Below are positions 1 to 64,000 of a stretch of 64,000 nt of DNA, piece after piece. How positions within the stretch are numbered: position 1 is the stretch's first letter; each line of letters starts with the position of its first letter. Both the position numbers and the translations under genes were made by a program. The notes below the pieces were generated by a model. The model was not told the DNA's origin and made no database searches. It saw nothing but the letters and a program-made list of their open reading frames with translations. Origin of the DNA: Planctomycetota bacterium (GTDB taxonomy: Bacteria; Planctomycetota; UBA1135; GCA-002686595); the NCBI GenBank assembly GCA_028823345.1, contig JAPKBR010000016.1:1-64000 (forward strand), given 5' to 3'.

Positions 1-1
1 C

Positions 2-1498
2 TTCCAGGCCGAACAACTCTCCGCAGTCGACGCCGAGGCCATGGGCCTGGCGATCCGCCGTATGGTGCTGGAGGGGGCCCTGGCAAGCGGCGAACGGGCG
101 GGGCGCGAAGCCGAGGTCCTGGACGTAGAACGGGAGGAGCTTGCAAGCCTGCTCGCAGGCACCGACTTCACGGGCATCGCCCTGGATGTGCTCGACGAAC
201 AGGTATTTGAGGGAGCTCTCAAAGCCCTGGAGGGCTTTGAAGACCAGCCGCTGGTGCAGGCGAAACTTTTGCAGACGGTGGCGACTACTTTGCTAGATCT
301 GGGACTTCTGGAGCAGGCTTTGGAACCACAAGAGCAGGCGCTAGAGATCCGCCGGCACGAGCTGGGTGACGAGCATTTGCACACCCTGGACTCGATTAAC
401 AACCTGGGCGTACTCCTCAACGCCCAAGGGAAATCCGGCGAAGCCGAGCCGCTCTATCGCGAAGCGTTGGAGGTCAGTCGTCGCAAGCGGGGCAACGAGC
501 ATCCAGACACTTTGATTTTAATCAACAACCTTGGAATGGTCCTTAAGACCCAAGGCAAGATTGACGAAGCCGAGCCGCTTCTGCGCGAGGCATTGGAGGT
601 TAGCAGCGGGAAGCTGGGTAACGAGCACCCAACCACTCTGCGATTGATGAACAGTCTGGGTGACGTCCTCGAGGAGCAAGGGGAACTCGACGAAGCTGAG
701 GTACTCTTGCGCGGGGTGTTGGAGGTTAGGCGCCGCATATTGGGTAACGACGCTCGACTCACCCTGCGCTCGATCAACCTCCTGGGATCTCTCCTCTATA
801 CCAAGGGGAAACTTGACGAAGCTGAGTCGCTCTACAGCGAGGCGCTGGAGGTCAGCCGCAGGAAGCTGGGGAATGAACATCCAAACACGCTGGGCTTGAT
901 CAATAACCTGGGCAGCCTCCTCGAGATCCAAGGGGAACTCGGTGAAGCCGAGCCGCTTCTGCGCGAGGCGCTGGAGGTCAACCGTCGCAAGCTGGGCAAG
1001 GAGCATCCTGAAACTTTGGCCTCGCTCAACAATCTGGGTTCTCTCCTCCAGAGCAAGGGGATCCTTGACGAAGCTGAGTCACTCTACCGCGAGGCGCTCG
1101 AGATCAGCCGCAGGAAACTGGGCGACGAGCACCCAAGGACTCTGTTCTTCATAAACAACCTGAGCTCACTCCTCTATTCCCAAGGCAAACTCGACGATGC
1201 TGAGCTACTCTTGCGCAAGGCGTTAGAGGTCTTCCGCCGCAAATTGGGTAGCGATCACCCAAACACTCTGATCTTTATCAGTAACTTGGGCTCTCTCCTC
1301 CAGGCCCAAGGGAAACTCGATGAAGCTGAGTCACTCTACCGTGAGGTGCTGAAAGGGGTCCGCCAAGTGTTCGGCGAAGATCATCCCGACACCCTCATGG
1401 CAAAACAGTCCCTCGATGCGCTCCTGAAAGAGAAGCAGGAAAGCGAATCCCCAGCTCCCGATCCTCCCAGGGATGGTAAAGATAGTGACAAGCCATGA
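2..1498 (+). CDS. TPR (kinesin-light-chain type) repeat protein, 5'-truncated by window edge
   Basis: The reading frame is open from base 2, with 13 codons before the first ATG at 41, so this is the C-terminal part of a longer protein. From about visible residue 105 to 470 there are nine tandem TPR units of 42 residues. Each carries a core like REALEVSRRKLGNEHP followed by TL..INNLG.LL, which is the kinesin-light-chain TPR type used for protein-protein contacts. In Planctomycetota such arrays often follow a Ser/Thr kinase domain, so a kinase upstream of the window is plausible but not seen. The tail is short, charged and Pro-rich. The DNA of the units is also similar, suggesting expansion by duplication. 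No partner can be named. Confidence 0.85.
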   Translation, partial: FQAEQLSAVDAEAMGLAIRRMVLEGALASGERAGREAEVLDVEREELASLLAGTDFTGIALDVLDEQVFEGALKALEGFEDQPLVQAKLLQTVATTLLDLGLLEQALEPQEQALEIRRHELGDEHLHTLDSINNLGVLLNAQGKSGEAEPLYREALEVSRRKRGNEHPDTLILINNLGMVLKTQGKIDEAEPLLREALEVSSGKLGNEHPTTLRLMNSLGDVLEEQGELDEAEVLLRGVLEVRRRILGNDARLTLRSINLLGSLLYTKGKLDEAESLYSEALEVSRRKLGNEHPNTLGLINNLGSLLEIQGELGEAEPLLREALEVNRRKLGKEHPETLASLNNLGSLLQSKGILDEAESLYREALEISRRKLGDEHPRTLFFINNLSSLLYSQGKLDDAELLLRKALEVFRRKLGSDHPNTLIFISNLGSLLQAQGKLDEAESLYREVLKGVRQVFGEDHPDTLMAKQSLDALLKEKQESESPAPDPPRDGKDSDKP

Positions 1499-1565
1499 GC
1501 TCGCGCCCAAGACCATCAGGCACATAAGGGTGATCATCATCTGATCATCCGCGTTGTTCCCGAAA

Positions 1566-1611
1566 CCACAAGGACCCCCATAGGCGACAGCGCCTATGGG
1601 GGTCCTTGTGG
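1566..1611. terminator. Perfect 21-bp inverted repeat, probable bidirectional terminator
   Basis: Two perfectly complementary 21-base arms (1566-1586 and 1591-1611) enclose the loop ACAG. The element lies between two converging genes, the TPR protein (ends 1498) and the prenyltransferase-repeat gene (ends 1641). It has no strong T tract on either side, so its role as a bidirectional terminator is inferred from position and stem strength. Confidence 0.65.
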
Positions 1612-1640
1612 ATTCAGGGGAGGCGCCTTGCGCCGCTGGA

Positions 1641-3206
1641 CTATCTCGCGCCCAACACCCGCGCGTAGCGGAAGTAGACCTCGAGGCAGAGGACCAGGAG
1701 GGCCGTGGAGTAGACCCGGCCGCCGCTGTAGCCCCAGGGGCCCACGGGGTCCCAGGAACCCTTGTAGTCGCCGTCTTTGCGTTGGCTGTTGAGGACTGCC
1801 TTTTCCATGGCCTTCTTCCACTTCTTCCAGTGGGTGCCGCCCATTTGGAACATGGCGTAGCTGCCGTAGTACCAGTAGTACATGTCCGTGCCCTTGCCTT
1901 CGGGATCCCACTCGGGGAGACGCTTCAGCAGAAGGTTGGCGTGCTTCTCCATGATCGGGTTCTCCTTGGGATCTTGCCCCATGAAGAAACGGCAAAGAAG
2001 GCCCACTGCAGTCATGGCCTCGCCCTTGTCTGCGGGGAAGTCGTCGTTGACGCCGTCCACTCGCGAACTCAAGGAACCGATGGTGTCGTAGCCCATGCGG
2101 CCCGTTCCCGGGTCGGTGACTTCGTCGAACCAGGTCAAAGCACCGGCGTAGGTCTCCTTGGAGATCTTGGTGCCGCCCTCTTCCGCCGACTTGAGCGCAA
2201 AGATCATCCAACCCGTGACCGACGTATCGTTCTCGCCAATGGGCGGGACTTGATAGCGCCAGGCACCGTAGGGGTTACGGGCTCGGGTGATGTAGTTCGT
2301 TGCCTTGCGCACCGTGCCGCTGAGGATCGGCGTTTTGTTTGAGAGCACATAGGCCTCGGCCATGGCCAAGCTGGCGATGGAGTGGTCATAGAGGAAACTC
2401 TCGCCGATGTCCTGGCCCAAAAGACCGGTCTCGGGGTCCTGCTCATTACGCATCCACTTGATGCCCTTGGTGACCACGTCCTTGTAGAGTCCTTCGCGCA
2501 GGGTGTGCCCGTCACCAAGGAATGCCAAGAGGGCAAGGCCGGTGATTCCCGTGTCCTGGATGTGAGAGCCAGCACCTTCGTTGCAGTCCGTGCCGCCGCT
2601 GACATTGTTGATCCAGTACTCGTCCACGTCCCAGGAACCATCCGGAGCTTGATGGTTCTTAAGCCATTCAAGACCATCGGCTAGGGCCTGGGCAGTGCCG
2701 CCGCCACCAGCGCGCAAGTTGCGGCGACCGCCAAAGCGTCCGCCATACTTGCCGCCAGCGCCGCCGCCGACACCGATCACGTTGTTGAAGTTCTTCTGAT
2801 CGAAGGGCGAGTTGGACATCATGTCCGGGTCGCCGTCGGTCATCTCGAAGTCCTGGTCCACGTCCACTTCGTTGTGGTCCGAGACCTCGTAGTCCTGGAT
2901 GATCGGCTCTTCCGGGGTTTCGATCTCTTCGATCTCCTCGGGCTCCTCTTCGGGGGGATCTTCGACCACCTCTTCGGGGGCTTGGGCCGTGCTGGCTTCA
3001 ATGACCACCTCGTCCGGGGGGAAGAACAGGTTCCAGGGAATGGCTGCGATCAGCATGATCACCACGATGTGGGCGGCTGCCGAAATGGCCAACCAGGGCG
3101 CTCGGTTCATCCACTCGTAGAGGACGTCGTTGAAGGAATCCTCATGCTCCCAAGGCTTGGGGAGGGTCGTTTCAATCTGAATGTCTTGGTAGCGCGCTTC
3201 GCTCAT
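1641..3206 (-). CDS. TonB-like N-terminus fused to prenyltransferase/squalene-oxidase repeat domain
   Basis: This 521-residue protein has a short cytoplasmic N-terminus and one membrane segment at about residues 37-61. A Pro/Glu-rich stretch (about 70-110) follows, as in TonB, and then a Gly-rich hinge around 145-170. The C-terminal region (about 170-515) has alpha/alpha-barrel repeats of the prenyltransferase/squalene-oxidase type, with blocks such as DGSWDVDEYW and GYSGGRVYSTALLVL. The DxDD motif of squalene-hopene cyclases is not seen, so terpene cyclisation should not be assumed. The layout suggests an inner-membrane anchor with the barrel in the periplasm. Proteins of this layout are frequent in Planctomycetota and their function is unknown to me. 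Confidence 0.8.
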   Translation of the reverse strand: MSEARYQDIQIETTLPKPWEHEDSFNDVLYEWMNRAPWLAISAAAHIVVIMLIAAIPWNLFFPPDEVVIEASTAQAPEEVVEDPPEEEPEEIEEIETPEEPIIQDYEVSDHNEVDVDQDFEMTDGDPDMMSNSPFDQKNFNNVIGVGGGAGGKYGGRFGGRRNLRAGGGGTAQALADGLEWLKNHQAPDGSWDVDEYWINNVSGGTDCNEGAGSHIQDTGITGLALLAFLGDGHTLREGLYKDVVTKGIKWMRNEQDPETGLLGQDIGESFLYDHSIASLAMAEAYVLSNKTPILSGTVRKATNYITRARNPYGAWRYQVPPIGENDTSVTGWMIFALKSAEEGGTKISKETYAGALTWFDEVTDPGTGRMGYDTIGSLSSRVDGVNDDFPADKGEAMTAVGLLCRFFMGQDPKENPIMEKHANLLLKRLPEWDPEGKGTDMYYWYYGSYAMFQMGGTHWKKWKKAMEKAVLNSQRKDGDYKGSWDPVGPWGYSGGRVYSTALLVLCLEVYFRYARVLGAR

Positions 3207-3391
3207 GGCTCGTTCTGGCTCTTGGGTGCTTTGTGGACCTTTCGGGGCTCCATAGAACCCCTGGGGGGACTCTTGAGGCCTCGTCCTGCACCCAACGGAG
3301 GGGGATGTGGACGGTTCATCATTCTATCCCCAGAAAGGGGTCAGTCACCGCCCTGGGGCCCAGAGCCGGGGAATTCTCCCCAAAGTTCTGA

Positions 3392-4570
3392 TCAGCGGCC
3401 CTGAATTTCGCGCTGGGCGAGGAACAGGCGAAGGTCTGTGGGGTGCAGGTGGCTTTTTTGCAACAAATGCAGCCTGGCGCGGGTCATGCGGCGCTTGTCC
3501 AATTCGTCGAGCAAGTACTCCCGCAAGGCCGCCTGGACGGTGAGGTTGGCGAAAGGCTCGGGTGGCGTGGCGGGCAGGCGCTTGGTCAGGGCGTAGAGCA
3601 CCACCGCCCACAGGCCGTCAGTGGCCTGGTAGGTCAGGGGGAGTGATACATCGCCGACCTTTGCATCGCGGGCAAACTCAAACAGGAGGTCGGTCTGGTG
3701 AAACTCTCGGGATATGCCCCGGATTCCCCCCAGGGTGCGCTGCACCGGGTCACTCTGGCCCCGGTTTGCATCCCACTCTGAGGCTTGGGCTTCAAAGGTG
3801 GCTTCGGCCTCGATGACTTGGATCCGCAATTGCTGGGCGAGGAGTTTGGTCTTCTCGAGTCCTGCCTTCTCATCGAGGCCCGCGGCGTACTGTTCTACGG
3901 GCAAGACGATCCGTTCCATGACGAGTATTTCGGGGGAGCCACCGAGGAAGGCGAGCTTGGCTGGATCACGGGATTCTGCGAAAGCCTCGTAGGTACTGAA
4001 CAGGTAGCCGGGCCGAATGTACCGATCCACGCTTACCCTCCCCGTAGGCCCGGGCTGCTTGCCCAGGGAAGAGTCGCGCCAGGCATACCGATAGAGGTCG
4101 GAAGTGACTTCCGCACGGAAGTTGGTGGGGGTCATGCGCCAGCTTTGCAAGCGCTTGGTGAACTCTGTTGGACCGCCGAAGCGGTCGATCTGACGTTCGA
4201 AGTGATTATCCACGAGGGACTCTACTAGGGCCGGATCAAAACCACGCACATGTCCTGCCTCAATCTCGAGTTGGGTCATGGCGAGGTTCTGGAGGATTGC
4301 CATATGAACCGTGCCCGGATTTGCACCCTCCCGCAGCTCGCGACTCCAGGTCTCTGAGGGATCGCTCTCCGCCCTAAGAATGTCGCTCATGGTGATCACT
4401 CGCTCCCCGGAAATGCCCGCGCCCCAGTCCAGGTAGGCACTCACCGGTACGGACGACTGGAGGCTTGGCCTGGGAAGTTCTTGGGCCATCAGGGGCAGAG
4501 TGAGACCAACGGTGGCCACGCAAGAGACCCAGGGGTGGGGCTGATGGAGCAGTGAGGAAAGGGTTAGCAT
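3392..4570 (-). CDS. Exported SurA/PpiC-like peptidyl-prolyl isomerase family protein
   Basis: The 392-residue protein begins with a hydrophobic export signal ending near residue 30 (after LPLMAQ). An N-terminal helical region resembles the SurA chaperone domain, with an ILRAESD-like start and the helix MAILQNLAMTQLEIEAG. The region at about 225-345 (LVMERIVLP, then long helices, then VGDVSLPL and DGLWAVVLY) resembles a diverged parvulin-type PPIase. The catalytic residues are not clear, so a chaperone role is safer than an enzymatic one. It lies about 100 bases downstream of mfd on the same strand. PPIase genes behind mfd are common in bacteria, so rnc-mfd-this gene is probably one transcription unit. 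Confidence 0.65.
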   Translation of the reverse strand: MLTLSSLLHQPHPWVSCVATVGLTLPLMAQELPRPSLQSSVPVSAYLDWGAGISGERVITMSDILRAESDPSETWSRELREGANPGTVHMAILQNLAMTQLEIEAGHVRGFDPALVESLVDNHFERQIDRFGGPTEFTKRLQSWRMTPTNFRAEVTSDLYRYAWRDSSLGKQPGPTGRVSVDRYIRPGYLFSTYEAFAESRDPAKLAFLGGSPEILVMERIVLPVEQYAAGLDEKAGLEKTKLLAQQLRIQVIEAEATFEAQASEWDANRGQSDPVQRTLGGIRGISREFHQTDLLFEFARDAKVGDVSLPLTYQATDGLWAVVLYALTKRLPATPPEPFANLTVQAALREYLLDELDKRRMTRARLHLLQKSHLHPTDLRLFLAQREIQGR

Positions 4571-4671
4571 TGCGGTCTATTGTCGGATCCACAAGCGACC
4601 GGGGCAAGGGTCCATCGGCGCAACCTTCATGGCCCGGATACGTGCGGGAAAAGGAGAGGTTGTGAGGAGCC

Positions 4672-7600
4672 TCAGTGAACTGGGGAGGGCTTCACGGGCT
4701 CGACCCCGGCCAAGCCTTCGAGCCACTTGAGCGCATCCAGCGGCCCCTCGTTCCCCTTGGGCAAGACCACGTGCACGAGGCCCGCGCGAATGCGACGCAC
4801 CTCGGCCTGCTTTGCGGCAAAAAGCCCTTCGAAAGCCACCGGGTCACCGTATTCCACCAGGTACACATCGTCGCGCAGGGCGATGCGGCGCACATCGTAG
4901 GCCTCCAACTCCGCGCGCAGGCCAGCTAGGCGTAGGAGCATCAGGGCTTCGGCCGGGGGCCGTCCAAAACGGTCGCGCAGCTCCTGCTCGGCGGCCTGGG
5001 CTTCGGCGGGCGAAGATATCTCGGTGAAGCTGCGCAATAAATCGAGGCGCAAGATGGGGTCGGGAATCCATTCGGGGGGCAAGAGGGCTGCAACGCCCAA
5101 CTCCAACTCGACTCCTGATTCGGTGTCCTCGACTTGGGGGCGGGCGTCCGCATCTTCGCCTGCCTGCATACGTTCCACCGACATTTTCATGAGGCGGCAA
5201 TACATATCGTAACCAACGGCGGCGATGTGTCCGGATTGTTGGGCGCCGAGGACATTGCCCGCACCACGCAGTTCCAAGTCCTTGATGCTGATTCCGAACC
5301 CGGCGCCCAAGTGGCTCATCTCTTCAAGGGCCTTTAGTCGTTGGCGAGCGATGTCCCGCAAGGGCTTGTGTCGCTCGACCAAGAGATAGCACCGCGCCTG
5401 TTGGTCTCCGCGTCCCACGCGGCCGCGCAACTGGTGCAGCTCGGAAAGACCGAACCGGTCCGCATCCTCGATCAAGATCGTGCCCGCAGCGGAAATGTCC
5501 ACTCCGTTTTCGATGATCGTGGTGGCCACCAGCACATCAGCCTCGCCCCGGGTGAAAGAGTCCATTACCGCCCGAAGTTCCTTGGACCCCATTTGTCCAT
5601 GGCCTACGGCGTAGCGAGCCCCTGGGATCAAAACCTGCAGGCGTCGCATGACCTCGTTGATGGAGGAGACCCGGTTGTGCAGGTAGAAAACCTGCCCCCC
5701 GCGACCGATTTCGCGCTGAATAGCGCTCACCACCAGATCTTCGTCATCGATGTAGCCGAGGATCGTCTTGATCGCTTGGCGGCCGGGAGGCGGCGTGGCC
5801 AAGGCCGAAATGTCGCGTAGGCCCGAGAGGGACATGTGCAAGGTGCGCGGAATCGGCGTGGCCGTGAGGGTCAACAGATCGATCTCGGCTCGGAGGCGCT
5901 TGAAATGCTCCTTGTGCTGCACTCCGAAGCGTTGCTCCTCGTCTACTACCACCAATCCTAAGCGATGGAAGCGAACGTCCTTGGACAGGATGCGGTGGGT
6001 GCCTACCACGATGTCCACTTCACCAGCGGCCAACCCTGCCAGGATGGCTTTGGTTTCTTTGGGCGTGGTGTAGCGGCTGAGTGATTCCACGCGCACGGGA
6101 AAATCCGCAAGGCGCGAGGTGAAAGTCGTGTCGTGCTGGTGGGCCAAAACGGTGGTGGGGACGAGAACCGCAACTTGTCCACCTCCTGCCACCACATGGA
6201 AAGCGGCGCGCACGGCGATCTCGGTCTTGCCAAAGCCCACGTCGCCGCAGAGCATGCGGTCCATGGGTTTTTTACTTGAGAGGTCCTTGGCGATTTCAAT
6301 GTAGGCGGTTGCCTGGTCCTCGGTATCGGTGAAGGGGAACGACCCGACCATGTCCGCCACCATGCCCTCGTCTCCGTCCCAGGGCTCGCGCTTGTGTAGG
6401 GCCCTTTTGGCTTGCACTTCGAGCAACTCAGCGGCTAAATCAAAGAGGCCCTTCTGAACCCGTTCCTTGCGCTTCTTGAAGGCTCCCGTGCCGATCTTGT
6501 CCAAGCGGGCCGTGGCTCCACCGCCGATGTAGCGCTGCACGAGGTCGATGCGGGTGCCTGGAACATAGAGGCTGACCTCGTCGGCGAACATCAAGTGTAG
6601 GTGCTCTTCTTCTCCGGCGCCGCGCTTCATGCGTACCAAACCATGGAAGCGCGCAAGTCCATGTACCGCATGCACAACAAAGTCGCCCGGGCGCAACTCG
6701 AAGAACGACTGAATCGCCTTGACCTTGTGGCGCGCGCCCTTGGAAACCTTGCGTTTGGTGCCCAGTACCCCCTTGAGCTCGTGATGATTGACAATCAACA
6801 GATTCCAGGAGGGCATGCGGAAACCCCGGGAAACGCTGCCTAGGCCCAGTTCCGCCCCTTCTACGCCTCCCTGGCTTGTGAGTGCTTCCGCTAGTGAGTG
6901 GCGGTCCGCTTCCCCGTGGCAAGCGACGATGACCCGCGAGGATTCCACAACTTCGCGAAGGGCTTCGGCCGCCTTGGCAATGCCCACTTCGAGGGCTTGC
7001 ACGGAACGGGTTTCAAAGCACATGTCATCCCCCGGCAGGGTTTGCAGGGAGAGCTCGCGCATCTGTTCCTGACCCTTGGTCATCGAGCGCAGGGCACGCT
7101 CATGGGCCGCCGAGCGCACGCGTAGAGCTTCGGCACGTTCCTGGTTGCGGAGCGGTTCGATGGTCACCATCAGACTATTCGCCCCAAAGAGTTCGCTGGC
7201 ATGCATGACCGACGCATCACCCACTTCAGCGGAGTCCGCAGCCAAGCAAAGGTGCAAGTCCTCGTGGCTCATGGTCGAGCGCTGATCCGCAGGATCAAAG
7301 GTGCGCAGGGATTCGATCTCGTCCTCGAAGATCTCGATGCGCACGGGTTCTGCGGCGGCGAAGGGGAAAATGTCCAAGATGTCCCCGCGCAAGCTAACTT
7401 CACCTGGAGCCTCGGCCAGGGGCTGGCGTTCGTACTCATGCTTGATCAAGTGTTTGAGAAGGCCCTCCCCATCGATGGTGTCGCCGCAACGCAGGGTGAT
7501 CAGTTCCTTTTCCAAATCCTTGAGGGCTGGCAGAGGTTGCAGCAAGGAAACGACGCTGCTCACAACCAGGCGCGGCTGCTCTTCTGGCGGGCCGGCCATG

Positions 7601-7929
7601 CGCTGGGCAAGGTCGATGCGAGCCATGGTGGCTCCCCCTTCTGCTCCCTCGCGGGAGGGGAAAGGCGCGGCTTCGACGCCAAAGAATTTGAGGTCTTGAA
7701 GAAAGCCCGAGGCTTCGCCGTCGGTGGCCAGGACCACCAAGCAGGGGGCGTCCCCAAGGGCTTTTTTCTCGGCCAAATGGGCTAGAACCAGAGCCTGGGA
7801 CGAACCCCATAGGCCGCCCACGCTGATCTTTTGTTGGCCACCCCGCAGCAAGGTGATCAGGCCGTCTACTTGGCTGGAACTCTCGAGTTCAGAGGCCAGC
7901 AGCAAGTGAGCATTGTCGTTGGCGGTCAC
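4672..7929 (-). CDS. mfd: Transcription-repair coupling factor Mfd
   Basis: Mfd displaces RNA polymerase stalled at DNA lesions and recruits UvrA. The 1085-residue length is close to the usual 1100-1150. Visible parts in order are a UvrB-like N-terminal module (about 1-300), the CarD-like RNA-polymerase-interaction domain (GDFVVHAVHGLARFHGL, about 420-490) and the RecG-like translocase. The translocase has Walker A GDVGFGKTE, the DEEQ box in VVDEEQRFGVQHKEH, the TATPIPRTL motif and the QLRGRVGRG motif. The C-terminal D7 region follows from about 950. The start overlaps the rnc stop by four bases (ATGA arrangement), indicating translational coupling with rnc. Nothing looks damaged. Confidence 0.97.
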   Translation of the reverse strand: MTANDNAHLLLASELESSSQVDGLITLLRGGQQKISVGGLWGSSQALVLAHLAEKKALGDAPCLVVLATDGEASGFLQDLKFFGVEAAPFPSREGAEGGATMARIDLAQRMAGPPEEQPRLVVSSVVSLLQPLPALKDLEKELITLRCGDTIDGEGLLKHLIKHEYERQPLAEAPGEVSLRGDILDIFPFAAAEPVRIEIFEDEIESLRTFDPADQRSTMSHEDLHLCLAADSAEVGDASVMHASELFGANSLMVTIEPLRNQERAEALRVRSAAHERALRSMTKGQEQMRELSLQTLPGDDMCFETRSVQALEVGIAKAAEALREVVESSRVIVACHGEADRHSLAEALTSQGGVEGAELGLGSVSRGFRMPSWNLLIVNHHELKGVLGTKRKVSKGARHKVKAIQSFFELRPGDFVVHAVHGLARFHGLVRMKRGAGEEEHLHLMFADEVSLYVPGTRIDLVQRYIGGGATARLDKIGTGAFKKRKERVQKGLFDLAAELLEVQAKRALHKREPWDGDEGMVADMVGSFPFTDTEDQATAYIEIAKDLSSKKPMDRMLCGDVGFGKTEIAVRAAFHVVAGGGQVAVLVPTTVLAHQHDTTFTSRLADFPVRVESLSRYTTPKETKAILAGLAAGEVDIVVGTHRILSKDVRFHRLGLVVVDEEQRFGVQHKEHFKRLRAEIDLLTLTATPIPRTLHMSLSGLRDISALATPPPGRQAIKTILGYIDDEDLVVSAIQREIGRGGQVFYLHNRVSSINEVMRRLQVLIPGARYAVGHGQMGSKELRAVMDSFTRGEADVLVATTIIENGVDISAAGTILIEDADRFGLSELHQLRGRVGRGDQQARCYLLVERHKPLRDIARQRLKALEEMSHLGAGFGISIKDLELRGAGNVLGAQQSGHIAAVGYDMYCRLMKMSVERMQAGEDADARPQVEDTESGVELELGVAALLPPEWIPDPILRLDLLRSFTEISSPAEAQAAEQELRDRFGRPPAEALMLLRLAGLRAELEAYDVRRIALRDDVYLVEYGDPVAFEGLFAAKQAEVRRIRAGLVHVVLPKGNEGPLDALKWLEGLAGVEPVKPSPVH

Positions 7930-8663
7930 CGATGACCCTCGCTGGGGAAAATTCCTTGGCCGAAGAAGGGCTCGGTTGATTCAACCGGGGGCTGTTGGAT
8001 TTCTTCCAGGGCCGCCAGGGCCGCGAGACCCTCGGCTTCCTTGAGAGTCGTACCCCAAGCCTCGGGGAATGAACGCTCTCCAATGTGGGCGCGAACCAAG
8101 AAGCGGGGGGCGTGGGCCTCACCGGTTTCCTCCACAACCTCATAGACCGGAGGATCGCCGCCATCCTGTTGGGCGAACTCTTGCAGGCTTTGTTTGGGGA
8201 CTTGAACTCCTGCGTCGGAGAGGGCGCGGACGAGGGGCGCGGCCAAGGTGCGCCTGATGAATGCCTGTGCCGGACCGAATCCTCCGTCGAGATAGATTGC
8301 GCCGACCACTGACTCGTACAGTCCGGCCCTGACTGCAGCCGAGAGATTTTCGCGCTTCAGGCCGCGTCCGACTTTTGTGCGGGCGGGCAGACCCAGTTCG
8401 TCCGTGGCCACCGCGAGGCTGGGGCGCGAAACCACATGGCTCTTGCGCACGGTGAGCTCTCCTTCTGAAAGGTCATCCCGAGAGCGATAGAGGTCTTCTA
8501 CGATCACCAGATCGAGCACCGCATCCCCGAGGAACTCTAAGCGCTCATTGTGCCGGCGGCCCACTGACGCGTGGGTCAGGGCTTGCAGCAGGAGGCTTTC
8601 GTCCTCGAAGGTGTATTGGATCGGATCGGGGGTTTCCATCGGGATTGACTCGGTTCGGGGCAC
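7926..8663 (-). CDS. rnc: Ribonuclease III
   Basis: RNase III cleaves double-stranded RNA in rRNA and mRNA maturation. The 245-residue protein carries the family signature NERLEFLGDAVL near residue 40, the second acidic site in YESVVGAIYLDGG, and a C-terminal double-stranded-RNA-binding domain (from about KQSLQEFAQQ to AALAALEEI). Length is normal. The start at 8663 gives a slightly long N-terminus, and an internal Met at residue 9 (METPDPIQ) is an alternative start. It is the first gene of the rnc-mfd-PPIase run, and its stop overlaps the mfd start. Confidence 0.95.
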   Translation of the reverse strand: MPRTESIPMETPDPIQYTFEDESLLLQALTHASVGRRHNERLEFLGDAVLDLVIVEDLYRSRDDLSEGELTVRKSHVVSRPSLAVATDELGLPARTKVGRGLKRENLSAAVRAGLYESVVGAIYLDGGFGPAQAFIRRTLAAPLVRALSDAGVQVPKQSLQEFAQQDGGDPPVYEVVEETGEAHAPRFLVRAHIGERSFPEAWGTTLKEAEGLAALAALEEIQQPPVESTEPFFGQGIFPSEGHR

Positions 8664-8763
8664 GATCTTATGCGCCGATCAGAGATAAGGGTACGGGGAC
8701 CATGCGAGACGGGAAAGGGCCGGGGACAATCAAGCGGGGATCCAGCACCCGGGACCCACTCTC

Positions 8764-8892
8764 ATGCGCAAGAACGACCACCTCATCGAGCCATTCCTCG
8801 CGGGATTGCCCAAGCCGAAGTCCAAAGGGCGTGTTTGCCTTGTGTCATTCCTGCTGATCGCGGGCGCCGCAGCTCTGTGCGCCGTGATCTAG
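8764..8892 (+). CDS. Possible 42-residue single-span membrane protein
   Basis: A short frame reads from ATG 8764 to TAG 8890-8892. It encodes a charged N-terminal half (MRKNDHLIEPFLAGLPKPKS) followed by about 20 strongly hydrophobic residues up to the C-terminus, as in a tail-anchored protein. It sits on the plus strand between rnc and dgt, both on the minus strand, and ends two bases before the dgt stop. I see no clear ribosome-binding site, so it may not be translated. It is included because the hydrophobic pattern is unusual for chance and nothing else occupies this stretch. Confidence 0.35.
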   Translation: MRKNDHLIEPFLAGLPKPKSKGRVCLVSFLLIAGAAALCAVI

Positions 8893-8894
8893 GC

Positions 8895-10103
8895 CTAGGC
8901 CCTCGTGCTGGGGCTCAGGGGTGTGAATCCCCCGGGCAAGGGCCCGATCAAGCGTTCGTACTCTCGCAGGGCAAAGCGGTCGGTCATGCCCGCCATGTAG
9001 TCGCAAACCGCGCGCTCGAGGCCCTCTTGCTGCATCCAAACCTGGTACCAGGGGGGTAACTCTCCGGGATTCTTGCGTAGGATTCCACTCAGGCCCTCGA
9101 GCACTTTGTGAGCGAAGGTCAAGAATCGTTCCAGGTGTTCGTGGCGGTAAAAGCGCTCGTAGAGAAAACTGTGCAACTCCGCGACTTCACGGGCGATCTC
9201 GTCCCCGTGCCGGATCAGCATGGATCCGTGTTTCTGTGCAGCGTCCGCATCGGAGGGCTGAGCTTCAATGAGGGCGCGTTGAGAAGCCTCGGTCAGGTCC
9301 GAGATGCAGATGCCTAGCACTTCATTTGTGACCCGCGATACGCGTAACTTGCTGTCGCCCCCTTCGGTCAAAAACCCCGGGTGCCGTTGACTCACTAGGC
9401 CCTCGGCACGGCGCCAAAGGGCGCTATCTTTGCGCAAGTCTTCCTCCTGGAACATCCCTGCCAGCAAGCCATCTTCCAAGTCATGTTTGTTGTAAGCGGA
9501 AGAATCTGCCAAGTCGACCACTTGGGCTTCGAGGCAGGCCCGCGGGTGGCGCGGTAGGAGGTCCTCGGGCCAGTCCCGGTCCGCCTCATGCTTGAGCAAC
9601 CCTCCGCGAACTTCGCGGGTCAAGTTGAGCCCCATGTAGTCGGGGGAGCGACGTTCGAGAAGATCCGCGACCCTCAGAACTTGGGCGTTGTGTCGAAAAC
9701 CCCCGTGGTCTGCCATCAAGCTGTTCAAGGCCATTTCTCCCCGGTGGCCAAAGGGCGGGTGACCCAGGTCATGGGCTAGGCCAATGGTCTCGCAAAGGGC
9801 CTCATTCAGGCGCAAGGCTCCGCCCAAACTCCGTGCCACCTGGCAGACTTCGAGGCTGTGGGAGAGGCGCGTCCGATTGTGATCGCCCTCTTCGTTGAGA
9901 AACACCTGGGTCTTGTACATCAACCGCCGAAAAGCGGTGGAGTGGGTGATGCGGTCCCGATCCCTTTCGTAGACCGTGCGCATGGTGTCGAGGGGCTCGG
10001 GCTCTTGCCGGCCCTCACTGTCCGCAGAGAACCGGGCCCAGGGCGCGAGGTCCCTCCGTTCGCGGTCTTCCTTGGCAAGGCGGTCGAAGAAGGCGGGTTG
10101 CAT
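8895..10103 (-). CDS. dgt: Deoxyguanosinetriphosphate triphosphohydrolase-like HD protein
   Basis: This family hydrolyses dNTPs, classically dGTP, to deoxynucleoside and triphosphate. The HD metal site is visible as RLSHSLEVCQVARSL and GLAHDLGHPPFGHRGE, followed by a GGFRHNAQ block typical of the family and an ADSSAYNKHDLED segment. I start at ATG 10103 because the conserved region begins just after it (ERRDLAPWARFSADS). The frame stays open to an ATG at 10238, but that would overlap the divergent methyltransferase and add 45 residues of no recognisable content. From 10103 the protein is about 402 residues, normal for the family. Substrate range cannot be read from sequence. Confidence 0.92.
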   Translation of the reverse strand: MQPAFFDRLAKEDRERRDLAPWARFSADSEGRQEPEPLDTMRTVYERDRDRITHSTAFRRLMYKTQVFLNEEGDHNRTRLSHSLEVCQVARSLGGALRLNEALCETIGLAHDLGHPPFGHRGEMALNSLMADHGGFRHNAQVLRVADLLERRSPDYMGLNLTREVRGGLLKHEADRDWPEDLLPRHPRACLEAQVVDLADSSAYNKHDLEDGLLAGMFQEEDLRKDSALWRRAEGLVSQRHPGFLTEGGDSKLRVSRVTNEVLGICISDLTEASQRALIEAQPSDADAAQKHGSMLIRHGDEIAREVAELHSFLYERFYRHEHLERFLTFAHKVLEGLSGILRKNPGELPPWYQVWMQQEGLERAVCDYMAGMTDRFALREYERLIGPLPGGFTPLSPSTRA

Positions 10104-10236
10104 CAGGCGGGATTCGGGAGGTTGCGGTTGGATCTCATGGGTCGTTGACTCATCGGCCTTTATTCTAGGTTGCATGAGAGGGCTGTGGCCCCAACCTCGC
10201 CCTGTGCCCGCCCAACTTGGCAGAATGCCTCCAGCC

Positions 10237-11022
10237 ATGATCCCAAAGCCCTCATCAGCCGCCTGGTTCGAGACCGCCTTCCGCCGGGAGTACCTTGAGG
10301 TCTATGCCCATCGGGATCAGGCCTCTGCGGCAGCCGAGGTAGCATTCCTGTTGGAGCAGGGCCTGGATGGGAGCGTGCTGGATCTTTGTTGCGGTCAGGG
10401 GAGGCACCTGATTGCCATGCGTGAGTCGGGGCTTGGGGCCTTTGGCCTGGATCTGTCCCATGAGTTGCTCGCCTGTGCGGGCAGTCTCGATGGGGGCGAC
10501 GGGATTCAGGGCTTTCTTACTCGCGCGGACCAGCGCGTGTTGCCCATTCAAGACCAAACACTCGATGGGGTGACTCTCCTCTTTAGTTCCTTTGGTTATC
10601 ACGATGACGAGGGGGACGCGAGGGTCTTGAAGGAACTCGCCCGGGTCCTGAAACCGAATGGGCTCTTGGTCTTGGACTTGATGAATCCCGCGCGAATTCG
10701 ATCCAGCCTGGTGCCCCATTCCGTGCGCGAGGAGCAAGGCCTGCGTTTGGAGGAGACCCGTAGTCTCTCCGAAGACGGCCTGCGCGTGCGTAAGCAGGTG
10801 CGGCTCAGCCGGGCCGGAAACGAGCCCCTGGCCTGGCGCGAGGATGTGCGGCTCTATGATCCGGGCAACCTCGACTCCCTGCTTGAGGCCCACAAATTCG
10901 CCGAAATACACCGCTGGGGAGGCTTTGCTGGACAGGTCTTCGACGAGAAAGCCCCGCGTCAGCTCGTCTTGGCCCGTAGAACGGCGCAGGTCACCTCCCC
11001 CTCGCTATACTCGGGCATCTGA
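10237..11022 (+). CDS. Class I SAM-dependent methyltransferase
   Basis: Motif I of the SAM-binding Rossmann fold is clear (VLDLCCGQGRHL, near residue 50). It is followed by an acidic loop (GLDLSHELL), a motif around LFSSFGYHDDEGD, and LKPNGLLVLDLMNP. About 261 residues from ATG 10237; an in-frame ATG at 10225 is an alternative start, and neither has a convincing ribosome-binding site. The gene is divergent from dgt and is followed after 35 bases by an acyl-CoA dehydrogenase. The substrate is not predictable: the C-terminal half is of the general small-molecule methyltransferase type. Confidence 0.85.
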   Translation: MIPKPSSAAWFETAFRREYLEVYAHRDQASAAAEVAFLLEQGLDGSVLDLCCGQGRHLIAMRESGLGAFGLDLSHELLACAGSLDGGDGIQGFLTRADQRVLPIQDQTLDGVTLLFSSFGYHDDEGDARVLKELARVLKPNGLLVLDLMNPARIRSSLVPHSVREEQGLRLEETRSLSEDGLRVRKQVRLSRAGNEPLAWREDVRLYDPGNLDSLLEAHKFAEIHRWGGFAGQVFDEKAPRQLVLARRTAQVTSPSLYSGI

Positions 11023-11057
11023 GTCGAGGCCCAGTGGCCTCCGAAAGATCAACACCC

Positions 11058-12305
11058 ATGCACCAGTCTAATATCGTATTTAGCGAGCAAGCTCTCGAAC
11101 TCAAGGCCATTGCCCGTGAGATCGCTGACAAACATGTTCGCCCTCTTTCCGCCCAACACGACAAGGACCAGGAGTACAACTATGTCGCCGCTGAAGCGGT
11201 GTCGAAAGCTGGGCTCTTTGGAACTTTTATTCCCAAGGAATACGGTGGCCTCGGCGCTGGTGTCTTGGCCCTCTCCCTCGTGGCAGAAGAGTTGGCCAAA
11301 GCCGATTCGGGTTTCGGCGTGGCTTTCGCAGTCAATGCCCTTGGTTCGTTCCCGATCATCCTCGGAGGTACCGAGGAGCAGAAAACTCGCTGGTTGCCCC
11401 AGATTGCCGCCGGTAAGAAGAAGGTCGCCTTCTGCCTCTCCGAGAAGTTCGCCGGATCTGACGCCCAGGGCCTCTCGGTCCGCGCCTTCGAAGATGGGGA
11501 CGACTGGGTGATCTGTGGCGAGAAAAAGTGGACCACCAACGGTGGCGTCGCAGACTTCTACTCTGTTTTCGCCGTAACCGAACCGGACTCCAAATCACGG
11601 CGCATCAGCGCATTCGTGGTGGAGAAAGGTACTCCGGGCTTCGAAATCAAAAAGGTCGAGGACAAAATGGGCATCCGCTGTGTGCCTGTGGTGGAGACCC
11701 ATTTCGATCATGTACGTGTGCCCAAGGCCAACCTGATCGGCGGCCGCCCGGGCATGGGTTTCCGGCACGCCATGTCGACCCTGGACTATGCACGCCCCGG
11801 CGTGGCTGCCCAGGCCATGGGGGCTTCCCAGGGAGCTCTCGATCTGGCAACGGTTTACGCCAATCGGCGCAAGCAGTTTGGCGTCACGATCGCAAACCAC
11901 CAGATGGTCCAGCAGATGTTGGCGGACATGGCCATGAAGACCGAGGCCGCACGTCAGTTGGTCTATGCGGCAGCGGCGGGCATTGATGACACGGGCCCTT
12001 CCCCCTACAACAGCAAGATGGCTGCAATGGCCAAGTGCTTTGCCACCGACGTGGCCATGGAAGTGGCCACGGACGCAGTTCAAGTCTTCGGGGGATATGG
12101 CTTCATGGAGGACTATCCCATCGCCAAGTTCTTCCGGGACGCCAAGATCTTGCAGATCTACGAGGGCACCAACCAGGTTCAGCGGCTGGTCATCGCCCGT
12201 CACCTGATCCGGGAGTCCAGCGACCTCCAGCATCTCGCGGAGTTCATCCCCAACGAGGTTCAGGAGAGCTACTCCGACGAGGCAGTGGGTTCACGGAACC
12301 TCTAG
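11058..12305 (+). CDS. Acyl-CoA dehydrogenase
   Basis: This FAD enzyme oxidises acyl-CoA to 2-enoyl-CoA and passes electrons to an electron-transfer flavoprotein. Typical blocks are the N-terminal helix domain with FIPKEYGGLGAG, the middle beta domain with CLSEKFAGSDAQG and KKWTTNGG, and the C-terminal domain with QVFGGYGFMEDYPIAKFFRD and IYEGTNQVQ, whose Glu is the usual catalytic base. About 415 residues from ATG 11058; a GTG eight codons upstream (11034) is possible but adds only non-conserved residues. Chain length preference cannot be read. A strong terminator follows directly. Confidence 0.93.
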   Translation: MHQSNIVFSEQALELKAIAREIADKHVRPLSAQHDKDQEYNYVAAEAVSKAGLFGTFIPKEYGGLGAGVLALSLVAEELAKADSGFGVAFAVNALGSFPIILGGTEEQKTRWLPQIAAGKKKVAFCLSEKFAGSDAQGLSVRAFEDGDDWVICGEKKWTTNGGVADFYSVFAVTEPDSKSRRISAFVVEKGTPGFEIKKVEDKMGIRCVPVVETHFDHVRVPKANLIGGRPGMGFRHAMSTLDYARPGVAAQAMGASQGALDLATVYANRRKQFGVTIANHQMVQQMLADMAMKTEAARQLVYAAAAGIDDTGPSPYNSKMAAMAKCFATDVAMEVATDAVQVFGGYGFMEDYPIAKFFRDAKILQIYEGTNQVQRLVIARHLIRESSDLQHLAEFIPNEVQESYSDEAVGSRNL

Positions 12306-12341
12306 ATCCTGACCAAACGGGGCCCCGAGGTCCTCTGGAAG

Positions 12342-12377
12342 CCCCGCCATGAACTCAGTTCTGGCGGGGTTTCTTTC
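12342..12377 (+). terminator. Rho-independent terminator after acyl-CoA dehydrogenase
   Basis: The outer stem CCCCGCCA (12342-12349) pairs with TGGCGGGG (12362-12369). Inside, GAAC pairs with GTTC around a TCA loop, leaving one bulged T. A T-rich run (TTTCTTTC) follows immediately. It lies 37 bases behind the acyl-CoA dehydrogenase stop. Confidence 0.85.
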
Positions 12378-12456
12378 ATTTCTGGCGAGAAATATAACTA
12401 CGGACTTCCCAGAATCGGCACTGGGAGTACCCTTAGGGCGGTAGGTATTTGCCCCT

Positions 12457-12483
12457 ACGTAGATAAATACAAATACTCTACGT
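12457..12483. promoter_or_regulatory. Operator-like inverted repeat upstream of sigma factor gene
   Basis: ACGTAGA (12457-12463) and its exact reverse complement TCTACGT (12477-12483) are separated by a 13-base AT-rich spacer. This lies in the otherwise featureless 12380-12715 stretch before the sigma factor gene. The geometry (20 bases repeat start to repeat start) suits a dimeric regulator on one face of DNA. No regulator is identified, and I see no confident -35/-10 pair in this stretch. Confidence 0.35.
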
Positions 12484-12715
12484 TCGGTTCCGCAGGAGAT
12501 CTGGCTAAGTATGTGGCAAGGTGTGACCTCACCCCCCATCCAGCCCCCGATACGCAATGTTCATCACCCCAATCACCTCCCTAGCCGGCTCCCCCCCAAG
12601 GGCCCTCGCTTCCAGGGTGCTGTGCAAGGGCGATCACTCCCGTGTCGACTCGCTTTTTGGTGGGTTCGCAGTGCCTGAGAGACATTTGTGCGATTAAGCA
12701 GAGAGGAGACCAGAT

Positions 12716-13861
12716 ATGACAAACAACAAAACAATCAACTTGGAAGCCCTGGACGTCAAGCTCGACGATTGGGCATCCGAACCAGAGAAATTTGCTGGAC
12801 GCGTTCGGCGGCTGGCCCGCAAATGGAACCGGGAGGGGCTTCCGCTTGAGATCAAGACTCCCAACTCTTGGAAGACCCAGCGCAAGGCCCTCAGCAGAGT
12901 CTCCACCATCGAAGAGCAGCTACGAGCGGAGATCGATTCGATCACCATCATGGAACGGGACGAGGAAGCCCGCCACGCCCGTAGGATCGAGTTTGCCCGG
13001 GTTCGGTTGGAGCTAAGTCTGGAAGAGCACGGCCTTGAGGCAGCGGATCTGGACGGACAGATTCGCTACTGCCCGGAGACCTTTAGGGATGTGGAGCCCA
13101 CCGACTGCAAACTGCCCAATGACCTTTGCCACCGTTGGAAGGAGCTCCACGCCCTGCGCACAGAATTGGTGGAACGCAACCTGTATCTGGCCCTGATCAA
13201 CGTGGAGCGCTATGCACACTTTGGCGTGCCCCGGCTGGACTTGATTCAGGACGGTTCCGCAGCCCTATTCCGGGCGGTGGACGGATTTGATTGGCGCCGC
13301 GGCCTTTTGTTCCGCACCTATGCTGTGCACTGGCTGAACCAGGCATTCCGCAGTCACCTTTATAACCACGGCCAAACCGTGCGCATTCCCGTGTACTTGC
13401 AGAAGGCTATTCGCCATGTGAAGGCCGCGACCGGCAAGCTTGGGGACACCAACGCTTCCCCCGCGAGCATTGCTGAACTGACCGGCATGCGCCTGGGTTT
13501 GGTCGAGAGCGCCTTGGAGGCAAGCCGTTCGACGCTCTCCATTGATGCATCATCAGGAGAGGGCGAGGGGAACGGCCTAGCCGACTCCCTGGAAGAGAGT
13601 GATCCCGAGGGCATTTACCGGTCCTCGATGGAAGATGTCACTCTGCGACAGGGCCTAGGGCAAGCCCTTGGGCAACTGTCGGACCGAGAGCGCATGGTTT
13701 TGGAGCGTCGATTCGGTTTGGGGACTTCGGAGGAGCACACCCTGTCCGAGTTGGCCGGCGAATTGGGCGTCAGCCTTGAGCGCGTGCGTCAGATTCAGAT
13801 GCGAGCTCTGGGCAAACTGCGCACCCCTACCCTGCGCAAGACGGTCGAACCTTTCATTTGA
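12716..13861 (+). CDS. Divergent sigma-70 family RNA polymerase sigma factor
   Basis: The 381-residue protein contains region 2 (ERNLYLALINVERYAHFG, RLDLIQDGSAALFRAVDGF, LLFRTYAVHWLNQAF, TVRIPVYLQKA; about 150-235). A diverged region 3 (ASPASIAELTG) and region 4 with its helix-turn-helix (ALGQLSDRERMVLERRFGLG, then ERVRQIQMRALGKLR; about 310-372) follow. The N-terminal 130 residues do not show the usual region 1.2 motif, although EEARHARRIEFARVRLEL resembles the helix that precedes region 2 in primary sigmas. Wrong aromatic spacing in region 2.3 relative to housekeeping RpoD suggests an alternative group 2/3-like sigma. GGAG lies about eight bases before the ATG. It is monocistronic by appearance, with a long upstream region. 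Confidence 0.88.
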   Translation: MTNNKTINLEALDVKLDDWASEPEKFAGRVRRLARKWNREGLPLEIKTPNSWKTQRKALSRVSTIEEQLRAEIDSITIMERDEEARHARRIEFARVRLELSLEEHGLEAADLDGQIRYCPETFRDVEPTDCKLPNDLCHRWKELHALRTELVERNLYLALINVERYAHFGVPRLDLIQDGSAALFRAVDGFDWRRGLLFRTYAVHWLNQAFRSHLYNHGQTVRIPVYLQKAIRHVKAATGKLGDTNASPASIAELTGMRLGLVESALEASRSTLSIDASSGEGEGNGLADSLEESDPEGIYRSSMEDVTLRQGLGQALGQLSDRERMVLERRFGLGTSEEHTLSELAGELGVSLERVRQIQMRALGKLRTPTLRKTVEPFI

Positions 13862-13870
13862 TCCGCCACG

Positions 13871-13888
13871 GAGCCCGATTCAGGGCTC
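13871..13888 (+). terminator. Short hairpin after sigma factor gene
   Basis: GAGCCC (13871-13876) and GGGCTC (13883-13888) form a perfect 6-bp stem with a 6-base loop ten bases after the sigma factor stop. No T tract follows, so termination is only possible, not shown. Confidence 0.35.
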
Positions 13889-13960
13889 GGAACGCTGATT
13901 CACAGGGTGCGCCCTAAGAATCGTGGTACGACCGAGAAATGGGGGGGTACTGTGGGAGCT

Positions 13961-15103
13961 ATGAAGATTCCCCGGATGCCCCCTGACTCCATTCAACGTG
14001 TTGTGCACGTGGACCAGGGCGCGGGAGTACAGGACCCCGAGACCCAGAAGCCCGATACTCAAGATCCCAGCACCCGGGCCAGGCCCGCTCGAGCCCTCGC
14101 CCACGGTTCCTTGCGCACCACCTTTATGGATCTGATCGGGCGCCCTCCCTTCGCTCGTGAATATGAGCAGTGGCTCGGCCTCGGTCGAGACAAGCTGCTG
14201 GACGACCTTTTGGGTGGTGAGGAGTTTTGGGGTCACTGGTGGAGTGAGCAGCTCTACTACTTTCTGTTGGTCGACAACTTCCAGCCGGTTGCTCGGGCCA
14301 CAAAGGAGATTCCGGGCAAGTTGGCGGAGGGTCGCATGGATTATCGCACGGCCTTGCACAGGATCGCTTTGACTTCCAGCTTCGACCAGAGGAATCCTGG
14401 AGCGGACACTTTTGTCACCGTGGTCATGGAGCAGTTTTGCGGCCTAGTGGTCCAGAAGAATCGGCGCGATCTAGAGAGCGGCAAGAGGGCTTATGATGGG
14501 GGCAAGGGCAACTTCCTCGGAACCCTGGTGAACAACCAATCGGAGGTGATCGAGGTCTGCGTCAATCACTCCAAGGCGTCCAAGCACTACCTGGAGCGTG
14601 AGTACCAGCGCCTTATGCACGGAGACCCGGACAGTAAAGTGCTCGCCAATCAGGCCCGCCGTTTGCACCGGGACACTTGGAAATACTTGGCCACCACGCG
14701 GGATTGGCTGTTGTCTGAGGAATACAGCCAACGTCTTGAACGGCTTGAGCCCAAATCCAACACCCTCTTCCTGAAGGGTCTCTTCGTAGATCTCCTAGAT
14801 CGTTTGCCCACGGAGGATGAGTTGGAGCCCATGCGGACAGCCCTTGACGGGTTGGCCGATCCGCGCCCCTTGCGCTCGGTCGTCGTGCGCTTATTGCTGG
14901 ATTCTGGGCGTGCGAAGATTCCTGAAAAGGCGGCAATTACAGATCCCACACGTTGGGTCGCTGAGAAGTTTCAGCGCTTTCTGGGGCGCGAAGCCTCCCC
15001 AGATGAACTGCGGGTCTTTGTGGGCACCTTTCACGCGGAGGACTGCCGTCCGGAGACGATCCTTTATGCTTTCCTTTCTCATCCCGAATACCAAAAATAC
15101 TAG
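13961..15103 (+). CDS. DUF1549-related protein, first gene of a cytochrome-linked trio
   Basis: The start at ATG 13961 is preceded by GGGAG at a good distance, and gives 380 residues. The region LRTTFMDLIGRPPFAREYEQWL, followed by LLGGEEFWGHWWSEQLYYFLL, resembles the DUF1549 domain of planctomycete proteins. The later blocks RLPTEDELE and FLGREASPDELRVF, ending in SHPEYQKY, resemble the DUF1553-like tail. No signal peptide is visible, unlike the next two products. It lies 37 bases before the DUF1501-like gene, the usual partner of such proteins. The biochemical function of the family is not established to my knowledge. Confidence 0.6.
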   Translation: MKIPRMPPDSIQRVVHVDQGAGVQDPETQKPDTQDPSTRARPARALAHGSLRTTFMDLIGRPPFAREYEQWLGLGRDKLLDDLLGGEEFWGHWWSEQLYYFLLVDNFQPVARATKEIPGKLAEGRMDYRTALHRIALTSSFDQRNPGADTFVTVVMEQFCGLVVQKNRRDLESGKRAYDGGKGNFLGTLVNNQSEVIEVCVNHSKASKHYLEREYQRLMHGDPDSKVLANQARRLHRDTWKYLATTRDWLLSEEYSQRLERLEPKSNTLFLKGLFVDLLDRLPTEDELEPMRTALDGLADPRPLRSVVVRLLLDSGRAKIPEKAAITDPTRWVAEKFQRFLGREASPDELRVFVGTFHAEDCRPETILYAFLSHPEYQKY

Positions 15104-15140
15104 GGACCAGTACAATTGAACCACTTCGGGGCAACTCAAC

Positions 15141-16289
15141 ATGGAAACATTCAATCTACATCGACGTTCTCTAATTAGAGGCGCAGCCCTTGGCGCAGCT
15201 GGTGCACTTTCACCCGCACTCGCCGGGGCTCACTTGTTGCCCTTGCAGAAGGGCCGCAAAACCAAGCGGGTTGTCTTGGTTGCTTTTGCAGGAGGCGTGC
15301 GAACCCGCGAGACCTTTGGCACCCCGGAGAACATCCCGAACATGCGCCAGATGGCGGATGAGGGTGTGCTGTACACCAACGTGGCCACGGCCAACTTGGG
15401 GCACTTCGGCGCAACCATGTCGATTTTCACTGGCATCAGTGAGCCCCGCGGAATCCGAGAGAACGCTAGGGGCGAAGACCCGACTCTCTTTGAGTACTTG
15501 CGTAAGGGCCTTGACATGCCGAAGGAGGACATTTGGGTTACCACCACCGGTGGAGCCCAGCAGGTGAACTACTCCTACTCGGTACATCCCGAGTACGGCT
15601 CCAAGTACGGCGCGAACATTTTGGACGGCGAGGGCATTTTCAACGCAGAGTTCAAGCAGTTGCTGGATACCTGGGGCATGCCCAAGTCCATGGGAGACAA
15701 GGAGAAGGCCCTGCTGGATCAGCTTCGCAAGGGCGTGGGCGGAGGCGTCGACGCGGTGCGTGAGGCGGAACGCTTGGCGCGCGTGGAAGAGTACATACTG
15801 AAGGAACTCACCCAGGGCACGACTGACATCACCGGCGCTGCGGCTGGGGATCGTAAAGCTCTGCGCCTGGCGCGGAACCTCTTGTCTCTATTCCGGCCGA
15901 AGGTCGTGGGAGTCGTGTTGCAAAATGCGGACGTGGCCCATGGGTCCTACAACGCCTATGCGGAAGTTGTGCGTCAGAACGACGCGGCGATCGGTGAGTT
16001 GGTCTCAGCAATCCGCGAGGATGAGGAACTGGCTGCATCCACTGCTGTCATCGTGTTGCCCGAATTTGGCCGGGACCGGGATCTCAATTCCCGACGCGGG
16101 TTGGATCATGGGGATGGGTCTCCCGATTTGCGCCGAGTGACTTGCTTGGCCTGGGGCCCGGACTTCAAGCGGGGCGTCGAGATCGACAGCCAGCAGCGCA
16201 CCACCGATGTTGTAGGCACGGTCTGTGAGTTGTTCGGTACTACAGCTCCGCTTACTCGGGGAGGCCGCTTGAGAGGCCTCTATTCTTGA
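15141..16289 (+). CDS. Tat-exported DUF1501-like protein (alkaline-phosphatase superfamily)
   Basis: The N-terminus has a twin-arginine pattern (RRSLIRG) followed by a hydrophobic Ala/Gly stretch, so export by Tat is likely. The body resembles DUF1501/sulfatase-type alkaline-phosphatase-fold proteins, with KRVVLVAFAGGVRTRE near the N-terminus and AVIVLPEFGRDRDLNSRRG, then LDHGDGSPDLRRV near the end; the last contains a conserved-looking DHGDG metal-type motif. 382 residues. It follows the DUF1549-like gene, and its stop codon overlaps the TTG start of the large cytochrome gene, so the two are probably translationally coupled. Hydrolytic activity is not shown; many DUF1501 proteins have no known substrate. 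Confidence 0.65.
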   Translation: METFNLHRRSLIRGAALGAAGALSPALAGAHLLPLQKGRKTKRVVLVAFAGGVRTRETFGTPENIPNMRQMADEGVLYTNVATANLGHFGATMSIFTGISEPRGIRENARGEDPTLFEYLRKGLDMPKEDIWVTTTGGAQQVNYSYSVHPEYGSKYGANILDGEGIFNAEFKQLLDTWGMPKSMGDKEKALLDQLRKGVGGGVDAVREAERLARVEEYILKELTQGTTDITGAAAGDRKALRLARNLLSLFRPKVVGVVLQNADVAHGSYNAYAEVVRQNDAAIGELVSAIREDEELAASTAVIVLPEFGRDRDLNSRRGLDHGDGSPDLRRVTCLAWGPDFKRGVEIDSQQRTTDVVGTVCELFGTTAPLTRGGRLRGLYS

Positions 16290-19200
16290 GCCCCGTGGCC
16301 TTCGCTCAAACTCTCACACAGTCCCCCGTGCGGTTGCGCCGGGGCCTGTGGATTTTTGTGTCTATCGTCCTCGTCGTGCCGTTTCTGGTAGAGCGAGTTC
16401 CCGCGGAGTTCGCCCAGGGAGACCCACAAGGTCGCGATCAATTGCAGATCGAACCTCATCCTGTGCCCACCAAGCCAGCGAGTGGGGGTGAGGGGTCGGA
16501 TGGTTGCTTGCACTGTCATGAAGGCGTAGAGGACATGCACCCTTGGTTGGCCCTTTCCTGTGTGGATTGTCACGGGGGTGATGCCAGCACGAAGAACAAG
16601 CTAGAGGCCCATGTGCTCAGCACCTCTGACCGTGATACGGACGAGCGCGTGGCTCCGCTCACCAAGGACTTGAGTTGGCGACGCTTCAGGAATCCCTCCG
16701 ACCTGCGCGTGATTGGCGTCACTTGCGGTACATGCCATGGGGAATCTTGCAAGGACCTGCTCTTGTCTTTGCATGGCACCACTGCCGGGCACCTGTCCGA
16801 CGGGTTCTATGAAATCGGCCAGATCCCAGAAAAGGGTTCCCTATTCGGAGTCTTCCCCGTGTCGGGGCATTTGACCGATGAAGGTGAGGTAGACCGCCTG
16901 ATCCAGCCGCCCGCTTTTTCCACATCTGACGACCCTAAGCGCCTCGCCAGTCATTTCCCTGACCTGGTGCGGAAAGAGTGTATGCAATGTCACCTTTGGT
17001 CCGAAGGTCGCGGGCTGCGAGGTCGCACCGGATTCGATGGGGACTATCGCGGCGCAGGTTGCGCGGCTTGTCATGTGCCCTATGCGTCCACGGGGCTTTC
17101 GGATACAGCGGATCGGTCCATTTCAAAAACTGAGCCGGGTCACCCGCGCCGACACGTGATGACCGCCGCCCCCAGTACTCAGACCTGCGTGACCTGTCAC
17201 TACGGAGACGCATCAATTGGCTTGCAATTCCGAGGCTTGTCCCAGTTACCTCCCAACAGCGCAGGCGGCCCGGACATCGAGGGCACCACGGATGTGCGCT
17301 TGAACCAGACGTTCTATGTGAAGGACAACTCCCTGACCCCGCCGGATGTACACCATGAGTTCGGCATGCATTGCGTGGACTGCCATGGGCGCGGGGATGT
17401 GATGGGGGACGGGGCCTTGCACGGAAGTATGGAGCACGCGGTGGCCATTTCCTGCGAATCGTGCCATGGCACCTTTGATGCCCGGGCAAGCATGACTACC
17501 GCCCGTGGTGAAGCCCTGACCAATGTCTGGCTTGATGGGGACAAGGTCCTACTGAAGAGCAAGGTCACGGGGAAAACCCACTCGATCAAGCAGGTCATGG
17601 ATGTGATTGATCCAGAGCATCCCGATCACATTCCCGCAGCCATGGGAGCGATGAACGGCAATCACGGAAAACTCGAGTGCTATGCCTGCCACGCGGGATG
17701 GAATGTGAACTTTCTTGGTTTTCACTTTTACCGCAACGAAAGTTTAACGCAGATGGACCTGATTTCTGGGCGGCGCACTAAGGGGCGCGTAACAACCCAG
17801 GAGAAAGTGTTCGCCAGCTGGAAGTCGTTCTATGCGGGCTTGAACGAAAAGGGTCGGATCGCGCCCTACATGACCGGTTTCGCCACAATGGGGACCGTTG
17901 ACGGGGAAGACGGCACCCGCATTCTGGACCAAGCAATGCCGGAGACCGCGGCCGGGCTGTCGGGAATGACCATGATCCACCACCAGGTGCACACCACCCG
18001 CCCGACGGCTCGTGGATGTGTGGAGTGCCACCGTTCCGGCGGGACCTGGGGTTTGGGCACCGCGAATTTCAAACTGGGCCGTCAAGTAGCCTTTGTAGCG
18101 GATCGACGTGGTATCGAGGCCGTTGCTCTCAATCGGCAGAACTTGGCGGGGTCGATCCCCCTTGGCAAGTTCGTGCTTCCCGATGTAGTTGACTTGGAGT
18201 TGGACTGCGATCCACTTCAGGGCTATGGCAAAATCCTCTATGCCAGTGAGGGGGGGCGCGGAATCCACGTGTTCGATGTGTCTGACCCACGGGCCTTCAC
18301 TCGGCTGGCATTCATCGAAACCATTTCGCCCCGTGGAATGGCTAAAGGGGGGGACTACCTCTTCATTGCTGACGGTATCGGCGGCTTACGCGTGGTGGAT
18401 ATTAGCGATCCTGCTGCGCCTAAAGCAGTGGGGCAACTGCCCCTATTCGATGCGCAAGAGGTTGAGGTGCGTTGGCCCTATGCCTATGTGGCGGATGGCA
18501 TTGGAGGCATGGCGATCGTTGATATTCGCGAACCCATTCGGCCGCGACTGGTAAGTGGTGTTAGCTGGAAAGTGGCCGCGGGGCAGACCATGTCGGCCAT
18601 CGATCTGGACCTCTTGTTTCAGTACAGCCGGCCTCAGGTTCTGCGTGGAGACGTACCGGCACCCTACCGCAGCGATGCGCGCAACTTGTGCGCCGTCGTG
18701 GACGAGAGCGCGGGTTTGATTCTGATCGACGTAACAGAACCGAGTCATCCCGAGGTGGTTTACCCAAGCACCAGTCGTAGAACCCGGGCGGCTCAAAGGC
18801 AAGGTGGGCTCTTCCGCGGGCTCGCTCTGCGTAGCAAGGTCGACCCAGCGCCGCCCCAGGGCGGCAAGCCAGCGTCGGAAACGGATTATGTTTATCTGTT
18901 GGAGGAGCGCACCCAGGGCAATGGGGATCAGGTTTCTTTCATGCGTTCGATTGATGTGGGGAACCCTAAAAATCCCCGGGTGGTTGACTCTCTTCGTGTG
19001 GAGGGATCTTCCGAGTCTATGTTCCACCTGTCGATCTACAACCAGCCGTTCCTGCAGCCCTTGGCGCTGATTGCGGGGGATGAGGGAGTCAGCGTGGTGG
19101 ACCTTTCCAATTCCGAAGGCCTCGAGTCAGGCGGTGTCCTGATGAGCATCCGCAACGCCTATGCGATTGCGGTGGAGGAATTCCCCCTCGATGCGATGAT

Positions 19201-20272
19201 TGACCCTTCTGGCCGGCGACTGAAGGACGTGAGTCACGAGGGATCGCGATGGCTCCTGCCGCGTGAAGTTGAACGCATCCTTGATGTTCCGGGAGAGATC
19301 CTAGGCACGATCAAGGACGGGGAAGTGGCCGCGCCCATTCCGGGGCACAGCGCCAGACTGTTCTTCGCTCGTTATGACGTGAGTCGCGACGGGCTCCTGA
19401 CTGGCGAAGAGCTGCAGCGTGCAGGCAGTGTCTTGGATCGTAACGGTGACGGCCGAGTGACCTTGGCCGAGGCGGCGGATGTGGGGCAGCTGTTCAAAAA
19501 GCCAAGAACGTCCGTACCCGAGTCCGACCAGGTGGTCTTTGGTGAAACGCGCACGGACCCAGATGGTGATCTTGCGCGATTGCTCGATGGGCAAGATGGC
19601 CGTATCCATGACCGTGACCGGGATGGACGCCTGGATCGCAAAGAAATGTCCCGGGCCCTGTTCGCAGCTTTGGATTTGAATGGGGATGGACGCTTGAACC
19701 GGGGCGAGCTCTCGCGGCACCCCGGAAAGGCACGACAAATTCGATACGGTGACGAAGGCGCCCTTGATGCTTTCAGTCGCCGTGACTTGAACAACGGCGG
19801 AACCATTGCCATCCGGGAGTTCAATATTCTTGATCCCGAGTGGGATGCGCTTGATTCGGATTCCGATGGGGGCGTGCAGTTGCCCGTGGCGCGCAAGGAG
19901 CGAAGCCGGAACAACGCCGGGCAGCAGCTGCCGTCCGAGTGGCCTGTGCGTCGGGCCATAGCCATCCCCTTGCCTCCGCTTCTGGAGGAGGGCGCCCTTG
20001 AGGCTTTCGACAAGAACGGCGACACGGATCTCACGCGGCGGGAGCTGCGAGACCGTGAAGATCTGTTGGACATGGCCGACAGAGATTATTCAGGCCTGCT
20101 GGAAAGGGAGGAGTGGATGCGACTCGAGGCCGCGGCCCGGGGTGGCGCGGTGGATTCCCTGGCTGACAGCTTCTTGGCTCGCTGGGACCTGGACGGAAGT
20201 GGCGAGGTCGAAGAGGCGGAACTGCCGTCCTTTGCTCGTCCCATCCTTCGACAGCGCGGCAAGCGCCGTTAG
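16286..20272 (+). CDS. Decaheme cytochrome c with LVIVD repeats and EF-hands
   Basis: The 1328-residue protein starts at TTG 16286, sharing bases with the preceding stop. A membrane segment lies at about 21-36, suggesting a membrane-anchored periplasmic protein. Ten CxxCH heme motifs occur, with first Cys near residues 74, 92, 147, 232, 259, 301, 363, 390, 465 and 578. Residues about 600-990 carry LVIVD-type repeats (GGLRVVDISDPAAPK, GGMAIVDIREPIRP), probably a beta-propeller. From about 1025 to 1315 there are around nine EF-hand-like loops (DRNGDGRVTLAE, DLNGDGRLNRGE, DLDGSGEVEEAE), two of them degenerate. The protein joins electron transfer with calcium-binding and repeat modules. Its electron partner is unknown; the preceding two genes are its likely partners. 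Confidence 0.9.
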   Translation: MSPVAFAQTLTQSPVRLRRGLWIFVSIVLVVPFLVERVPAEFAQGDPQGRDQLQIEPHPVPTKPASGGEGSDGCLHCHEGVEDMHPWLALSCVDCHGGDASTKNKLEAHVLSTSDRDTDERVAPLTKDLSWRRFRNPSDLRVIGVTCGTCHGESCKDLLLSLHGTTAGHLSDGFYEIGQIPEKGSLFGVFPVSGHLTDEGEVDRLIQPPAFSTSDDPKRLASHFPDLVRKECMQCHLWSEGRGLRGRTGFDGDYRGAGCAACHVPYASTGLSDTADRSISKTEPGHPRRHVMTAAPSTQTCVTCHYGDASIGLQFRGLSQLPPNSAGGPDIEGTTDVRLNQTFYVKDNSLTPPDVHHEFGMHCVDCHGRGDVMGDGALHGSMEHAVAISCESCHGTFDARASMTTARGEALTNVWLDGDKVLLKSKVTGKTHSIKQVMDVIDPEHPDHIPAAMGAMNGNHGKLECYACHAGWNVNFLGFHFYRNESLTQMDLISGRRTKGRVTTQEKVFASWKSFYAGLNEKGRIAPYMTGFATMGTVDGEDGTRILDQAMPETAAGLSGMTMIHHQVHTTRPTARGCVECHRSGGTWGLGTANFKLGRQVAFVADRRGIEAVALNRQNLAGSIPLGKFVLPDVVDLELDCDPLQGYGKILYASEGGRGIHVFDVSDPRAFTRLAFIETISPRGMAKGGDYLFIADGIGGLRVVDISDPAAPKAVGQLPLFDAQEVEVRWPYAYVADGIGGMAIVDIREPIRPRLVSGVSWKVAAGQTMSAIDLDLLFQYSRPQVLRGDVPAPYRSDARNLCAVVDESAGLILIDVTEPSHPEVVYPSTSRRTRAAQRQGGLFRGLALRSKVDPAPPQGGKPASETDYVYLLEERTQGNGDQVSFMRSIDVGNPKNPRVVDSLRVEGSSESMFHLSIYNQPFLQPLALIAGDEGVSVVDLSNSEGLESGGVLMSIRNAYAIAVEEFPLDAMIDPSGRRLKDVSHEGSRWLLPREVERILDVPGEILGTIKDGEVAAPIPGHSARLFFARYDVSRDGLLTGEELQRAGSVLDRNGDGRVTLAEAADVGQLFKKPRTSVPESDQVVFGETRTDPDGDLARLLDGQDGRIHDRDRDGRLDRKEMSRALFAALDLNGDGRLNRGELSRHPGKARQIRYGDEGALDAFSRRDLNNGGTIAIREFNILDPEWDALDSDSDGGVQLPVARKERSRNNAGQQLPSEWPVRRAIAIPLPPLLEEGALEAFDKNGDTDLTRRELRDREDLLDMADRDYSGLLEREEWMRLEAAARGGAVDSLADSFLARWDLDGSGEVEEAELPSFARPILRQRGKRR

Positions 20273-20389
20273 GGCCCCGCAGGTGGTAGATGAGCCCCAT
20301 TTTGGGCGTATTTGTGCTCTCAGGGTCACAGAATTGCGAGCCAGATCAGGGCCCGGGATCGTGCCTGTGATAACCTCCGCGGCTGTCCC

Positions 20390-21322
20390 ATGGACCTCAA
20401 ACCCCCTCTCACCAACCCGACCGCCTTGGGCAGTCGCAAACCCAGCTGGCTTAAGGTGCCACTGCCGGGAGGCGAGGGCTATACGCGCTTGCGCAAACTG
20501 ACCCGCGAGCTCAAGCTGAACACCGTTTGCGAAGAGGCCCGTTGCCCCAACATCGGCGAGTGCTGGAAGGGTGACCGAGCCACCATGACCCTCATGGTTT
20601 TGGGGGATGAGTGCACCCGGCGCTGTCGCTTTTGCGCGGTCAAGACTGTCGATCGCGCGGCTGCCCCCGACCCTGATGAGCCTGAGCACGTGGGCACGGC
20701 GGTGGCGGCCCTGAATCTGGACTATGTGGTCATCACCAGTGTGGATCGGGACGATTTGGATGACGGAGGTTCGGGACACTATGCCGAGTGTGTTGAATCG
20801 ATCCGCCAACATTCCCCACGCACAATTATCGAGACCTTGATCCCCGATTACACAGGCGCCCAACTCGCCACCTTGATGGAGTCGAAACCTGACGTGCTGG
20901 CCCACAATGTGGAGGTTGTATCGCGTCTGCAGCGGCGCATTCGGGATCCACGCTGTTCCTTCGAGCGCTCCCTGAAAACCCTGCGCGAGGCCAAGGATCA
21001 ATCCTCGGTGGTTTTCACCAAGTCCTCTTTGATGCTGGGCCTTGGCGAAACCCAGGCCGAGGTCGAGGAGGCCATGGCCCTTCTGCGGTCTACTGATGTG
21101 GATTTCTTGACCCTCGGCCAGTATCTGCGCCCCTCTCCGAAGCACGCCCCCGTTCGAGAGTATGTCGCCCCCGAACAATTTGACGCCTATGACCGGCTTG
21201 GACGGGAAATGGGTTTCCGTCAAGTAGCCTCGGGCCCCTTGGTTCGGTCCAGTTACAAGGCCGGCGAGTTGCAAGCAGCTCACCTTGTGCGTGAGCGGCG
21301 CAAAGAGGAAATCTCCAAATGA
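20390..21322 (+). CDS. lipA: Lipoyl synthase
   Basis: LipA is a radical-SAM enzyme that inserts two sulfurs into protein-bound octanoyl groups. Both iron-sulfur motifs are complete: the auxiliary cluster Cys47, Cys52 and Cys58 (CEEARCPNIGEC), and the radical-SAM cluster Cys75, Cys79 and Cys82 (CTRRCRFC). The C-terminal RSSY element is present (VRSSYKAGE). Numbering is from ATG 20390, which starts where homology begins; a GTG at 20312 in frame would add 26 unrelated residues. The stop overlaps the start of the first E1alpha gene by four bases, so this is the head of a lipoate/2-oxoacid dehydrogenase operon. Confidence 0.97.
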   Translation: MDLKPPLTNPTALGSRKPSWLKVPLPGGEGYTRLRKLTRELKLNTVCEEARCPNIGECWKGDRATMTLMVLGDECTRRCRFCAVKTVDRAAAPDPDEPEHVGTAVAALNLDYVVITSVDRDDLDDGGSGHYAECVESIRQHSPRTIIETLIPDYTGAQLATLMESKPDVLAHNVEVVSRLQRRIRDPRCSFERSLKTLREAKDQSSVVFTKSSLMLGLGETQAEVEEAMALLRSTDVDFLTLGQYLRPSPKHAPVREYVAPEQFDAYDRLGREMGFRQVASGPLVRSSYKAGELQAAHLVRERRKEEISK

Positions 21323-22431
21323 CCGAAACTTTGAAGATGATCGAAGCGGACGGGTCCGCTCCTAGCTTTAACGGTGCCCTGGACGATAAGGCGCTGGTGT
21401 ACTGCTATCGCACGATGTTGATGGTGCGTGCGTTCGACGACATCTGCATGAAGTTGCAGCGCTCTGGAAGAATCGGTTTTTCGATTCCAAACAAAGGCGT
21501 GGAGGCGACCCAGGTCGGAGCCGCAAGCGCTCTGCGCTCGACGGACTTCTTCTTCCCCAGCTATCGGGATTTCGGCATGGCCTTGCATCACGGTGCTGAG
21601 CCGGTGGAGATGATGCACAACATGTTCGGCAATGCTTCTGATTCGGCACGTGGCCGTCAGATGCCGGTGCACTTTTCATTCACAAAGCCTCTGCGTTTCT
21701 TTTCGATCAGTTCGCCCATCGGAACCCACCTTCCGCAAGCGGTCGGGGCGGCGTTTGCCTCCCAGGCGCAGGGCAAGGATGACGTGAGCCTTGCAAGTTT
21801 CGGAGATGGTGGCACATCCAGTACGGGCTTCCATAGTGCCTTGAACATGGCGGGTGTTTGGAAGGCCCCGGTGATCTTCCTGTGCCAAAACAATGGTTGG
21901 GCGATCTCGTTGCCCTCCAGCGGTCAAACGGCCTCGGATGGCTACGCGATCAAGGCCAAGGCCTACGGAATGCCTGGAGTGACTGTGGACGGTAACGACC
22001 TGTTGGCAGTCAACCGGGCCGTCAGCGAGGCCGCCGAGCGCGCTCGCGCAGGTGAGGGCCCTACTCTGATTGAAGCTTTCACCTATCGCATGGGGGGGCA
22101 CTCCACTTCGGACGATCCCACCAAGTATGTGCCGGCCGAGGAACTCGAGAAGTGGGCCAAGAAGGACCCGGTGTTGCGTATGCAGCGCTTCCTGGCCCAA
22201 CGGGGGCTTTGGGACGAGGCCCTTGAAGAGACCTTGCAGGCCGAGTGCGCTGCCGAGGTGGCCGCGGCCGCCAAGGAGGCTCAGGCTACCCCTGGCCCGA
22301 CCCTGGAAACGATTTTCAGCGATGTGTACGAGACCCTGCCCAACCATCTGCGCCGACAGGGCGAGCAGGCATTCGACCTCGCAGCACGGAAAGGCGACGC
22401 CGATGCTGGTGGCGGTGCCTTCCCTCTTTGA
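21319..22431 (+). CDS. 2-oxoacid dehydrogenase E1 alpha subunit (copy 1)
   Basis: E1 decarboxylates a 2-oxoacid with thiamine diphosphate and acylates the lipoyl arm of E2. The 370-residue protein shows the TPP motif starting at GDG (162-164), through GFHSALNMAGVWKAP to NNGWAIS. The phosphorylation-loop region is YRMGGHSTSDDPTKY (256-270). It starts inside the lipA stop (ATGA), and the E1 beta gene follows 35 bases after its stop. The alpha/beta arrangement and length fit the branched-chain or the alpha2beta2 pyruvate type; substrate is not decidable. A paralogue of almost equal length lies 2.3 kb downstream in the same operon. Confidence 0.95.
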   Translation: MTETLKMIEADGSAPSFNGALDDKALVYCYRTMLMVRAFDDICMKLQRSGRIGFSIPNKGVEATQVGAASALRSTDFFFPSYRDFGMALHHGAEPVEMMHNMFGNASDSARGRQMPVHFSFTKPLRFFSISSPIGTHLPQAVGAAFASQAQGKDDVSLASFGDGGTSSTGFHSALNMAGVWKAPVIFLCQNNGWAISLPSSGQTASDGYAIKAKAYGMPGVTVDGNDLLAVNRAVSEAAERARAGEGPTLIEAFTYRMGGHSTSDDPTKYVPAEELEKWAKKDPVLRMQRFLAQRGLWDEALEETLQAECAAEVAAAAKEAQATPGPTLETIFSDVYETLPNHLRRQGEQAFDLAARKGDADAGGGAFPL

Positions 22432-22466
22432 TTGATCAACGCTTTTCGAGCGACACAACAAACACC

Positions 22467-23441
22467 ATGGCAATACTCACCCTGCTCCAAGCGGTCAATG
22501 ACGCGCTGCACACCAAGATGCGCGATGATGAGCGCGTTACAGTCTTTGGCGAAGACGTAGGCCCTAAGGGCGGCGTCTTCTTGGCTACCGAGGGATTGAC
22601 TCGGGAATTTGGCGAGCGCCGCTGCTTTGATACGCCTCTCTCCGAGGACGGAATCGTTGGCGCCGCGGTGGGTATGGCGGTCAATGGCCTGCTGCCCGTT
22701 TGTGAGATCCAATTCCAGGACTTCATCTTCCCTGCCTTTGACCAGATTGTCAGCGAAGCTGCCAAGCTGCGCTACCGGTCTGGCGGCCAGTACACCGCGC
22801 CCATGGTGATCCGTACGCCCTATGGTGGCGGCATTCGCGGGGGGCTTTACCACAGTCAGTCGGGCGAGGCTTACTTTGCCCACACGCCTGGTTTGAAGGT
22901 GGTCATTCCCTCCACGCCATATGACGCCAAGGGGCTTTTGATCGCTGCGATCGAGGATCCGGATCCGGTTCTGTTCCTTGAGCCCAAAGCCCTCTACCGT
23001 TCACTGAAGGGCGAAGTTCCTGAGGGCAGTTACACTGTGGATCTGTCCACCGTTCGCACAGCGCGTGAAGGTTCCGATGTGACCGTGTTCTGTTATGGAG
23101 CCATGGTTCCGGTTTGCGAGAAAGCCGCTGCAACGGCTGCCGAAGGCGGCATCGAAACCCACGTGGTGGACCTGCGCACTCTGTTGCCTCTCGATGAAGA
23201 AGCGGTGCTGGATGCGGCCAAGCGTACTGGGCGCGTGGTCGTGGTCCATGAGGCTCCGCGATTCTGCGGATATGGTGCCGAGATTAGCGCCTTGATTGCT
23301 GAGAATGCGATCGAGTACATGGAAGCCCCGGTTCGCCGCGTAACGGGTTTCGACACTCCCTTTCCAAACACCCTAGAACACCACTACATGCCAGATGAGC
23401 GTCGAGTCCTCGATGCCATCGAGGGCGTGGCATCCTTCTGA
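22467..23441 (+). CDS. 2-oxoacid dehydrogenase E1 beta subunit
   Basis: This is the transketolase-like partner of E1 alpha. Typical blocks are VFGEDVGPKGGVFLATEGL, RCFDTPLSEDGIVGAAVGMA, IQFQDFIFPAFDQIVSEAAK, MVIRTPYGGGIRGG and VVVHEAPRFCGYGAEI. The start at ATG 22467 gives 324 residues, the usual size. The same frame stays open upstream inside the E1 alpha gene but without homology. It is the only E1 beta gene in the operon, although two E1 alpha genes are present, so it may serve both. Confidence 0.95.
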   Translation: MAILTLLQAVNDALHTKMRDDERVTVFGEDVGPKGGVFLATEGLTREFGERRCFDTPLSEDGIVGAAVGMAVNGLLPVCEIQFQDFIFPAFDQIVSEAAKLRYRSGGQYTAPMVIRTPYGGGIRGGLYHSQSGEAYFAHTPGLKVVIPSTPYDAKGLLIAAIEDPDPVLFLEPKALYRSLKGEVPEGSYTVDLSTVRTAREGSDVTVFCYGAMVPVCEKAAATAAEGGIETHVVDLRTLLPLDEEAVLDAAKRTGRVVVVHEAPRFCGYGAEISALIAENAIEYMEAPVRRVTGFDTPFPNTLEHHYMPDERRVLDAIEGVASF

Positions 23442-23461
23442 TCTCTGGAGACCTTGCAACC

Positions 23462-24703
23462 ATGATTGAATTCAAACTACCTGATATTGGCGAAGGCACA
23501 GCTGAAGGCGAGATCGTCAAGTGGCTCGTGTCCACCGGAGATGCGGTCAAAGAGCACCAGGCCATCGTCGAGGTGATGACGGACAAGGCCACGGTCGAGG
23601 TGCCTGCACCTGCCGATGGCACGATCACCGAATTACTCGTGGGGGAAGGAGACACTGTCCCTGTGGGGGACGTGATCTTCCGCTTGGACAATGGAGGGGG
23701 GGCACCCGCACAGGCGGCGTCCCCAGAACCCGCTGCCGCCCCGAGCGCACCGAGCGCACCGACTGCCCCGAGCGTCCCGAGCGCCCCGACTGCTGTTGCA
23801 GCTCAGCCTGAGCCCAGCGGCGGAAAGGTCTTGGCCGTTCCGAGCGCCCGTCGTGTGGCCCGGGAGCTGAGCGTGGACCTTGGCACCGTAGCCGGTAGCG
23901 GCCGCAACGGTGTCATTCGCCGGGCCGATGTGGAGGCAGCCGCTACGGGTGGCGCAGTTGCCCAATCTAGTCATTCCGTCGTTGCCCCGAGCACAGCCCA
24001 AGCGCAGCGGATTCCTTTCCGCGGCGTGCGTCGTAAGATTGCTGAGGCCATGGTGCGCTCTTCCCAAACTGCGGTTCACTTCACCATCGTTGAAGAGGTG
24101 GACGTGACGGACCTGGTGCGTGTGCGCCAGAAGGCCAAGGCGATTGGTGCCGAGCAGGGCATCAAGGTGACCTTCATGCCGTTCATTATGAAGGCTGTGG
24201 CTAATGGTCTGATGAAGTTCCCCATGCTCAATGGTCACCTAGATGAGCAAGCCGAAGAAATCGTGCTTCCCGGAACCGTCAATCTTGGTATTGCTACGGA
24301 CACCCCGAATGGTTTGATCGTGCCGGTGATTTCCCAAGTGGAGTCCAAAGGCCTCTTGCAGCTCGCAGCCGAGTTGGGCGACCTGAGTGAGCGAACCCGC
24401 GCGGGTCGGGTGCGACCCGAAGAACTGCGTGGTAGCACTTTCTCGATCACCAACGCCGGCAACATTGGTGGCACTATAGCGACGCCGATCATCAACTTCC
24501 CCGACATCGCCATCCTTGGTGTTCACCGCATCGTCAAGCGACCCGGCGTGGTGGATACGCCGGAGGGCGAGGTGATCGAAGTGCGCCAGTACATGAACTT
24601 CTCCTGCAGCGTGGATCACCGCCTTGCAGACGGAGCCGATGCGGCGCGTTTCGTGGCTTACCTGCGTCAAATTCTGGAAGAGCCTGCCCTGTTGTCCCTC
24701 TGA
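23462..24703 (+). CDS. 2-oxoacid dehydrogenase E2 (dihydrolipoamide acyltransferase)
   Basis: The 413-residue E2 has one N-terminal lipoyl domain with the lipoylated lysine at position 42 (MTDKATVEV), then a mobile linker rich in Ala, Pro and Ser (about 80-122). A peripheral-subunit-binding domain follows (VPSARRVARELSVDL, GSGRNGVIRRADVEA). The C-terminal acyltransferase core ends in the catalytic HRLADG (HxxxDG) motif after FSCSVD. This forms the core to which E1 and E3 bind. It lies between E1 beta and the second E1 alpha with short gaps. The lipoyl lysine is a substrate for the LipA and LipB of the same operon. Confidence 0.96.
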   Translation: MIEFKLPDIGEGTAEGEIVKWLVSTGDAVKEHQAIVEVMTDKATVEVPAPADGTITELLVGEGDTVPVGDVIFRLDNGGGAPAQAASPEPAAAPSAPSAPTAPSVPSAPTAVAAQPEPSGGKVLAVPSARRVARELSVDLGTVAGSGRNGVIRRADVEAAATGGAVAQSSHSVVAPSTAQAQRIPFRGVRRKIAEAMVRSSQTAVHFTIVEEVDVTDLVRVRQKAKAIGAEQGIKVTFMPFIMKAVANGLMKFPMLNGHLDEQAEEIVLPGTVNLGIATDTPNGLIVPVISQVESKGLLQLAAELGDLSERTRAGRVRPEELRGSTFSITNAGNIGGTIATPIINFPDIAILGVHRIVKRPGVVDTPEGEVIEVRQYMNFSCSVDHRLADGADAARFVAYLRQILEEPALLSL

Positions 24704-24713
24704 TAAGCACCCT

Positions 24714-25823
24714 GTGACTGGCCTTCAACAGATCCTGAACAAGGAAGGTGTGCTTGTGGGAGAGGCGCCTGACCTTTCCGACGAGCAGTTCGTTGAACTG
24801 TTGCGGAACATGATCATGATCCGCTCCCTCGATGGGCGGATGCTGAAATTGCAGCGCGCCGGACGAGTCGGATTTGTCGGAACGGCTACGGGTTTGGAAG
24901 CCTCCCTAGTGGGTGCTGCTGCTCCACTGCTGCCCAAAGACTGGATGTGGTCTGGTCTGAGAGAGGGCGGCGCCGCCATCACGCGTGGCTTGCCCCTCTT
25001 TGAATATGTGGCGCAGATGTACTGCAACTCGAACGACTCTGCAAAGGGTCGCCAGATGTGCAATCACTTTCAGCACAAGGGTTCGAACTATCCCAGTTGG
25101 TCTTCGGTGATCGGCACCCAGATCACCCACGGTGTTGGCGCTGCCTACGCCAGTGCTCGTAGGGGCGAAGACGTGGTGCATTCGATTCACTTCGGTGATG
25201 GAGCCACTAGTTCCAATGGTTTTCACTCAGGCTTGAATCTCGCGGGCGTCTGGAAGGCGCCTTGCGTTTTTGTCTGCATCGACAATGGTTGGGCGATTTC
25301 CGTCAGCTCAGCCGAGCAAACCGCGGCTGAATCCTACGCGGACAAGGCTCAGGCCTATGGCATGCCCGGTGTAACGGTGGACGGTAACGATGTGCTGGCG
25401 GTTTACGCCGAGATGCAGACGGCGGTGGAGCGAGCACGCGCTGGGGGCGGCCCCAGTTTGGTCGTGCTCAAGACCTATCGGATGCTTGGGCACTCGAGCT
25501 CTGACGACCCCAGCAAGTACCGGGATGATGCGGAAGTTCAATCCTGGGCCGAGCGTGATCCTCTTAAGCGCTATGAGGCCTTCTTGATCGAGCGCGGCTT
25601 GATCGATTCGTCCGAATGCGCGGCACAAGAAAAGGCTATCGTGGCGGAGATCGACGAGGTCATCCACGAGCAAGAAGCCGCCCCTCCCTTCCCCCTGCGA
25701 TCCCTGGTGGAAGATGTCTACAGCGAGGTGCCCCGTCACCTGCGCGTGCAGTTCAACCAATTCCTAGAAGTTGCCGAACGCCGTGGTGATGCAACCCGCG
25801 GCGATGGCGCCTTCCCCCTTTGA
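24714..25823 (+). CDS. Second 2-oxoacid dehydrogenase E1 alpha subunit (copy 2)
   Basis: This paralogue of the E1 alpha at 21319 has 369 residues, against 370 for copy 1. The two share the QRxGRxGF element at the same position (47-54), the xGRQM element at 111-115, a TPP motif starting at GDG 161-163 and running to NGWAIS, the YRMLGHSSSDDPSKY loop, and even the final GDGAFPL. I start at GTG 24714, ten bases after the E2 stop; the open frame upstream overlaps E2. No second E1 beta accompanies it. It may use the same beta subunit with another 2-oxoacid, or form an alternative E1. Loop sequences around 55-90 and 118-132 differ most between copies, the likely substrate-facing regions. Confidence 0.93.
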   Translation: MTGLQQILNKEGVLVGEAPDLSDEQFVELLRNMIMIRSLDGRMLKLQRAGRVGFVGTATGLEASLVGAAAPLLPKDWMWSGLREGGAAITRGLPLFEYVAQMYCNSNDSAKGRQMCNHFQHKGSNYPSWSSVIGTQITHGVGAAYASARRGEDVVHSIHFGDGATSSNGFHSGLNLAGVWKAPCVFVCIDNGWAISVSSAEQTAAESYADKAQAYGMPGVTVDGNDVLAVYAEMQTAVERARAGGGPSLVVLKTYRMLGHSSSDDPSKYRDDAEVQSWAERDPLKRYEAFLIERGLIDSSECAAQEKAIVAEIDEVIHEQEAAPPFPLRSLVEDVYSEVPRHLRVQFNQFLEVAERRGDATRGDGAFPL

Positions 25824-25841
25824 GCGAGAGCCCCAATTCAC

Positions 25842-27242
25842 ATGAGTCAAATTCGTAAGGTTGTTGTTATCGGTGCCGGACCCGCAGGATATGTCTGCGC
25901 AATCCGTCTCGCCCAGTTAGGCCAGCAAGTGGTCGTCGTTGAGAAGGAAGCTCTTGGGGGTACGTGCCTAAACGTGGGCTGTATTCCTTCCAAGGCCATG
26001 ATTGCGGCGGGTTCATTGATGGATAAGGTCAGCCATGCCCACAGCATGGGCATCACCGTAGAGGGCGTGGAGCTCGATCCGGTCAAGTTGGTCGAGTGGA
26101 AGAACGTTATCGTCGGGCGTTTGACCGGGGGCGTGGGTAGCCTGCTGAAGAAGCACGGCTGCGAGGTGATGATGGGGCAAGCCCGCTTGGTGGACAAGAA
26201 CACGGTCGAAGTCAAAAGCGAAAAGGGAACTGAGCGAGTGACCTGTGATGACATCGTGATTGCAACCGGTTCGATCCCCATCGAGATCCCGGGATTTGCG
26301 TTTGACGAAGATTCGGTTTGGTCTTCCACCGGTGCTCTTTCACCCACTACGATCCCCAAGCACCTAGTGGTGATTGGGGGCGGTTACATCGGCCTAGAGA
26401 TGGGCATGATGTACAACCACCTGGGTTCAAAGGTGACCGTGTTGGAGGCCACGGGAGGCGCACTCCCGGGTCAAGACCTGGACTGCGTCAAGGTCATCGA
26501 ACGTTCGCTCAAGAAGAGTAAGGTCAAGCTGCTGGTGAACACGTTTGCCAAGAAGTGGGCCAAGTCTGGCGACGGGTTGGTCGTGACCATCGAGAAGAAC
26601 GGCAAGCAAGAGGAAATCGTTTGCGACCAGATTCTTTCTACGGTGGGGCGACGACCCTATACCGAGGGCTTGGGACTTGAAAACGTTGGGCTCAGCACGA
26701 ACGAGCGCGGCTTCATCCAAATTGACAAGCAGATGCGCACTAGCGTGCCCAATATCTCTTGCGTGGGCGATATTGCGGGTCAGCCGATGTTGGCCCATAA
26801 AGGCAGCAAGGAAGGGCTCGTGGCTGCGGCGGTGATCGCCGGTCAACCAGAGGAGTACGACGTGCGCTGTGTTCCCGCTGTCATTTTCACATCACCGCAA
26901 ATGGCGTCTGTGGGCATGACCGAGGACCAGGCGAGGGAAGCGGGACACGAGCCCGTCACTGGGTCATTCCCGTTCAAAGCATCTGGCCGAGCAATGACCC
27001 TGCAAGAGACCGATGGTATGGTTAAGGTTGTCTCAGACGCCAAGTCTGACTTAATCCTAGGGGTGCACATGGTTGGCCCCGAGGTCACCGAGTTGATCGC
27101 CGAGGCAGCTCTCGCCATCGAGATGGGAGCCACGAGCGAAGACCTCGCGCGCACAATTCATGCCCACCCGACCCTGCCCGAAGCCTTGATGGAAGCCGCT
27201 GAAGCGGTGCACAACATGGCCGTACATATTTACCAGGCTTGA
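25842..27242 (+). CDS. lpdA: Dihydrolipoamide dehydrogenase (E3)
   Basis: E3 reoxidises dihydrolipoyl groups and makes NADH. The 466-residue protein has the N-terminal FAD motif GAGPAGY, the redox-active disulfide Cys42 and Cys47 in GGTCLNVGCIPSKA, the NAD motif GGGYIGLEMG, and the C-terminal active-site His-Glu pair in HAHPTLPEAL. Length and order are standard. It lies 18 bases after the second E1 alpha and four bases before the lipB start, so it is translated within the same operon and completes the complex. Confidence 0.97.
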   Translation: MSQIRKVVVIGAGPAGYVCAIRLAQLGQQVVVVEKEALGGTCLNVGCIPSKAMIAAGSLMDKVSHAHSMGITVEGVELDPVKLVEWKNVIVGRLTGGVGSLLKKHGCEVMMGQARLVDKNTVEVKSEKGTERVTCDDIVIATGSIPIEIPGFAFDEDSVWSSTGALSPTTIPKHLVVIGGGYIGLEMGMMYNHLGSKVTVLEATGGALPGQDLDCVKVIERSLKKSKVKLLVNTFAKKWAKSGDGLVVTIEKNGKQEEIVCDQILSTVGRRPYTEGLGLENVGLSTNERGFIQIDKQMRTSVPNISCVGDIAGQPMLAHKGSKEGLVAAAVIAGQPEEYDVRCVPAVIFTSPQMASVGMTEDQAREAGHEPVTGSFPFKASGRAMTLQETDGMVKVVSDAKSDLILGVHMVGPEVTELIAEAALAIEMGATSEDLARTIHAHPTLPEALMEAAEAVHNMAVHIYQA

Positions 27243-27246
27243 GCCC

Positions 27247-27978
27247 GTGGACTCTCCCGCTTCAGATCTGCCCCTACTGGAAATCCTGCGGCTAGGAATC
27301 CAGCCCCATCAGGAAACCTGGGAACTGCAACAGGAGTTGCTCGAAAAACGCGCTGCGGGTGAGATCAATGACACCTTGATCCTGGTGGAGCACGAGGCGG
27401 TGATTACCGTTGGGCGTGGAGGGGAGCTAGAGGCGGCGCAGTCCGCGGGGTTACCCGTGGTGGAGGTGGAGCGCGGTGGCGAAGCGACTTATCACGGCCC
27501 CGGGCAAGTGGTGGCCTATCCAATCCTGGCTTTGCCCGAGGGTAAGCGTGATCTTCACATCCACTTGCGCAACTTGGAGGAAGTCATCATATGCGTACTC
27601 GCGGAGTTGGACATCGTGGGCCAGCGTAAGGGGGGCTTGACTGGCGTTTGGATAGGTGAGCAAAAAGTCGCCTCAGTGGGTGTCGCGGTCCGGCATTGGG
27701 TGACTTGGTATGGCTTCGCCCTCAATGTGCACACGGATCTGACCCAGTTCGCCGGGTTCCGGCCATGCGGTTTGGATCCCAAGGTGATGACCCGCGTGGC
27801 GGATCATGCGGACTTGGCTCCCGCCACGATTCTCTTGGAGGTTCTGATCGTCAAGCACATGCAGGAGGTCTTTGGGTATCGCTTGCCGGACCCACCCCCC
27901 CTGGACCCCGGCCCGGAACCCACGGGTGGTTGCTCTGGGGGCCCGAGTAGGTTCCCGGACCTACCGATAATTCCCTAA
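27247..27978 (+). CDS. lipB: Octanoyl-[acyl-carrier-protein]:protein octanoyltransferase
   Basis: LipB transfers octanoate from acyl-carrier protein to lipoyl domains, the step before LipA. The catalytic pair is visible as Lys140 (GEQKVASVGVAV) and Cys174 (FRPCGLDPKVMTRV); the RGGEATYHGPGQ block is also present. It begins with GTG 27247, four bases after the E3 stop. The C-terminal 30 residues are Pro/Gly-rich and not part of the conserved domain. With lipA at the front and lipB at the back, the operon encodes the enzyme complex and the cofactor pathway for it. Confidence 0.96.
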   Translation: MDSPASDLPLLEILRLGIQPHQETWELQQELLEKRAAGEINDTLILVEHEAVITVGRGGELEAAQSAGLPVVEVERGGEATYHGPGQVVAYPILALPEGKRDLHIHLRNLEEVIICVLAELDIVGQRKGGLTGVWIGEQKVASVGVAVRHWVTWYGFALNVHTDLTQFAGFRPCGLDPKVMTRVADHADLAPATILLEVLIVKHMQEVFGYRLPDPPPLDPGPEPTGGCSGGPSRFPDLPIIP

Positions 27979-28223
27979 TTGGGACCTGCGAGCTCCTAGC
28001 CGGCAGGAGAATGACCGGAAGTGTGTCGTTCTGAGCCTCGCTCTCGACTCTGGGAGTTGATTGTTCCGATCAATGGGGAGGTCATGGTCTTGCGCTTCAC
28101 CGCGGGACTTTCGGCCTTCCCCAGCCTATGTATATCCTCCTCTATCATCCTGGCAATCTACGATTCTCCCAGGCAGGCACCGGCCTCCCTTGCGGCGAGA
28201 AAATAATCATCGGAGATCCGGCA

Positions 28224-28453
28224 TGATGCTTCAGCGCGCTTGCGAAGATCTGCGGCTCTCGAGAAACCTGCCTTCATCAACGGGTTTACTGACCCCTTTG
28301 ACCGTGAGCAGTAGCGTTGCCGAGCGGACGGAACAGGCAGGGATTCCTGCTCAGGTGAAGAAAGCAGCGGATGCTGCCCTGTACAACACCACGGAGTCCG
28401 GCCTAAACCGTTCCGAGGTTTCCGGCGGCCCAACGAGTTTTGAGAGCGCATAG
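28224..28453 (+). pseudogene. Relic of a GGDEF (diguanylate cyclase) domain C-terminus
   Basis: The frame from ATG 28224 to TAG 28451-28453 reads like the last part of a GGDEF domain: LTVSSSVAE in place of VTVSIGVAE, and AADAALYNTTESGLNRSEV in place of the ADxALYxAKxxGRNRV block. The signature GGDEF half is missing. Just upstream, another frame reads CGEKIIIG, possibly a decayed GGEEF, but this is weaker. The key Lys of AK is lost. It ends five bases before the next gene, which ends in an intact GGDEF domain, so this is probably a remnant of a neighbouring or duplicated cyclase. Bases 27979-28223 hold nothing else I can identify. Confidence 0.6.
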
Positions 28454-28458
28454 ATTCC

Positions 28459-30453
28459 ATGAACAGCCGTTTTGATGAAATGCGCTTGGCTCGGGATTTG
28501 CCTTCGCCCTCTGGCGTGGGTCTGAAGATCCTCGAGTTGACTTCATCCGCCGAGTATGACCCGGAGGAGTTGGTCGGGCTGATCAGTGCCGACCCGGCCT
28601 TGAGTGGTCGCATATTGCGCCTTGCCAATGCTGCGAGTCATGACGTGGGAGAACGAGCGTCATCAGCGCATCAGGCCGCCGCGCGTCTTGGCCCCAAGGT
28701 TGTGCGCGACGTGGCCTTGGGTTTCAGCCTGGTTGAAACGCGCATGCCAAAGGTCAGTGACTTTGATGTGGATTCTTTTTGGAGCCAGTCCCTCGCCAAC
28801 GCAGTTGCCGCGGAGTTACTAGCAGAAGCCACAGGCGAAGATGCCGCGGCGCTATTCACCCTGGGCCTCCTCAGTGGTATCGGTCGATTGGCTTTGGCCT
28901 GCGTCCATCCTGCGCGTTACGGGAGAATCTGCGGAGACCCAAGGTCTTCGGACGAAGCCTCTCTCTTGCAACTCGAGTGGAGTACTTTTGAAATCGACAA
29001 CCTCAATGTGGCTGGTTGCTTGATGGAGAACTGGGGTTTGCCCGTGACCTATACCGAGGCCCTCGACGGGATCTCGCCACGGGTTCCCCGCGACCCGGAT
29101 TCCGTGAACAAGTGGGCCGATATATTGATTGCTGCGCGCCTCATTGGACGCGTCCTTTCACCTGAGATGCGAAACCCTATCGCTGACCGGGGCCGTGCCC
29201 TTGCCGCTCTGCCATTGGCGGTTGAGCGTCTAGGCTTGCCCCAGGACGGCTTCATCGAATCGATCCTGAGTGCCTCCAGCAAGTGGCAAGAGTGGGCGGA
29301 GTTCACTGGTATCCCTATCATGGGAGCAGACCTGGGTGACTTGTCCCTGGCATTGGTCCAGTCGGTGGAAGTAGAGCCTCCTCCCGTGGTGCCCGTGGGT
29401 CGTAGACAGGATGAGGATCGCGACCTGTTTGCAGATGAAGCTGAATTCATCGAGGATGAAGCTGATCACGAGCTCCGTCCCACTCGGGTGCTCTTGGTGG
29501 ATGATGACCCGGCCATGTTGAAGCTACTGGCCTTCAACTTAGAGAATGAAGGTTTCGAGGTTTTTATGGCTACCGAGGGCAGTGTGGCCCTTGAGTTGGC
29601 CGTGCATATGCAGCCGGAAGTCGTGATCATTGACTGGTTCATGCCCTTGATGAGCGGCTACGAGCTTCTGCGGGTATTGCGCAAATCAGAGATTGGTCGT
29701 CGCGTGTACGCGATCGGAATCAGCGCTGATGGGGGCGACGCACGTGCTCTGGAGGCTCTTGATTGTGGAGCGGACGACTTCATGTCCAAACCAATCAACC
29801 CCAAATTGTTTGCTGCGCGCGTGCGCGTTGGTTCTCGGGTCGTGGCCGAGCGCCAGGCTGTTGAGCGTTCCGAGAGCATCAACCACAGCCGCGCTGCAGA
29901 GATGGGCTTGATGGGGCGTCGTCTGCGCTCTGCGGCCTTAACCGATGGGCTGACTGGCTTACCCAATCGGCGTCAGGGGATGCGCCTGCTTGAGGCAGAG
30001 TGGGAACGCTCTGATCGGCAAAATACCCCGCTGTCGGTGATCGCCATAGACATCGACTACTTCAAGACTTTCAACGATACCGCCGGCCATGACATCGGCG
30101 ATGCGGTCTTGCGCGAGGTTGCCCAGACCTTGTCAGAGAATACCCGCGCCGGTGACCCCGTCGCCCGAATGGGAGGCGAGGAGTTCCTAAGTGTGGTGGG
30201 CGGAGCTGAATTAGGTGTGGCCCGAATTGCCGCCGAGCGGCTGCGCAACGCGATCGACGTACTACCCCCCATTCAGGTCGATAAGCCGATGGAAATCAAG
30301 ATTAGCCTGGGTGTTGCCGCGCGCGAGCCTTGGATGCGTTGCGTGGATGACCTCTTGCGAGAAGCGGATAAGGCGCTCTACGCGGCAAAGGAATCGGGGA
30401 GGAACCGGGTCTGTATCGCGGGCGAATTGCCCGGGAATGCGGCCAGCGCTTAG
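28459..30453 (+). CDS. HDOD-receiver-GGDEF signalling protein (predicted diguanylate cyclase)
   Basis: The 664-residue protein has an HDOD domain (about 10-290), then an acidic linker (about 300-340). A response-regulator receiver follows (VLLVDDDPAML start, phospho-acceptor Asp in VVIIDWFMPLMSG, Lys in FMSKPINP; about 345-460). The C-terminal GGDEF domain (about 490-655) has an active-site MGGEEF, and an RAGD sequence five residues before it that fits the inhibitory RxxD site. It probably makes cyclic di-GMP under control of phosphorylation and its own product. No histidine kinase is nearby. The last bases overlap the end of the convergent DUF3604 gene. Confidence 0.92.
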   Translation: MNSRFDEMRLARDLPSPSGVGLKILELTSSAEYDPEELVGLISADPALSGRILRLANAASHDVGERASSAHQAAARLGPKVVRDVALGFSLVETRMPKVSDFDVDSFWSQSLANAVAAELLAEATGEDAAALFTLGLLSGIGRLALACVHPARYGRICGDPRSSDEASLLQLEWSTFEIDNLNVAGCLMENWGLPVTYTEALDGISPRVPRDPDSVNKWADILIAARLIGRVLSPEMRNPIADRGRALAALPLAVERLGLPQDGFIESILSASSKWQEWAEFTGIPIMGADLGDLSLALVQSVEVEPPPVVPVGRRQDEDRDLFADEAEFIEDEADHELRPTRVLLVDDDPAMLKLLAFNLENEGFEVFMATEGSVALELAVHMQPEVVIIDWFMPLMSGYELLRVLRKSEIGRRVYAIGISADGGDARALEALDCGADDFMSKPINPKLFAARVRVGSRVVAERQAVERSESINHSRAAEMGLMGRRLRSAALTDGLTGLPNRRQGMRLLEAEWERSDRQNTPLSVIAIDIDYFKTFNDTAGHDIGDAVLREVAQTLSENTRAGDPVARMGGEEFLSVVGGAELGVARIAAERLRNAIDVLPPIQVDKPMEIKISLGVAAREPWMRCVDDLLREADKALYAAKESGRNRVCIAGELPGNAASA

Positions 30454-32453
30454 TGCGCCTGAGCGAACCACGGGCTTGTCCAGGCCCAGGCCCCATCGGC
30501 TTGCTCGATCCTCAGGTACGCGTAAGAGCCTGCTGTCCATGATCCAAGGGGGAGCGCGAATGACCCACTGAAAAACGGTTCGCCGGTGGGCTCGCGATTT
30601 ACATCCGTGACTTGTCCGTCTCGTACCAAGACGATGCGTTTAATATCCGCGGTTCCCGTGACGGCCACGGTGAATTTCGGATCCGAATGGGGCTTGACCA
30701 ATTCCCCTGGCACCTGGCCGTTGAGGGTAGCAACCACGTGAATCCGCGGTCCGCTAGTGGCATAGGTCCTTCTGGCGCGCATGGCTTCCAGCACTGCTAG
30801 CCGGGTGCGCTTGTTACTGAATATGGCGGCTAGGCCCCCACTTCCTGCTTGGGGTCCATCGGCTGCACGGGGCCGTGCGCCGGAGAGGGGCGACAGGTGG
30901 GTCAGTCCCGGATGCCCGTCGTGTCCATCCCCCGAGCCCACGAAACCTAACTGCATCCCCGCATCCAGTTGATCCCGCACGAAACGGCCGGCACGGCTGC
31001 CTCGGACTGTCGGCGCCCCATCCGCAGCTTCGCTGGAACCATGAACACTGGCCACCTCGGTTAGGGGCTCCAGAATTGGATCGGCGGCAAAGGTCCAATT
31101 CGTGGGAATGGGAGCACCCGAAGAATGGTGGGCGAAGGTCAGGGCGGGCAAGCCACTTAGCCCAGCCCACAACTGACGGGGTGTTTCATACCGTGGGTCA
31201 TGGGAAGAGAGCAGCGGCCCTTCGTCCGCGAAATGCAACACATGTCGGTGACCATGAATCCAGCTGGTCCACTCATAGGCGGAGAGCGCTACGAACTTGC
31301 CCGGCTCGTGGGCGGCTGCAACGGATGCGTTGATTTCTGACCAAAGATCTGGGCTCTCGTCTAGAAACCGGACTCCCCAGTGATCGTGGTCGGTGAGTGC
31401 GGCTACATCAAGGCCAGCGACTTCCCGTGCGTATTTGAACCAGTCCGTTGGACTCCCCGTGCCATCGGAGTATCCAGAGTGTCCGTGCAGGTCTGCCCAA
31501 AGAACTTGTTCCAGAGTGTCGGACACAAGGATTGGGTTTGATGTGCAGGTTAGGGTGATCTCGTTTGATACGAATCGAACCTGAACGCGGGCGGTCCCGG
31601 CCTGCAGTGCTTGAAAGGGGACTTGGATGACCCCGCCTTGGGCGCTCTCAAGTTTGACTTCGCTCTGGACCTTGAGGAAGCCCTCGGGTTCAGCCAGGCG
31701 TAACCAGCCTTCCTCGGTGACGCCACGATTAGCCAGGGCGTCCAGGACCGAGAGGTGCAGGATGGCCTTTTCTCCCGGACGCATGACCGTGGGTGCGATG
31801 GCCACTAGCATCGCGGCCGGGCCGGCGATGACTCGTATGCGGGGCGAGTCCTTGAGCACCTTGCGAATCCCATCGCCATCTCCATCCACCGCGATCCACA
31901 GTCTTGCGGCTGCCTCTGAGTGGCGGTCTGAGAGAGCCCCGCTTCCTTCGCCGTAGACAAAGCGAACCATTTCGCCGGGGAGCAGCGCACGGCCCTCAAC
32001 CTTGGCAAGAAACAGGCCGCCGCCGGCGCTGGAATCCAGTTGCACCCCTTCGGCTTCGGTGCTGGCAGTGGTGAAGCCTAGGCGCTGTGGATTGACGGTT
32101 TGCGGCTGGGTCCAGCCCCAAAAAGGCTCAGGCATGAGGTGGATTACGCCGCCTACTTGGATGCCCTTTGGCCCCACGGTGAAATCGATTGTCCATGTGC
32201 GCGGGGAGCTGACCTGGATTACGGCATCTTCATCGGGCAACAGGACGAGTTGCGCCGATCCGCCCCCGTCCGAAGGATCGAGCAACTCGGGGCGATAGGC
32301 ATTCAGGGACGAGACTGTTTCCCAAATGGCCGTAGCAGGCGCGAGGTCATCGACTCTTGAAGCCGGGACACCGAGAGTTGCCGGATCATCGGCGCAAGCA
32401 CACATGAAGAACGCGAGGGCAGCTCGGGTCTTGATGCCCAACAGGGCCTTCAC
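30450..32453 (-). CDS. DUF3604/PHP-fold metallohydrolase lipoprotein
   Basis: The 667-residue product has a short signal ending in FFMCACADD, which looks like a lipobox with modified Cys near residue 18 or 20. Residues about 40-320 form a beta-rich region without close assignment. From about 325 the metal-binding PHP-type blocks appear (ADLHGHSGYSDGTGSP, AALTDHDHWG, HGHRHVLHF, FAHHSSG, GSGDGHDGHPG), as in DUF3604 and the CehA/McbA-like hydrolases. The final part reads like an Ig-like beta domain. Location is probably the outer face of a membrane. Start overlaps the stop of the DinB-like gene by four bases, suggesting an operon. The substrate is unknown. Confidence 0.8.
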   Translation of the reverse strand: MKALLGIKTRAALAFFMCACADDPATLGVPASRVDDLAPATAIWETVSSLNAYRPELLDPSDGGGSAQLVLLPDEDAVIQVSSPRTWTIDFTVGPKGIQVGGVIHLMPEPFWGWTQPQTVNPQRLGFTTASTEAEGVQLDSSAGGGLFLAKVEGRALLPGEMVRFVYGEGSGALSDRHSEAAARLWIAVDGDGDGIRKVLKDSPRIRVIAGPAAMLVAIAPTVMRPGEKAILHLSVLDALANRGVTEEGWLRLAEPEGFLKVQSEVKLESAQGGVIQVPFQALQAGTARVQVRFVSNEITLTCTSNPILVSDTLEQVLWADLHGHSGYSDGTGSPTDWFKYAREVAGLDVAALTDHDHWGVRFLDESPDLWSEINASVAAAHEPGKFVALSAYEWTSWIHGHRHVLHFADEGPLLSSHDPRYETPRQLWAGLSGLPALTFAHHSSGAPIPTNWTFAADPILEPLTEVASVHGSSEAADGAPTVRGSRAGRFVRDQLDAGMQLGFVGSGDGHDGHPGLTHLSPLSGARPRAADGPQAGSGGLAAIFSNKRTRLAVLEAMRARRTYATSGPRIHVVATLNGQVPGELVKPHSDPKFTVAVTGTADIKRIVLVRDGQVTDVNREPTGEPFFSGSFALPLGSWTAGSYAYLRIEQADGAWAWTSPWFAQAH

Positions 32454-32947
32454 GATGCGAGCCCCTCAGCGATGTTTAAATGGTGTGTCACATGCATTTG
32501 CGCGAATGCAAGCCATTCCTGCGCGTCTAGCCCTCCGAGGATTTCATGCATGATGCGGCCGGTGGCTTGGCTCAGATTTTGCCCCTGGAACTTTGCTGCT
32601 GCAGCTGAGGCCGTGGCGAGTTCCTGCTCCAAGAAATCGAGGTTGATTGTCGTGGGTGGGATCACCAGCCGTGGAGCCTGGGTCCCCCTCGGGAAACTCC
32701 CGCGGGCAAGCAACTGGGCGAAGAGTTCACTCTTGGGCAAATCTTGGCGCACCCGCGGGCTGGTCCCGGCCAGGATTGTGGCCACGCATGAGAGTGCCAA
32801 GTCCGTGGCCAGGGCCACGTGATAGAGATGCTGAGCCGCCGACCAGCCCGACATCTCTGGCCGTCGCTCGTTCAGGGCATCGCCCTTCTCCTTGCGCAGG
32901 TGGTCCATGCGCTCAAGGGCCGCGGTGAGGGTGTTGAGATGGTCCAT
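32450..32947 (-). CDS. DinB-superfamily (DUF1569-like) protein
   Basis: This 165-residue protein looks like a four-helix DinB/YfiT-type domain. GWSAAQHLYHVALATDLAL resembles the first metal-His helix, and QMHVTHHLNIAEG near the C-terminus carries the second and third His positions. Such proteins are putative thiol-dependent transferases or hydrolases with a nickel or zinc site. No signal peptide is seen. It is translationally coupled to the downstream DUF3604 lipoprotein gene (four-base overlap). What links the two is not known. Confidence 0.7.
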   Translation of the reverse strand: MDHLNTLTAALERMDHLRKEKGDALNERRPEMSGWSAAQHLYHVALATDLALSCVATILAGTSPRVRQDLPKSELFAQLLARGSFPRGTQAPRLVIPPTTINLDFLEQELATASAAAAKFQGQNLSQATGRIMHEILGGLDAQEWLAFAQMHVTHHLNIAEGLAS

Positions 32948-33012
32948 TGGAAATTGCTTGGGAGATTCTGGGGGTCGTACGGGACCCCCTCAGGCTAACC
33001 TCTTGGCCGTAC

Positions 33013-33089
33013 GGGCCCCTAGCTCAGCTGGTTAGAGCAAGCGACTCATAATCGCTTGGCCGTGGGTTCGAGTCCCACGGGGCCCACCA
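33013..33089 (+). tRNA. tRNA-Ile2 (CAU anticodon, to be lysidinylated)
   Basis: A complete cloverleaf is visible: acceptor 33013-33019 with 33079-33085, D arm 33022-33038, anticodon arm 33040-33056 with anticodon CAT in the loop CTCATAA, T arm 33062-33078 with TTCGAGT, and encoded ACCA to 33089. CAT could mean Met or Ile2. It is not an initiator, because pair 1-72 is G-C and no three G-C pairs close the anticodon stem. The anticodon arm AGCGA-CTCATAA-TCGCT matches the well-known E. coli ileX arm, and the acceptor has C4-G69 and C5-G68, determinants for the lysidine synthase TilS. I therefore call Ile2, which reads AUA after modification. Confidence 0.9.
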
Positions 33090-33100
33090 TACTGACGCAC

Positions 33101-33117
33101 CCCCGACCGCGGGGTTT
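33101..33117 (+). terminator. Short terminator-like hairpin after tRNA
   Basis: CCCCG (33101-33105) pairs with CGGGG (33110-33114) around ACCG, followed by TTT. It begins 12 bases after the tRNA end. The stem is only five pairs, so support is modest. Confidence 0.4.
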
Positions 33118-33231
33118 GAAGATGTTGGAATCAGGAGGGATCCCAGGCCTCGTTTCCAGGGACCTATTCCCTTGGCTCGATCCCAAGGAAGAACGGATGA
33201 AGCCTCGGGAGCGATTCACTAGAATGCCCCC

Positions 33232-35997
33232 ATGGCGCTCGTTGAACTCAAATTCCTGGGCTGGGATTGCCCTCCCCTGACCACGGCCTGCACTTGGCTA
33301 ATAGAGCACCTCGGGCCTGATCTAAGCGGCTACACGGTGGCCTTGCCCGGATCCCGCGCCGTGCGCAGCTTGCGTTTGGCCCTCTTGCGAGAAGGGCAGC
33401 AGCGTGGGGTGAATGTGAATGCCCCGGACATCGTGACCATTGGTTCCTTGACCGATCGCCTGGTGGGGGGCGAAGGGCGCGTGGCATCCGGCTTGGTCCG
33501 ACGGCTTTGCTGGGAACAAGCTCTGGCTGAGGCTTCCGATGAAGACCGGTTCAGTCTTTCCGGATCGAAGGTCACGGAGGGCTTGACGGGCCTAGCGACC
33601 CAGTTGCGCGGCTTGCATGCGGATCTTGTGGCCGCGAGTTTGGACGTGGACCAAGTGCTCAAGGCTGAGTGCATTCGGACCCGTCCACTAGAAGCAAGAC
33701 GTTGGCAAGCCGTGGGGCAGTTACAGAATGCCTACCGCAAGATCTTGGAGAAGTTAGACCTGGTGGATCCCCATGATCGCAGACGCCTGGCTCTTGAGCA
33801 CCCGTCCGGCGAGGCCTTGAACGTGATCCTGGTTGGAATTGCCAGTCGGGAACCACTGCGTGCGGCTGCACTCAAACAAAGTACGGGGACTGTGCAGCAT
33901 TTGGTGTTTGCTCCTGAATCGATCAAGGACCTCTTCGATGACCAGGGGTGCGTCTTGCCGAAGGAATGGCCTCTGCGCCAGCACGTGATCCCGGCTGAAA
34001 AGTGGTTGGTTGTGCCAGACCCAAAGGCTCAGGCCGAGCGCGTGCTGGGGATCATCTCAGATTCTCAAGTGACCAACGACAGCGAGGTAAGCATAGGTGT
34101 TGTCGATGGGGACGCCGTACCAGATTTGGTTGCGGCCCTCGCTAAGGACCACGTGGATGCTCGGGACGCTGGTGGGCAATCTGCGGGGCAGTCCCTTGAG
34201 GGGAGCCTGATCGGATTGCTGGCAGACTTTTTCCAGGATCGGGATACCAGCACCTTGGCAGGTCTTTGGCGGCACCCTTGGATTGAATGCCGGGTGCAAG
34301 GGGATGACAGCGAAGGCGGAGGCATCTTGGCGGATTTGGATTCCTATCTGTCCGAGCACTTGCCCCGCAAGCTGGGAGAACCATGGTTGACCAATGGGTA
34401 TGTGCGTTCTGGGGAACGAAACACCCGCTTGGAAAAAGCCCTGGGGGTCACGGGTCAGTTGCTTTTGCCCCTGTCCAAGGCGGACGGTGTTGTGGCGGTG
34501 TGCTCTGCCGCTCGAGACTTGATTGGCGTTTTGATTGGTGACCAAGAGCTTGACCAGGAAGATCCGATCCAGCGCCGGCAGGTTTCTAGCTTGCGGGCTT
34601 TGGGCGCAACCCTGAGTGAAATCGAAGAGTTGCCCAAGGGGTTGTCTCTCGCAGGTGAGGTGCCCCAGGTGTTGCACAGGGTGAGCGAGGAGTTGGCTGC
34701 ACGCGTGATTCCCCCATCTCCATTGGATGGGAATGAGCCCGCGGTGGATTTACTTGGGTGGTTGGAACTCTTGTTTGACCCGGCTCCTCTTCTGGTGGTG
34801 ACTTCTGTTGTGGAAGGCGCCCTTCCTGATACATCCGCCCCTGACTCTATCCTGCCCGAGCTGTTGCGCCGAGAACTGGGCCTTGAGTGCCAAGATGATC
34901 GTTTCGCGCGCGACCTATTCACTGCTGAGGTCCTCGACCATTCCCGGGACACCCATTGGATCACTCCGCGGTCCACGACTTCGGGAGATCCTCTGTTACC
35001 CAGCCGCCTCATGCTGCGCGTGCTCCCCGCTGAATTGCCGGCCCATTTGCGACGCTGGATTGATGGAGGCAAGGTCCTGCCAGTGAGAGGCCTTACCCCT
35101 CCGAAGCCGGTCCCCCGTACCCGGCTCTTGCAGCCCGAGTCCCAGGATGTGTATTCGGTGACGGGATTCAGGGCCTGGCTCGATGCACCGTACCTCTATC
35201 ACCTGGAGCGTGAGCTTAGATTAAGTTCCTTGGACGACCGTAACCATGAGGTGACGGCTTCGGGTTTTGGAAACTTGGTGCATAAGGCTTTGGAAATCCT
35301 TGTCGCACCGGAACTGTGCGGCTGCACCGAATTCGCGGAGGTCGAAGTGGCCTTGCACGACGCGCTTGCGGACGAAGCTCTCAAGATGTTCGGCCATCAA
35401 CCAGTGCCCGCGGTGCAGATTCAGATCGAGCAGGCAAGGCACCGACTTAGCCACTTTTCTCACGTGCATGTTGGGCGTACACAGAATGGGTGGCGGGTGA
35501 CACATGCGGAGTGGCGGCCTGAAGACGGCGGCCAGGTGCCGATGGCTCCTTCTAGTGGTCCGGCATCCTTGAAGGGACGCATCGATCGCATCGAGCGCCA
35601 TGAGGATGGCCGTTGGGCCTTGTGGGATTACAAGACAGGGTCCACCAAGAAAAGCCCTAATGCGGTGCATCGCGCCAAGGGCGATGATGACAATCCGGGC
35701 GCCTGGAGAGATTTGCAGTTGCCGCTCTATGCACACCTTGCACAGGGTTTGATCGGTGAGGCGGTCCCTGAACTTGGGTACATGTGGCTGGGGAAGGACA
35801 GCAAGGAGACGGCGTTTATGACACTTAAGTGCGATGAGGTGTATCTAGCGGAAGCTCATGATAAAGCCTGTGAGATCATCGACGAGATCAGGGCTGGGGG
35901 CTGCCCGGAACCCAAGTCTGGGTTCAAGCCATTTACCGACATGACCAGCTTTCTCATCGGTCATGGACTTGCCCTGAGCGGGGAGGATGAATCATGA
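33232..35997 (+). CDS. AddB-like PD-(D/E)XK nuclease subunit of a helicase-nuclease
   Basis: This 921-residue protein is the partner of the helicase encoded next. The first half has a UvrD-like fold without clear ATPase motifs, as expected for AddB-type subunits. The C-terminal RecB-family nuclease domain (about 640-880) has FGNLVHKALE, LKGRIDRIE, the catalytic WALWDYKTG and the QLPLYAHL motif. At the domain entrance the usual CPF/CPY is APY (LDAPYLYHL), and no CxxCx5C cluster follows near the C-terminus, so the iron-sulfur cluster of classic AddB is probably absent. Its stop overlaps the addA-like start by four bases. The pair likely processes double-strand breaks for recombination. Confidence 0.83.
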   Translation: MALVELKFLGWDCPPLTTACTWLIEHLGPDLSGYTVALPGSRAVRSLRLALLREGQQRGVNVNAPDIVTIGSLTDRLVGGEGRVASGLVRRLCWEQALAEASDEDRFSLSGSKVTEGLTGLATQLRGLHADLVAASLDVDQVLKAECIRTRPLEARRWQAVGQLQNAYRKILEKLDLVDPHDRRRLALEHPSGEALNVILVGIASREPLRAAALKQSTGTVQHLVFAPESIKDLFDDQGCVLPKEWPLRQHVIPAEKWLVVPDPKAQAERVLGIISDSQVTNDSEVSIGVVDGDAVPDLVAALAKDHVDARDAGGQSAGQSLEGSLIGLLADFFQDRDTSTLAGLWRHPWIECRVQGDDSEGGGILADLDSYLSEHLPRKLGEPWLTNGYVRSGERNTRLEKALGVTGQLLLPLSKADGVVAVCSAARDLIGVLIGDQELDQEDPIQRRQVSSLRALGATLSEIEELPKGLSLAGEVPQVLHRVSEELAARVIPPSPLDGNEPAVDLLGWLELLFDPAPLLVVTSVVEGALPDTSAPDSILPELLRRELGLECQDDRFARDLFTAEVLDHSRDTHWITPRSTTSGDPLLPSRLMLRVLPAELPAHLRRWIDGGKVLPVRGLTPPKPVPRTRLLQPESQDVYSVTGFRAWLDAPYLYHLERELRLSSLDDRNHEVTASGFGNLVHKALEILVAPELCGCTEFAEVEVALHDALADEALKMFGHQPVPAVQIQIEQARHRLSHFSHVHVGRTQNGWRVTHAEWRPEDGGQVPMAPSSGPASLKGRIDRIERHEDGRWALWDYKTGSTKKSPNAVHRAKGDDDNPGAWRDLQLPLYAHLAQGLIGEAVPELGYMWLGKDSKETAFMTLKCDEVYLAEAHDKACEIIDEIRAGGCPEPKSGFKPFTDMTSFLIGHGLALSGEDES

Positions 35998-38900
35998 AGC
36001 CTTCTGCGGAAGTCCTCCTGGCCTCTGCGGGGTCCGGTAAAACGTTTCAGTTGACCCTGCGTTATGCAGCTCTCGTCCTGGATGGTGTTCCTCTCAAGAA
36101 TATTCTGGCGGCGACATTCACCCGCAAGGCAGCCGGCGAAATTCAGTCGCGGGTGTTGGAGCGTTTAGCTGGAGCCGCTGAGGGGGGCACGGACCTTGGA
36201 GACTTGCGCGAATTCATGGAGCGGCCCGATTTGAGCGCCAAGGACTGCACTGACGCTCTTGCGCGCGTGGTGGCTGACATGCCCCAAATGCGAATCAAGA
36301 CCTTAGATGGTTGGTTTGCACAATTGGCGCGGGCATTCGCGCCGGACTTAGGACTTGATTCCGGCTGGACCCTCATGGAGGCAGTGGAGGACCGGGAGCT
36401 TCAAGTGCGCAGCGTTGAGGAGCTGCTTGCTGGGCTTGATTCCGAGGAGCGCAACGTGCTCTTGAGTGACCTACAAAAAGGTGGCCACCAGGCTGGCGTG
36501 ATATCGCAATTGCTCAAGAGCATTCATGTTGGGCGTAGCCGCCAGCGTTGGGCGGAGCCGGGCGCCTGGGATCAGGTTCAGGTGCCGGACGCTCCAAGCG
36601 AGGCCGTCTGGCAGGCCGTGCTGGATGACATGGAGGGCTGGGATATGCCCAAGACGAAGAAAGGTGAGCCTTCCAAACCCTGGGAAAAAGCGGTGCGGAA
36701 TTTCGGCGCCAGTTTGGTGGCTGGGGATTGGCACGCGGCCCTATTGGCCACCCTATTCCAACGTCACCTCGATGGAGGAACCTTTTATAAGGGGGAAATC
36801 CCGACCGAGTGGAGGGAGCCCCTCGAAGTTATTCGCATCCGTCTAGCCCACGAGATCCTAGGGGCAGTACGCAAGCAGAACTTGGCCATGGCCCAGATCC
36901 TTGAGAAGTTCGATGGGATCCATAGCAGGCTCCAGCGCGCTGAAGGGGGGCTGCGGTTCGATGATCTTTCAGCTTTGCTTGCCTTGTCCGCCAGCGGCGA
37001 GTTTGATTTTGACTTGGCCTATCGTCTCGATGCCCAGCTGGATCATGTGTTGCTCGATGAGTATCAGGATACCAATGCCTTGCAGCATGCATCCCTTGAC
37101 CGCACTTTGATTGAGTTGGCCTCTCACAGCGAGGAAAAGCGGAGCATGCTTGTGGTTGGTGATCCCAAGCAGTCGATCTATGGATTCCGCCAAGCTGAAC
37201 CGAGACTCCTCATGGGTCTTAGTGCCCGACTAGCCATCACGCCCAAGGGCCTTACAGAGAACTGGCGTTCGTCGCCGGTGGTCTTGGATGCGGTCAATCA
37301 GCTCTTCAATGGCATTGCCGGCGCAGCTCCCTTCAGTGATGATACGAAGAAGCACGTCGGGCGGCAGCACTTGCGTGAAGCTGCCGGTAAGTGGCAGGAG
37401 GCCTTCCCAAACCACACTCCCTGCGAGGAGAACGCGGATCTGCCGGGGTCCGTTCATGTGTGGCAAGCCCCTGAGGGCGAGGATCAATCAAAGGACGAGC
37501 TCCTCGATTATGCGGCGGATCATGTGGCCAAGCTTCACAAGAAAGCGCCGAAGGCAGTGATCGCGGTTTTGACTCGTTCTAAGAACTTTGGCCAGCAGAT
37601 GATCGCGCGCTTGGCCCTGCGTGATGTGGCAGCTGCCGGAGACGGGGGGCACACGGTCACGGACTGCGAGCTCGTACGGGCATTCCTTGCGCTCCTGTTT
37701 CTTGTGGATCATCCCGGGGACGGCCATGCTTGGGCGATGGTGGCAGGATCTCCCTTGGCCAGCATCTTGGATCTCAAACCAGAGGATGGGCTCGATGGAA
37801 GCCCGGCTGTGGCACGGCGTGTGCGGACTGAAATTCTGTCGGAGGGATTGGGGCCGTGGCTCGTCGGCTTGCGCGACAAACTGGGGGGGCTGACACCTTT
37901 CGAGGATCAGCGAATGGACTCTTTGCTGACCGCGGCCCATGCTTGGTCGGACCGCATTGACGTTCGCTTAAGCACGTTCTATGACCATGTGTTGGGCATG
38001 AAAGTGGGCTTCGAGAGCGATGCCCTGGTGCGAGTGGTCACGATCCATGCGGCCAAGGGACTCGAGTATGACGCGGTGGTGCTTCCTGAACTGATTAGCG
38101 CGATCGAAAAATCCTCGTCGGTGGTGTCTTCAAGGCCCGACGCTTACGGAAAAATTGAAGCCATGTCGCTCTATCAGAAGCTGCCAATCCAGGCCCTCTG
38201 TCCGGAACTGAAAGGGTTGCACGATGCCGAGGCCCAAGCCCGGTTGCACGACACCCTCTGCACGCTCTATGTGGGAATGACCCGGGCTAAGTACTCTTTG
38301 GATCTGATTCTTCCGGCCGAGCTGCCAACCGTGTGGAACAATCGTTCCTTTGCCGGGATCGTTCGTTCTATCTTCCCCCTGGCGTTCACATCGGAAGATG
38401 TGCCTCTTTGGAGTCACCCCGATTCCAGTGATGATTGGCACGATTATCTCAAAGACAGGAAGCCAGAACCGCAAGCCTCCCCACGCAAGCCGCTTGCTTT
38501 GAAAGCCGGTGGAGCTCTTCGGGCCCTGACTAACCGTAGCCCGTCTGCTGCGGAGGGGGGCCAATCCAAGACAGTCACTCAGTGGCTTGATGTGATCCCC
38601 GCAGGCGCCGCGGACCGTGGGACTCTAGTTCATGAGTGGCTGAGCGGGATCGAGTGGCTCGACTCCGAATGCTCGGGACCCGCTGCGGAAGATCTTTCCT
38701 CCATAGCACGGCGCCTTGGGATATCAAAGCACGTTGTCCCCAACGTGCAAGAGCTACTGGGCCTCTCCCTTGCGATTCCCGCTATCAGAGAACTTCTCAC
38801 CGCCCCTGAAGAAGGCGGCGACACAGATGTGTGGAGGGAGCGGAAGTTCTCCGTGCTCTTGGATAATGAAGGCACCGATGAGATGTGGAACGGCAGTTTT

Positions 38901-39128
38901 GATCGGGTAGTGTTGGTGCGTGATGCGGACGGTAAAACCATCGGCGCCACGATCATCGACTACAAGAGTGACGCTGTGACCGAAGAGGGCGTGGGCGACC
39001 GGGTCGAACACTATCGGCCCCAGCTAGAAGCCTACCGGAAGGTACTCGGATCCATGACTGGGCTGGAGCCGGCCGTCATCAGTCTGCAGTTGGCGTTCCT
39101 AGTCCCCGGCGTTGTAGTGGACTGTTAG
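35994..39128 (+). CDS. AddA-like UvrD helicase/exonuclease subunit
   Basis: This 1044-residue superfamily-1A helicase has Walker A ASAGSGKTFQLT at the N-terminus, motif II in LLDEYQDTNALQ, motif III/IV in VVGDPKQSIYGFRQ, motif V in VVTIHAAKGLEYDAVVLPE and motif VI in LYVGMTRAKYSLDL. A C-terminal RecB-type nuclease follows, with RGTLVHEWLSG, NGSFDRVV and the catalytic IIDYKSD, then HYRPQLEAYRKVL. This is the AddA/RecB layout, and with the preceding gene it forms an AddAB-type complex. The start ATG overlaps the upstream stop. The protein is somewhat shorter than Bacillus AddA (about 1230). Confidence 0.9.
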   Translation: MKPSAEVLLASAGSGKTFQLTLRYAALVLDGVPLKNILAATFTRKAAGEIQSRVLERLAGAAEGGTDLGDLREFMERPDLSAKDCTDALARVVADMPQMRIKTLDGWFAQLARAFAPDLGLDSGWTLMEAVEDRELQVRSVEELLAGLDSEERNVLLSDLQKGGHQAGVISQLLKSIHVGRSRQRWAEPGAWDQVQVPDAPSEAVWQAVLDDMEGWDMPKTKKGEPSKPWEKAVRNFGASLVAGDWHAALLATLFQRHLDGGTFYKGEIPTEWREPLEVIRIRLAHEILGAVRKQNLAMAQILEKFDGIHSRLQRAEGGLRFDDLSALLALSASGEFDFDLAYRLDAQLDHVLLDEYQDTNALQHASLDRTLIELASHSEEKRSMLVVGDPKQSIYGFRQAEPRLLMGLSARLAITPKGLTENWRSSPVVLDAVNQLFNGIAGAAPFSDDTKKHVGRQHLREAAGKWQEAFPNHTPCEENADLPGSVHVWQAPEGEDQSKDELLDYAADHVAKLHKKAPKAVIAVLTRSKNFGQQMIARLALRDVAAAGDGGHTVTDCELVRAFLALLFLVDHPGDGHAWAMVAGSPLASILDLKPEDGLDGSPAVARRVRTEILSEGLGPWLVGLRDKLGGLTPFEDQRMDSLLTAAHAWSDRIDVRLSTFYDHVLGMKVGFESDALVRVVTIHAAKGLEYDAVVLPELISAIEKSSSVVSSRPDAYGKIEAMSLYQKLPIQALCPELKGLHDAEAQARLHDTLCTLYVGMTRAKYSLDLILPAELPTVWNNRSFAGIVRSIFPLAFTSEDVPLWSHPDSSDDWHDYLKDRKPEPQASPRKPLALKAGGALRALTNRSPSAAEGGQSKTVTQWLDVIPAGAADRGTLVHEWLSGIEWLDSECSGPAAEDLSSIARRLGISKHVVPNVQELLGLSLAIPAIRELLTAPEEGGDTDVWRERKFSVLLDNEGTDEMWNGSFDRVVLVRDADGKTIGATIIDYKSDAVTEEGVGDRVEHYRPQLEAYRKVLGSMTGLEPAVISLQLAFLVPGVVVDC

Positions 39129-39129
39129 A

Positions 39130-39185
39130 GTCCCCGATCGACAGCCCGGAAACCCCATTGGGGGGCACAAAAGCTCATCGGGGAC
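39130..39185 (+). terminator. Nested inverted repeat after addA-like gene
   Basis: GTCCCCGAT (39130-39138) and its exact reverse complement ATCGGGGAC (39177-39185) enclose a smaller CCCC-ATT-GGGG hairpin (39153-39163). It begins directly after the addA-like stop and lies before the sulfatase gene. No T tract is present, so it may be a structured terminator or an mRNA-end stabiliser. Confidence 0.4.
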
Positions 39186-39241
39186 CAGATTACCGGCCGC
39201 TGGTCCCTGACCTCGGGTTGATCACTTACTCTTAGGAAACC

Positions 39242-40513
39242 ATGCTTGGACTCCTTTGTGCCCTTGTGCTGGGGTGCCCATCCGCTGCTGTTGGCGGGGA
39301 AAGACCCACCGGTACGCCACCGAATATTCTGCTCATCACCCTTGATGACGTGGGTATTGATCGTTTCCCAAGTTACGGGGTGCACCCGGTTCCCGTTCGC
39401 ATGCCGGTGATGGAGCAACTAATCGCAGGCGGCGTGACTTTTGATCGGGTTTGGGCCATGCCCTCCTGTAGTCCGACCCGGGCGAGTTTGCTAACCGGGC
39501 GTTTTCCTTCGCGGCACGGGATTATGAATCAGATCGGGCCGGGAGATCCTAACGAACCGCAACTGGACCCGGCGGAGATCACGATCCCCAAGGTGCTTAG
39601 GGGATATCGAAGTGCGGTGATCGGCAAGTGGCACCTGCGCAGCGCAGGGAACCCGACAACCCATCCTCTTGCATGTGGATTTTCCCATCACATTGGTTCC
39701 ATGTACAACGTGGGGAATGCCGGGTACTTCAATTGGCGCCGGTATGTGGACGGGACGTATGCGGTCGAAACCCGTTACGCCACGACCGTGACAAGCACCG
39801 ATGCCTTGCGTATGACTCACTATCTGCCCGAGCCTTGGTTTCTGTTTGTGAACTACAATGCGGCCCATGCACCCTTTCATGTGCCTCCGCCCCATCTGCA
39901 CACCTATGGGTCGCCCAGCGATGAAATCACCCAGTTTCGCGCCATGTTGGAGGCCATGGATACCGAGATCGGCCGCTTGCTGGCGGGTGTGGACCTAGCC
40001 ACAACCCTGGTGATTGTGCTTGGGGACAATGGGACCCCCCGGCCAGTAACCGACGGCCCATGGGCCCAAGATCACGCCAAGGGTTCACTCTACGAAGGCG
40101 GTGTACGCGTGCCGATGGTGGTCCATGGGCCAGGTGTGAGTCATGGTCGAAGCGACGCACTGATTTCTGTGGTTGATGTGCATCGCACTTTGGTGGAGTT
40201 GGTGGGTGGCAACTTCCAAGCCCAAGATTCCATCAGCTTTGCTCCCCAGCTCAGCGCCCCCGGCACTCCCGGGACGCGTCAGTATCTGTTCGCGGAAAAG
40301 AACAACAGCCCACCCGGAGGGGCCACCGGGCCAGGCCATGAACGGGCGATCAGCGATGGGCGCTGGAAGTTGATTACCGACAACTTCGGCCAGCAGTTCT
40401 TTGATCTCTCGGTGGATTTGATCGAGGCCAATAATTTGCTGCAGGCACCCCTGAGTACAGTGGCGCAGGTTGGTTATGACGACCTGATTCAAGCCCTGAC
40501 GACCTTCCCTTAA
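39242..40513 (+). CDS. Exported sulfatase (formylglycine type)
   Basis: This 423-residue arylsulfatase-family enzyme has the N-terminal metal site NILLITLDDVGIDRF and the activation motif SCSPTRASLLTGR. There the Cys (CxPxR) is normally converted to formylglycine by a separate maturase. VIGKWHL, then GDNGTPRP with the second metal site, and a C-terminal WKLITD block follow. The N-terminus is a short hydrophobic leader ending VLGCPSA, possibly a lipobox. AGGAA precedes the ATG. Sulfatases are numerous in Planctomycetota, where they act on sulfated polysaccharides. The particular substrate cannot be read, and no other carbohydrate genes are adjacent. Confidence 0.9.
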   Translation: MLGLLCALVLGCPSAAVGGERPTGTPPNILLITLDDVGIDRFPSYGVHPVPVRMPVMEQLIAGGVTFDRVWAMPSCSPTRASLLTGRFPSRHGIMNQIGPGDPNEPQLDPAEITIPKVLRGYRSAVIGKWHLRSAGNPTTHPLACGFSHHIGSMYNVGNAGYFNWRRYVDGTYAVETRYATTVTSTDALRMTHYLPEPWFLFVNYNAAHAPFHVPPPHLHTYGSPSDEITQFRAMLEAMDTEIGRLLAGVDLATTLVIVLGDNGTPRPVTDGPWAQDHAKGSLYEGGVRVPMVVHGPGVSHGRSDALISVVDVHRTLVELVGGNFQAQDSISFAPQLSAPGTPGTRQYLFAEKNNSPPGGATGPGHERAISDGRWKLITDNFGQQFFDLSVDLIEANNLLQAPLSTVAQVGYDDLIQALTTFP

Positions 40514-40550
40514 GAGTTGCCTTGTCGGCTGTCTCGTATCAAGGGGATCC

Positions 40551-40573
40551 CCTCGAGCCCACTGGGCCCGAGG
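40551..40573. terminator. Hairpin between converging genes
   Basis: CCTCGAGCCC (40551-40560) and GGGCCCGAGG (40564-40573) pair with a single mismatch around ACT. The element lies between the converging sulfatase (ends 40513) and the minus-strand gene ending at 40598. A bidirectional terminator is likely from position, but no T tract is present. Confidence 0.45.
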
Positions 40574-40597
40574 GCATGACCACATCCCCAGAGGGCG

Positions 40598-41566
40598 CTA
40601 CTTGTCACGCTTCTTGATCAAGGCCATGTGTGCCTTGGGGTCTCGGAGCATCGCAAGGTGATCCGCAGCCAGTTGTTCCCAGGCGAGGCTGTCCAGCAGA
40701 GATGTGCAGGTGCGGTCGATGACCAGAGTGCGCGCGTCACAGATTGCGCGGGGATCGTCCTTGATGCCCTCTTCCTCGTAGATGACGGGGCGCGCCAAAC
40801 CGCGTAGCTTCACGAGAGTCGCAGCGAGGGCGACTCCGGTGTTGTCGAAGCCCAGGGTGTTTTCCAGCGTTTTTGAAAACTGAGTGCCCTTTCTGCTGCC
40901 AAACAGTTCGGCGAGTTGTGGCCCATAGATCTTGCTCAACACACGCATGCCCTTGGCTTGGTCACGATCGACCCTTCCAAGGGCCAGGTCCTCTAGCTCG
41001 CGGTGAGCGGACTCGTCATGGCGTACGCAGCGTAGGTGGAATTCCCCCACATCAAGGGGCGGATAGGAGATGCCGTTGAGCAACTTGCGGGTCGTGGTTC
41101 GCAACTCGGCGAGTTCTTCCAGGCGACCGGGGGGCAGGATTTCGTCAGCTGCGAGGCTTGCGGGACGAGCGGCCTCGGTCAGCAGCATCTCTCGGCCGGA
41201 AGGTGACTTGAGATAAGACTCCTCCACTAGGATCGAAACCAGGTCGAGCTCTTCGGTGGACTCAAGGCCCAGGTCCATCCCGATCAGTCGGGTGAGTTCG
41301 GCTTGATAGCGGCGCACGGCTTTGGCGGTCAGTTGCACTTCGAGGGCCCTGCGAAGGACGCGCTTGATCACCTTGGGATCCACTTGAACCATTTGGATTT
41401 CGATGCGCTCGGTGAGGACATCGATCAGGGGGCCCAAGTCTTCTCTTTGCTTACGAGTCGCACCGAGGGCCTTCTCCAATCCCTGGCCCATCACATCATT
41501 AGGTGTTAATGCAAGGGCAAGCAGGCCAAGGCAGAGAGTCAGGAGGGAACGCAGGGGTCGTTGCAT
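40598..41566 (-). CDS. Exported protein of unknown function
   Basis: The 322-residue protein has a clear signal peptide (hydrophobic core at about 8-21, likely cleavage near VMGQG). The rest is mostly helical by pattern, with blocks such as VIKRVLRRALEVQL and PSGREMLLTEAARPASLAADE. Three Cys occur in the mature protein (LRCVRHDES, AICDART, DRTCTSLL). I recognise no domain. It is the last gene of a minus-strand run that also holds the pseudo-sulfatase and the coiled-coil protein; the 42-base gap to the former permits co-transcription. Confidence 0.6.
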   Translation of the reverse strand: MQRPLRSLLTLCLGLLALALTPNDVMGQGLEKALGATRKQREDLGPLIDVLTERIEIQMVQVDPKVIKRVLRRALEVQLTAKAVRRYQAELTRLIGMDLGLESTEELDLVSILVEESYLKSPSGREMLLTEAARPASLAADEILPPGRLEELAELRTTTRKLLNGISYPPLDVGEFHLRCVRHDESAHRELEDLALGRVDRDQAKGMRVLSKIYGPQLAELFGSRKGTQFSKTLENTLGFDNTGVALAATLVKLRGLARPVIYEEEGIKDDPRAICDARTLVIDRTCTSLLDSLAWEQLAADHLAMLRDPKAHMALIKKRDK

Positions 41567-41608
41567 AAGTCTAGTAGCCTACCGGATTTCAGCTTGCTTG
41601 GACCGAGT

Positions 41609-42673
41609 TCACTGTCTTTCCAGCATCTCGGTCAACACCGCTTGCACCCTCTCCGGAGGCGTGGAAGCCGTACTCCAGCTTGCCCGCGGCGATTCACCGC
41701 CCGATTGCTGCCAGCCTTCGAAAAGGGCCAGGGGCGCACCGTTGTCCTGGTCATGGGCCTGCTGCAAAAGCAATGGACCTCGTCGAGCCGACAACCCAAA
41801 GAGGGCCAGTCCAGGGCTGACCCCGTCCAATCCAGCGGGACGTCGTTGCTCATTCGCCCACGCAGCTTCCGCGAGATGCTCGACTGCCAAAAGGCAGAAG
41901 TCCGCATCGGCGAAATCTTCGGGGCAGGTTCCGTCCAAACTCCGAGGTAAAGAGACCGCCGCCCAACTCTGATGCAGGGAGCTGGTTGGTTCGGGCATGA
42001 CATCCATCACGATGATCATCGTGCGCCCAAGTGTGTCGAGCTCGCGCGCCTGGGAAATCATGGATTGCAGGGCCGCGTCTACGGAACTCTTGTCTTCCCC
42101 TCGCGCCCCAAGGTGGGCCCAGATCATCCAGCCGCCGCCTTTCTTGGCGCGTTTTGCTAGCCAACCTGTGGTGGCTTGCGCCACCTGGTTGGAATCCTCC
42201 TGGGGTAAACGGACAAAACTCTCGAAGCCCCGCTCAATTCCCTCGCTGGTGAACTCCATGTCCTGGGCCACTGCTGCGCCGGTCCACACGTCCTGTTCGT
42301 AAACTCGTTCAGCCAAGGTTGGGATATTTCCGGGCAACGAGTCGGTGGCTGACAGCACCCCGGTGTGCCGCGGGTGGAGTCCGGTGAAGAGGGATGTCGC
42401 AGCCGAGAGTGGGGAGTCCGACGGATGCCAGATGTGGGGAAAGAGCATCCCGGACCGGATGAACCCCGCGAGGGCGGGTTGGCTGGCGTCGAGTCCATCA
42501 GGCCCGCCGGCTTGTTCAAGAGTGATGATCAAAAGGTTTGGGCGGCCGCGCCCATCGTTCACCGGCACGCAGGCCATGAACAGGCCCATAAGTCCGAAGG
42601 CGAGCCGCGCCCATGGGTTTCTTGCACCGGCGGGTGTTGATCGGATCCAGCGCTGGGCTTTCACCGCGATCAC
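41609..42673 (-). CDS. Sulfatase-fold protein lacking the catalytic residues
   Basis: The 354-residue protein has a membrane/lipobox-like N-terminus (hydrophobic segment ending LFMACVP) and an overall sulfatase order: NLLIITLEQAGGPDG, HIWHPSDSPLSAATSLFTGLHPRHTGV, LAERVYEQDVWTGA. Aligned to CxPxR...LTG, the nucleophile Cys/Ser position is occupied by Pro or a shifted Ser, and the Arg is Ala. The N-terminal Asp-Asp metal pair is also changed (LEQAG for LDDVG). It is therefore probably inactive as a sulfatase and may bind or scaffold. Its start overlaps the stop of the coiled-coil gene by four bases, tying the two together. Confidence 0.7.
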   Translation of the reverse strand: MIAVKAQRWIRSTPAGARNPWARLAFGLMGLFMACVPVNDGRGRPNLLIITLEQAGGPDGLDASQPALAGFIRSGMLFPHIWHPSDSPLSAATSLFTGLHPRHTGVLSATDSLPGNIPTLAERVYEQDVWTGAAVAQDMEFTSEGIERGFESFVRLPQEDSNQVAQATTGWLAKRAKKGGGWMIWAHLGARGEDKSSVDAALQSMISQARELDTLGRTMIIVMDVMPEPTSSLHQSWAAVSLPRSLDGTCPEDFADADFCLLAVEHLAEAAWANEQRRPAGLDGVSPGLALFGLSARRGPLLLQQAHDQDNGAPLALFEGWQQSGGESPRASWSTASTPPERVQAVLTEMLERQ

Positions 42674-44829
42674 TTGCCCTTGGAGCTCACACGTTTCTTG
42701 GCGGGCGCTTTGACCACGGCAGCCTTCTTGACCGTCGACCTTTTCTTGCCAGCACGCTTGGGCTTGGCGGCAGGGGTGATCACCCCTGCAACAGTCTTGC
42801 CAGCGGTTTTTTGCAGCTTGGCGAGATCACGGGCTTGCTGGCGAGCTTCCCGTAGCGCCTCGCGGGCTTGACGCTTGGTATCCCCCAACTTGAGCTTGGC
42901 GGTCTTGACTTCCATGCGCAGGCTCTTGAGCTCGCGATCACGGTTCATCAGGGTCGTGCGACTGGTACGTAGTTCTTGGTCCACTGCGCCGGTAGTCTTG
43001 CGCGCCTCTACAAGTTCGCTACGCAAATCACCTAGCAGACTTGTCAACTCCAGCAGTTTCTCGTCCCGCCGCCGTTGCTGAGCAGCGCTCTTTTCGAGTT
43101 GCCGAGCTTGATGCTTGGACAGTCGGCGCTCCACCTTGAGTTCTTCTCCGCGCTCGCGAAGTTCTCCTTTTCGCTTTTCGCTGTGCTTGGATTCCCTTGC
43201 GGAAAGATTTGAAAGGCTTGCGTGTTGGCGTTCGAGACTCTTGAGCTGTTGCTCAAGGTCCATTACCTGTGAGGGCAAGGGCAGGAGAGCCTCTTCGCGT
43301 TGGGTGGTTTCCGCTAGCTCTTCGGTGCGCTCATGAAGTTGGCCCTTGAGCTCAGCTTGTAGCTCTCTTTTCTCTTTGAGTGCGCGCTCGACCTGATCGG
43401 GTAGGGCGGCCAGCAGGTCCAGCTGGGATTGCAAGGCCGTGATTTGGGCGGTGCTCTTGGCCTGCTCCTTTTCGGTCTTGGCTAGCAGTTGGCTTAGTTG
43501 GCCATCCCGCTCAGCCAGAAGCGTGGGCGTGGGTTCAAGCTTGCGCAACTGTTGGCGTACTTCGGTCAGGTCCGTGCGCAGGGTTTCAACCTGTTCCTTC
43601 CATCGCACGCCTTCGACGCCTGATTCCCCTTCGCGCTTGGCAAGGGTCAGACGAAGGGTCTCCAATTCGGTCATTCGTTCCGCCAACTCGCTGGAGGACT
43701 GCTTGTATTCCCCTTGCAGCTCTCCCAATTGGGCGCGGGTGAGCTCCAAATCCATTTCCCGTGCGGACAGCATGGCCGGCACCGGGCGCAGGTTTTCGAC
43801 CTCCTCGGTCAAGGCCGAGGTCTCTTCCGCCGCTTGGGCTTCCGCTTGGGCTAGGCGTCCGCTGAGTGACTCGACCTCTCGCTCGCGGTTTAAGAGTCTT
43901 GCTCCAAGGGGCTCTAGCTCCTCAATTTTATCTTCCAGGTTGGCGACCCGTTCGGCTACCGCCGTGCGCTCTTGGGTGACCGATTGCTTGAGACTGCGCA
44001 GTTCGCTCTCGCGCTGGTCCAGCCGGGCGGGTAGCGGCTCTAGCTTGAGCCACTTGCCTTCGCTGCTGTTGGCGCGCATACGGGCCTCGTCCCGCTCCCT
44101 TTGCACCGCGTCCAATTGAGCGGAAACGGTTTGTAGCTTGCGAGGCAGAGGCTCGAGTTGTTGGATTTGCTTGGCGAGGGTCTGGCGTTGGCTTTCGGCA
44201 GATCCGAGGCTCTCGCACTGGACTGTGAGCACGGCCAGTTGCTCTTCTTGAGTGCCCATCTTGTTTTGCGCGATGGCCAGTTCCTTGCGTTGGGTCTGTC
44301 GCTCGGTTTCGAGCAGCTCCATCAGGTTGTCCCGTTCAGCTTCTGCTGCCGATGTGGAGGCGAGCTTTTGCTCGACTGTGGTCTGCAGCTCATCACGTTC
44401 GGCTGAGACCTCGCGGTGAACCTCGCTCTTACGCTGGGACTCTTGGGAGGCAACCGCATGTTCCTTCTTCAAGGATGTGGCAGTTTGGGAAAGCTGTTGG
44501 ATTTTCTCGTCACGGGCGGTGATCGCTTTTTCCATGGCCATGTGGACCGTATCGGCGCGGCCTGCGATCCCTTCCAATTCCTGGGATCTCGCCAGCAACC
44601 CGACGTGCTTGCTACGCATGCTCTCTGTGGCGACCTGGTTTTGATTGAGGTCCGCGATGGCTTGCGCGCGGTCCGTGTCGCACATGTGGAACTTGCGGTC
44701 CCAGAGTTCTTGCTGCACGCGCCTTTGGGTGCGGCTTCGTTCAACAGCGATCACATAACCGACGAAGCCACCTAGGCATCCGCCACCGAGCATCAGGAGG
44801 AGTTCTTGCATCTCTTGCTTCCCATTCAA
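42670..44829 (-). CDS. Membrane-anchored long coiled-coil protein with histone-H1-like basic tail
   Basis: The 719-residue protein starts with one membrane segment (about 9-27, LLLMLGGGCLGGFVGYVIA). About 600 residues of almost uninterrupted heptad-rich coiled coil follow (many repeats of EL..LE.L..RE, with recurring LEPLPARL/LRPVPAML breaks every 60-70 residues). The last 45 residues are rich in Lys, Ala and Pro (KPKRAGKKR, TVKKAAVVKAPAKKR), like histone H1 or AlgP tails, and could bind DNA or another polyanion. Known parallels for the tail suggest nucleoid contact from the membrane, but that is inference. It precedes the pseudo-sulfatase with a four-base overlap. Confidence 0.7.
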   Translation of the reverse strand: MNGKQEMQELLLMLGGGCLGGFVGYVIAVERSRTQRRVQQELWDRKFHMCDTDRAQAIADLNQNQVATESMRSKHVGLLARSQELEGIAGRADTVHMAMEKAITARDEKIQQLSQTATSLKKEHAVASQESQRKSEVHREVSAERDELQTTVEQKLASTSAAEAERDNLMELLETERQTQRKELAIAQNKMGTQEEQLAVLTVQCESLGSAESQRQTLAKQIQQLEPLPRKLQTVSAQLDAVQRERDEARMRANSSEGKWLKLEPLPARLDQRESELRSLKQSVTQERTAVAERVANLEDKIEELEPLGARLLNREREVESLSGRLAQAEAQAAEETSALTEEVENLRPVPAMLSAREMDLELTRAQLGELQGEYKQSSSELAERMTELETLRLTLAKREGESGVEGVRWKEQVETLRTDLTEVRQQLRKLEPTPTLLAERDGQLSQLLAKTEKEQAKSTAQITALQSQLDLLAALPDQVERALKEKRELQAELKGQLHERTEELAETTQREEALLPLPSQVMDLEQQLKSLERQHASLSNLSARESKHSEKRKGELRERGEELKVERRLSKHQARQLEKSAAQQRRRDEKLLELTSLLGDLRSELVEARKTTGAVDQELRTSRTTLMNRDRELKSLRMEVKTAKLKLGDTKRQAREALREARQQARDLAKLQKTAGKTVAGVITPAAKPKRAGKKRSTVKKAAVVKAPAKKRVSSKGK

Positions 44830-45001
44830 TGGGTGCGTGGTTCTGGGAGCGCGTGGTCGGGGATCAGAGCGGATTTGCCTGGATGATTCCCCGCACGCGC
44901 GACTTCCCTGATGCTAGCGTTCGCGCAAGGTGAATTCCCCCTTTGCGTGGGTTCTCTTAGGGCGTTTTTAGCCACTCCCGAGAGCCTCAATGGGGCTAGA
45001 G

Positions 45002-45018
45002 TTTTTTTCGGGGGGGGG
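45002..45018. repeat. Adjacent homopolymer runs T7-C-G9
   Basis: Seven T (45002-45008), one C and nine G (45010-45018) lie in the 305-base stretch between the divergent coiled-coil gene and hrpB. Otherwise that stretch (44830-45134) holds no gene or promoter I can define. Runs of this length are prone to slipped-strand length change. Confidence 0.7.
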
Positions 45019-45134
45019 ACAATGGGCTTAGGGTGCGATCTTGACCGGGAATGAGGGTCACCCGGACAGCTTTGGATCTCTCGGGGAACTCCCTGCGAAA
45101 TGAGACGCGGGGCAACGCTAAGATCCTGGACTGC

Positions 45135-47633
45135 ATGTTGTCTTTGCCCGTTGATCAAGTCCTGCCCGAGCTGATGCAAGCCCTTGAATCCAGGGGTGCC
45201 GCAGTTCTTGTGGCGCCCCCGGGTGCGGGCAAGACGACCCGCGTGCCTCCTGCCATGGTGCGCGGCAAGGGCACGATTTGGGTTCTAGAGCCCCGCCGCA
45301 TTGCGGCCCGGGCGGCGGCGAGGCGCGTGGCCCAGGAGCAGGGCTGGACCCTCGGCGATGAAGTCGGCTGGGCGGTGCGGTTCGAAAAGAAGTTCAAGCG
45401 CAACTCTAAGATCGTCTTCTGCACAGAGGGCGTGTTGTTGCGCCGGTTGCAAGATGACCCCTTCCTTGAGGGCGTGGATGCGCTGGTTTTGGATGAGTTT
45501 CACGAGCGTCACATGGAAGGGGATTTGGCCCTGGCTATGGCCGAGCGCGTGCGTAGTTCTGTGCGCGGGGACCTGCGCATCGTGGTTATGAGCGCGACCT
45601 TGATCGCAGATCCGATCGCGAAATTCTTGGACGCGCCCATCGTGCGGTCCGAGGGTCGCTTGTTTGATGTGGAGGAGCGTTACGTGTCCCCCAAGCCCCG
45701 GGAAAAGCCCGAAGATCACCTGCAGCGCGGGCTGCAGGGCGCTCTTGAGGATTCCCCGGGCAACGTGCTGGTGTTTTTACCGGGCGCGGGCGAAATGCGC
45801 CGGGCGCGGACCCGGATCGAGTCCTGGATCAAGAGTCTGGGCCTCGATCTGCACGATCTGCACGGGAGTTTATCCTCCGAAGATCAGGATTTGGCTCTGA
45901 TGGGGCGAGGACGTCGGCGGGTAATTCTGTCCACCAATGTGGCCGAGTCCAGCGTCACAGTCGATGGTGTAACGGCGGTGGTGGATACAGGTCTTGCGCG
46001 GATTCTTCGCCATGACCCCTCTGTGGGTTTGGATCGCTTGGGGCTTGAACGAATTGCTGCGGATGCGGCAGCCCAGCGCGCGGGCCGCGCGGGTCGCGTG
46101 GGACCCGGCCTCGTGGTCCGTCTTTGGAGTGGAATCGATCAGCGAACCCTACGGCCGAGCATAGAGCCGGAAGTGCGGCGTCTCGACTTGGCGGGCCCCG
46201 TCTTGCAACTGCTTTCGTTCGGAGAGCCAGACCCCGCCCAATTCCCCTGGTTCGAAGCGCCTAAGCCAGAAGCCCTCGCGAATGCTGGGCAGTTGCTCGA
46301 CCGCTTGGGAGCCACCGATCAAAAAGCCTTGACTGACTTGGGCCGAACCCTCGCGGCCTTGCCCGTGCACCCGCGACTCGGTCGTCTCTTGGTTGCCGGC
46401 CACCGGGAGGGGGTGCCTCAAACCGCGGCCCTTGTGGCGGCCTTGCTCGGAGACCGCGACCCCTTTGAGCATGGCAGGGGACCTGTGGATGGGGGAGATT
46501 CGGACCTTGACGAACGACTGGACGCGCTAGAAACCATGGCGGAAACCCGGCGCGCTCCTGCGGGCCTGCGTTCAGGGCCCGGACGCAACGTATTGCGGTC
46601 CCGCGACCAGTTGGTGCGCATGCTAGAGCGCGAGCTTGGTCATGCCCCTAAGCCCACGGACTCCGACGACCCACTCTTGAGGGCACTGGTCCAGGCATTT
46701 CCTGATCGCCTGGCCGTGCGCCGCGCCCCCGGTTCGGATGCCTTTCGCGGGGTCGACGGCAGGGGTATGCGATTGGCACGCGAGAGTTGCGTGACCGAGG
46801 CGGAGTTGATCTTGGCCCTCGAAACCATCGGTACCGCCCGGGAAGCACGGGTGCGCTTGGCGGTGGGGGTCCCCCGGTCGTTCATTGATGGGGGAAAAGA
46901 ACACGTGACCCAAGAGTTGACTTGGGATCGGGAAGCTCGCCGGGTGCGTGGGGCCCAACGGACCTGGCTGGGGGCTCTTTTACTGGGAGAAGAAGTGGTC
47001 TCTTTGCCCTCAGGTCGAGAATCGGAAGTGGAGGAAATCCTGTGCGCTGAAGCCGCTAAGGACTTGGACTTCGCCCTTGGGTTGGGTGACTCGGATGCGT
47101 CGAACTTGATCGCGCGTCTTGCCTGTTTGGGTGAGTGGTGTCCAGAGCTGGAACTGCCGCGCTTCGATGCCGCGGACCTTGTGGACCACTTGCCCAGCTT
47201 GGCCCTGGGGTGCCGTTCGTTTGAAGACCTTCGCAAGCGGCCCCTGGCGAGTCAGTTGCTTGGGCTTTTATCTCACCAGCAGAGGAGCGTCCTGGATCGC
47301 ATGGCTCCCGAGAGAATCGCGGTTCCTACCGGATCTAATGTGGCTCTGCTCTATGAGGTGGGCCGGCCGCCGATTTTGGCCGTGCGCATCCAGGAACTGT
47401 TCGGGCTCAAGGACACGCCCACCGTGGCGGATGGACGGGTGACATGCCTGTTGCATCTCTTGGCCCCGAATCGGCGTCCGCAGCAGATCACCGACGACCT
47501 AGCGGGATTTTGGGAGCGTACCTGGAAGGATGTGCGCAAGGACTTGCGCAATCGCTATCCCCGTCATTCTTGGCCCGAAGACCCGGCCAATGCCTTGCCC
47601 CAAAAACGGCCCACCCGGCGTCGGCGACGCTAG
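45135..47633 (+). CDS. hrpB: ATP-dependent helicase HrpB
   Basis: This superfamily-2 DEAH-type helicase has Walker A in VAPPGAGKTTRVP, DEFH in LVLDEFHERH, SAT in VMSATL, motif V in ILSTNVAESSVTVDGV and motif VI in QRAGRAGRVGPG. The long C-terminal HrpB-specific domain includes the RVPTGSNV-like region (here RIAVPTGSNVALLYEVGRPP). I start at ATG 45135 because MLSLPVDQVLPELMQAL is the usual HrpB beginning; an upstream ATG at 45051 would add 28 unrelated residues. 832 residues is normal. The tail is basic (TRRRRR). Its cellular role is not settled. It ends 14 bases before the convergent OYE gene. Confidence 0.95.
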   Translation: MLSLPVDQVLPELMQALESRGAAVLVAPPGAGKTTRVPPAMVRGKGTIWVLEPRRIAARAAARRVAQEQGWTLGDEVGWAVRFEKKFKRNSKIVFCTEGVLLRRLQDDPFLEGVDALVLDEFHERHMEGDLALAMAERVRSSVRGDLRIVVMSATLIADPIAKFLDAPIVRSEGRLFDVEERYVSPKPREKPEDHLQRGLQGALEDSPGNVLVFLPGAGEMRRARTRIESWIKSLGLDLHDLHGSLSSEDQDLALMGRGRRRVILSTNVAESSVTVDGVTAVVDTGLARILRHDPSVGLDRLGLERIAADAAAQRAGRAGRVGPGLVVRLWSGIDQRTLRPSIEPEVRRLDLAGPVLQLLSFGEPDPAQFPWFEAPKPEALANAGQLLDRLGATDQKALTDLGRTLAALPVHPRLGRLLVAGHREGVPQTAALVAALLGDRDPFEHGRGPVDGGDSDLDERLDALETMAETRRAPAGLRSGPGRNVLRSRDQLVRMLERELGHAPKPTDSDDPLLRALVQAFPDRLAVRRAPGSDAFRGVDGRGMRLARESCVTEAELILALETIGTAREARVRLAVGVPRSFIDGGKEHVTQELTWDREARRVRGAQRTWLGALLLGEEVVSLPSGRESEVEEILCAEAAKDLDFALGLGDSDASNLIARLACLGEWCPELELPRFDAADLVDHLPSLALGCRSFEDLRKRPLASQLLGLLSHQQRSVLDRMAPERIAVPTGSNVALLYEVGRPPILAVRIQELFGLKDTPTVADGRVTCLLHLLAPNRRPQQITDDLAGFWERTWKDVRKDLRNRYPRHSWPEDPANALPQKRPTRRRRR

Positions 47634-47647
47634 CGGTCCCGGACTCA

Positions 47648-49102
47648 TCACCTCTTCCAGGGCGGAGCATTCAGCCGCCGCTTGTTGTCGGTCGAGCGCT
47701 GGATGGTGCCGTCCCGGTCCGGCTCTTCTAGGTCACGATCCCAAAGCTGGCAGGTGACTTGGCGGTGTTTTTGGTCCAGGCCCTCGCAGTAGTTGGTGTA
47801 AATACAGCGGCGGACCTCGTCTCCCCGGCCCTCGCGCACCTTCAGCCACCAATCAGGGTCCGCCAGGGACTGGCGCGCGGCTCCCACCAAGTCGCAGTCC
47901 CCATTTTGGAGGGCTTCTTCCGCCAACTCGAAGGTTCCAATGCCTCCGGCTCCGATCACCGGTATCCCATGGCCGGCTTCCCGCAGGGTGGCGCGGATCG
48001 CATGGGACAGGGGAAGGTTGCGCCCAAAAGGCTGCTCGAAATGAGTGACCGTGGGCATGCACTCTGCCCCGCTGGCGCCCGTGTAGGGATAGGCCGCTTG
48101 GCCCACCGCCGGTTGGCGCGCATCCTCGAACTTGCCACCCTTTGACACGGAAATGAAATCTATCCCACCCTTTGCCAGGGCAAGCGCGTGGGAGCATGCG
48201 TCTTCAATCCTGCTGCCACCCGGGATCACTTCGTCCCCCAGGATTCGGCAGCCCACCGTCCAGTCAGGGCCGACTTTGGCGCGGACGGCGGCTAGGACTT
48301 CCAACGGTAAGCGTTGGCGGCCTTCGATCGTGCTCCCGTAGCCATCATCGCGCATGTTGCAGGCCGAGAGAAAACTTGCCAGGGTGTAGGCATGGGCCAT
48401 GTGCAGCTCTACCCCATCGAAGCCCGCCTTCTGGGCGCGACTAGAAGCGGCGGCAAACAGACCGGGCAAGACCTGGGGCAGGTCCCGGACTGCATCCACC
48501 TGCAGGTCCCCAACCCTCTCGCGCTCTCCGTTATTGAGCGCTTCCCACTCGCGCTGGCTGAGGACTTTTTGCAGCGACGCATCATCGAGCTCCGCCAGGG
48601 CTTTTCGCAGGTCTGCCTCATCGGGCCCACATGGGGCGAATTCCTCCAGCGCGCGTCGATGGGATTTGGTGATGGAGAGGAACTCCCCCAGGAAGCGATG
48701 TTTCTCGGGACGCCGGCGGATGCGTAAGAAGTCGAGAATCTGGATCACCAGCCTGGTGCGGCCAGCGCTGCGTTCCTTGACCACCTGGACGAGCTCTCGC
48801 AAGCCGTCGATGAAACGGTCGTCGCCGATGCGGAGTAAGGGGCCCGAGGGCACATCGCGGACCCCCGTGGCCTCGACCACCAGCACCCCTGGCTGCCCGT
48901 CTGCCATGCGGCCATACCACTCCAGCACCTGGGGCGTGACCTCGCCCCCCTCGGTTGCGCGCCAGGGGACCATGGCTGGCACCCAGCCCCGGGATTGGCA
49001 TTCGAAGGAGCCCACCTGGATGGGGGTGAACAGGAGGCTCTGCTGGGCCGAGTCCCGGGTGGGCCAGCGAGTGGCGGGCAGAGATCTCTTGGGCTTGGCC
49101 AT
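47648..49102 (-). CDS. Old Yellow Enzyme-type NADH:flavin oxidoreductase
   Basis: The FMN/TIM-barrel enzyme shows the active-site stretch GVELHMAHAYTLASFLS followed by NMRDDGYGST, the usual His-x-x-His plus Asp-x-Tyr-Gly-Gly-type pattern, and a flavin-binding end (VIGAGGIGTFELAEEAL, GDCDLVGAARQSLADPD). The C-terminal CIYTNYCEGLDQKH...CQLWDRD retains three Cys but not the full iron-sulfur set of 2,4-dienoyl-CoA reductases. From ATG 49102 it has 484 residues; an ATG at 49159 would overlap the divergent SDR gene. A hydroxylase domain, as in the fused aminobenzoyl-CoA monooxygenase/reductase, is absent. It is divergent from the aromatic cluster and likely acts in it. Confidence 0.82.
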   Translation of the reverse strand: MAKPKRSLPATRWPTRDSAQQSLLFTPIQVGSFECQSRGWVPAMVPWRATEGGEVTPQVLEWYGRMADGQPGVLVVEATGVRDVPSGPLLRIGDDRFIDGLRELVQVVKERSAGRTRLVIQILDFLRIRRRPEKHRFLGEFLSITKSHRRALEEFAPCGPDEADLRKALAELDDASLQKVLSQREWEALNNGERERVGDLQVDAVRDLPQVLPGLFAAASSRAQKAGFDGVELHMAHAYTLASFLSACNMRDDGYGSTIEGRQRLPLEVLAAVRAKVGPDWTVGCRILGDEVIPGGSRIEDACSHALALAKGGIDFISVSKGGKFEDARQPAVGQAAYPYTGASGAECMPTVTHFEQPFGRNLPLSHAIRATLREAGHGIPVIGAGGIGTFELAEEALQNGDCDLVGAARQSLADPDWWLKVREGRGDEVRRCIYTNYCEGLDQKHRQVTCQLWDRDLEEPDRDGTIQRSTDNKRRLNAPPWKR

Positions 49103-49146
49103 GGCTAAGCATGGTAGGCGTTGCCGCGGCCCGCTACCCTCATGCA

Positions 49147-49947
49147 ATGCAACAACCACGGGTAGTTCTGACGGGTGCGTCCGGCGGCATTGGGCTCGCC
49201 ATCTGCAGGGCGCTCGGCGGCCGGGGGGCCCATGTGTGGGTCTGTGGCCGTAATGAGGGCCGCCTGGATGACGCCCGAGCAGCGGTCGAGCAGGCCGGCG
49301 GGAGTGCTACGAGCCTCTTGATGGACTTAGAACAGCCCGAGTCCCTGCGGGCCGCCGTGGGGCAACTCAGTCAAGAGAAGCCCATTCATTGGCTGGTGCA
49401 CAACGCGGGCATTGTGGAGACCGCTCCTGTGCATTCCCTCAAGGCCTCGGGCGAGCAAGCGCGACGTTTGATGCAGGTGAACTTCCATGCGGTGCGCGAG
49501 TTGACCCAAGAGCTGCTTCCCCACATGACGGAAACAGATCACCCCAGCATCGCCATGGTGGCGAGCTCTGCCGCGCTTGCGGGCCACCCCTATATAGCAG
49601 CCTATTCCGCCAGCAAGCACGCGCTGCTTGGTTGGTCCCGTTGCGCCGCCCAAGATTTGAAACCCAAGGGGATCGCCGTCAATGTGGTCTGCCCGCATTT
49701 TGTGGACACGCCCATGACTGATGCGGGCGCGGACTTTGTTGCCACCCAAACCGGGCGTACGCGGGAAGAGATCAAGGCGGAGTACGCGGCGATCAATCCC
49801 AGCGGAACCTTGATCACCCCCGATGAAGTGGCGCGGGCGGTGATGGGACTGTTAGAGGGGAGCGCCTCGGGCCATGTACTCGAACTGATGGGCGCGGACA
49901 GCCAGCGCAGCGTGGACCAAGGCTTTGAACTCAGAACTCCAGGATGA
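49147..49947 (+). CDS. Short-chain dehydrogenase/reductase
   Basis: Classic SDR with the cofactor motif VLTGASGGIGLA at the N-terminus, NAG in LVHNAGIVETAP, catalytic Ser in VASSAALAG and the YSASKHALLG YxxxK motif. About 266 residues from ATG 49147; the open frame runs 12 codons further up to 49111, overlapping the start region of the divergent OYE gene. It heads the plus-strand cluster with RidA 28 bases after its stop. Expected role: oxidation of a hydroxyacyl or ring intermediate, such as a 3-hydroxyacyl-CoA. Substrate not determinable. Confidence 0.9.
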   Translation: MQQPRVVLTGASGGIGLAICRALGGRGAHVWVCGRNEGRLDDARAAVEQAGGSATSLLMDLEQPESLRAAVGQLSQEKPIHWLVHNAGIVETAPVHSLKASGEQARRLMQVNFHAVRELTQELLPHMTETDHPSIAMVASSAALAGHPYIAAYSASKHALLGWSRCAAQDLKPKGIAVNVVCPHFVDTPMTDAGADFVATQTGRTREEIKAEYAAINPSGTLITPDEVARAVMGLLEGSASGHVLELMGADSQRSVDQGFELRTPG

Positions 49948-49975
49948 CACCGATGAAAACCGCAAGGAGAGACCA

Positions 49976-50374
49976 ATGAAGATCGATCTGATTCAACCCG
50001 AGGGCTGGCCGAGGCCGAGTGGCTATTCCAATGGGGTGCTGGTGACCGGGGCCGGCGGGCTCCTGTTTATCGCTGGCCAAGTGGGCTGGGACACCGATGA
50101 GCACATGCAGGAGGGGTTTGTGCCCCAATTCCGCCAGGCCCTGGAGAACATCCGGGCGGTGTTGGTGGGGGCGGGCGCTAAGCCAGAGCATCTGGTGCGA
50201 GTCACGGTCTACGTCACGGATAAGAGCTCCTACATGGACGCTTTGGCCGAGGTCGGCGCGACCTGGAGGGAGATTCTGGGCAAGGTGTGGCCCGCAATGA
50301 GTCTCGTGGAGGTCCGTGGCCTGCTCGAACCCGGGGCGGAACTCGAAATTGAGGCTACGGCCGTGGTCCCCTGA
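49976..50374 (+). CDS. RidA-family enamine/imine deaminase
   Basis: The 132-residue protein is preceded by AAGGAGAG, an excellent ribosome-binding site that decides the start at ATG 49976. The family blocks are LLFIAGQVGWDTD, FRQALENIRAVLVGAGA, HLVRVTVYVTD and WPAMSLVEVRGLLEPGAELEIEATA; the Arg of the VxVRGL element and the terminal Glu are the usual active-site residues. RidA proteins hydrolyse reactive enamines and imines. Placement next to CoA-pathway genes suggests that the substrate of the pathway carries an amino group. Confidence 0.93.
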   Translation: MKIDLIQPEGWPRPSGYSNGVLVTGAGGLLFIAGQVGWDTDEHMQEGFVPQFRQALENIRAVLVGAGAKPEHLVRVTVYVTDKSSYMDALAEVGATWREILGKVWPAMSLVEVRGLLEPGAELEIEATAVVP

Positions 50375-50395
50375 GGGCGTCTCCAGATGGGGCCG

Positions 50396-50413
50396 AGGCT
50401 CAGGCGGGAGCCT
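50396..50413 (+). terminator. Hairpin after ridA gene
   Basis: AGGCTC (50396-50401) pairs perfectly with GAGCCT (50408-50413) around AGGCGG, 22 bases behind the RidA stop. No T tract follows. The rest of the 50375-50683 gap is richer in A and T and must hold the promoter of the secreted-protein gene, but no convincing -35/-10 pair is visible to me. Confidence 0.35.
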
Positions 50414-50683
50414 ATGTTAAGGAAAAATGTCCGTTACGAGAATTAGACCCGGTCAGCAATTCCGATGTAACCCCTTGCCTTAGAGTGGTTTACGGCGCCT
50501 ACGCGGCAGTTTTTGGCGGTTGGGCAGGCCTGTTAGAAGAATCTGCCTAATTTCTACCCTTTCCAAGCCGCGAGACTTCGCGCAGGCTAGTCTTCATGGG
50601 AAGTGAGGGCTGATTCACTCAGCGCCCACCTCTCATTCATCTCTTTATTCTGGCACCCCTTAGAAAATAGGCTTCGGCAAAAC

Positions 50684-52153
50684 ATGAAAAGTAACCTTAA
50701 TAGCGTCCTCCTGACTGCAGCTGGTATGAGCCTCTTGGCCATGTCCGCTAGCGCTCAGCAGAGCATGCAAACCGCTCAACCCGAGCGCATCAACGGTACG
50801 GCGAAGCACGCCGGCATCTATCACGTCGCTACCGGCACTTGGACTCGCACTAACGGTGCGACCGCCAACGCTGGCCCCGACATCGTCTACAACAACACTG
50901 CTGACGGTATCTACTGGACCGGCGAGCTCCATGAGAATGGTGCGGAGTGGGTTGACGAAGGGCAATTGCCCGGCGCTTCCTCTCCCTTTGGCGCTAACAA
51001 AGAGTGCTACTCGATCAACGGAATGGACATCTACTACGGTACGTCCTCCATGCCCGGTACCTTGACCATGGACGTCAACTGGTATGACGCCTACGCACCC
51101 TGCACCAACCCCAACGAGGCTAACGCCTGTATTAACTGGGCTGGCGCATCCACTGGAATCGATCTCCCCGAGAACCAGGGCTCCGGCACTGGTTTCTGGA
51201 TCATGAGCATCGACTTGGCCGGCGTTGAAGTCGACATGAACGCGGACGGCGCTCCTTGCCTTCCCCTTTATGACGCTACTGTTGCCTGGGACTCCTTCGG
51301 TTGGGGCGCAGTCGCAGTCGGTGGTAACATGGGTTGGGTTCTTGCCGGTGATCCGGATTGGACTCCCTCTGTGACCGCTGGTGCTAACCTTGAAATCGGT
51401 GGTACGGGTACGTACTACGATGCCAGTGCTGCAGTTAGCTGCAACGTTGACCCGACTCTCGGTCACACCGGTCTTAACACCCAGGATCTCTGGCGTGTTG
51501 TTGAGCCCGCCAGTGGCGCCCTCGTTATCGGTAGCGGTTGCTACTGGTACGGTGGCTACGCCAACGTCTTGGGCTGCGGTGGCCTGGGCCCGAACAACTC
51601 GTTCGCGTCCCAGTACGTCCGCATCCACGCTTCGGATGTCGCCGGTGCCGCTTGTGACACCTCCCCCGACCTTCAGTTCTCGGCTCCCGGTAACGCCCAC
51701 TGTGGCACTAACACCGGTGGCCAGCCCTCCGGCCCGGCCCGTATGTCTTACGCCCGTGACGCTTCCGGCGCCACCGTTGGCACCCTTCAGGTTGTTGACG
51801 GACCCGACGGCGAGTTCGGCTACGCAGTCGTTGCTAACACCCTGGGTAGTGGAATCAGTATCGGCAACGGTATCCTGTACCTCACTCCCCCGTTCGGTCG
51901 TTATAACCCCAACACGGCGGGCGCCCAAGGCCCCAGCATGAACTCCATCGGCAGCTTCGGCGCCGACGGCGTGCTTGCTAACCTTGTTGGAAACGGTGAT
52001 GCTCTCGGAAACGGCTTTGTCGTTCCCCTGCTCAAGACTAGTACTCTTGGCACCGGCAACTACGCTCCTGGCGACACCGTGGCTTTCGCCCTCTGGTTCC
52101 GTTGTGGCGCTGGCAGCAACTTCTCCGACGCCGTCCAGGTTCAGTTCCGCTGA
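50684..52153 (+). CDS. Secreted protein, probably abundant, unknown function
   Basis: From ATG 50684 the product has 489 residues with a standard signal peptide (cleavage after SASA, near residue 24). The mature part is rich in Gly, Ala, Asn, Tyr and Trp, has about a dozen Cys and many beta-strand-like segments, and lacks known catalytic motifs. The end (GDTVAFALWFRCGAGSNFSD followed by AVQVQF) resembles a C-terminal motif I recall in many planctomycete secreted proteins. Codon use strongly favours GGT, GCT, GTT, CGT, AAC and TAC, unlike the neighbouring genes, as in highly expressed genes. It is flanked by its own upstream gap and a strong terminator, within the aromatic cluster. Confidence 0.75.
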   Translation: MKSNLNSVLLTAAGMSLLAMSASAQQSMQTAQPERINGTAKHAGIYHVATGTWTRTNGATANAGPDIVYNNTADGIYWTGELHENGAEWVDEGQLPGASSPFGANKECYSINGMDIYYGTSSMPGTLTMDVNWYDAYAPCTNPNEANACINWAGASTGIDLPENQGSGTGFWIMSIDLAGVEVDMNADGAPCLPLYDATVAWDSFGWGAVAVGGNMGWVLAGDPDWTPSVTAGANLEIGGTGTYYDASAAVSCNVDPTLGHTGLNTQDLWRVVEPASGALVIGSGCYWYGGYANVLGCGGLGPNNSFASQYVRIHASDVAGAACDTSPDLQFSAPGNAHCGTNTGGQPSGPARMSYARDASGATVGTLQVVDGPDGEFGYAVVANTLGSGISIGNGILYLTPPFGRYNPNTAGAQGPSMNSIGSFGADGVLANLVGNGDALGNGFVVPLLKTSTLGTGNYAPGDTVAFALWFRCGAGSNFSDAVQVQFR

Positions 52154-52181
52154 TCCGAGACCCGTTAGAGACTTGATCTAA

Positions 52182-52218
52182 GAGCGGCGTCCGCCCCCAC
52201 TGGGGGCGGGCGCCGCTC
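52182..52218 (+). terminator. Strong terminator after secreted-protein gene
   Basis: Two 17-base arms (52182-52198 and 52202-52218) pair completely with one T-G wobble around the loop ACT. GCTTTGTG follows. It begins 28 bases after the stop codon, and separates this gene from the enoyl-CoA hydratase gene. Confidence 0.75.
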
Positions 52219-52273
52219 GCTTTGTGTGGGGGTCCTTGGCGGGTGGGCCGTCCCCGTAGGTATCCTCTGGCCC

Positions 52274-53098
52274 ATGGACTGCAAAACTTTCCACTATCAC
52301 GAGGAGGATGACGTCGCGGTGGTGCGTCTCGAGCGGCCGGAGCGGCTCAATGCTCTGACTTTTGATTCCTACGCCGAACTGAGGGACACCTTCCGGGCCC
52401 TCGCAACCCGAGACTCTGTGCGCAGCGTGCTGCTGACAGGAACGGGTCGGGCGTTCTGTTCCGGCGGCGATGTGCGTGACATCATCGGGCGCCTGATGGG
52501 CGTGGATGACGGAACCTTGTATGCCTTCACCCGCATGACGTGCGACTTGATCGGCAGCATCCGGACTCTCGAGAAGCCAGTCGTTGGGGCGCTGAACGGT
52601 ACCACCTGCGGAGCAGGAGCCGTCATGGCTGCGGCCTGCGACATCCGGATCGCTGCTGAATCCGCGCGCATCGCATTCCTGTTCACCAAGGTTGGCCTCT
52701 CCGGGGCCGACATGGGCGCAGCTTGGTTGCTGCCACGCATCGTGGGGCATGGACTCGCGAGCGAGCTGTTGATGCTGGGCGAGTTCATCGATTCCAAGCG
52801 AGCCGCCGCCATTGGGCTCTATAACCAGGTCGTGCCTGATGATGAATTGGCCGAGCGAGGAATGGAGGTCGCCCGCGAGTTGGCAGCTGGGCCCGCCTTG
52901 GGTTTGGCAGTGACCAAGCGCATGCTTGATGCGGAGTGGAACATGAGCCGGGACGAAGCGTTCTCGGCCGAGGGCTGGATTCAAGCGGAGTGCATGAAGC
53001 ATCCGGACTATGACGAGGCCTATCAGGCTTTCATCGAGAAACGTCCCAAGGACTTTCGTGCATCAGGTGCGCTTGGGAAGAAGGGAGGCAGATCCTGA
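52274..53098 (+). CDS. Enoyl-CoA hydratase/isomerase (crotonase) family protein
   Basis: About 274 residues from ATG 52274. The crotonase oxyanion-hole blocks are FCSGGDVRDIIGRL and NGTTCGAGAVMAAACDIRIA. In the positions of the two catalytic Glu residues of classical enoyl-CoA hydratase, this protein appears to carry Val (GAGAVMAA) and Phe (AFLFTKVGLSGADMG), so ordinary water addition to enoyl-CoA is doubtful, and another crotonase reaction such as ring-opening or isomerisation is possible. It starts 55 bases after the terminator, and its stop overlaps the next ATG (TGATG). Belongs to the aromatic acyl-CoA cluster. Confidence 0.88.
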   Translation: MDCKTFHYHEEDDVAVVRLERPERLNALTFDSYAELRDTFRALATRDSVRSVLLTGTGRAFCSGGDVRDIIGRLMGVDDGTLYAFTRMTCDLIGSIRTLEKPVVGALNGTTCGAGAVMAAACDIRIAAESARIAFLFTKVGLSGADMGAAWLLPRIVGHGLASELLMLGEFIDSKRAAAIGLYNQVVPDDELAERGMEVARELAAGPALGLAVTKRMLDAEWNMSRDEAFSAEGWIQAECMKHPDYDEAYQAFIEKRPKDFRASGALGKKGGRS

Positions 53099-54252
53099 TG
53101 GCTGACCTCGCTGGACTCCAAACCGATGCCGAAAAGATCGGGCGTGCCATGCAGCAAGAAATCGCTGCGGCCAAGGGTGAAGATGACGCTGCCCGGATTG
53201 CACTCGGGCTCTTGGCCAAGAGCAACTGGTTAGGCTGGGCTTTGCCAGCAGACTATGGGGGGCTGGACACGGATGGCCGGGTGGCTGGGGATAAGGTCAG
53301 CGTCCAGGCCATGTGTGCCGTGCGCCGTGGCTTGGCCCGGGGCTGCGGTATGGCGGACTTGATGTTCGTGGAGCAAGGGCTTGGCTCTTATGCTTTGGCC
53401 CTCGGAGGCGCGGACGATCTAGCGAAAGAGCTAATGGGCAGCTATGCCGCCGGCACCCGCATCGCGGCCTTTGCGGTGACCGAAGAGGGCGCGGGCAGCG
53501 ACCTTTCCGGCGTATCGACTCGGGCCGTGAGCACGGACCGGGGATACTGCCTCACCGGCGCTAAGACCTATATCACCAACGCTGGGATCGCCGATGACTA
53601 CACCCTGCTGGCTCGGGTATCGGGGGAGCCGGGGGATCGTTCAGGTCTCGCTATGTTCCGCGTGCCCGCCACCGCTCGGGGCCTAGAGGTCAAGCGCTTC
53701 GAAGTCATGGCTCCGCACCCCATCGGTGAGTTGATTTTGAATGACGTGCAAGTGGATCAACGGGATCTGATTGGAGAAGAGGGCCAGGGCCTCGACTTGG
53801 CACTGGGAGTCTTGGGTCGCTTTAGGACCTCGGTGGCTGCCGCGGCGGTCGGCTTCGGCGAACGCGCCTTGCAGGAGTCTCTCAACCATTTGAAGACCCG
53901 CGAGCAATTCGGTCGACCGCTCTCCAGCTTCCAGGGCTTGCGCTTCGACTTGGCCGAGATGGACACGCGCCTCGCCGCAGCGGGACTGCTGGTTTCCCAT
54001 GCTGCGGAGTGCGTGGATGAAGAACGCGAGGCCACCGCCTCCGTGGCCCGGGCCAAGTTATTCGCTACCGAAACAGCCGGCTGGGTTTGTGACCGGGCGG
54101 TGCAGCATCATGGGGGGCTTGGGGTGCGACGCGGCACCGTGGTCGAGCGTCTCTTCCGAGAAGTTCGCGCCTTGCGCATTTATGAGGGCACCAGTGAGAT
54201 CCAGAAGTTGATCATCGCTAAGCATCTCTTGAGTCAAAAAACGGAGGATTGA
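53098..54252 (+). CDS. Acyl-CoA dehydrogenase family protein of the aromatic cluster
   Basis: The 384-residue FAD enzyme shows NWLGWALPADYGGLDTDGR, FAVTEEGAGSDLSG, TGAKTYITNAG and the C-terminal RIYEGTSEIQKLIIAKHLL, whose Glu is the usual catalytic base. It is read from the ATG that shares a base with the crotonase stop. A ferredoxin-like gene follows within three bases, an uncommon neighbour. It likely oxidises or reduces a cyclic acyl-CoA of the same pathway. It is more diverged from fatty-acid enzymes than the acyl-CoA dehydrogenase at 11058. Confidence 0.9.
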   Translation: MADLAGLQTDAEKIGRAMQQEIAAAKGEDDAARIALGLLAKSNWLGWALPADYGGLDTDGRVAGDKVSVQAMCAVRRGLARGCGMADLMFVEQGLGSYALALGGADDLAKELMGSYAAGTRIAAFAVTEEGAGSDLSGVSTRAVSTDRGYCLTGAKTYITNAGIADDYTLLARVSGEPGDRSGLAMFRVPATARGLEVKRFEVMAPHPIGELILNDVQVDQRDLIGEEGQGLDLALGVLGRFRTSVAAAAVGFGERALQESLNHLKTREQFGRPLSSFQGLRFDLAEMDTRLAAAGLLVSHAAECVDEEREATASVARAKLFATETAGWVCDRAVQHHGGLGVRRGTVVERLFREVRALRIYEGTSEIQKLIIAKHLLSQKTED

Positions 54253-54254
54253 CC

Positions 54255-54608
54255 GTGGCTAAATTTCAACTGCACCTCTTCACCTGCGTCAACACCCGAG
54301 AGGATGGGGACGCCAGAGGGTGTTGCTCGGCGCGTGGGGCGGGCGAAGTGGCCACGGCTCTCAAGCGCAAGTTGTATGCGCGCGGCTTCAAGCGCGTGGT
54401 GCGCGCCAACAAGTGCCAGTGCCTGGATCAATGTGCCTTTGGCCCTGTGGTGGTGGTCTACCCCGAAGGCGTTTGGTACGGCAAGGTCACTCCGGAGGAT
54501 GTGGATGAGATCATCGAAAAGCACATCGAAGGGGGCGAGGTAGTTGAGCGCCTGGTGATTCCCGAGGACCAACTCACTGGTCTGGATCACGGGACCCAGA
54601 ACTCATGA
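54255..54608 (+). CDS. Thioredoxin-like [2Fe-2S] ferredoxin
   Basis: A 117-residue protein read from GTG 54255 with GGAGG seven bases upstream; a TTG at 54249 is less likely. The Cys pattern of thioredoxin-like [2Fe-2S] ferredoxins is visible: the first Cys in LFTCVN, then CC about 13 residues later, and CQCLDQC followed by FGPVVVVYPEG. The C-terminal helix region (VTPEDVDEIIEKHIEGG) is typical. It sits between the acyl-CoA dehydrogenase and the unknown gene, whose start overlaps its stop by four bases. It may deliver electrons to the dehydrogenase, reductase or an unseen monooxygenase. Confidence 0.88.
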   Translation: MAKFQLHLFTCVNTREDGDARGCCSARGAGEVATALKRKLYARGFKRVVRANKCQCLDQCAFGPVVVVYPEGVWYGKVTPEDVDEIIEKHIEGGEVVERLVIPEDQLTGLDHGTQNS

Positions 54609-55192
54609 GCGCTGCGGATGATTGGCCCTTGGATCCGGGCGCCGGCCTGGGCTGCCTGCTTTGTGGCCCCCCGGGGGACGAGATAGTCGAAGGATTGGCC
54701 ACGGCAGCCCGAGAGAAGGGGTGGAGCGTTTGCCTAGCAACGGATCTGGCAAAGGAAGATCACCGGGAGGCGGGGCGGGAAATCGAAGCTGGCCTCAAGC
54801 GGTTGGCTCAGGTGGAGGGTGCTGGAGCAGATCTTCTCCTGATTGTGGGGGTTGGATCCTCGGGCACCGCCGCCTTTCTGCAGGCTTGCCGTAGCCGCCG
54901 GGTTGGGGCCTTGGCGATCGTCGATGTGCCCCTGATCTTGGATGCTCTCGATGCCCAAAGGCCCGTGCAGCCCCTGGAGATGTTGCTCAACTTGGAAGTG
55001 CCCCTGCTGCGCTTGGAATCCATGGGCCCTTCGGCCCTAGAGCCGGATCACTCGCAGAGGGTAGACCTGCAATTGGACGCTTCCTCACGCGACCACCAAA
55101 GCCACCGCATCCCAAGTGCAGACCTCCGCTCTCCTCTGGTATTCTTTTTACTCGAAGCCTTCCTCTCGACCCACCTCGAAATACTTCCCTGA
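54605..55192 (+). CDS. Unknown protein, possibly degenerate alpha/beta hydrolase
   Basis: 195 residues, with alternating strands and helices (LLIVGVGSSGTAAFLQACRS, VGALAIVDVPLILDALD, LEVPLLRLESMGPSALEPD). The GVGSSG turn could be the nucleophile elbow of a dienelactone-hydrolase-like fold, but a clear Asp-His partner is lacking. The name is therefore tentative. It overlaps the ferredoxin gene by four bases and ends four bases before the pseudokinase, so it is certainly co-translated with the cluster. Its role is not known. Confidence 0.45.
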   Translation: MSAADDWPLDPGAGLGCLLCGPPGDEIVEGLATAAREKGWSVCLATDLAKEDHREAGREIEAGLKRLAQVEGAGADLLLIVGVGSSGTAAFLQACRSRRVGALAIVDVPLILDALDAQRPVQPLEMLLNLEVPLLRLESMGPSALEPDHSQRVDLQLDASSRDHQSHRIPSADLRSPLVFFLLEAFLSTHLEILP

Positions 55193-55195
55193 ACG

Positions 55196-56044
55196 ATGCT
55201 TGAACTGATCGACCTTGTGCCCGGCAAAGAAGTCCTTGGGCAATACACCATCACCAAGCTGCTGCGGGAAAACGGCATCTCCTCCACCTTTGGCCTGCAG
55301 GGGGAGGAAATCCCCGACGGGGCAGAACTGGTCCTGTTTCCAAGTTACCTCTTCGGTAGCGTCGAGGCAGCGACGAAGTTTTCCGAGGAACTCAAGCCTT
55401 GGGTCCATTTTGACTGCTCATCGGTGCGGACATTGAGCCGCATGGAGGTTCAAGGCGATGGGCTCGTGCTGCAAATTGGTGAGCTGGTGCCCGGACCCAG
55501 CCTGCGGGGATTTTTGGCCGAGGGTGAGCTACTCACGAGCGGTGAAGTGCAACTGCTAGGGTTGCGCCTGCTCGATGGGCTTGAAGCCTTGCACGGGGCG
55601 GGCCTTGTGCACGGTGATCTGAAACCCGAAGTAGTCTTCGGTAACGGCGATCCGGAGACCGCCGTGATCATTGACGGCGGAGTAACGCCGAGCCTCTGGT
55701 CCACCCAACATCTTGGTGCTCGAACCCAGTTGGTTGGCACGCCCTTCTACGCACCGATCGAACAATTCAGCGGCGACGCGCCCAGCGCTGGCTCTGACCT
55801 TTACAACTTGGCGACTCTCCTCTATGAAGCTGCCACGGGGCAGTTGCCTTGGAAGGGGTCAGGGTTCATTGAGGTTTTCCAAAGTAAACTCGTGCGGCCC
55901 GAAGAAGGGTCCAAGGCGGCGCGCGCGGTGGACTTGGCCCCGGGCCTCGACCGTCTGTTGTGCTCAGCGCTCGATCCCCAGCGGCGAGAGCGCCCCGCCG
56001 ACGCGGCCGTCTTCCGCGAGCAACTCCGTGCAGCCTTGAGTTGA
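55196..56044 (+). CDS. Protein-kinase-like protein with altered active site (pseudokinase)
   Basis: The 282-residue protein follows the Ser/Thr kinase fold from residue 16. The catalytic loop is HGDLKPEVV (139-147): the HRD Arg is Gly, the Asp141 and Lys143 remain, and the metal-binding Asn is Val. The DFG motif is DGG (160-162). The glycine-rich loop (RENGISSTFGL) is partly lost, and no lysine occupies the VAIK position (AELVLFP). The later GTPFYAPIEQ, SDLYNLATLLYEAATG and DPQRRERP blocks are normal. The protein is probably unable to phosphorylate and may be a binding or allosteric partner. It lies inside the catabolic operon, four bases after the preceding gene and followed by the CoA ligase. 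Confidence 0.8.
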   Translation: MLELIDLVPGKEVLGQYTITKLLRENGISSTFGLQGEEIPDGAELVLFPSYLFGSVEAATKFSEELKPWVHFDCSSVRTLSRMEVQGDGLVLQIGELVPGPSLRGFLAEGELLTSGEVQLLGLRLLDGLEALHGAGLVHGDLKPEVVFGNGDPETAVIIDGGVTPSLWSTQHLGARTQLVGTPFYAPIEQFSGDAPSAGSDLYNLATLLYEAATGQLPWKGSGFIEVFQSKLVRPEEGSKAARAVDLAPGLDRLLCSALDPQRRERPADAAVFREQLRAALS

Positions 56045-56054
56045 GGATTTCCTA

Positions 56055-57617
56055 TTGAGTTCCACCACCCTGAACCTCTGCACCTGGTTTTTGGACCAAA
56101 ATCTGGAAGCGGGGCGGGGCGACAAGGTTGCCCTCCGCTGTCAGGATGAGGCCTGGACCTATGCCCAGTTGAGCGATGGGGCTGCCCGCTGTGCCGGAGC
56201 CCTGCGCAGGCGAGGAGTGCGCCCGGAAGATCGGGTGCTCTTGATCTTGCCTGATGGGGTGGACTTCGTTTACGCCTGGTTTGGCGTCTTACGGGCTGGG
56301 GGCGTCTTCTGCATGGTCAACCCCCTGTTGAATGCCTCTGACTATGCCCATTATCTGCGCTACACCAAGGCGCAGGTGGTGATCTGTGATCAGGGCGTGG
56401 TCGCGGAGTTAGAGCGAGCTATGGAGGGCCTCGAAACCCCACCGAAGTTGCTGGTTTCCGGGGACGATGCTTTGGGTCACGAATCTTTGGATGGAGCCCT
56501 AAAGGCAGAGGACCCCACATCCCCCATGGCCCGCACGGAGCCCACTTCCCCGGATGACCTTGCGGGTTGGTTGTTCACCTCGGGTTCCACCGGCCAGCCA
56601 AAGGCCTGTGTTCACATGCAGCGTGACTTTGCCTTCGCCACCGAGGCTTATGCTTTGGGCGTCGTGGGCTACCAAGAGTCCGATGTCTGTCTATCTGTTC
56701 CCAAATTGTTCTTCGGGTATGCGACGGGCACCAACTTGATGTTCCCCTTCCGGGTGGGAGCCACCGTGGTGCTCTTCTCCGACCGAGCGACACCGGATGA
56801 GATTTTTAAGCAGATCAAGAATCACCGCCCGACTTTCTTGACCAGCGTGCCCACTCTGATCAATGGCATGCTCGATTCACCAGAGTTGGAAGAGGCCGAT
56901 CTGAGTTGTCTGCGGCTTTGTATTTCAGCGGGTGAAGCCCTGCCCCGCCGGGTTTTCGAGCGTTGGCAGGAGCGTACGGGCGTTGAGATCCTCGACGGGA
57001 TTGGTTCAGCAGAGATGTTCCACATCTACATCTCTAATGCGCCGGGTGATGTAACTCTTGGTTCCCTGGGGCGTTTGGTGCCTGGTTACGAGGCCGAGAT
57101 TCTGGCGCCTGATGGGGCTCTCCTTCCAGACGGTGAACCCGGACGCTTGCGCATCCGCGGGGGCTCTACTGCGCTCTGCTATTGGGCCGACAAGGAAAAA
57201 TCACAGGCCACTTTCCAGGGGGACTGGTGCACAACCGCGGACATTTTCCGCCGGGATGGGGAAGGGCGCTTTTGGTACGAAGGCCGGGCAGATGATCTTC
57301 TCAAGGTCAGCGGCATTTGGTGTTCCCCCTTGGAAATCGAAGAGTGCCTGAGGGGGCATGAGGCCGTGAAGGATGTGTGCATCGTGGCGGCCCAGGATGG
57401 GGCGGGCTTGACCAAGCCCCTGGCCTTTGTGGTCCCCGTCGGGGGAGCCGAGGGGGGGCAAACCCTGGCGGCTGAGCTCAAGGGCTTCATCAAGCAGCAT
57501 TTGGCCCCTCACAAGTACCCGCGCTGGTTCGAATGGCGTACAGAGCTGCCGAGAAATGACCGTGGCAAGGTGGCTCGCCGAGTCTTGGCGGCAGAAGCTG
57601 CGGAACTGAAGTTGTGA
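56055..57617 (+). CDS. Benzoate-CoA ligase family enzyme
   Basis: This AMP-forming ligase activates an aromatic or aryl acid with CoA. The start is TTG 56055, ten bases after the pseudokinase stop, giving 520 residues. Motifs: the P-loop FTSGSTGQPKACVH, the stretch LFFGYATGTNLMFPF and ILDGIGSAEMFHIYISN, both characteristic of the benzoate/2-aminobenzoate-CoA ligase group. FWYEGRADDLLKVSGIW and the C-terminal catalytic Lys in RNDRGKVARR follow. The substrate within the aromatic acids cannot be decided by eye. It is the entry enzyme of the cluster by role. Confidence 0.88.
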   Translation: MSSTTLNLCTWFLDQNLEAGRGDKVALRCQDEAWTYAQLSDGAARCAGALRRRGVRPEDRVLLILPDGVDFVYAWFGVLRAGGVFCMVNPLLNASDYAHYLRYTKAQVVICDQGVVAELERAMEGLETPPKLLVSGDDALGHESLDGALKAEDPTSPMARTEPTSPDDLAGWLFTSGSTGQPKACVHMQRDFAFATEAYALGVVGYQESDVCLSVPKLFFGYATGTNLMFPFRVGATVVLFSDRATPDEIFKQIKNHRPTFLTSVPTLINGMLDSPELEEADLSCLRLCISAGEALPRRVFERWQERTGVEILDGIGSAEMFHIYISNAPGDVTLGSLGRLVPGYEAEILAPDGALLPDGEPGRLRIRGGSTALCYWADKEKSQATFQGDWCTTADIFRRDGEGRFWYEGRADDLLKVSGIWCSPLEIEECLRGHEAVKDVCIVAAQDGAGLTKPLAFVVPVGGAEGGQTLAAELKGFIKQHLAPHKYPRWFEWRTELPRNDRGKVARRVLAAEAAELKL

Positions 57618-57647
57618 TCGGTTCCATTCGGTGGGGCGTGGGGTACC

Positions 57648-58424
57648 ATGCCATTGAAAATGGACATCGCCCGTAGCACATGGAAGGAACTGGCCTCGGT
57701 CATGGGGCCCGAATCAGTTTTTCTGCTGCCCATCGGCAGCACCGAACCTCATGGTCCCCACCTGGCCTTGGACACGGATGTGACCATCGCTGTGGCACAG
57801 GCGCGACTGAGTGCCGAGGTCCTAGAGGATGCCGGTATCAAGGCGGTGGTCCTGCCCGCTTTACCCTATGGGGTGACGCGCTTTGCGGGGGATTTCCCCG
57901 GGGCCATATCCCTCAGGCCTGGAACTCTTTGGGCTTTGATCGAGGATTTGATACTGACCCTGGAGGAGGCCGGTGTGCGACGCATCGTGCTGTGCAACGC
58001 CCACCTTGAGCCCGAGCACATTGAAGTGATCCGCGGAGTTGCTCTGGATCACTCGGAGCTCACGCCGACCAAGGCTCATGCTATCTTTCCCGATCACACT
58101 CGACGTAAGCCCGCCGCCCTGCTGTCCAAGGAATTTCAAAGCGGCGAGTGTCACGCGGGCGAATATGAAACCTCGATCGTTCAGGCGGTGGATCCGGAAG
58201 CCGTGCGCGAGAGTGCTCGCCAGGCTTTGCCAGCTGTAGAGATCGGATTGATCAAAGGCATAGCCGAGGGCAAGACGACCTTTGCTGAAATGGGTGCCGA
58301 AGAGTGTTACTGCGGAGACCCTGCCGCCGCAACCGCTGCCCACGGAGAAGAGCAACTCAATGTCCTCGCGACCATCGTCATCGATGCCTGTCGCGCCGCC
58401 TGGCCGACACTCTTTTCATCATGA
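57648..58424 (+). CDS. Creatininase-family amidohydrolase
   Basis: The 258-residue protein has the family metal blocks IGSTEPHGPHLALDTDVTI (Glu, His, Asp), CNAHLEPEH and SGECHAGEYETS. Members hydrolyse cyclic or linear amides such as creatinine, and relatives act in nitrogen-containing ring pathways. The start follows the ligase by 30 bases, and its stop overlaps the thioesterase ATG by four bases. Its presence is consistent with an amino- or amide-bearing substrate for the whole cluster. Exact substrate unknown. Confidence 0.85.
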   Translation: MPLKMDIARSTWKELASVMGPESVFLLPIGSTEPHGPHLALDTDVTIAVAQARLSAEVLEDAGIKAVVLPALPYGVTRFAGDFPGAISLRPGTLWALIEDLILTLEEAGVRRIVLCNAHLEPEHIEVIRGVALDHSELTPTKAHAIFPDHTRRKPAALLSKEFQSGECHAGEYETSIVQAVDPEAVRESARQALPAVEIGLIKGIAEGKTTFAEMGAEECYCGDPAAATAAHGEEQLNVLATIVIDACRAAWPTLFSS

Positions 58425-58840
58425 GCGCCTACAGCACCGTTCTTCAAGTCCGCTTCGGCCACGTGGACCCAGCGGGGATCGCTTACTTTCCTCGCATCTA
58501 TGATTATCTACACGACGTGTTCGAGAGTCTTTGGGAAGAGCACGTAGGCCAGCGTTATTACCATCTTTTGCTGGAGCGCCGTGTGGGGTTTCCGCTGGTG
58601 CACAGCGAGGTAGAGTTCAAGAAACCCCTTCGTTTTGGTGATCGCCCAGTGGTTTCAGTGACTTGTTCCAAGCTGGGCAATTCAAGCATGACTCTGCGGT
58701 ATCGCTTTAGTCTGGGGGATGAGCACGTCTTGGAGGCACGCATGACCACGGTCTGTACCAGCCTCGATGATATGAAGCCCATGCCGATCCCCGAGGATTT
58801 CAGAAAGAGGTTCGAAGATCTATTGGAGACCGAAGCCTAA
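58421..58840 (+). CDS. 4-hydroxybenzoyl-CoA-thioesterase-type acyl-CoA thioesterase
   Basis: A hotdog-fold thioesterase of 139 residues from ATG 58421. The active-site stretch FGHVDPAGIAYFPRIYDYLHD carries the conserved Asp of the 4-hydroxybenzoyl-CoA thioesterase type, followed by PLVHSEVEFKKPLRFGD. It releases CoA from an acyl or aryl intermediate, useful when CoA is trapped. Its stop and the metF ATG share one base, making metF the next translated gene. Confidence 0.92.
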   Translation: MSAYSTVLQVRFGHVDPAGIAYFPRIYDYLHDVFESLWEEHVGQRYYHLLLERRVGFPLVHSEVEFKKPLRFGDRPVVSVTCSKLGNSSMTLRYRFSLGDEHVLEARMTTVCTSLDDMKPMPIPEDFRKRFEDLLETEA

Positions 58841-59709
58841 TGACGCGGATCATTGATCGTTTTGGCACCGGGTCTCCGGTCTTTAGTTTTGAGTTCTTCC
58901 CCCCCAAGAGTGACGAGGGGGCCGAGGCTTTGATGGCTACGGTTTTGGACCTGCAGGAGGCGGTGAACCCAGACTATGTTTCGGTCACCTATGGCGCCGG
59001 TGGAACGACTCGCGAGCGAACCCAACAGGTGGTTTCACGGATTCAGAACCAGATTGGTCTGCCCGCCATGGCGCACTTGACCTGCGTGGCAGCAACAGTG
59101 GGGGAGATCGACGAGGTGGTCAACCGCCTAGTCGCGGATGGTATCGAGAACATCTTGGCCCTGCGTGGGGATCCACCCAAGGACCAGGAGAATTTCCAGG
59201 CACCCGAAGGGGGGTTCGCCCATGCGTCCGAATTGATCGCGCACCTCGCCCGGCGTAAGGAACTCTGCATTGGTGCCGCCGCCTATCCCGAAGGCCACCC
59301 GGAGTCTGCCGATGCGCAAGAGGATCTGCGTTGGACGATTCACAAGGTCGAGCAGGGCGCGTCGTTCCTGGTGACCCAGATGATCTTCGACAACGAGCAC
59401 TACTTTCGTTTCACCGAACGGCTGCGGGGCTGCGGCGTGCACGTGCCTGTGGTGCCGGGGATCATGCCGATCACCAATGTGGCCCAGATTGACCGCTTCA
59501 CCAAGATGTGTGGGGTCGAGATTCCCAGCTCCCTGTCCAAACGCATGCACGGCTACCAAGATGACCCGGCCTCGGTGATGGCGATTGGTATTGAGCATGC
59601 CATCGAGCAGTGCCGGGACCTGCTGGCCCGAGGGGCTCCGGGCCTTCACTTCTACACCCTCAACCGCTCTCTGGCCACCCGCGGCGTTCTGGCAGCCCTG
59701 AAAGGCTGA
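58840..59709 (+). CDS. metF: Methylenetetrahydrofolate reductase
   Basis: MetF reduces 5,10-methylene- to 5-methyl-tetrahydrofolate with FAD. The 289-residue TIM barrel begins FSFEFFPPKSDEGAEAL and shows DYVSVTYGAGGTTRERT, MAHLTCVAAT, ILALRGDPPKD, FLVTQMIFDN and VPGIMPITN, ending with GLHFYTLNRSLAT. All family blocks are intact. It overlaps the thioesterase stop by one base but is functionally unrelated to the aromatic cluster; co-expression may be fortuitous. Confidence 0.97.
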   Translation: MTRIIDRFGTGSPVFSFEFFPPKSDEGAEALMATVLDLQEAVNPDYVSVTYGAGGTTRERTQQVVSRIQNQIGLPAMAHLTCVAATVGEIDEVVNRLVADGIENILALRGDPPKDQENFQAPEGGFAHASELIAHLARRKELCIGAAAYPEGHPESADAQEDLRWTIHKVEQGASFLVTQMIFDNEHYFRFTERLRGCGVHVPVVPGIMPITNVAQIDRFTKMCGVEIPSSLSKRMHGYQDDPASVMAIGIEHAIEQCRDLLARGAPGLHFYTLNRSLATRGVLAALKG

Positions 59710-59722
59710 GCGGGAGCCCACG

Positions 59723-59816
59723 GGACCGTTCCGGGTCGGTTACGCTGTTGGACCTCTTGGGGCACAATGGGTCCCAGAGGGCCCCTGATCGAGGGCTCAG
59801 GCGGGTGGAACGGTCC
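59723..59816 (+). ncRNA. Structured leader or terminator candidate
   Basis: A perfect 10-bp outer stem GGACCGTTCC (59723-59732) with GGAACGGTCC (59807-59816) encloses two smaller hairpins: CCTCTTGGG (59753-59761) with CCCAGAGG (59773-59780, one bulge), and GCCCCT (59781-59786) with AGGGC (59792-59796, one bulge). The folded shape would be a three-way junction. It lies in the 168-base gap between metF and the phosphatase-cytochrome lipoprotein. I know no riboswitch family with this layout, and a plain terminator is possible. Confidence 0.4.
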
Positions 59817-59877
59817 TTGCAATAGGGCCGCTAAGCCCATTGCTGACCCTGCCCAGCCGCTCTCTGCCATTTCTCCT

Positions 59878-60861
59878 ATGAATTTCACCCCCCGCCACCT
59901 GGTTCTCGTTCTCGCCCTCGCCGCATGCCACGGGCGGCAGGTGCTGGAGGCCACTCCTGGTGTCGAGCTGGATGGAACCGCCTACGAGGCCGCGGGGCAG
60001 GTGCTCCTGCAGGAACGCCCGGCCCTAGACCACGAGGACTTGCACAATGTGTTTAAGCTCTCGCCCTCGATCATCTCCGGCGGGGAGCCTGATTCTGAGG
60101 AGGCTTTTGAGCGCATTGCGAGCTGGGGCGTAAAGACAATCTTGTCGGTGGACGGGAAAGCACCCTTGGTGGAAGCCGCGGCACAACTCGGCATGCGTTA
60201 TGTGCACGTGCCCATCCAGTACAACGGTATTACCGAAGACGAATTGCTGCGCATGGCCAAGACTTTCCGCGAGTTGCCTGGTCCATTTTATGTGCACTGC
60301 TTTCACGGCAAGCATCGGGGTCCGGCCGCGGCAGCAGTGGGGCGTTTGGTTTTGGATCATGCCTCCCGCGAACAAGTGCTTGGGGAGATGCGCCAGTGGA
60401 TGGGGACTTCTCCCGCCTACGAAGGTCTTTATGCCACCATCGCCAGTACGGGTATGCCCGAGATCGCACAGAGCGAAACTTGCGATTGGAATTTCACACC
60501 GTCAGTTGGAGTCGCTGGCATGAAGGAGGCGATGGTCATGGCGACCCGCGCCTTTGATAACTTGAACGCCCTCAAGAGCAACTCTTGGGTGGTGGATCCC
60601 ACCCACCCGGATTTGGTTCCCGAACAAGAAGCCCTGCGCTTGGCCGAGATCTTTCGGCGCTCCCAGAAAGGGGATGATATGCGTGCACGTCCTGCGGATT
60701 TCCGGGCCCGTTACGAGGCTCTTGTCCCCGCCGCAGAAGAGCTCGCCGCCCTGGTGAGTCGCGCGCGAACAGGGGATGGGCCGGCCCTTGAAAAAGCAGC
60801 AGGTTTGATGTCGCGCATCGAGGGCTCCTGCAAGGCTTGTCACCAGCGCTGGCGGAACTGA
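59878..60861 (+). CDS. Lipoprotein fusing a Cys-based phosphatase to a C-terminal CxxCH heme domain
   Basis: The 327-residue protein starts at ATG 59878, preceded by a short Pro-rich gap; the open frame continues further upstream but without homology. A signal ending in LALAAC (lipid-modified Cys17) indicates a lipoprotein. The first domain (about 45-200) resembles a dual-specificity phosphatase: VHCFHGKHRG (140-148) is the CX5R loop with Cys141 and Arg147. The C-terminal helical part ends in CKACHQRW (Cys318, Cys321, His322), the heme motif and position used by cytochrome c'. Heme-linked phosphatase activity is not known to me, so this may be a redox-responsive enzyme. Confidence 0.75.
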   Translation: MNFTPRHLVLVLALAACHGRQVLEATPGVELDGTAYEAAGQVLLQERPALDHEDLHNVFKLSPSIISGGEPDSEEAFERIASWGVKTILSVDGKAPLVEAAAQLGMRYVHVPIQYNGITEDELLRMAKTFRELPGPFYVHCFHGKHRGPAAAAVGRLVLDHASREQVLGEMRQWMGTSPAYEGLYATIASTGMPEIAQSETCDWNFTPSVGVAGMKEAMVMATRAFDNLNALKSNSWVVDPTHPDLVPEQEALRLAEIFRRSQKGDDMRARPADFRARYEALVPAAEELAALVSRARTGDGPALEKAAGLMSRIEGSCKACHQRWRN

Positions 60862-60899
60862 TTGGCGGGCGAGAGGAGTCTTTAGCTGGATTTGTGCAG

Positions 60900-61574
60900 A
60901 TGCGGGCACGGGAGTTCGCAGCCTGCTACCATGCTCGCACTGTGATTCCCATTTCCCCACGATTCCGCGACGCTATCAACCGGGCGCTCTTTCTTCACCG
61001 AGGCCAAAAACGCAAGAAGACCAAGGAGGAGCGTGCCCGCGGGGATGCTGAGGTGCCCTACGCGGCGCACCTGTTCAGCGTGGCAGCCCTGGCCATGGAA
61101 CACGGGGCCGACGAGGACGAGACGATCGCAGCATTCCTGCACGATGCTGCCGAGGACCAAGGCGGAGAAGAACTGCTGGCGGAGCTCGAAGATGTCTACG
61201 GGTCCCGCGTGGCAACGATCATCAGGGGTTGTTCTGATTCCCTCACCGCCCCGAGCGAGGGGCGCGGTGAGTGGCGCGCCCGCAAGGACCGCTTCATCGA
61301 ATTTGTCCGCACCGATGCGGACCCCTCTGTGCTGCTCGTGGTGGCTTGCGACAAGGTTCACAATGCCCGCTCGGTGGTCACGGACTTGGCGCGCTTTGGT
61401 CCAGGGATCTTTGCCCGCTTCAGCAGCGGGCAAGAGGGGACCCTGTGGTATTACCGGGCGATCCTCACGGCCTTACGCTCGCGTGAAGCGGACATGAGAA
61501 CGGACCTTCAACGTCTGCTGCTGGACGATCTGGAGAGGATCATTGACCGCATGGAGCGCTTTGCTGCTGAGTGA
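60900..61574 (+). CDS. HD-domain phosphohydrolase (RelA/SpoT-like hydrolase type)
   Basis: The metal residues of the HD domain are visible: His in PYAAHLFSVAAL, the HD pair in AAFLHDAAED, and Asp in VVACDKVHNARS. The protein resembles small ppGpp-hydrolase-like HD domains, with no synthetase domain. The start is uncertain: ATG 60900, GTG 60942 and TTG 60837 are in frame. I chose 60900 because it avoids overlap with the upstream stop. The conserved region begins at SPRFRDAINRALFLH, so either 60900 or 60942 is compatible. The gene converges on the beta-propeller gene with a six-base gap. Confidence 0.75.
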   Translation: MRAREFAACYHARTVIPISPRFRDAINRALFLHRGQKRKKTKEERARGDAEVPYAAHLFSVAALAMEHGADEDETIAAFLHDAAEDQGGEELLAELEDVYGSRVATIIRGCSDSLTAPSEGRGEWRARKDRFIEFVRTDADPSVLLVVACDKVHNARSVVTDLARFGPGIFARFSSGQEGTLWYYRAILTALRSREADMRTDLQRLLLDDLERIIDRMERFAAE

Positions 61575-61580
61575 TGGGGA

Positions 61581-64000
61581 TTAGTCGTCCTTCGGCTGTC
61601 GCACTTCGAGCCTCTGCTCGTAACGCTTACCGCTTTCTTTCAGCACGATGAGGTAGGTACCGGCGGTTGCTTGGCGACCCCTACGGAAGCGGCGTCCGCC
61701 TCCGTTGTCCGATCGTGCCAGCCGTAGGTCCCAAACGATTCTGTGTAAGCCACGCTCCCCGGAGGGATCAAACGCATGGACGACAGTGCCGTCCCCGGAT
61801 TCGATGTGCAAAGCCACATCCCGGCCCTTCTTGTTTAGGACGTAGTAGATTACTGCGCCGCTCGCCGGGTTGTCCCCCACGAAGCGTCGGGTGCCTGAAT
61901 TCGCAGCTTGGGGTTCCCTTGTGCTGGTGAGGGCCGCGCCGAGCTCGAAGAGGTGCGCTCGTTCTTCAAACATGTCCTCTGAAGCGCCACGTAAGGGCCC
62001 AACGTCCACAATCCAGATCGAGCGCCCGTGGGTGCCGACAACCAGATCGTTCTTGGTCGGGTGTTGGGCAAAGTCGTGCACGGGTACCGTGGGCAGACCA
62101 TCTACGCCGTTCATGCGCGTCCAGTTCTGGCCCTGGTTGATGGATACATAGAAGCCAAACTCGGTTCCGAGATAGAGCAGGTCGGGGTTGACGCGATCCT
62201 CGTGCAAGGCGCGCACGGGGCCGGCGCTCTTGGGGAGCTTCTTCGTCAGGCTGAACCAAGTCTTGCCATCGTCATTCGAACGGAAGGCGTGGGGTGTGTC
62301 ATCGTCGCTGCGGTGGCCGTCGAAGGCCGCGTAGACACGGTTCCCGTCATGTTGGCTGGCGAAGAGCTGGCTCACATAACGGCGCCCGGGCATGAGTTGG
62401 TCGATGGTGTTCTTGAGGGGTTTCTTGGGCAGGGAGTGAGAGCTTAGCTGGAGTTCGTCGGCCCAGGTGGGATCGTCGTCTTCCTCTGCCGCGTCCTCAG
62501 TTGTGTCTTCAGCTGTGTCATCTTCTGGTTCCACAGCTTGGTCTCCTTTCGGTTCTGGTGCGGCTGGCTCCTCGGCAGCGAGCACTACTGGCGATGCCTC
62601 TGGAGGTGGGGCGGGGGCATCAGCGCTAGGCTCTGCGTTTCCCGGACGGCTTCCGCTGAACTCGAACTGGAATGATCCGTCCACGCCTTTGATGTGGCCC
62701 GAGATAGAGTTGCCTTCCAGGTTGCCGTCAAAGTCGAGGCGCAATCTCTTGCCTTCGAACGCGAAGCGGAAGCTGTTGTCTTCCGCGTTGAGGCGTCCAT
62801 CGCGGATGGCGCCAACCCCAATTTCGCTTTCGATTGATCCGCTTAGGGCACCTTCCGCACCGACGGTCAAGTTTAAGTCAAAGCGCCCTTCAGCCGGGTC
62901 GTCGATCCCGGGGCCAATGGCGAAGCAGACCCAATCTCCGTCGAGGCTTTCATCAGCGATGGGGGTGGGGGCCTCCTCGGCAGTGACTTCCTGGGTGGTG
63001 ACAACCTCGGCAGTCTCTTGCGGAAGCGGCTCCTCTTCGATGACCGCTTCTTCAGACACCTCGGTGACTTCTTCCTCTGCGACCTCTTCCGCTGGGGCTT
63101 CTTCTTCCGAATCAGGCTCATCGGCCTCCTCAGGAATCTCATTAGGGTCGGTGTTCAACGCCCATAGGTCGATCCAAGTGGCCCCGCCGTCCGGCGTGTG
63201 CCAAAGACCTCCGTCATCGGTTCCGACCCAAAGCTCGCCTGCATTGAAGTGCGACTCGGTGACCGCACTGCCTGCGCCACGCTCGGTGGTGGTCAGGATA
63301 TCACTGATCGCGCGGGCGCCACTGCCCTGGGAAACCGAGCGGAACACTCGGCTGCCTGCGCTTGTGTGAATCCCGCTGTTGTGGGGGCTCAAGATGAAAG
63401 GCGTGTTCCAGTTGAATCGCGTGCGAACTTCGCCGCCTCCACTGGGCCGAATCCAGCCGGTTTCTCCGGTGGCCAAGTTGCGTCGGCCCATGCCTCCGTT
63501 TTGACTTTCGTAGTAGACGAGGTCTGGGTTATCTGGATCCACGCGCACCACAAACCCGTCGCCGCCGCCGATGCTAATCCAGTCGGAGTTAACGGGTCCA
63601 GGGCCGTTACTGACCTGGGCCCAACCGCCCCAGGTGCCATTGTCCTGCAGGCCGCCATACACGCGGTAGTTGTCCCGCGGTCCGACTTCCACGTTGTAGA
63701 ACTGACCGATAGCCACATGGTTGTGGTGGTCCCAACTTTCCATGCGATCCCAGGTCACATAAATGCCCCCGTCGTTGCCAAGGATCATGTGGTTCCCGTC
63801 CGTGGGGTCGATCCAGAGAGCGTGATGGTCCACGTGCACCGAACCATCATGCCCGTCGTTCTTGAAACTCTTGCCACCGTCGGTGGAACGCCATAACCGG
63901 GTTCCCAGCACATAGACCTTTTCCGGGTTGCTCGGGTCCACGCGCACTTCCGAGTAGTACATGGGGCGCGGGTTGAGGGAGTTGATACGTGACCAGGTGA
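61581..64000 (-). CDS. Exported beta-propeller (BNR/VPS10-like) protein, truncated by window end
   Basis: The frame is open through the window end, so the N-terminal part is missing; the ATG at 63962 is internal (TWSRINSLNPRP precedes it). BNR/Asp-box-like repeats (STDGGKSFKN, TPDGGATWID, NDDGKTWFS, SINQGQNWTR) mark a sortilin- or exo-sialidase-type propeller. Between them lies a long acidic linker, then a beta domain of about 100 residues (DGDWVCFAIG to QFEFSGSRPG), then a second acidic linker. The C-terminal LARSDNGGG and tail (RRFRRGRQATAGTYLIVLK) look like a sorting or Fn3-like domain. Such proteins are large and secreted in planctomycetes; substrate or ligand unknown. Confidence 0.75.
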   Translation of the reverse strand, partial: TWSRINSLNPRPMYYSEVRVDPSNPEKVYVLGTRLWRSTDGGKSFKNDGHDGSVHVDHHALWIDPTDGNHMILGNDGGIYVTWDRMESWDHHNHVAIGQFYNVEVGPRDNYRVYGGLQDNGTWGGWAQVSNGPGPVNSDWISIGGGDGFVVRVDPDNPDLVYYESQNGGMGRRNLATGETGWIRPSGGGEVRTRFNWNTPFILSPHNSGIHTSAGSRVFRSVSQGSGARAISDILTTTERGAGSAVTESHFNAGELWVGTDDGGLWHTPDGGATWIDLWALNTDPNEIPEEADEPDSEEEAPAEEVAEEEVTEVSEEAVIEEEPLPQETAEVVTTQEVTAEEAPTPIADESLDGDWVCFAIGPGIDDPAEGRFDLNLTVGAEGALSGSIESEIGVGAIRDGRLNAEDNSFRFAFEGKRLRLDFDGNLEGNSISGHIKGVDGSFQFEFSGSRPGNAEPSADAPAPPPEASPVVLAAEEPAAPEPKGDQAVEPEDDTAEDTTEDAAEEDDDPTWADELQLSSHSLPKKPLKNTIDQLMPGRRYVSQLFASQHDGNRVYAAFDGHRSDDDTPHAFRSNDDGKTWFSLTKKLPKSAGPVRALHEDRVNPDLLYLGTEFGFYVSINQGQNWTRMNGVDGLPTVPVHDFAQHPTKNDLVVGTHGRSIWIVDVGPLRGASEDMFEERAHLFELGAALTSTREPQAANSGTRRFVGDNPASGAVIYYVLNKKGRDVALHIESGDGTVVHAFDPSGERGLHRIVWDLRLARSDNGGGRRFRRGRQATAGTYLIVLKESGKRYEQRLEVRQPKDD

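Follow-up and report, generated by a model that had tools for sequence, protein, structure and literature searches.

About every ninth planctomycete genome sampled has the three genes described here (g1, g2 and g3, adjacent in the planctomycete studied), almost always as a complete set. This points to a so far undescribed redox machine located outside the cytoplasm. Planctomycetes have many gene pairs of DUF1549/DUF1501 type, none with a known function. The near-perfect co-occurrence described here links a relative of these pairs to a ten-heme electron carrier and gives a concrete handle on function.

The locus and the predicted cytochrome

The window (the whole stretch of 64,000 nucleotides that was analysed) contains all three open reading frames of the set, which a previous sequence-only reading had described as coding for a DUF1549-like, a Tat-type DUF1501-like and a decaheme/LVIVD/EF-hand protein. 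The features are as follows.

13961..15103, + strand: g1, 380 aa, all-helical, DUF1549/PSCyt2-, DUF4214- and phycobilisome-linker-like
15141..16289, + strand: g2, 382 aa, RR (Tat-type) signal, divergent DUF1501-like, predicted alkaline phosphatase superfamily fold
16286..20272, + strand: g3, 1328 aa, signal, ten-heme ExtM-like region, LVIVD propeller, EF-hands
16343..16390, + strand: g3 signal sequence, hydrophobic core at residues 20-35 (KD16 maximum of 2.71, reached at residue 20)
16505..18031, + strand: ten CxxCH motifs of g3, residues 74, 92, 147, 232, 259, 301, 363, 390, 465 and 578
18083..19294, + strand: LVIVD beta-propeller region of g3, residues 600-1003
19376..20221, + strand: nine EF-hand loops of g3, residues 1031-1312

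A sigma-70 family gene (12716-13861, + strand) is located directly 5' of g1, and counterparts with 50-69% identity precede the set in other genera of the window's family (L035, L047, L051, L052, L056, L057 and L131). The set is followed by lipA and pyruvate dehydrogenase (PDH) genes (20312-27242, + strand), a synteny that recurs in families f1 and f47 (L110, L112, L118).

The TGA stop codon of g2 (16287-16289) overlaps the g3 reading frame, which opens with TTG at 16286. The exact start of g3 is uncertain: GTG at 16295, nine bases downstream, aligns with the GTG used in L033 and, going by the relatives, appears equally good. Translational coupling of g2 and g3, previously claimed as such, is no more than plausible from the overlap.

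Pattern counts and Pfam matches bore out the description of g3 as a 1328-residue protein with ten CxxCH motifs, LVIVD repeats and about nine EF-hand loops. The ten CxxCH motifs compare with an expectation of 0.01 and a maximum of 1 in 2000 shuffles. The LVIVD match had an E-value of 1.3e-18 (PF08309, 66.4 bits, gathering score 20.2), and EF-hand families matched with E-values of 1e-12 to 1e-16 (EF-hand_1, 59.1 bits, gathering score 25.4). Nine EF-hand loops were counted with a relaxed and seven with a strict pattern (shuffled mean 0.03, maximum 2). A DNA pattern search yielded 311 CxxCH-coding sites in the window's genome and 102 in the control; among the sites listed for the genome, g3 is the only cluster of at least four within 2 kb. 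By the rule of at least four CxxCH motifs on an exported protein, g3 with its ten motifs and its signal sequence is a predicted multiheme c-type cytochrome. Its profile matches to solved structures were short stretches of nitrite reductases.

All ten CxxCH motifs were invariant in 57 of the 57 near-complete g3 orthologues, and so were exactly ten other histidines (residues 85, 109, 163, 169, 286, 290, 356, 460, 566 and 569), with His 480 and His 223 nearly invariant. Ten is the number of additional histidines required for ten bis-His hemes. This conservation suggests that the hemes of g3 are probably all bis-His ligated and makes a role in electron transfer alone more likely than a catalytic one.

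The EF-hand part is fused to the cytochrome in families f1 and f47. In many other families the next gene downstream encodes it as a separate protein, which usually has a signal sequence of its own. Judged from these arrangements, the EF-hand part appears to be optional in the cytochrome polypeptide and a separate exported gene in most other families, and the set is more aptly seen as four parts encoded by three or four genes. Because the EF-hands are dispensable from the polypeptide, it is no more than conjecture that the redox function depends on calcium.

Most of g3 has been lost in G007 (L045:9740-10790), where two heme motifs are followed by a stop and the EF-hand tail remains; g1 and g2 are still open reading frames in this genome despite the loss. 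A third architecture was seen in L121 and L123, where bacterial Ig/cadherin-like repeats precede a ten-heme ExtM-like region, without g1 and g2.

Co-occurrence of the three genes in Planctomycetota

A search with g2 retrieved orthologues from across the window's family and from some related families; one contig scan gave close relatives only. Profiles of the cytochrome, g1 and g2 were run on 392 sampled Planctomycetota genomes, the search being confined to this phylum. Orthologues were accepted at E<1e-100 for the cytochrome and E<1e-90 for g1 and g2; these thresholds (1e-90 to 1e-100) were set at a clear gap in the score lists, after the lists had been viewed. The genomes were largely draft assemblies of mixed completeness, with f1 the only large family deeply sampled.

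The cytochrome, g1 and g2 were each detected in 46 genomes, and the holders of the set were spread over 13 families. A search for the three-gene order across the phylum had been proposed in the sequence-only reading, which named cytochrome homologues always lacking the DUF pair as a refutation. The order proved widespread, all three genes being present in 45 of the 392 genomes and in 45 of the 47 that had any of them. Partial sets were found only in G265 (67% complete) and G209 (76% complete), and the refuting pattern of a cytochrome that always lacks the pair was not seen. Fisher's test for co-occurrence of the cytochrome and g2 gave p of about 1e-56, a value that ignores the relatedness of the genomes.

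Of the loci with enough sequence to tell, almost all had g1, g2 and g3 in this order and on one strand. The same stretch as the cytochrome contained g2 in 58 and g1 in 53 of the 59 loci; two of the six loci without g1 are cut off by the end of the contig, and the genomes of the remaining four have g1 on another contig. In G076 contig C38 has the g1-g2 pair and contig C70 the cytochrome, and in G087, G112, G131 and G165 g1 is on a different contig from g2 and the cytochrome. In families f35 and f24 the genes have moved apart, yet all are present. That all three are retained even where they are not closely linked is the best indication that they share a function.

Tree distances of the three proteins were correlated (r=0.89-0.91 overall, 0.72-0.78 between families), and most families were monophyletic in the trees. 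Apart from G202, with a weak sister pair, the genomes with only a more distant heme-domain relative (G123, G173, G326, G391 and those with the 12-heme type) were missing from the g2 list, so the pair follows this particular cytochrome orthologue.

That the genes lack a common function and have simply stayed neighbours through shared descent we consider highly improbable. Most families do inherit the set vertically and the downstream lipA/PDH genes are likewise conserved in some of them, but presence is patchy across the 13 families with nearly no partial sets, and the genes are co-retained on different contigs in the five genomes named above. A common redox or calcium-dependent surface function had been suggested for the set. 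Its redox part appears well supported by the co-occurrence in 45 of 47 genomes, the retention of unlinked genes and the parallel divergence of the proteins. Its surface and calcium parts fared less well: the sequence supports export of g3 but cannot place it at the surface, and the EF-hands are separable.

Two diverged copies of the whole set are present in G039 (L060 and L062) and in G139 (L105 and L106). L059 and L062 have extra genes between g2 and g3, none with a Pfam match.

Relation to DUF1549/DUF1501 pairs, sulfatases and the Ext system

The window g1 scored 15.6 bits with DUF1549 (PSCyt2, PF07583), below the Pfam cut-off of 29.8. DUF1549 matches at E<=0.05 were obtained for 27 of 29 g1 homologues (best 3.2e-10), and two longer relatives (L100 and L106) were above the cut-off. 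This suggests that g1 is a remote DUF1549 homologue rather than a typical member. The matches of the g1 homologues to DUF1549, DUF4214 and phycobilisome-linker models were all weak; the phycobilisome linker (PF00427, sequence cut-off 28.7) matched 18 of 29 at E<=0.05. In the predicted structure (pLDDT 88, pTM 0.82), whose residues 1-40 are predicted to be disordered, g1 models as tandem phycobilisome-linker-like domains. Nearly all top Foldseek matches in the PDB were phycobilisome linkers, weak by E-value (0.0086 upwards), with a TM-score of up to 0.6 on a single linker domain. The likeness is one of predicted fold: identity between g1 and the linkers is ~10% and phycobiliproteins are absent, so that a linker role of g1 would be an analogy.

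The Tat-type signal proposed for g2 held up, as the RR motif, which is accompanied by the N-terminal hydrophobic stretch expected of a Tat substrate, was invariant in 29 of 29 homologues; Pfam TAT_signal matched 16 of the 29 at E<=0.05. The match to DUF1501 (PF07394, gathering score 27 bits) was marginal, with 27.6 bits by hmmscan and 23.1 in the genome search.

The window's genome also contains at least eight canonical DUF1501 genes (340-524 bits, E 1e-101 to 1e-157, compared with about 1e-5 (5e-5) for g2). At each of four canonical loci a large partner with two CxxCH motifs adjoins the DUF1501 gene; two of these partners were scanned, and both are PSCyt1-PSCyt2-PSD1 proteins. The window pair resembles the canonical PSCyt1-PSCyt2(DUF1549)-PSD1(DUF1553) plus DUF1501 arrangement in that a DUF1549-type gene is followed by a Tat-type DUF1501 gene and c-type heme is part of the system. 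It differs in that g1 lacks PSCyt1 and PSD1, and in that the hemes reside in a separate ten-heme protein, whereas the canonical large protein carries its two CxxCH motifs itself. The window g1 and g2 barely aligned with one canonical pair. The earlier identification as a known DUF1549/DUF1501 pair could thus not be upheld, g1 falling short of its family cut-off and g2 scoring far below the canonical copies of the same genome; the two probably represent a remote, distinct lineage.

PSCyt2 genes have been reported to adjoin a family of unknown nature, and nothing was known of the function of PSCyt genes (PMC5615132). A literature search for papers naming both DUF1501 and DUF1549 found none, and the literature searched gave no function for such pairs. 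In the sister g1-g2 pairs of families f63 and f15, g1 mostly has one CxxCH motif and, in those scanned, a PKD domain; the stretches read around these pairs showed no decaheme protein. Heme motifs and such pairs thus go together more widely than earlier supposed, and the decaheme partner is what sets this g1-g2 pair apart. Because most sister and canonical pairs carry c-type heme motifs of their own, the data suggest that DUF1549/DUF1501-type pairs belong to electron transfer in general.

Foldseek matches of the g2 model were sulfatases and phosphodiesterases (best E 7e-11, probability 1.00, TM about 0.5), placing its predicted fold in the alkaline phosphatase superfamily. Similarity to this superfamily (S1 sulfatases, nucleotide phosphodiesterases) extends to the C-terminal sequence. 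In alignments with solved S1 sulfatases, the position of the catalytic cysteine corresponds to an invariant His88 of g2, EFGR falls at the C-terminal metal motif, and other metal-ligand positions appear changed. With this histidine at the nucleophile position and EFGR at the metal motif, ordinary sulfatase chemistry is doubtful for g2.

The same residues weigh on the idea of a sugar- or glycan-processing complex, in which g2 would act like a sulfatase or phosphodiesterase on envelope or imported polysaccharide and g3 would drain the oxidation electrons or regulate. It could draw on the sulfatase/NPP fold, on PSCyt genes found elsewhere near sulfatases and with carbohydrate-binding modules (PMC5615132), and on the F5/8 type C domain of one canonical PSCyt protein in the window's genome. 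However, no carbohydrate-active gene is conserved beside the set, and this reading is unlikely.

The nearest curated family of g3 is ExtM (NF040943) of the Geobacter extHIJKLMNOPQS cluster (E 3.7e-58). The match covers model positions 19-511 of 599, suggesting that ExtM and the ten-heme region of g3 are distantly related. Identification as ExtM proper was rejected, since the score was 197 bits against an equivalog cut-off of 800 and g3 has ten hemes, not twelve; it also differs in its propeller and EF-hand fusion and in its partners. The ExtO profile detected no protein above cut-off in 12 genomes carrying the set, and its only match in the window's genome was g3 itself. Membership in the Ext selenite/tellurite operon was rejected on these grounds. 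A planctomycete version of that reduction system, for which the homologous heme region would speak, is improbable also because the Ext cluster as described has no counterparts of g1, g2, the propeller or the EF-hands (PMC5877670). ExtM-like proteins of other Planctomycetota (L125, L126, L132-L134, L136) have a related heme region (187-232 bits with the g3-family profile), but they have twelve hemes, and their loci gave no propeller, EF-hand or g1/g2 match.

In Geobacter, the outer-membrane fraction was among those in which ExtM was found (PMC5877670). Together with the export signals that g3 and the separate EF-hand proteins carry, this would fit an electron conduit at the outer surface or outside the cell, in which the EF-hands and the propeller mediate adhesion. 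Such a conduit is doubtful, though somewhat less so than glycan processing: no porin is conserved beside the set, and the N-terminus of g3 was found to have no lipobox cysteine.

A possible electron-transfer complex

We favour, at about even chances of being right, one extracytoplasmic electron-transfer complex with g3 as heme relay, g1 as scaffold and g2 on the substrate or acceptor side. Exported and loaded with ten bis-His c-type hemes, g3 would relay electrons as an ExtM-like decaheme wire, its propeller docking partner proteins and its EF-hands, or the separate EF-hand protein of relatives, binding calcium for stability or attachment. The two linker-like domains of g1 would keep g2 beside g3, and g2, leaving folded via Tat, would most likely bind the acceptor or substrate side. 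The respiratory chain would supply the electrons, which g3 would pass on to an extracytoplasmic acceptor. Gene order, co-occurrence and heme/His conservation were observed, and the folds were assigned by homology or prediction; the physical association, the heme loading, the direction of electron flow and the roles of g1, g2 and calcium are inferred.

No porin, quinol oxidase or reductase was found conserved next to the set in the neighbourhoods compared, thus neither donor nor acceptor is indicated. The sister pairs of f63 and f15 without a decaheme protein indicate that the pair can act without one. Points against a complex are the weak fold matches of g1 and its missing export signal: between the upstream stop codon and the domain no hydrophobic segment was present in the window g1, nor any such stretch in its genus. 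Fusions of g1 in other families, either with an FHA domain ahead of a hydrophobic segment or with a signal, one CxxCH and a PKD domain, place its C-terminal part outside the cytoplasm there. The window g1 may either stay inside the cytoplasm or, as a guess, leave together with the Tat-exported g2.

That g1 is a true linker, ordering many decaheme proteins (and g2) into rods or sheets, is a very long shot. If true, it would mean a scaffolded heme array, an electron conductor built on the phycobilisome principle. An N-terminal FHA domain was present in the g1 relatives L100, L105, L120, L147 and L161.
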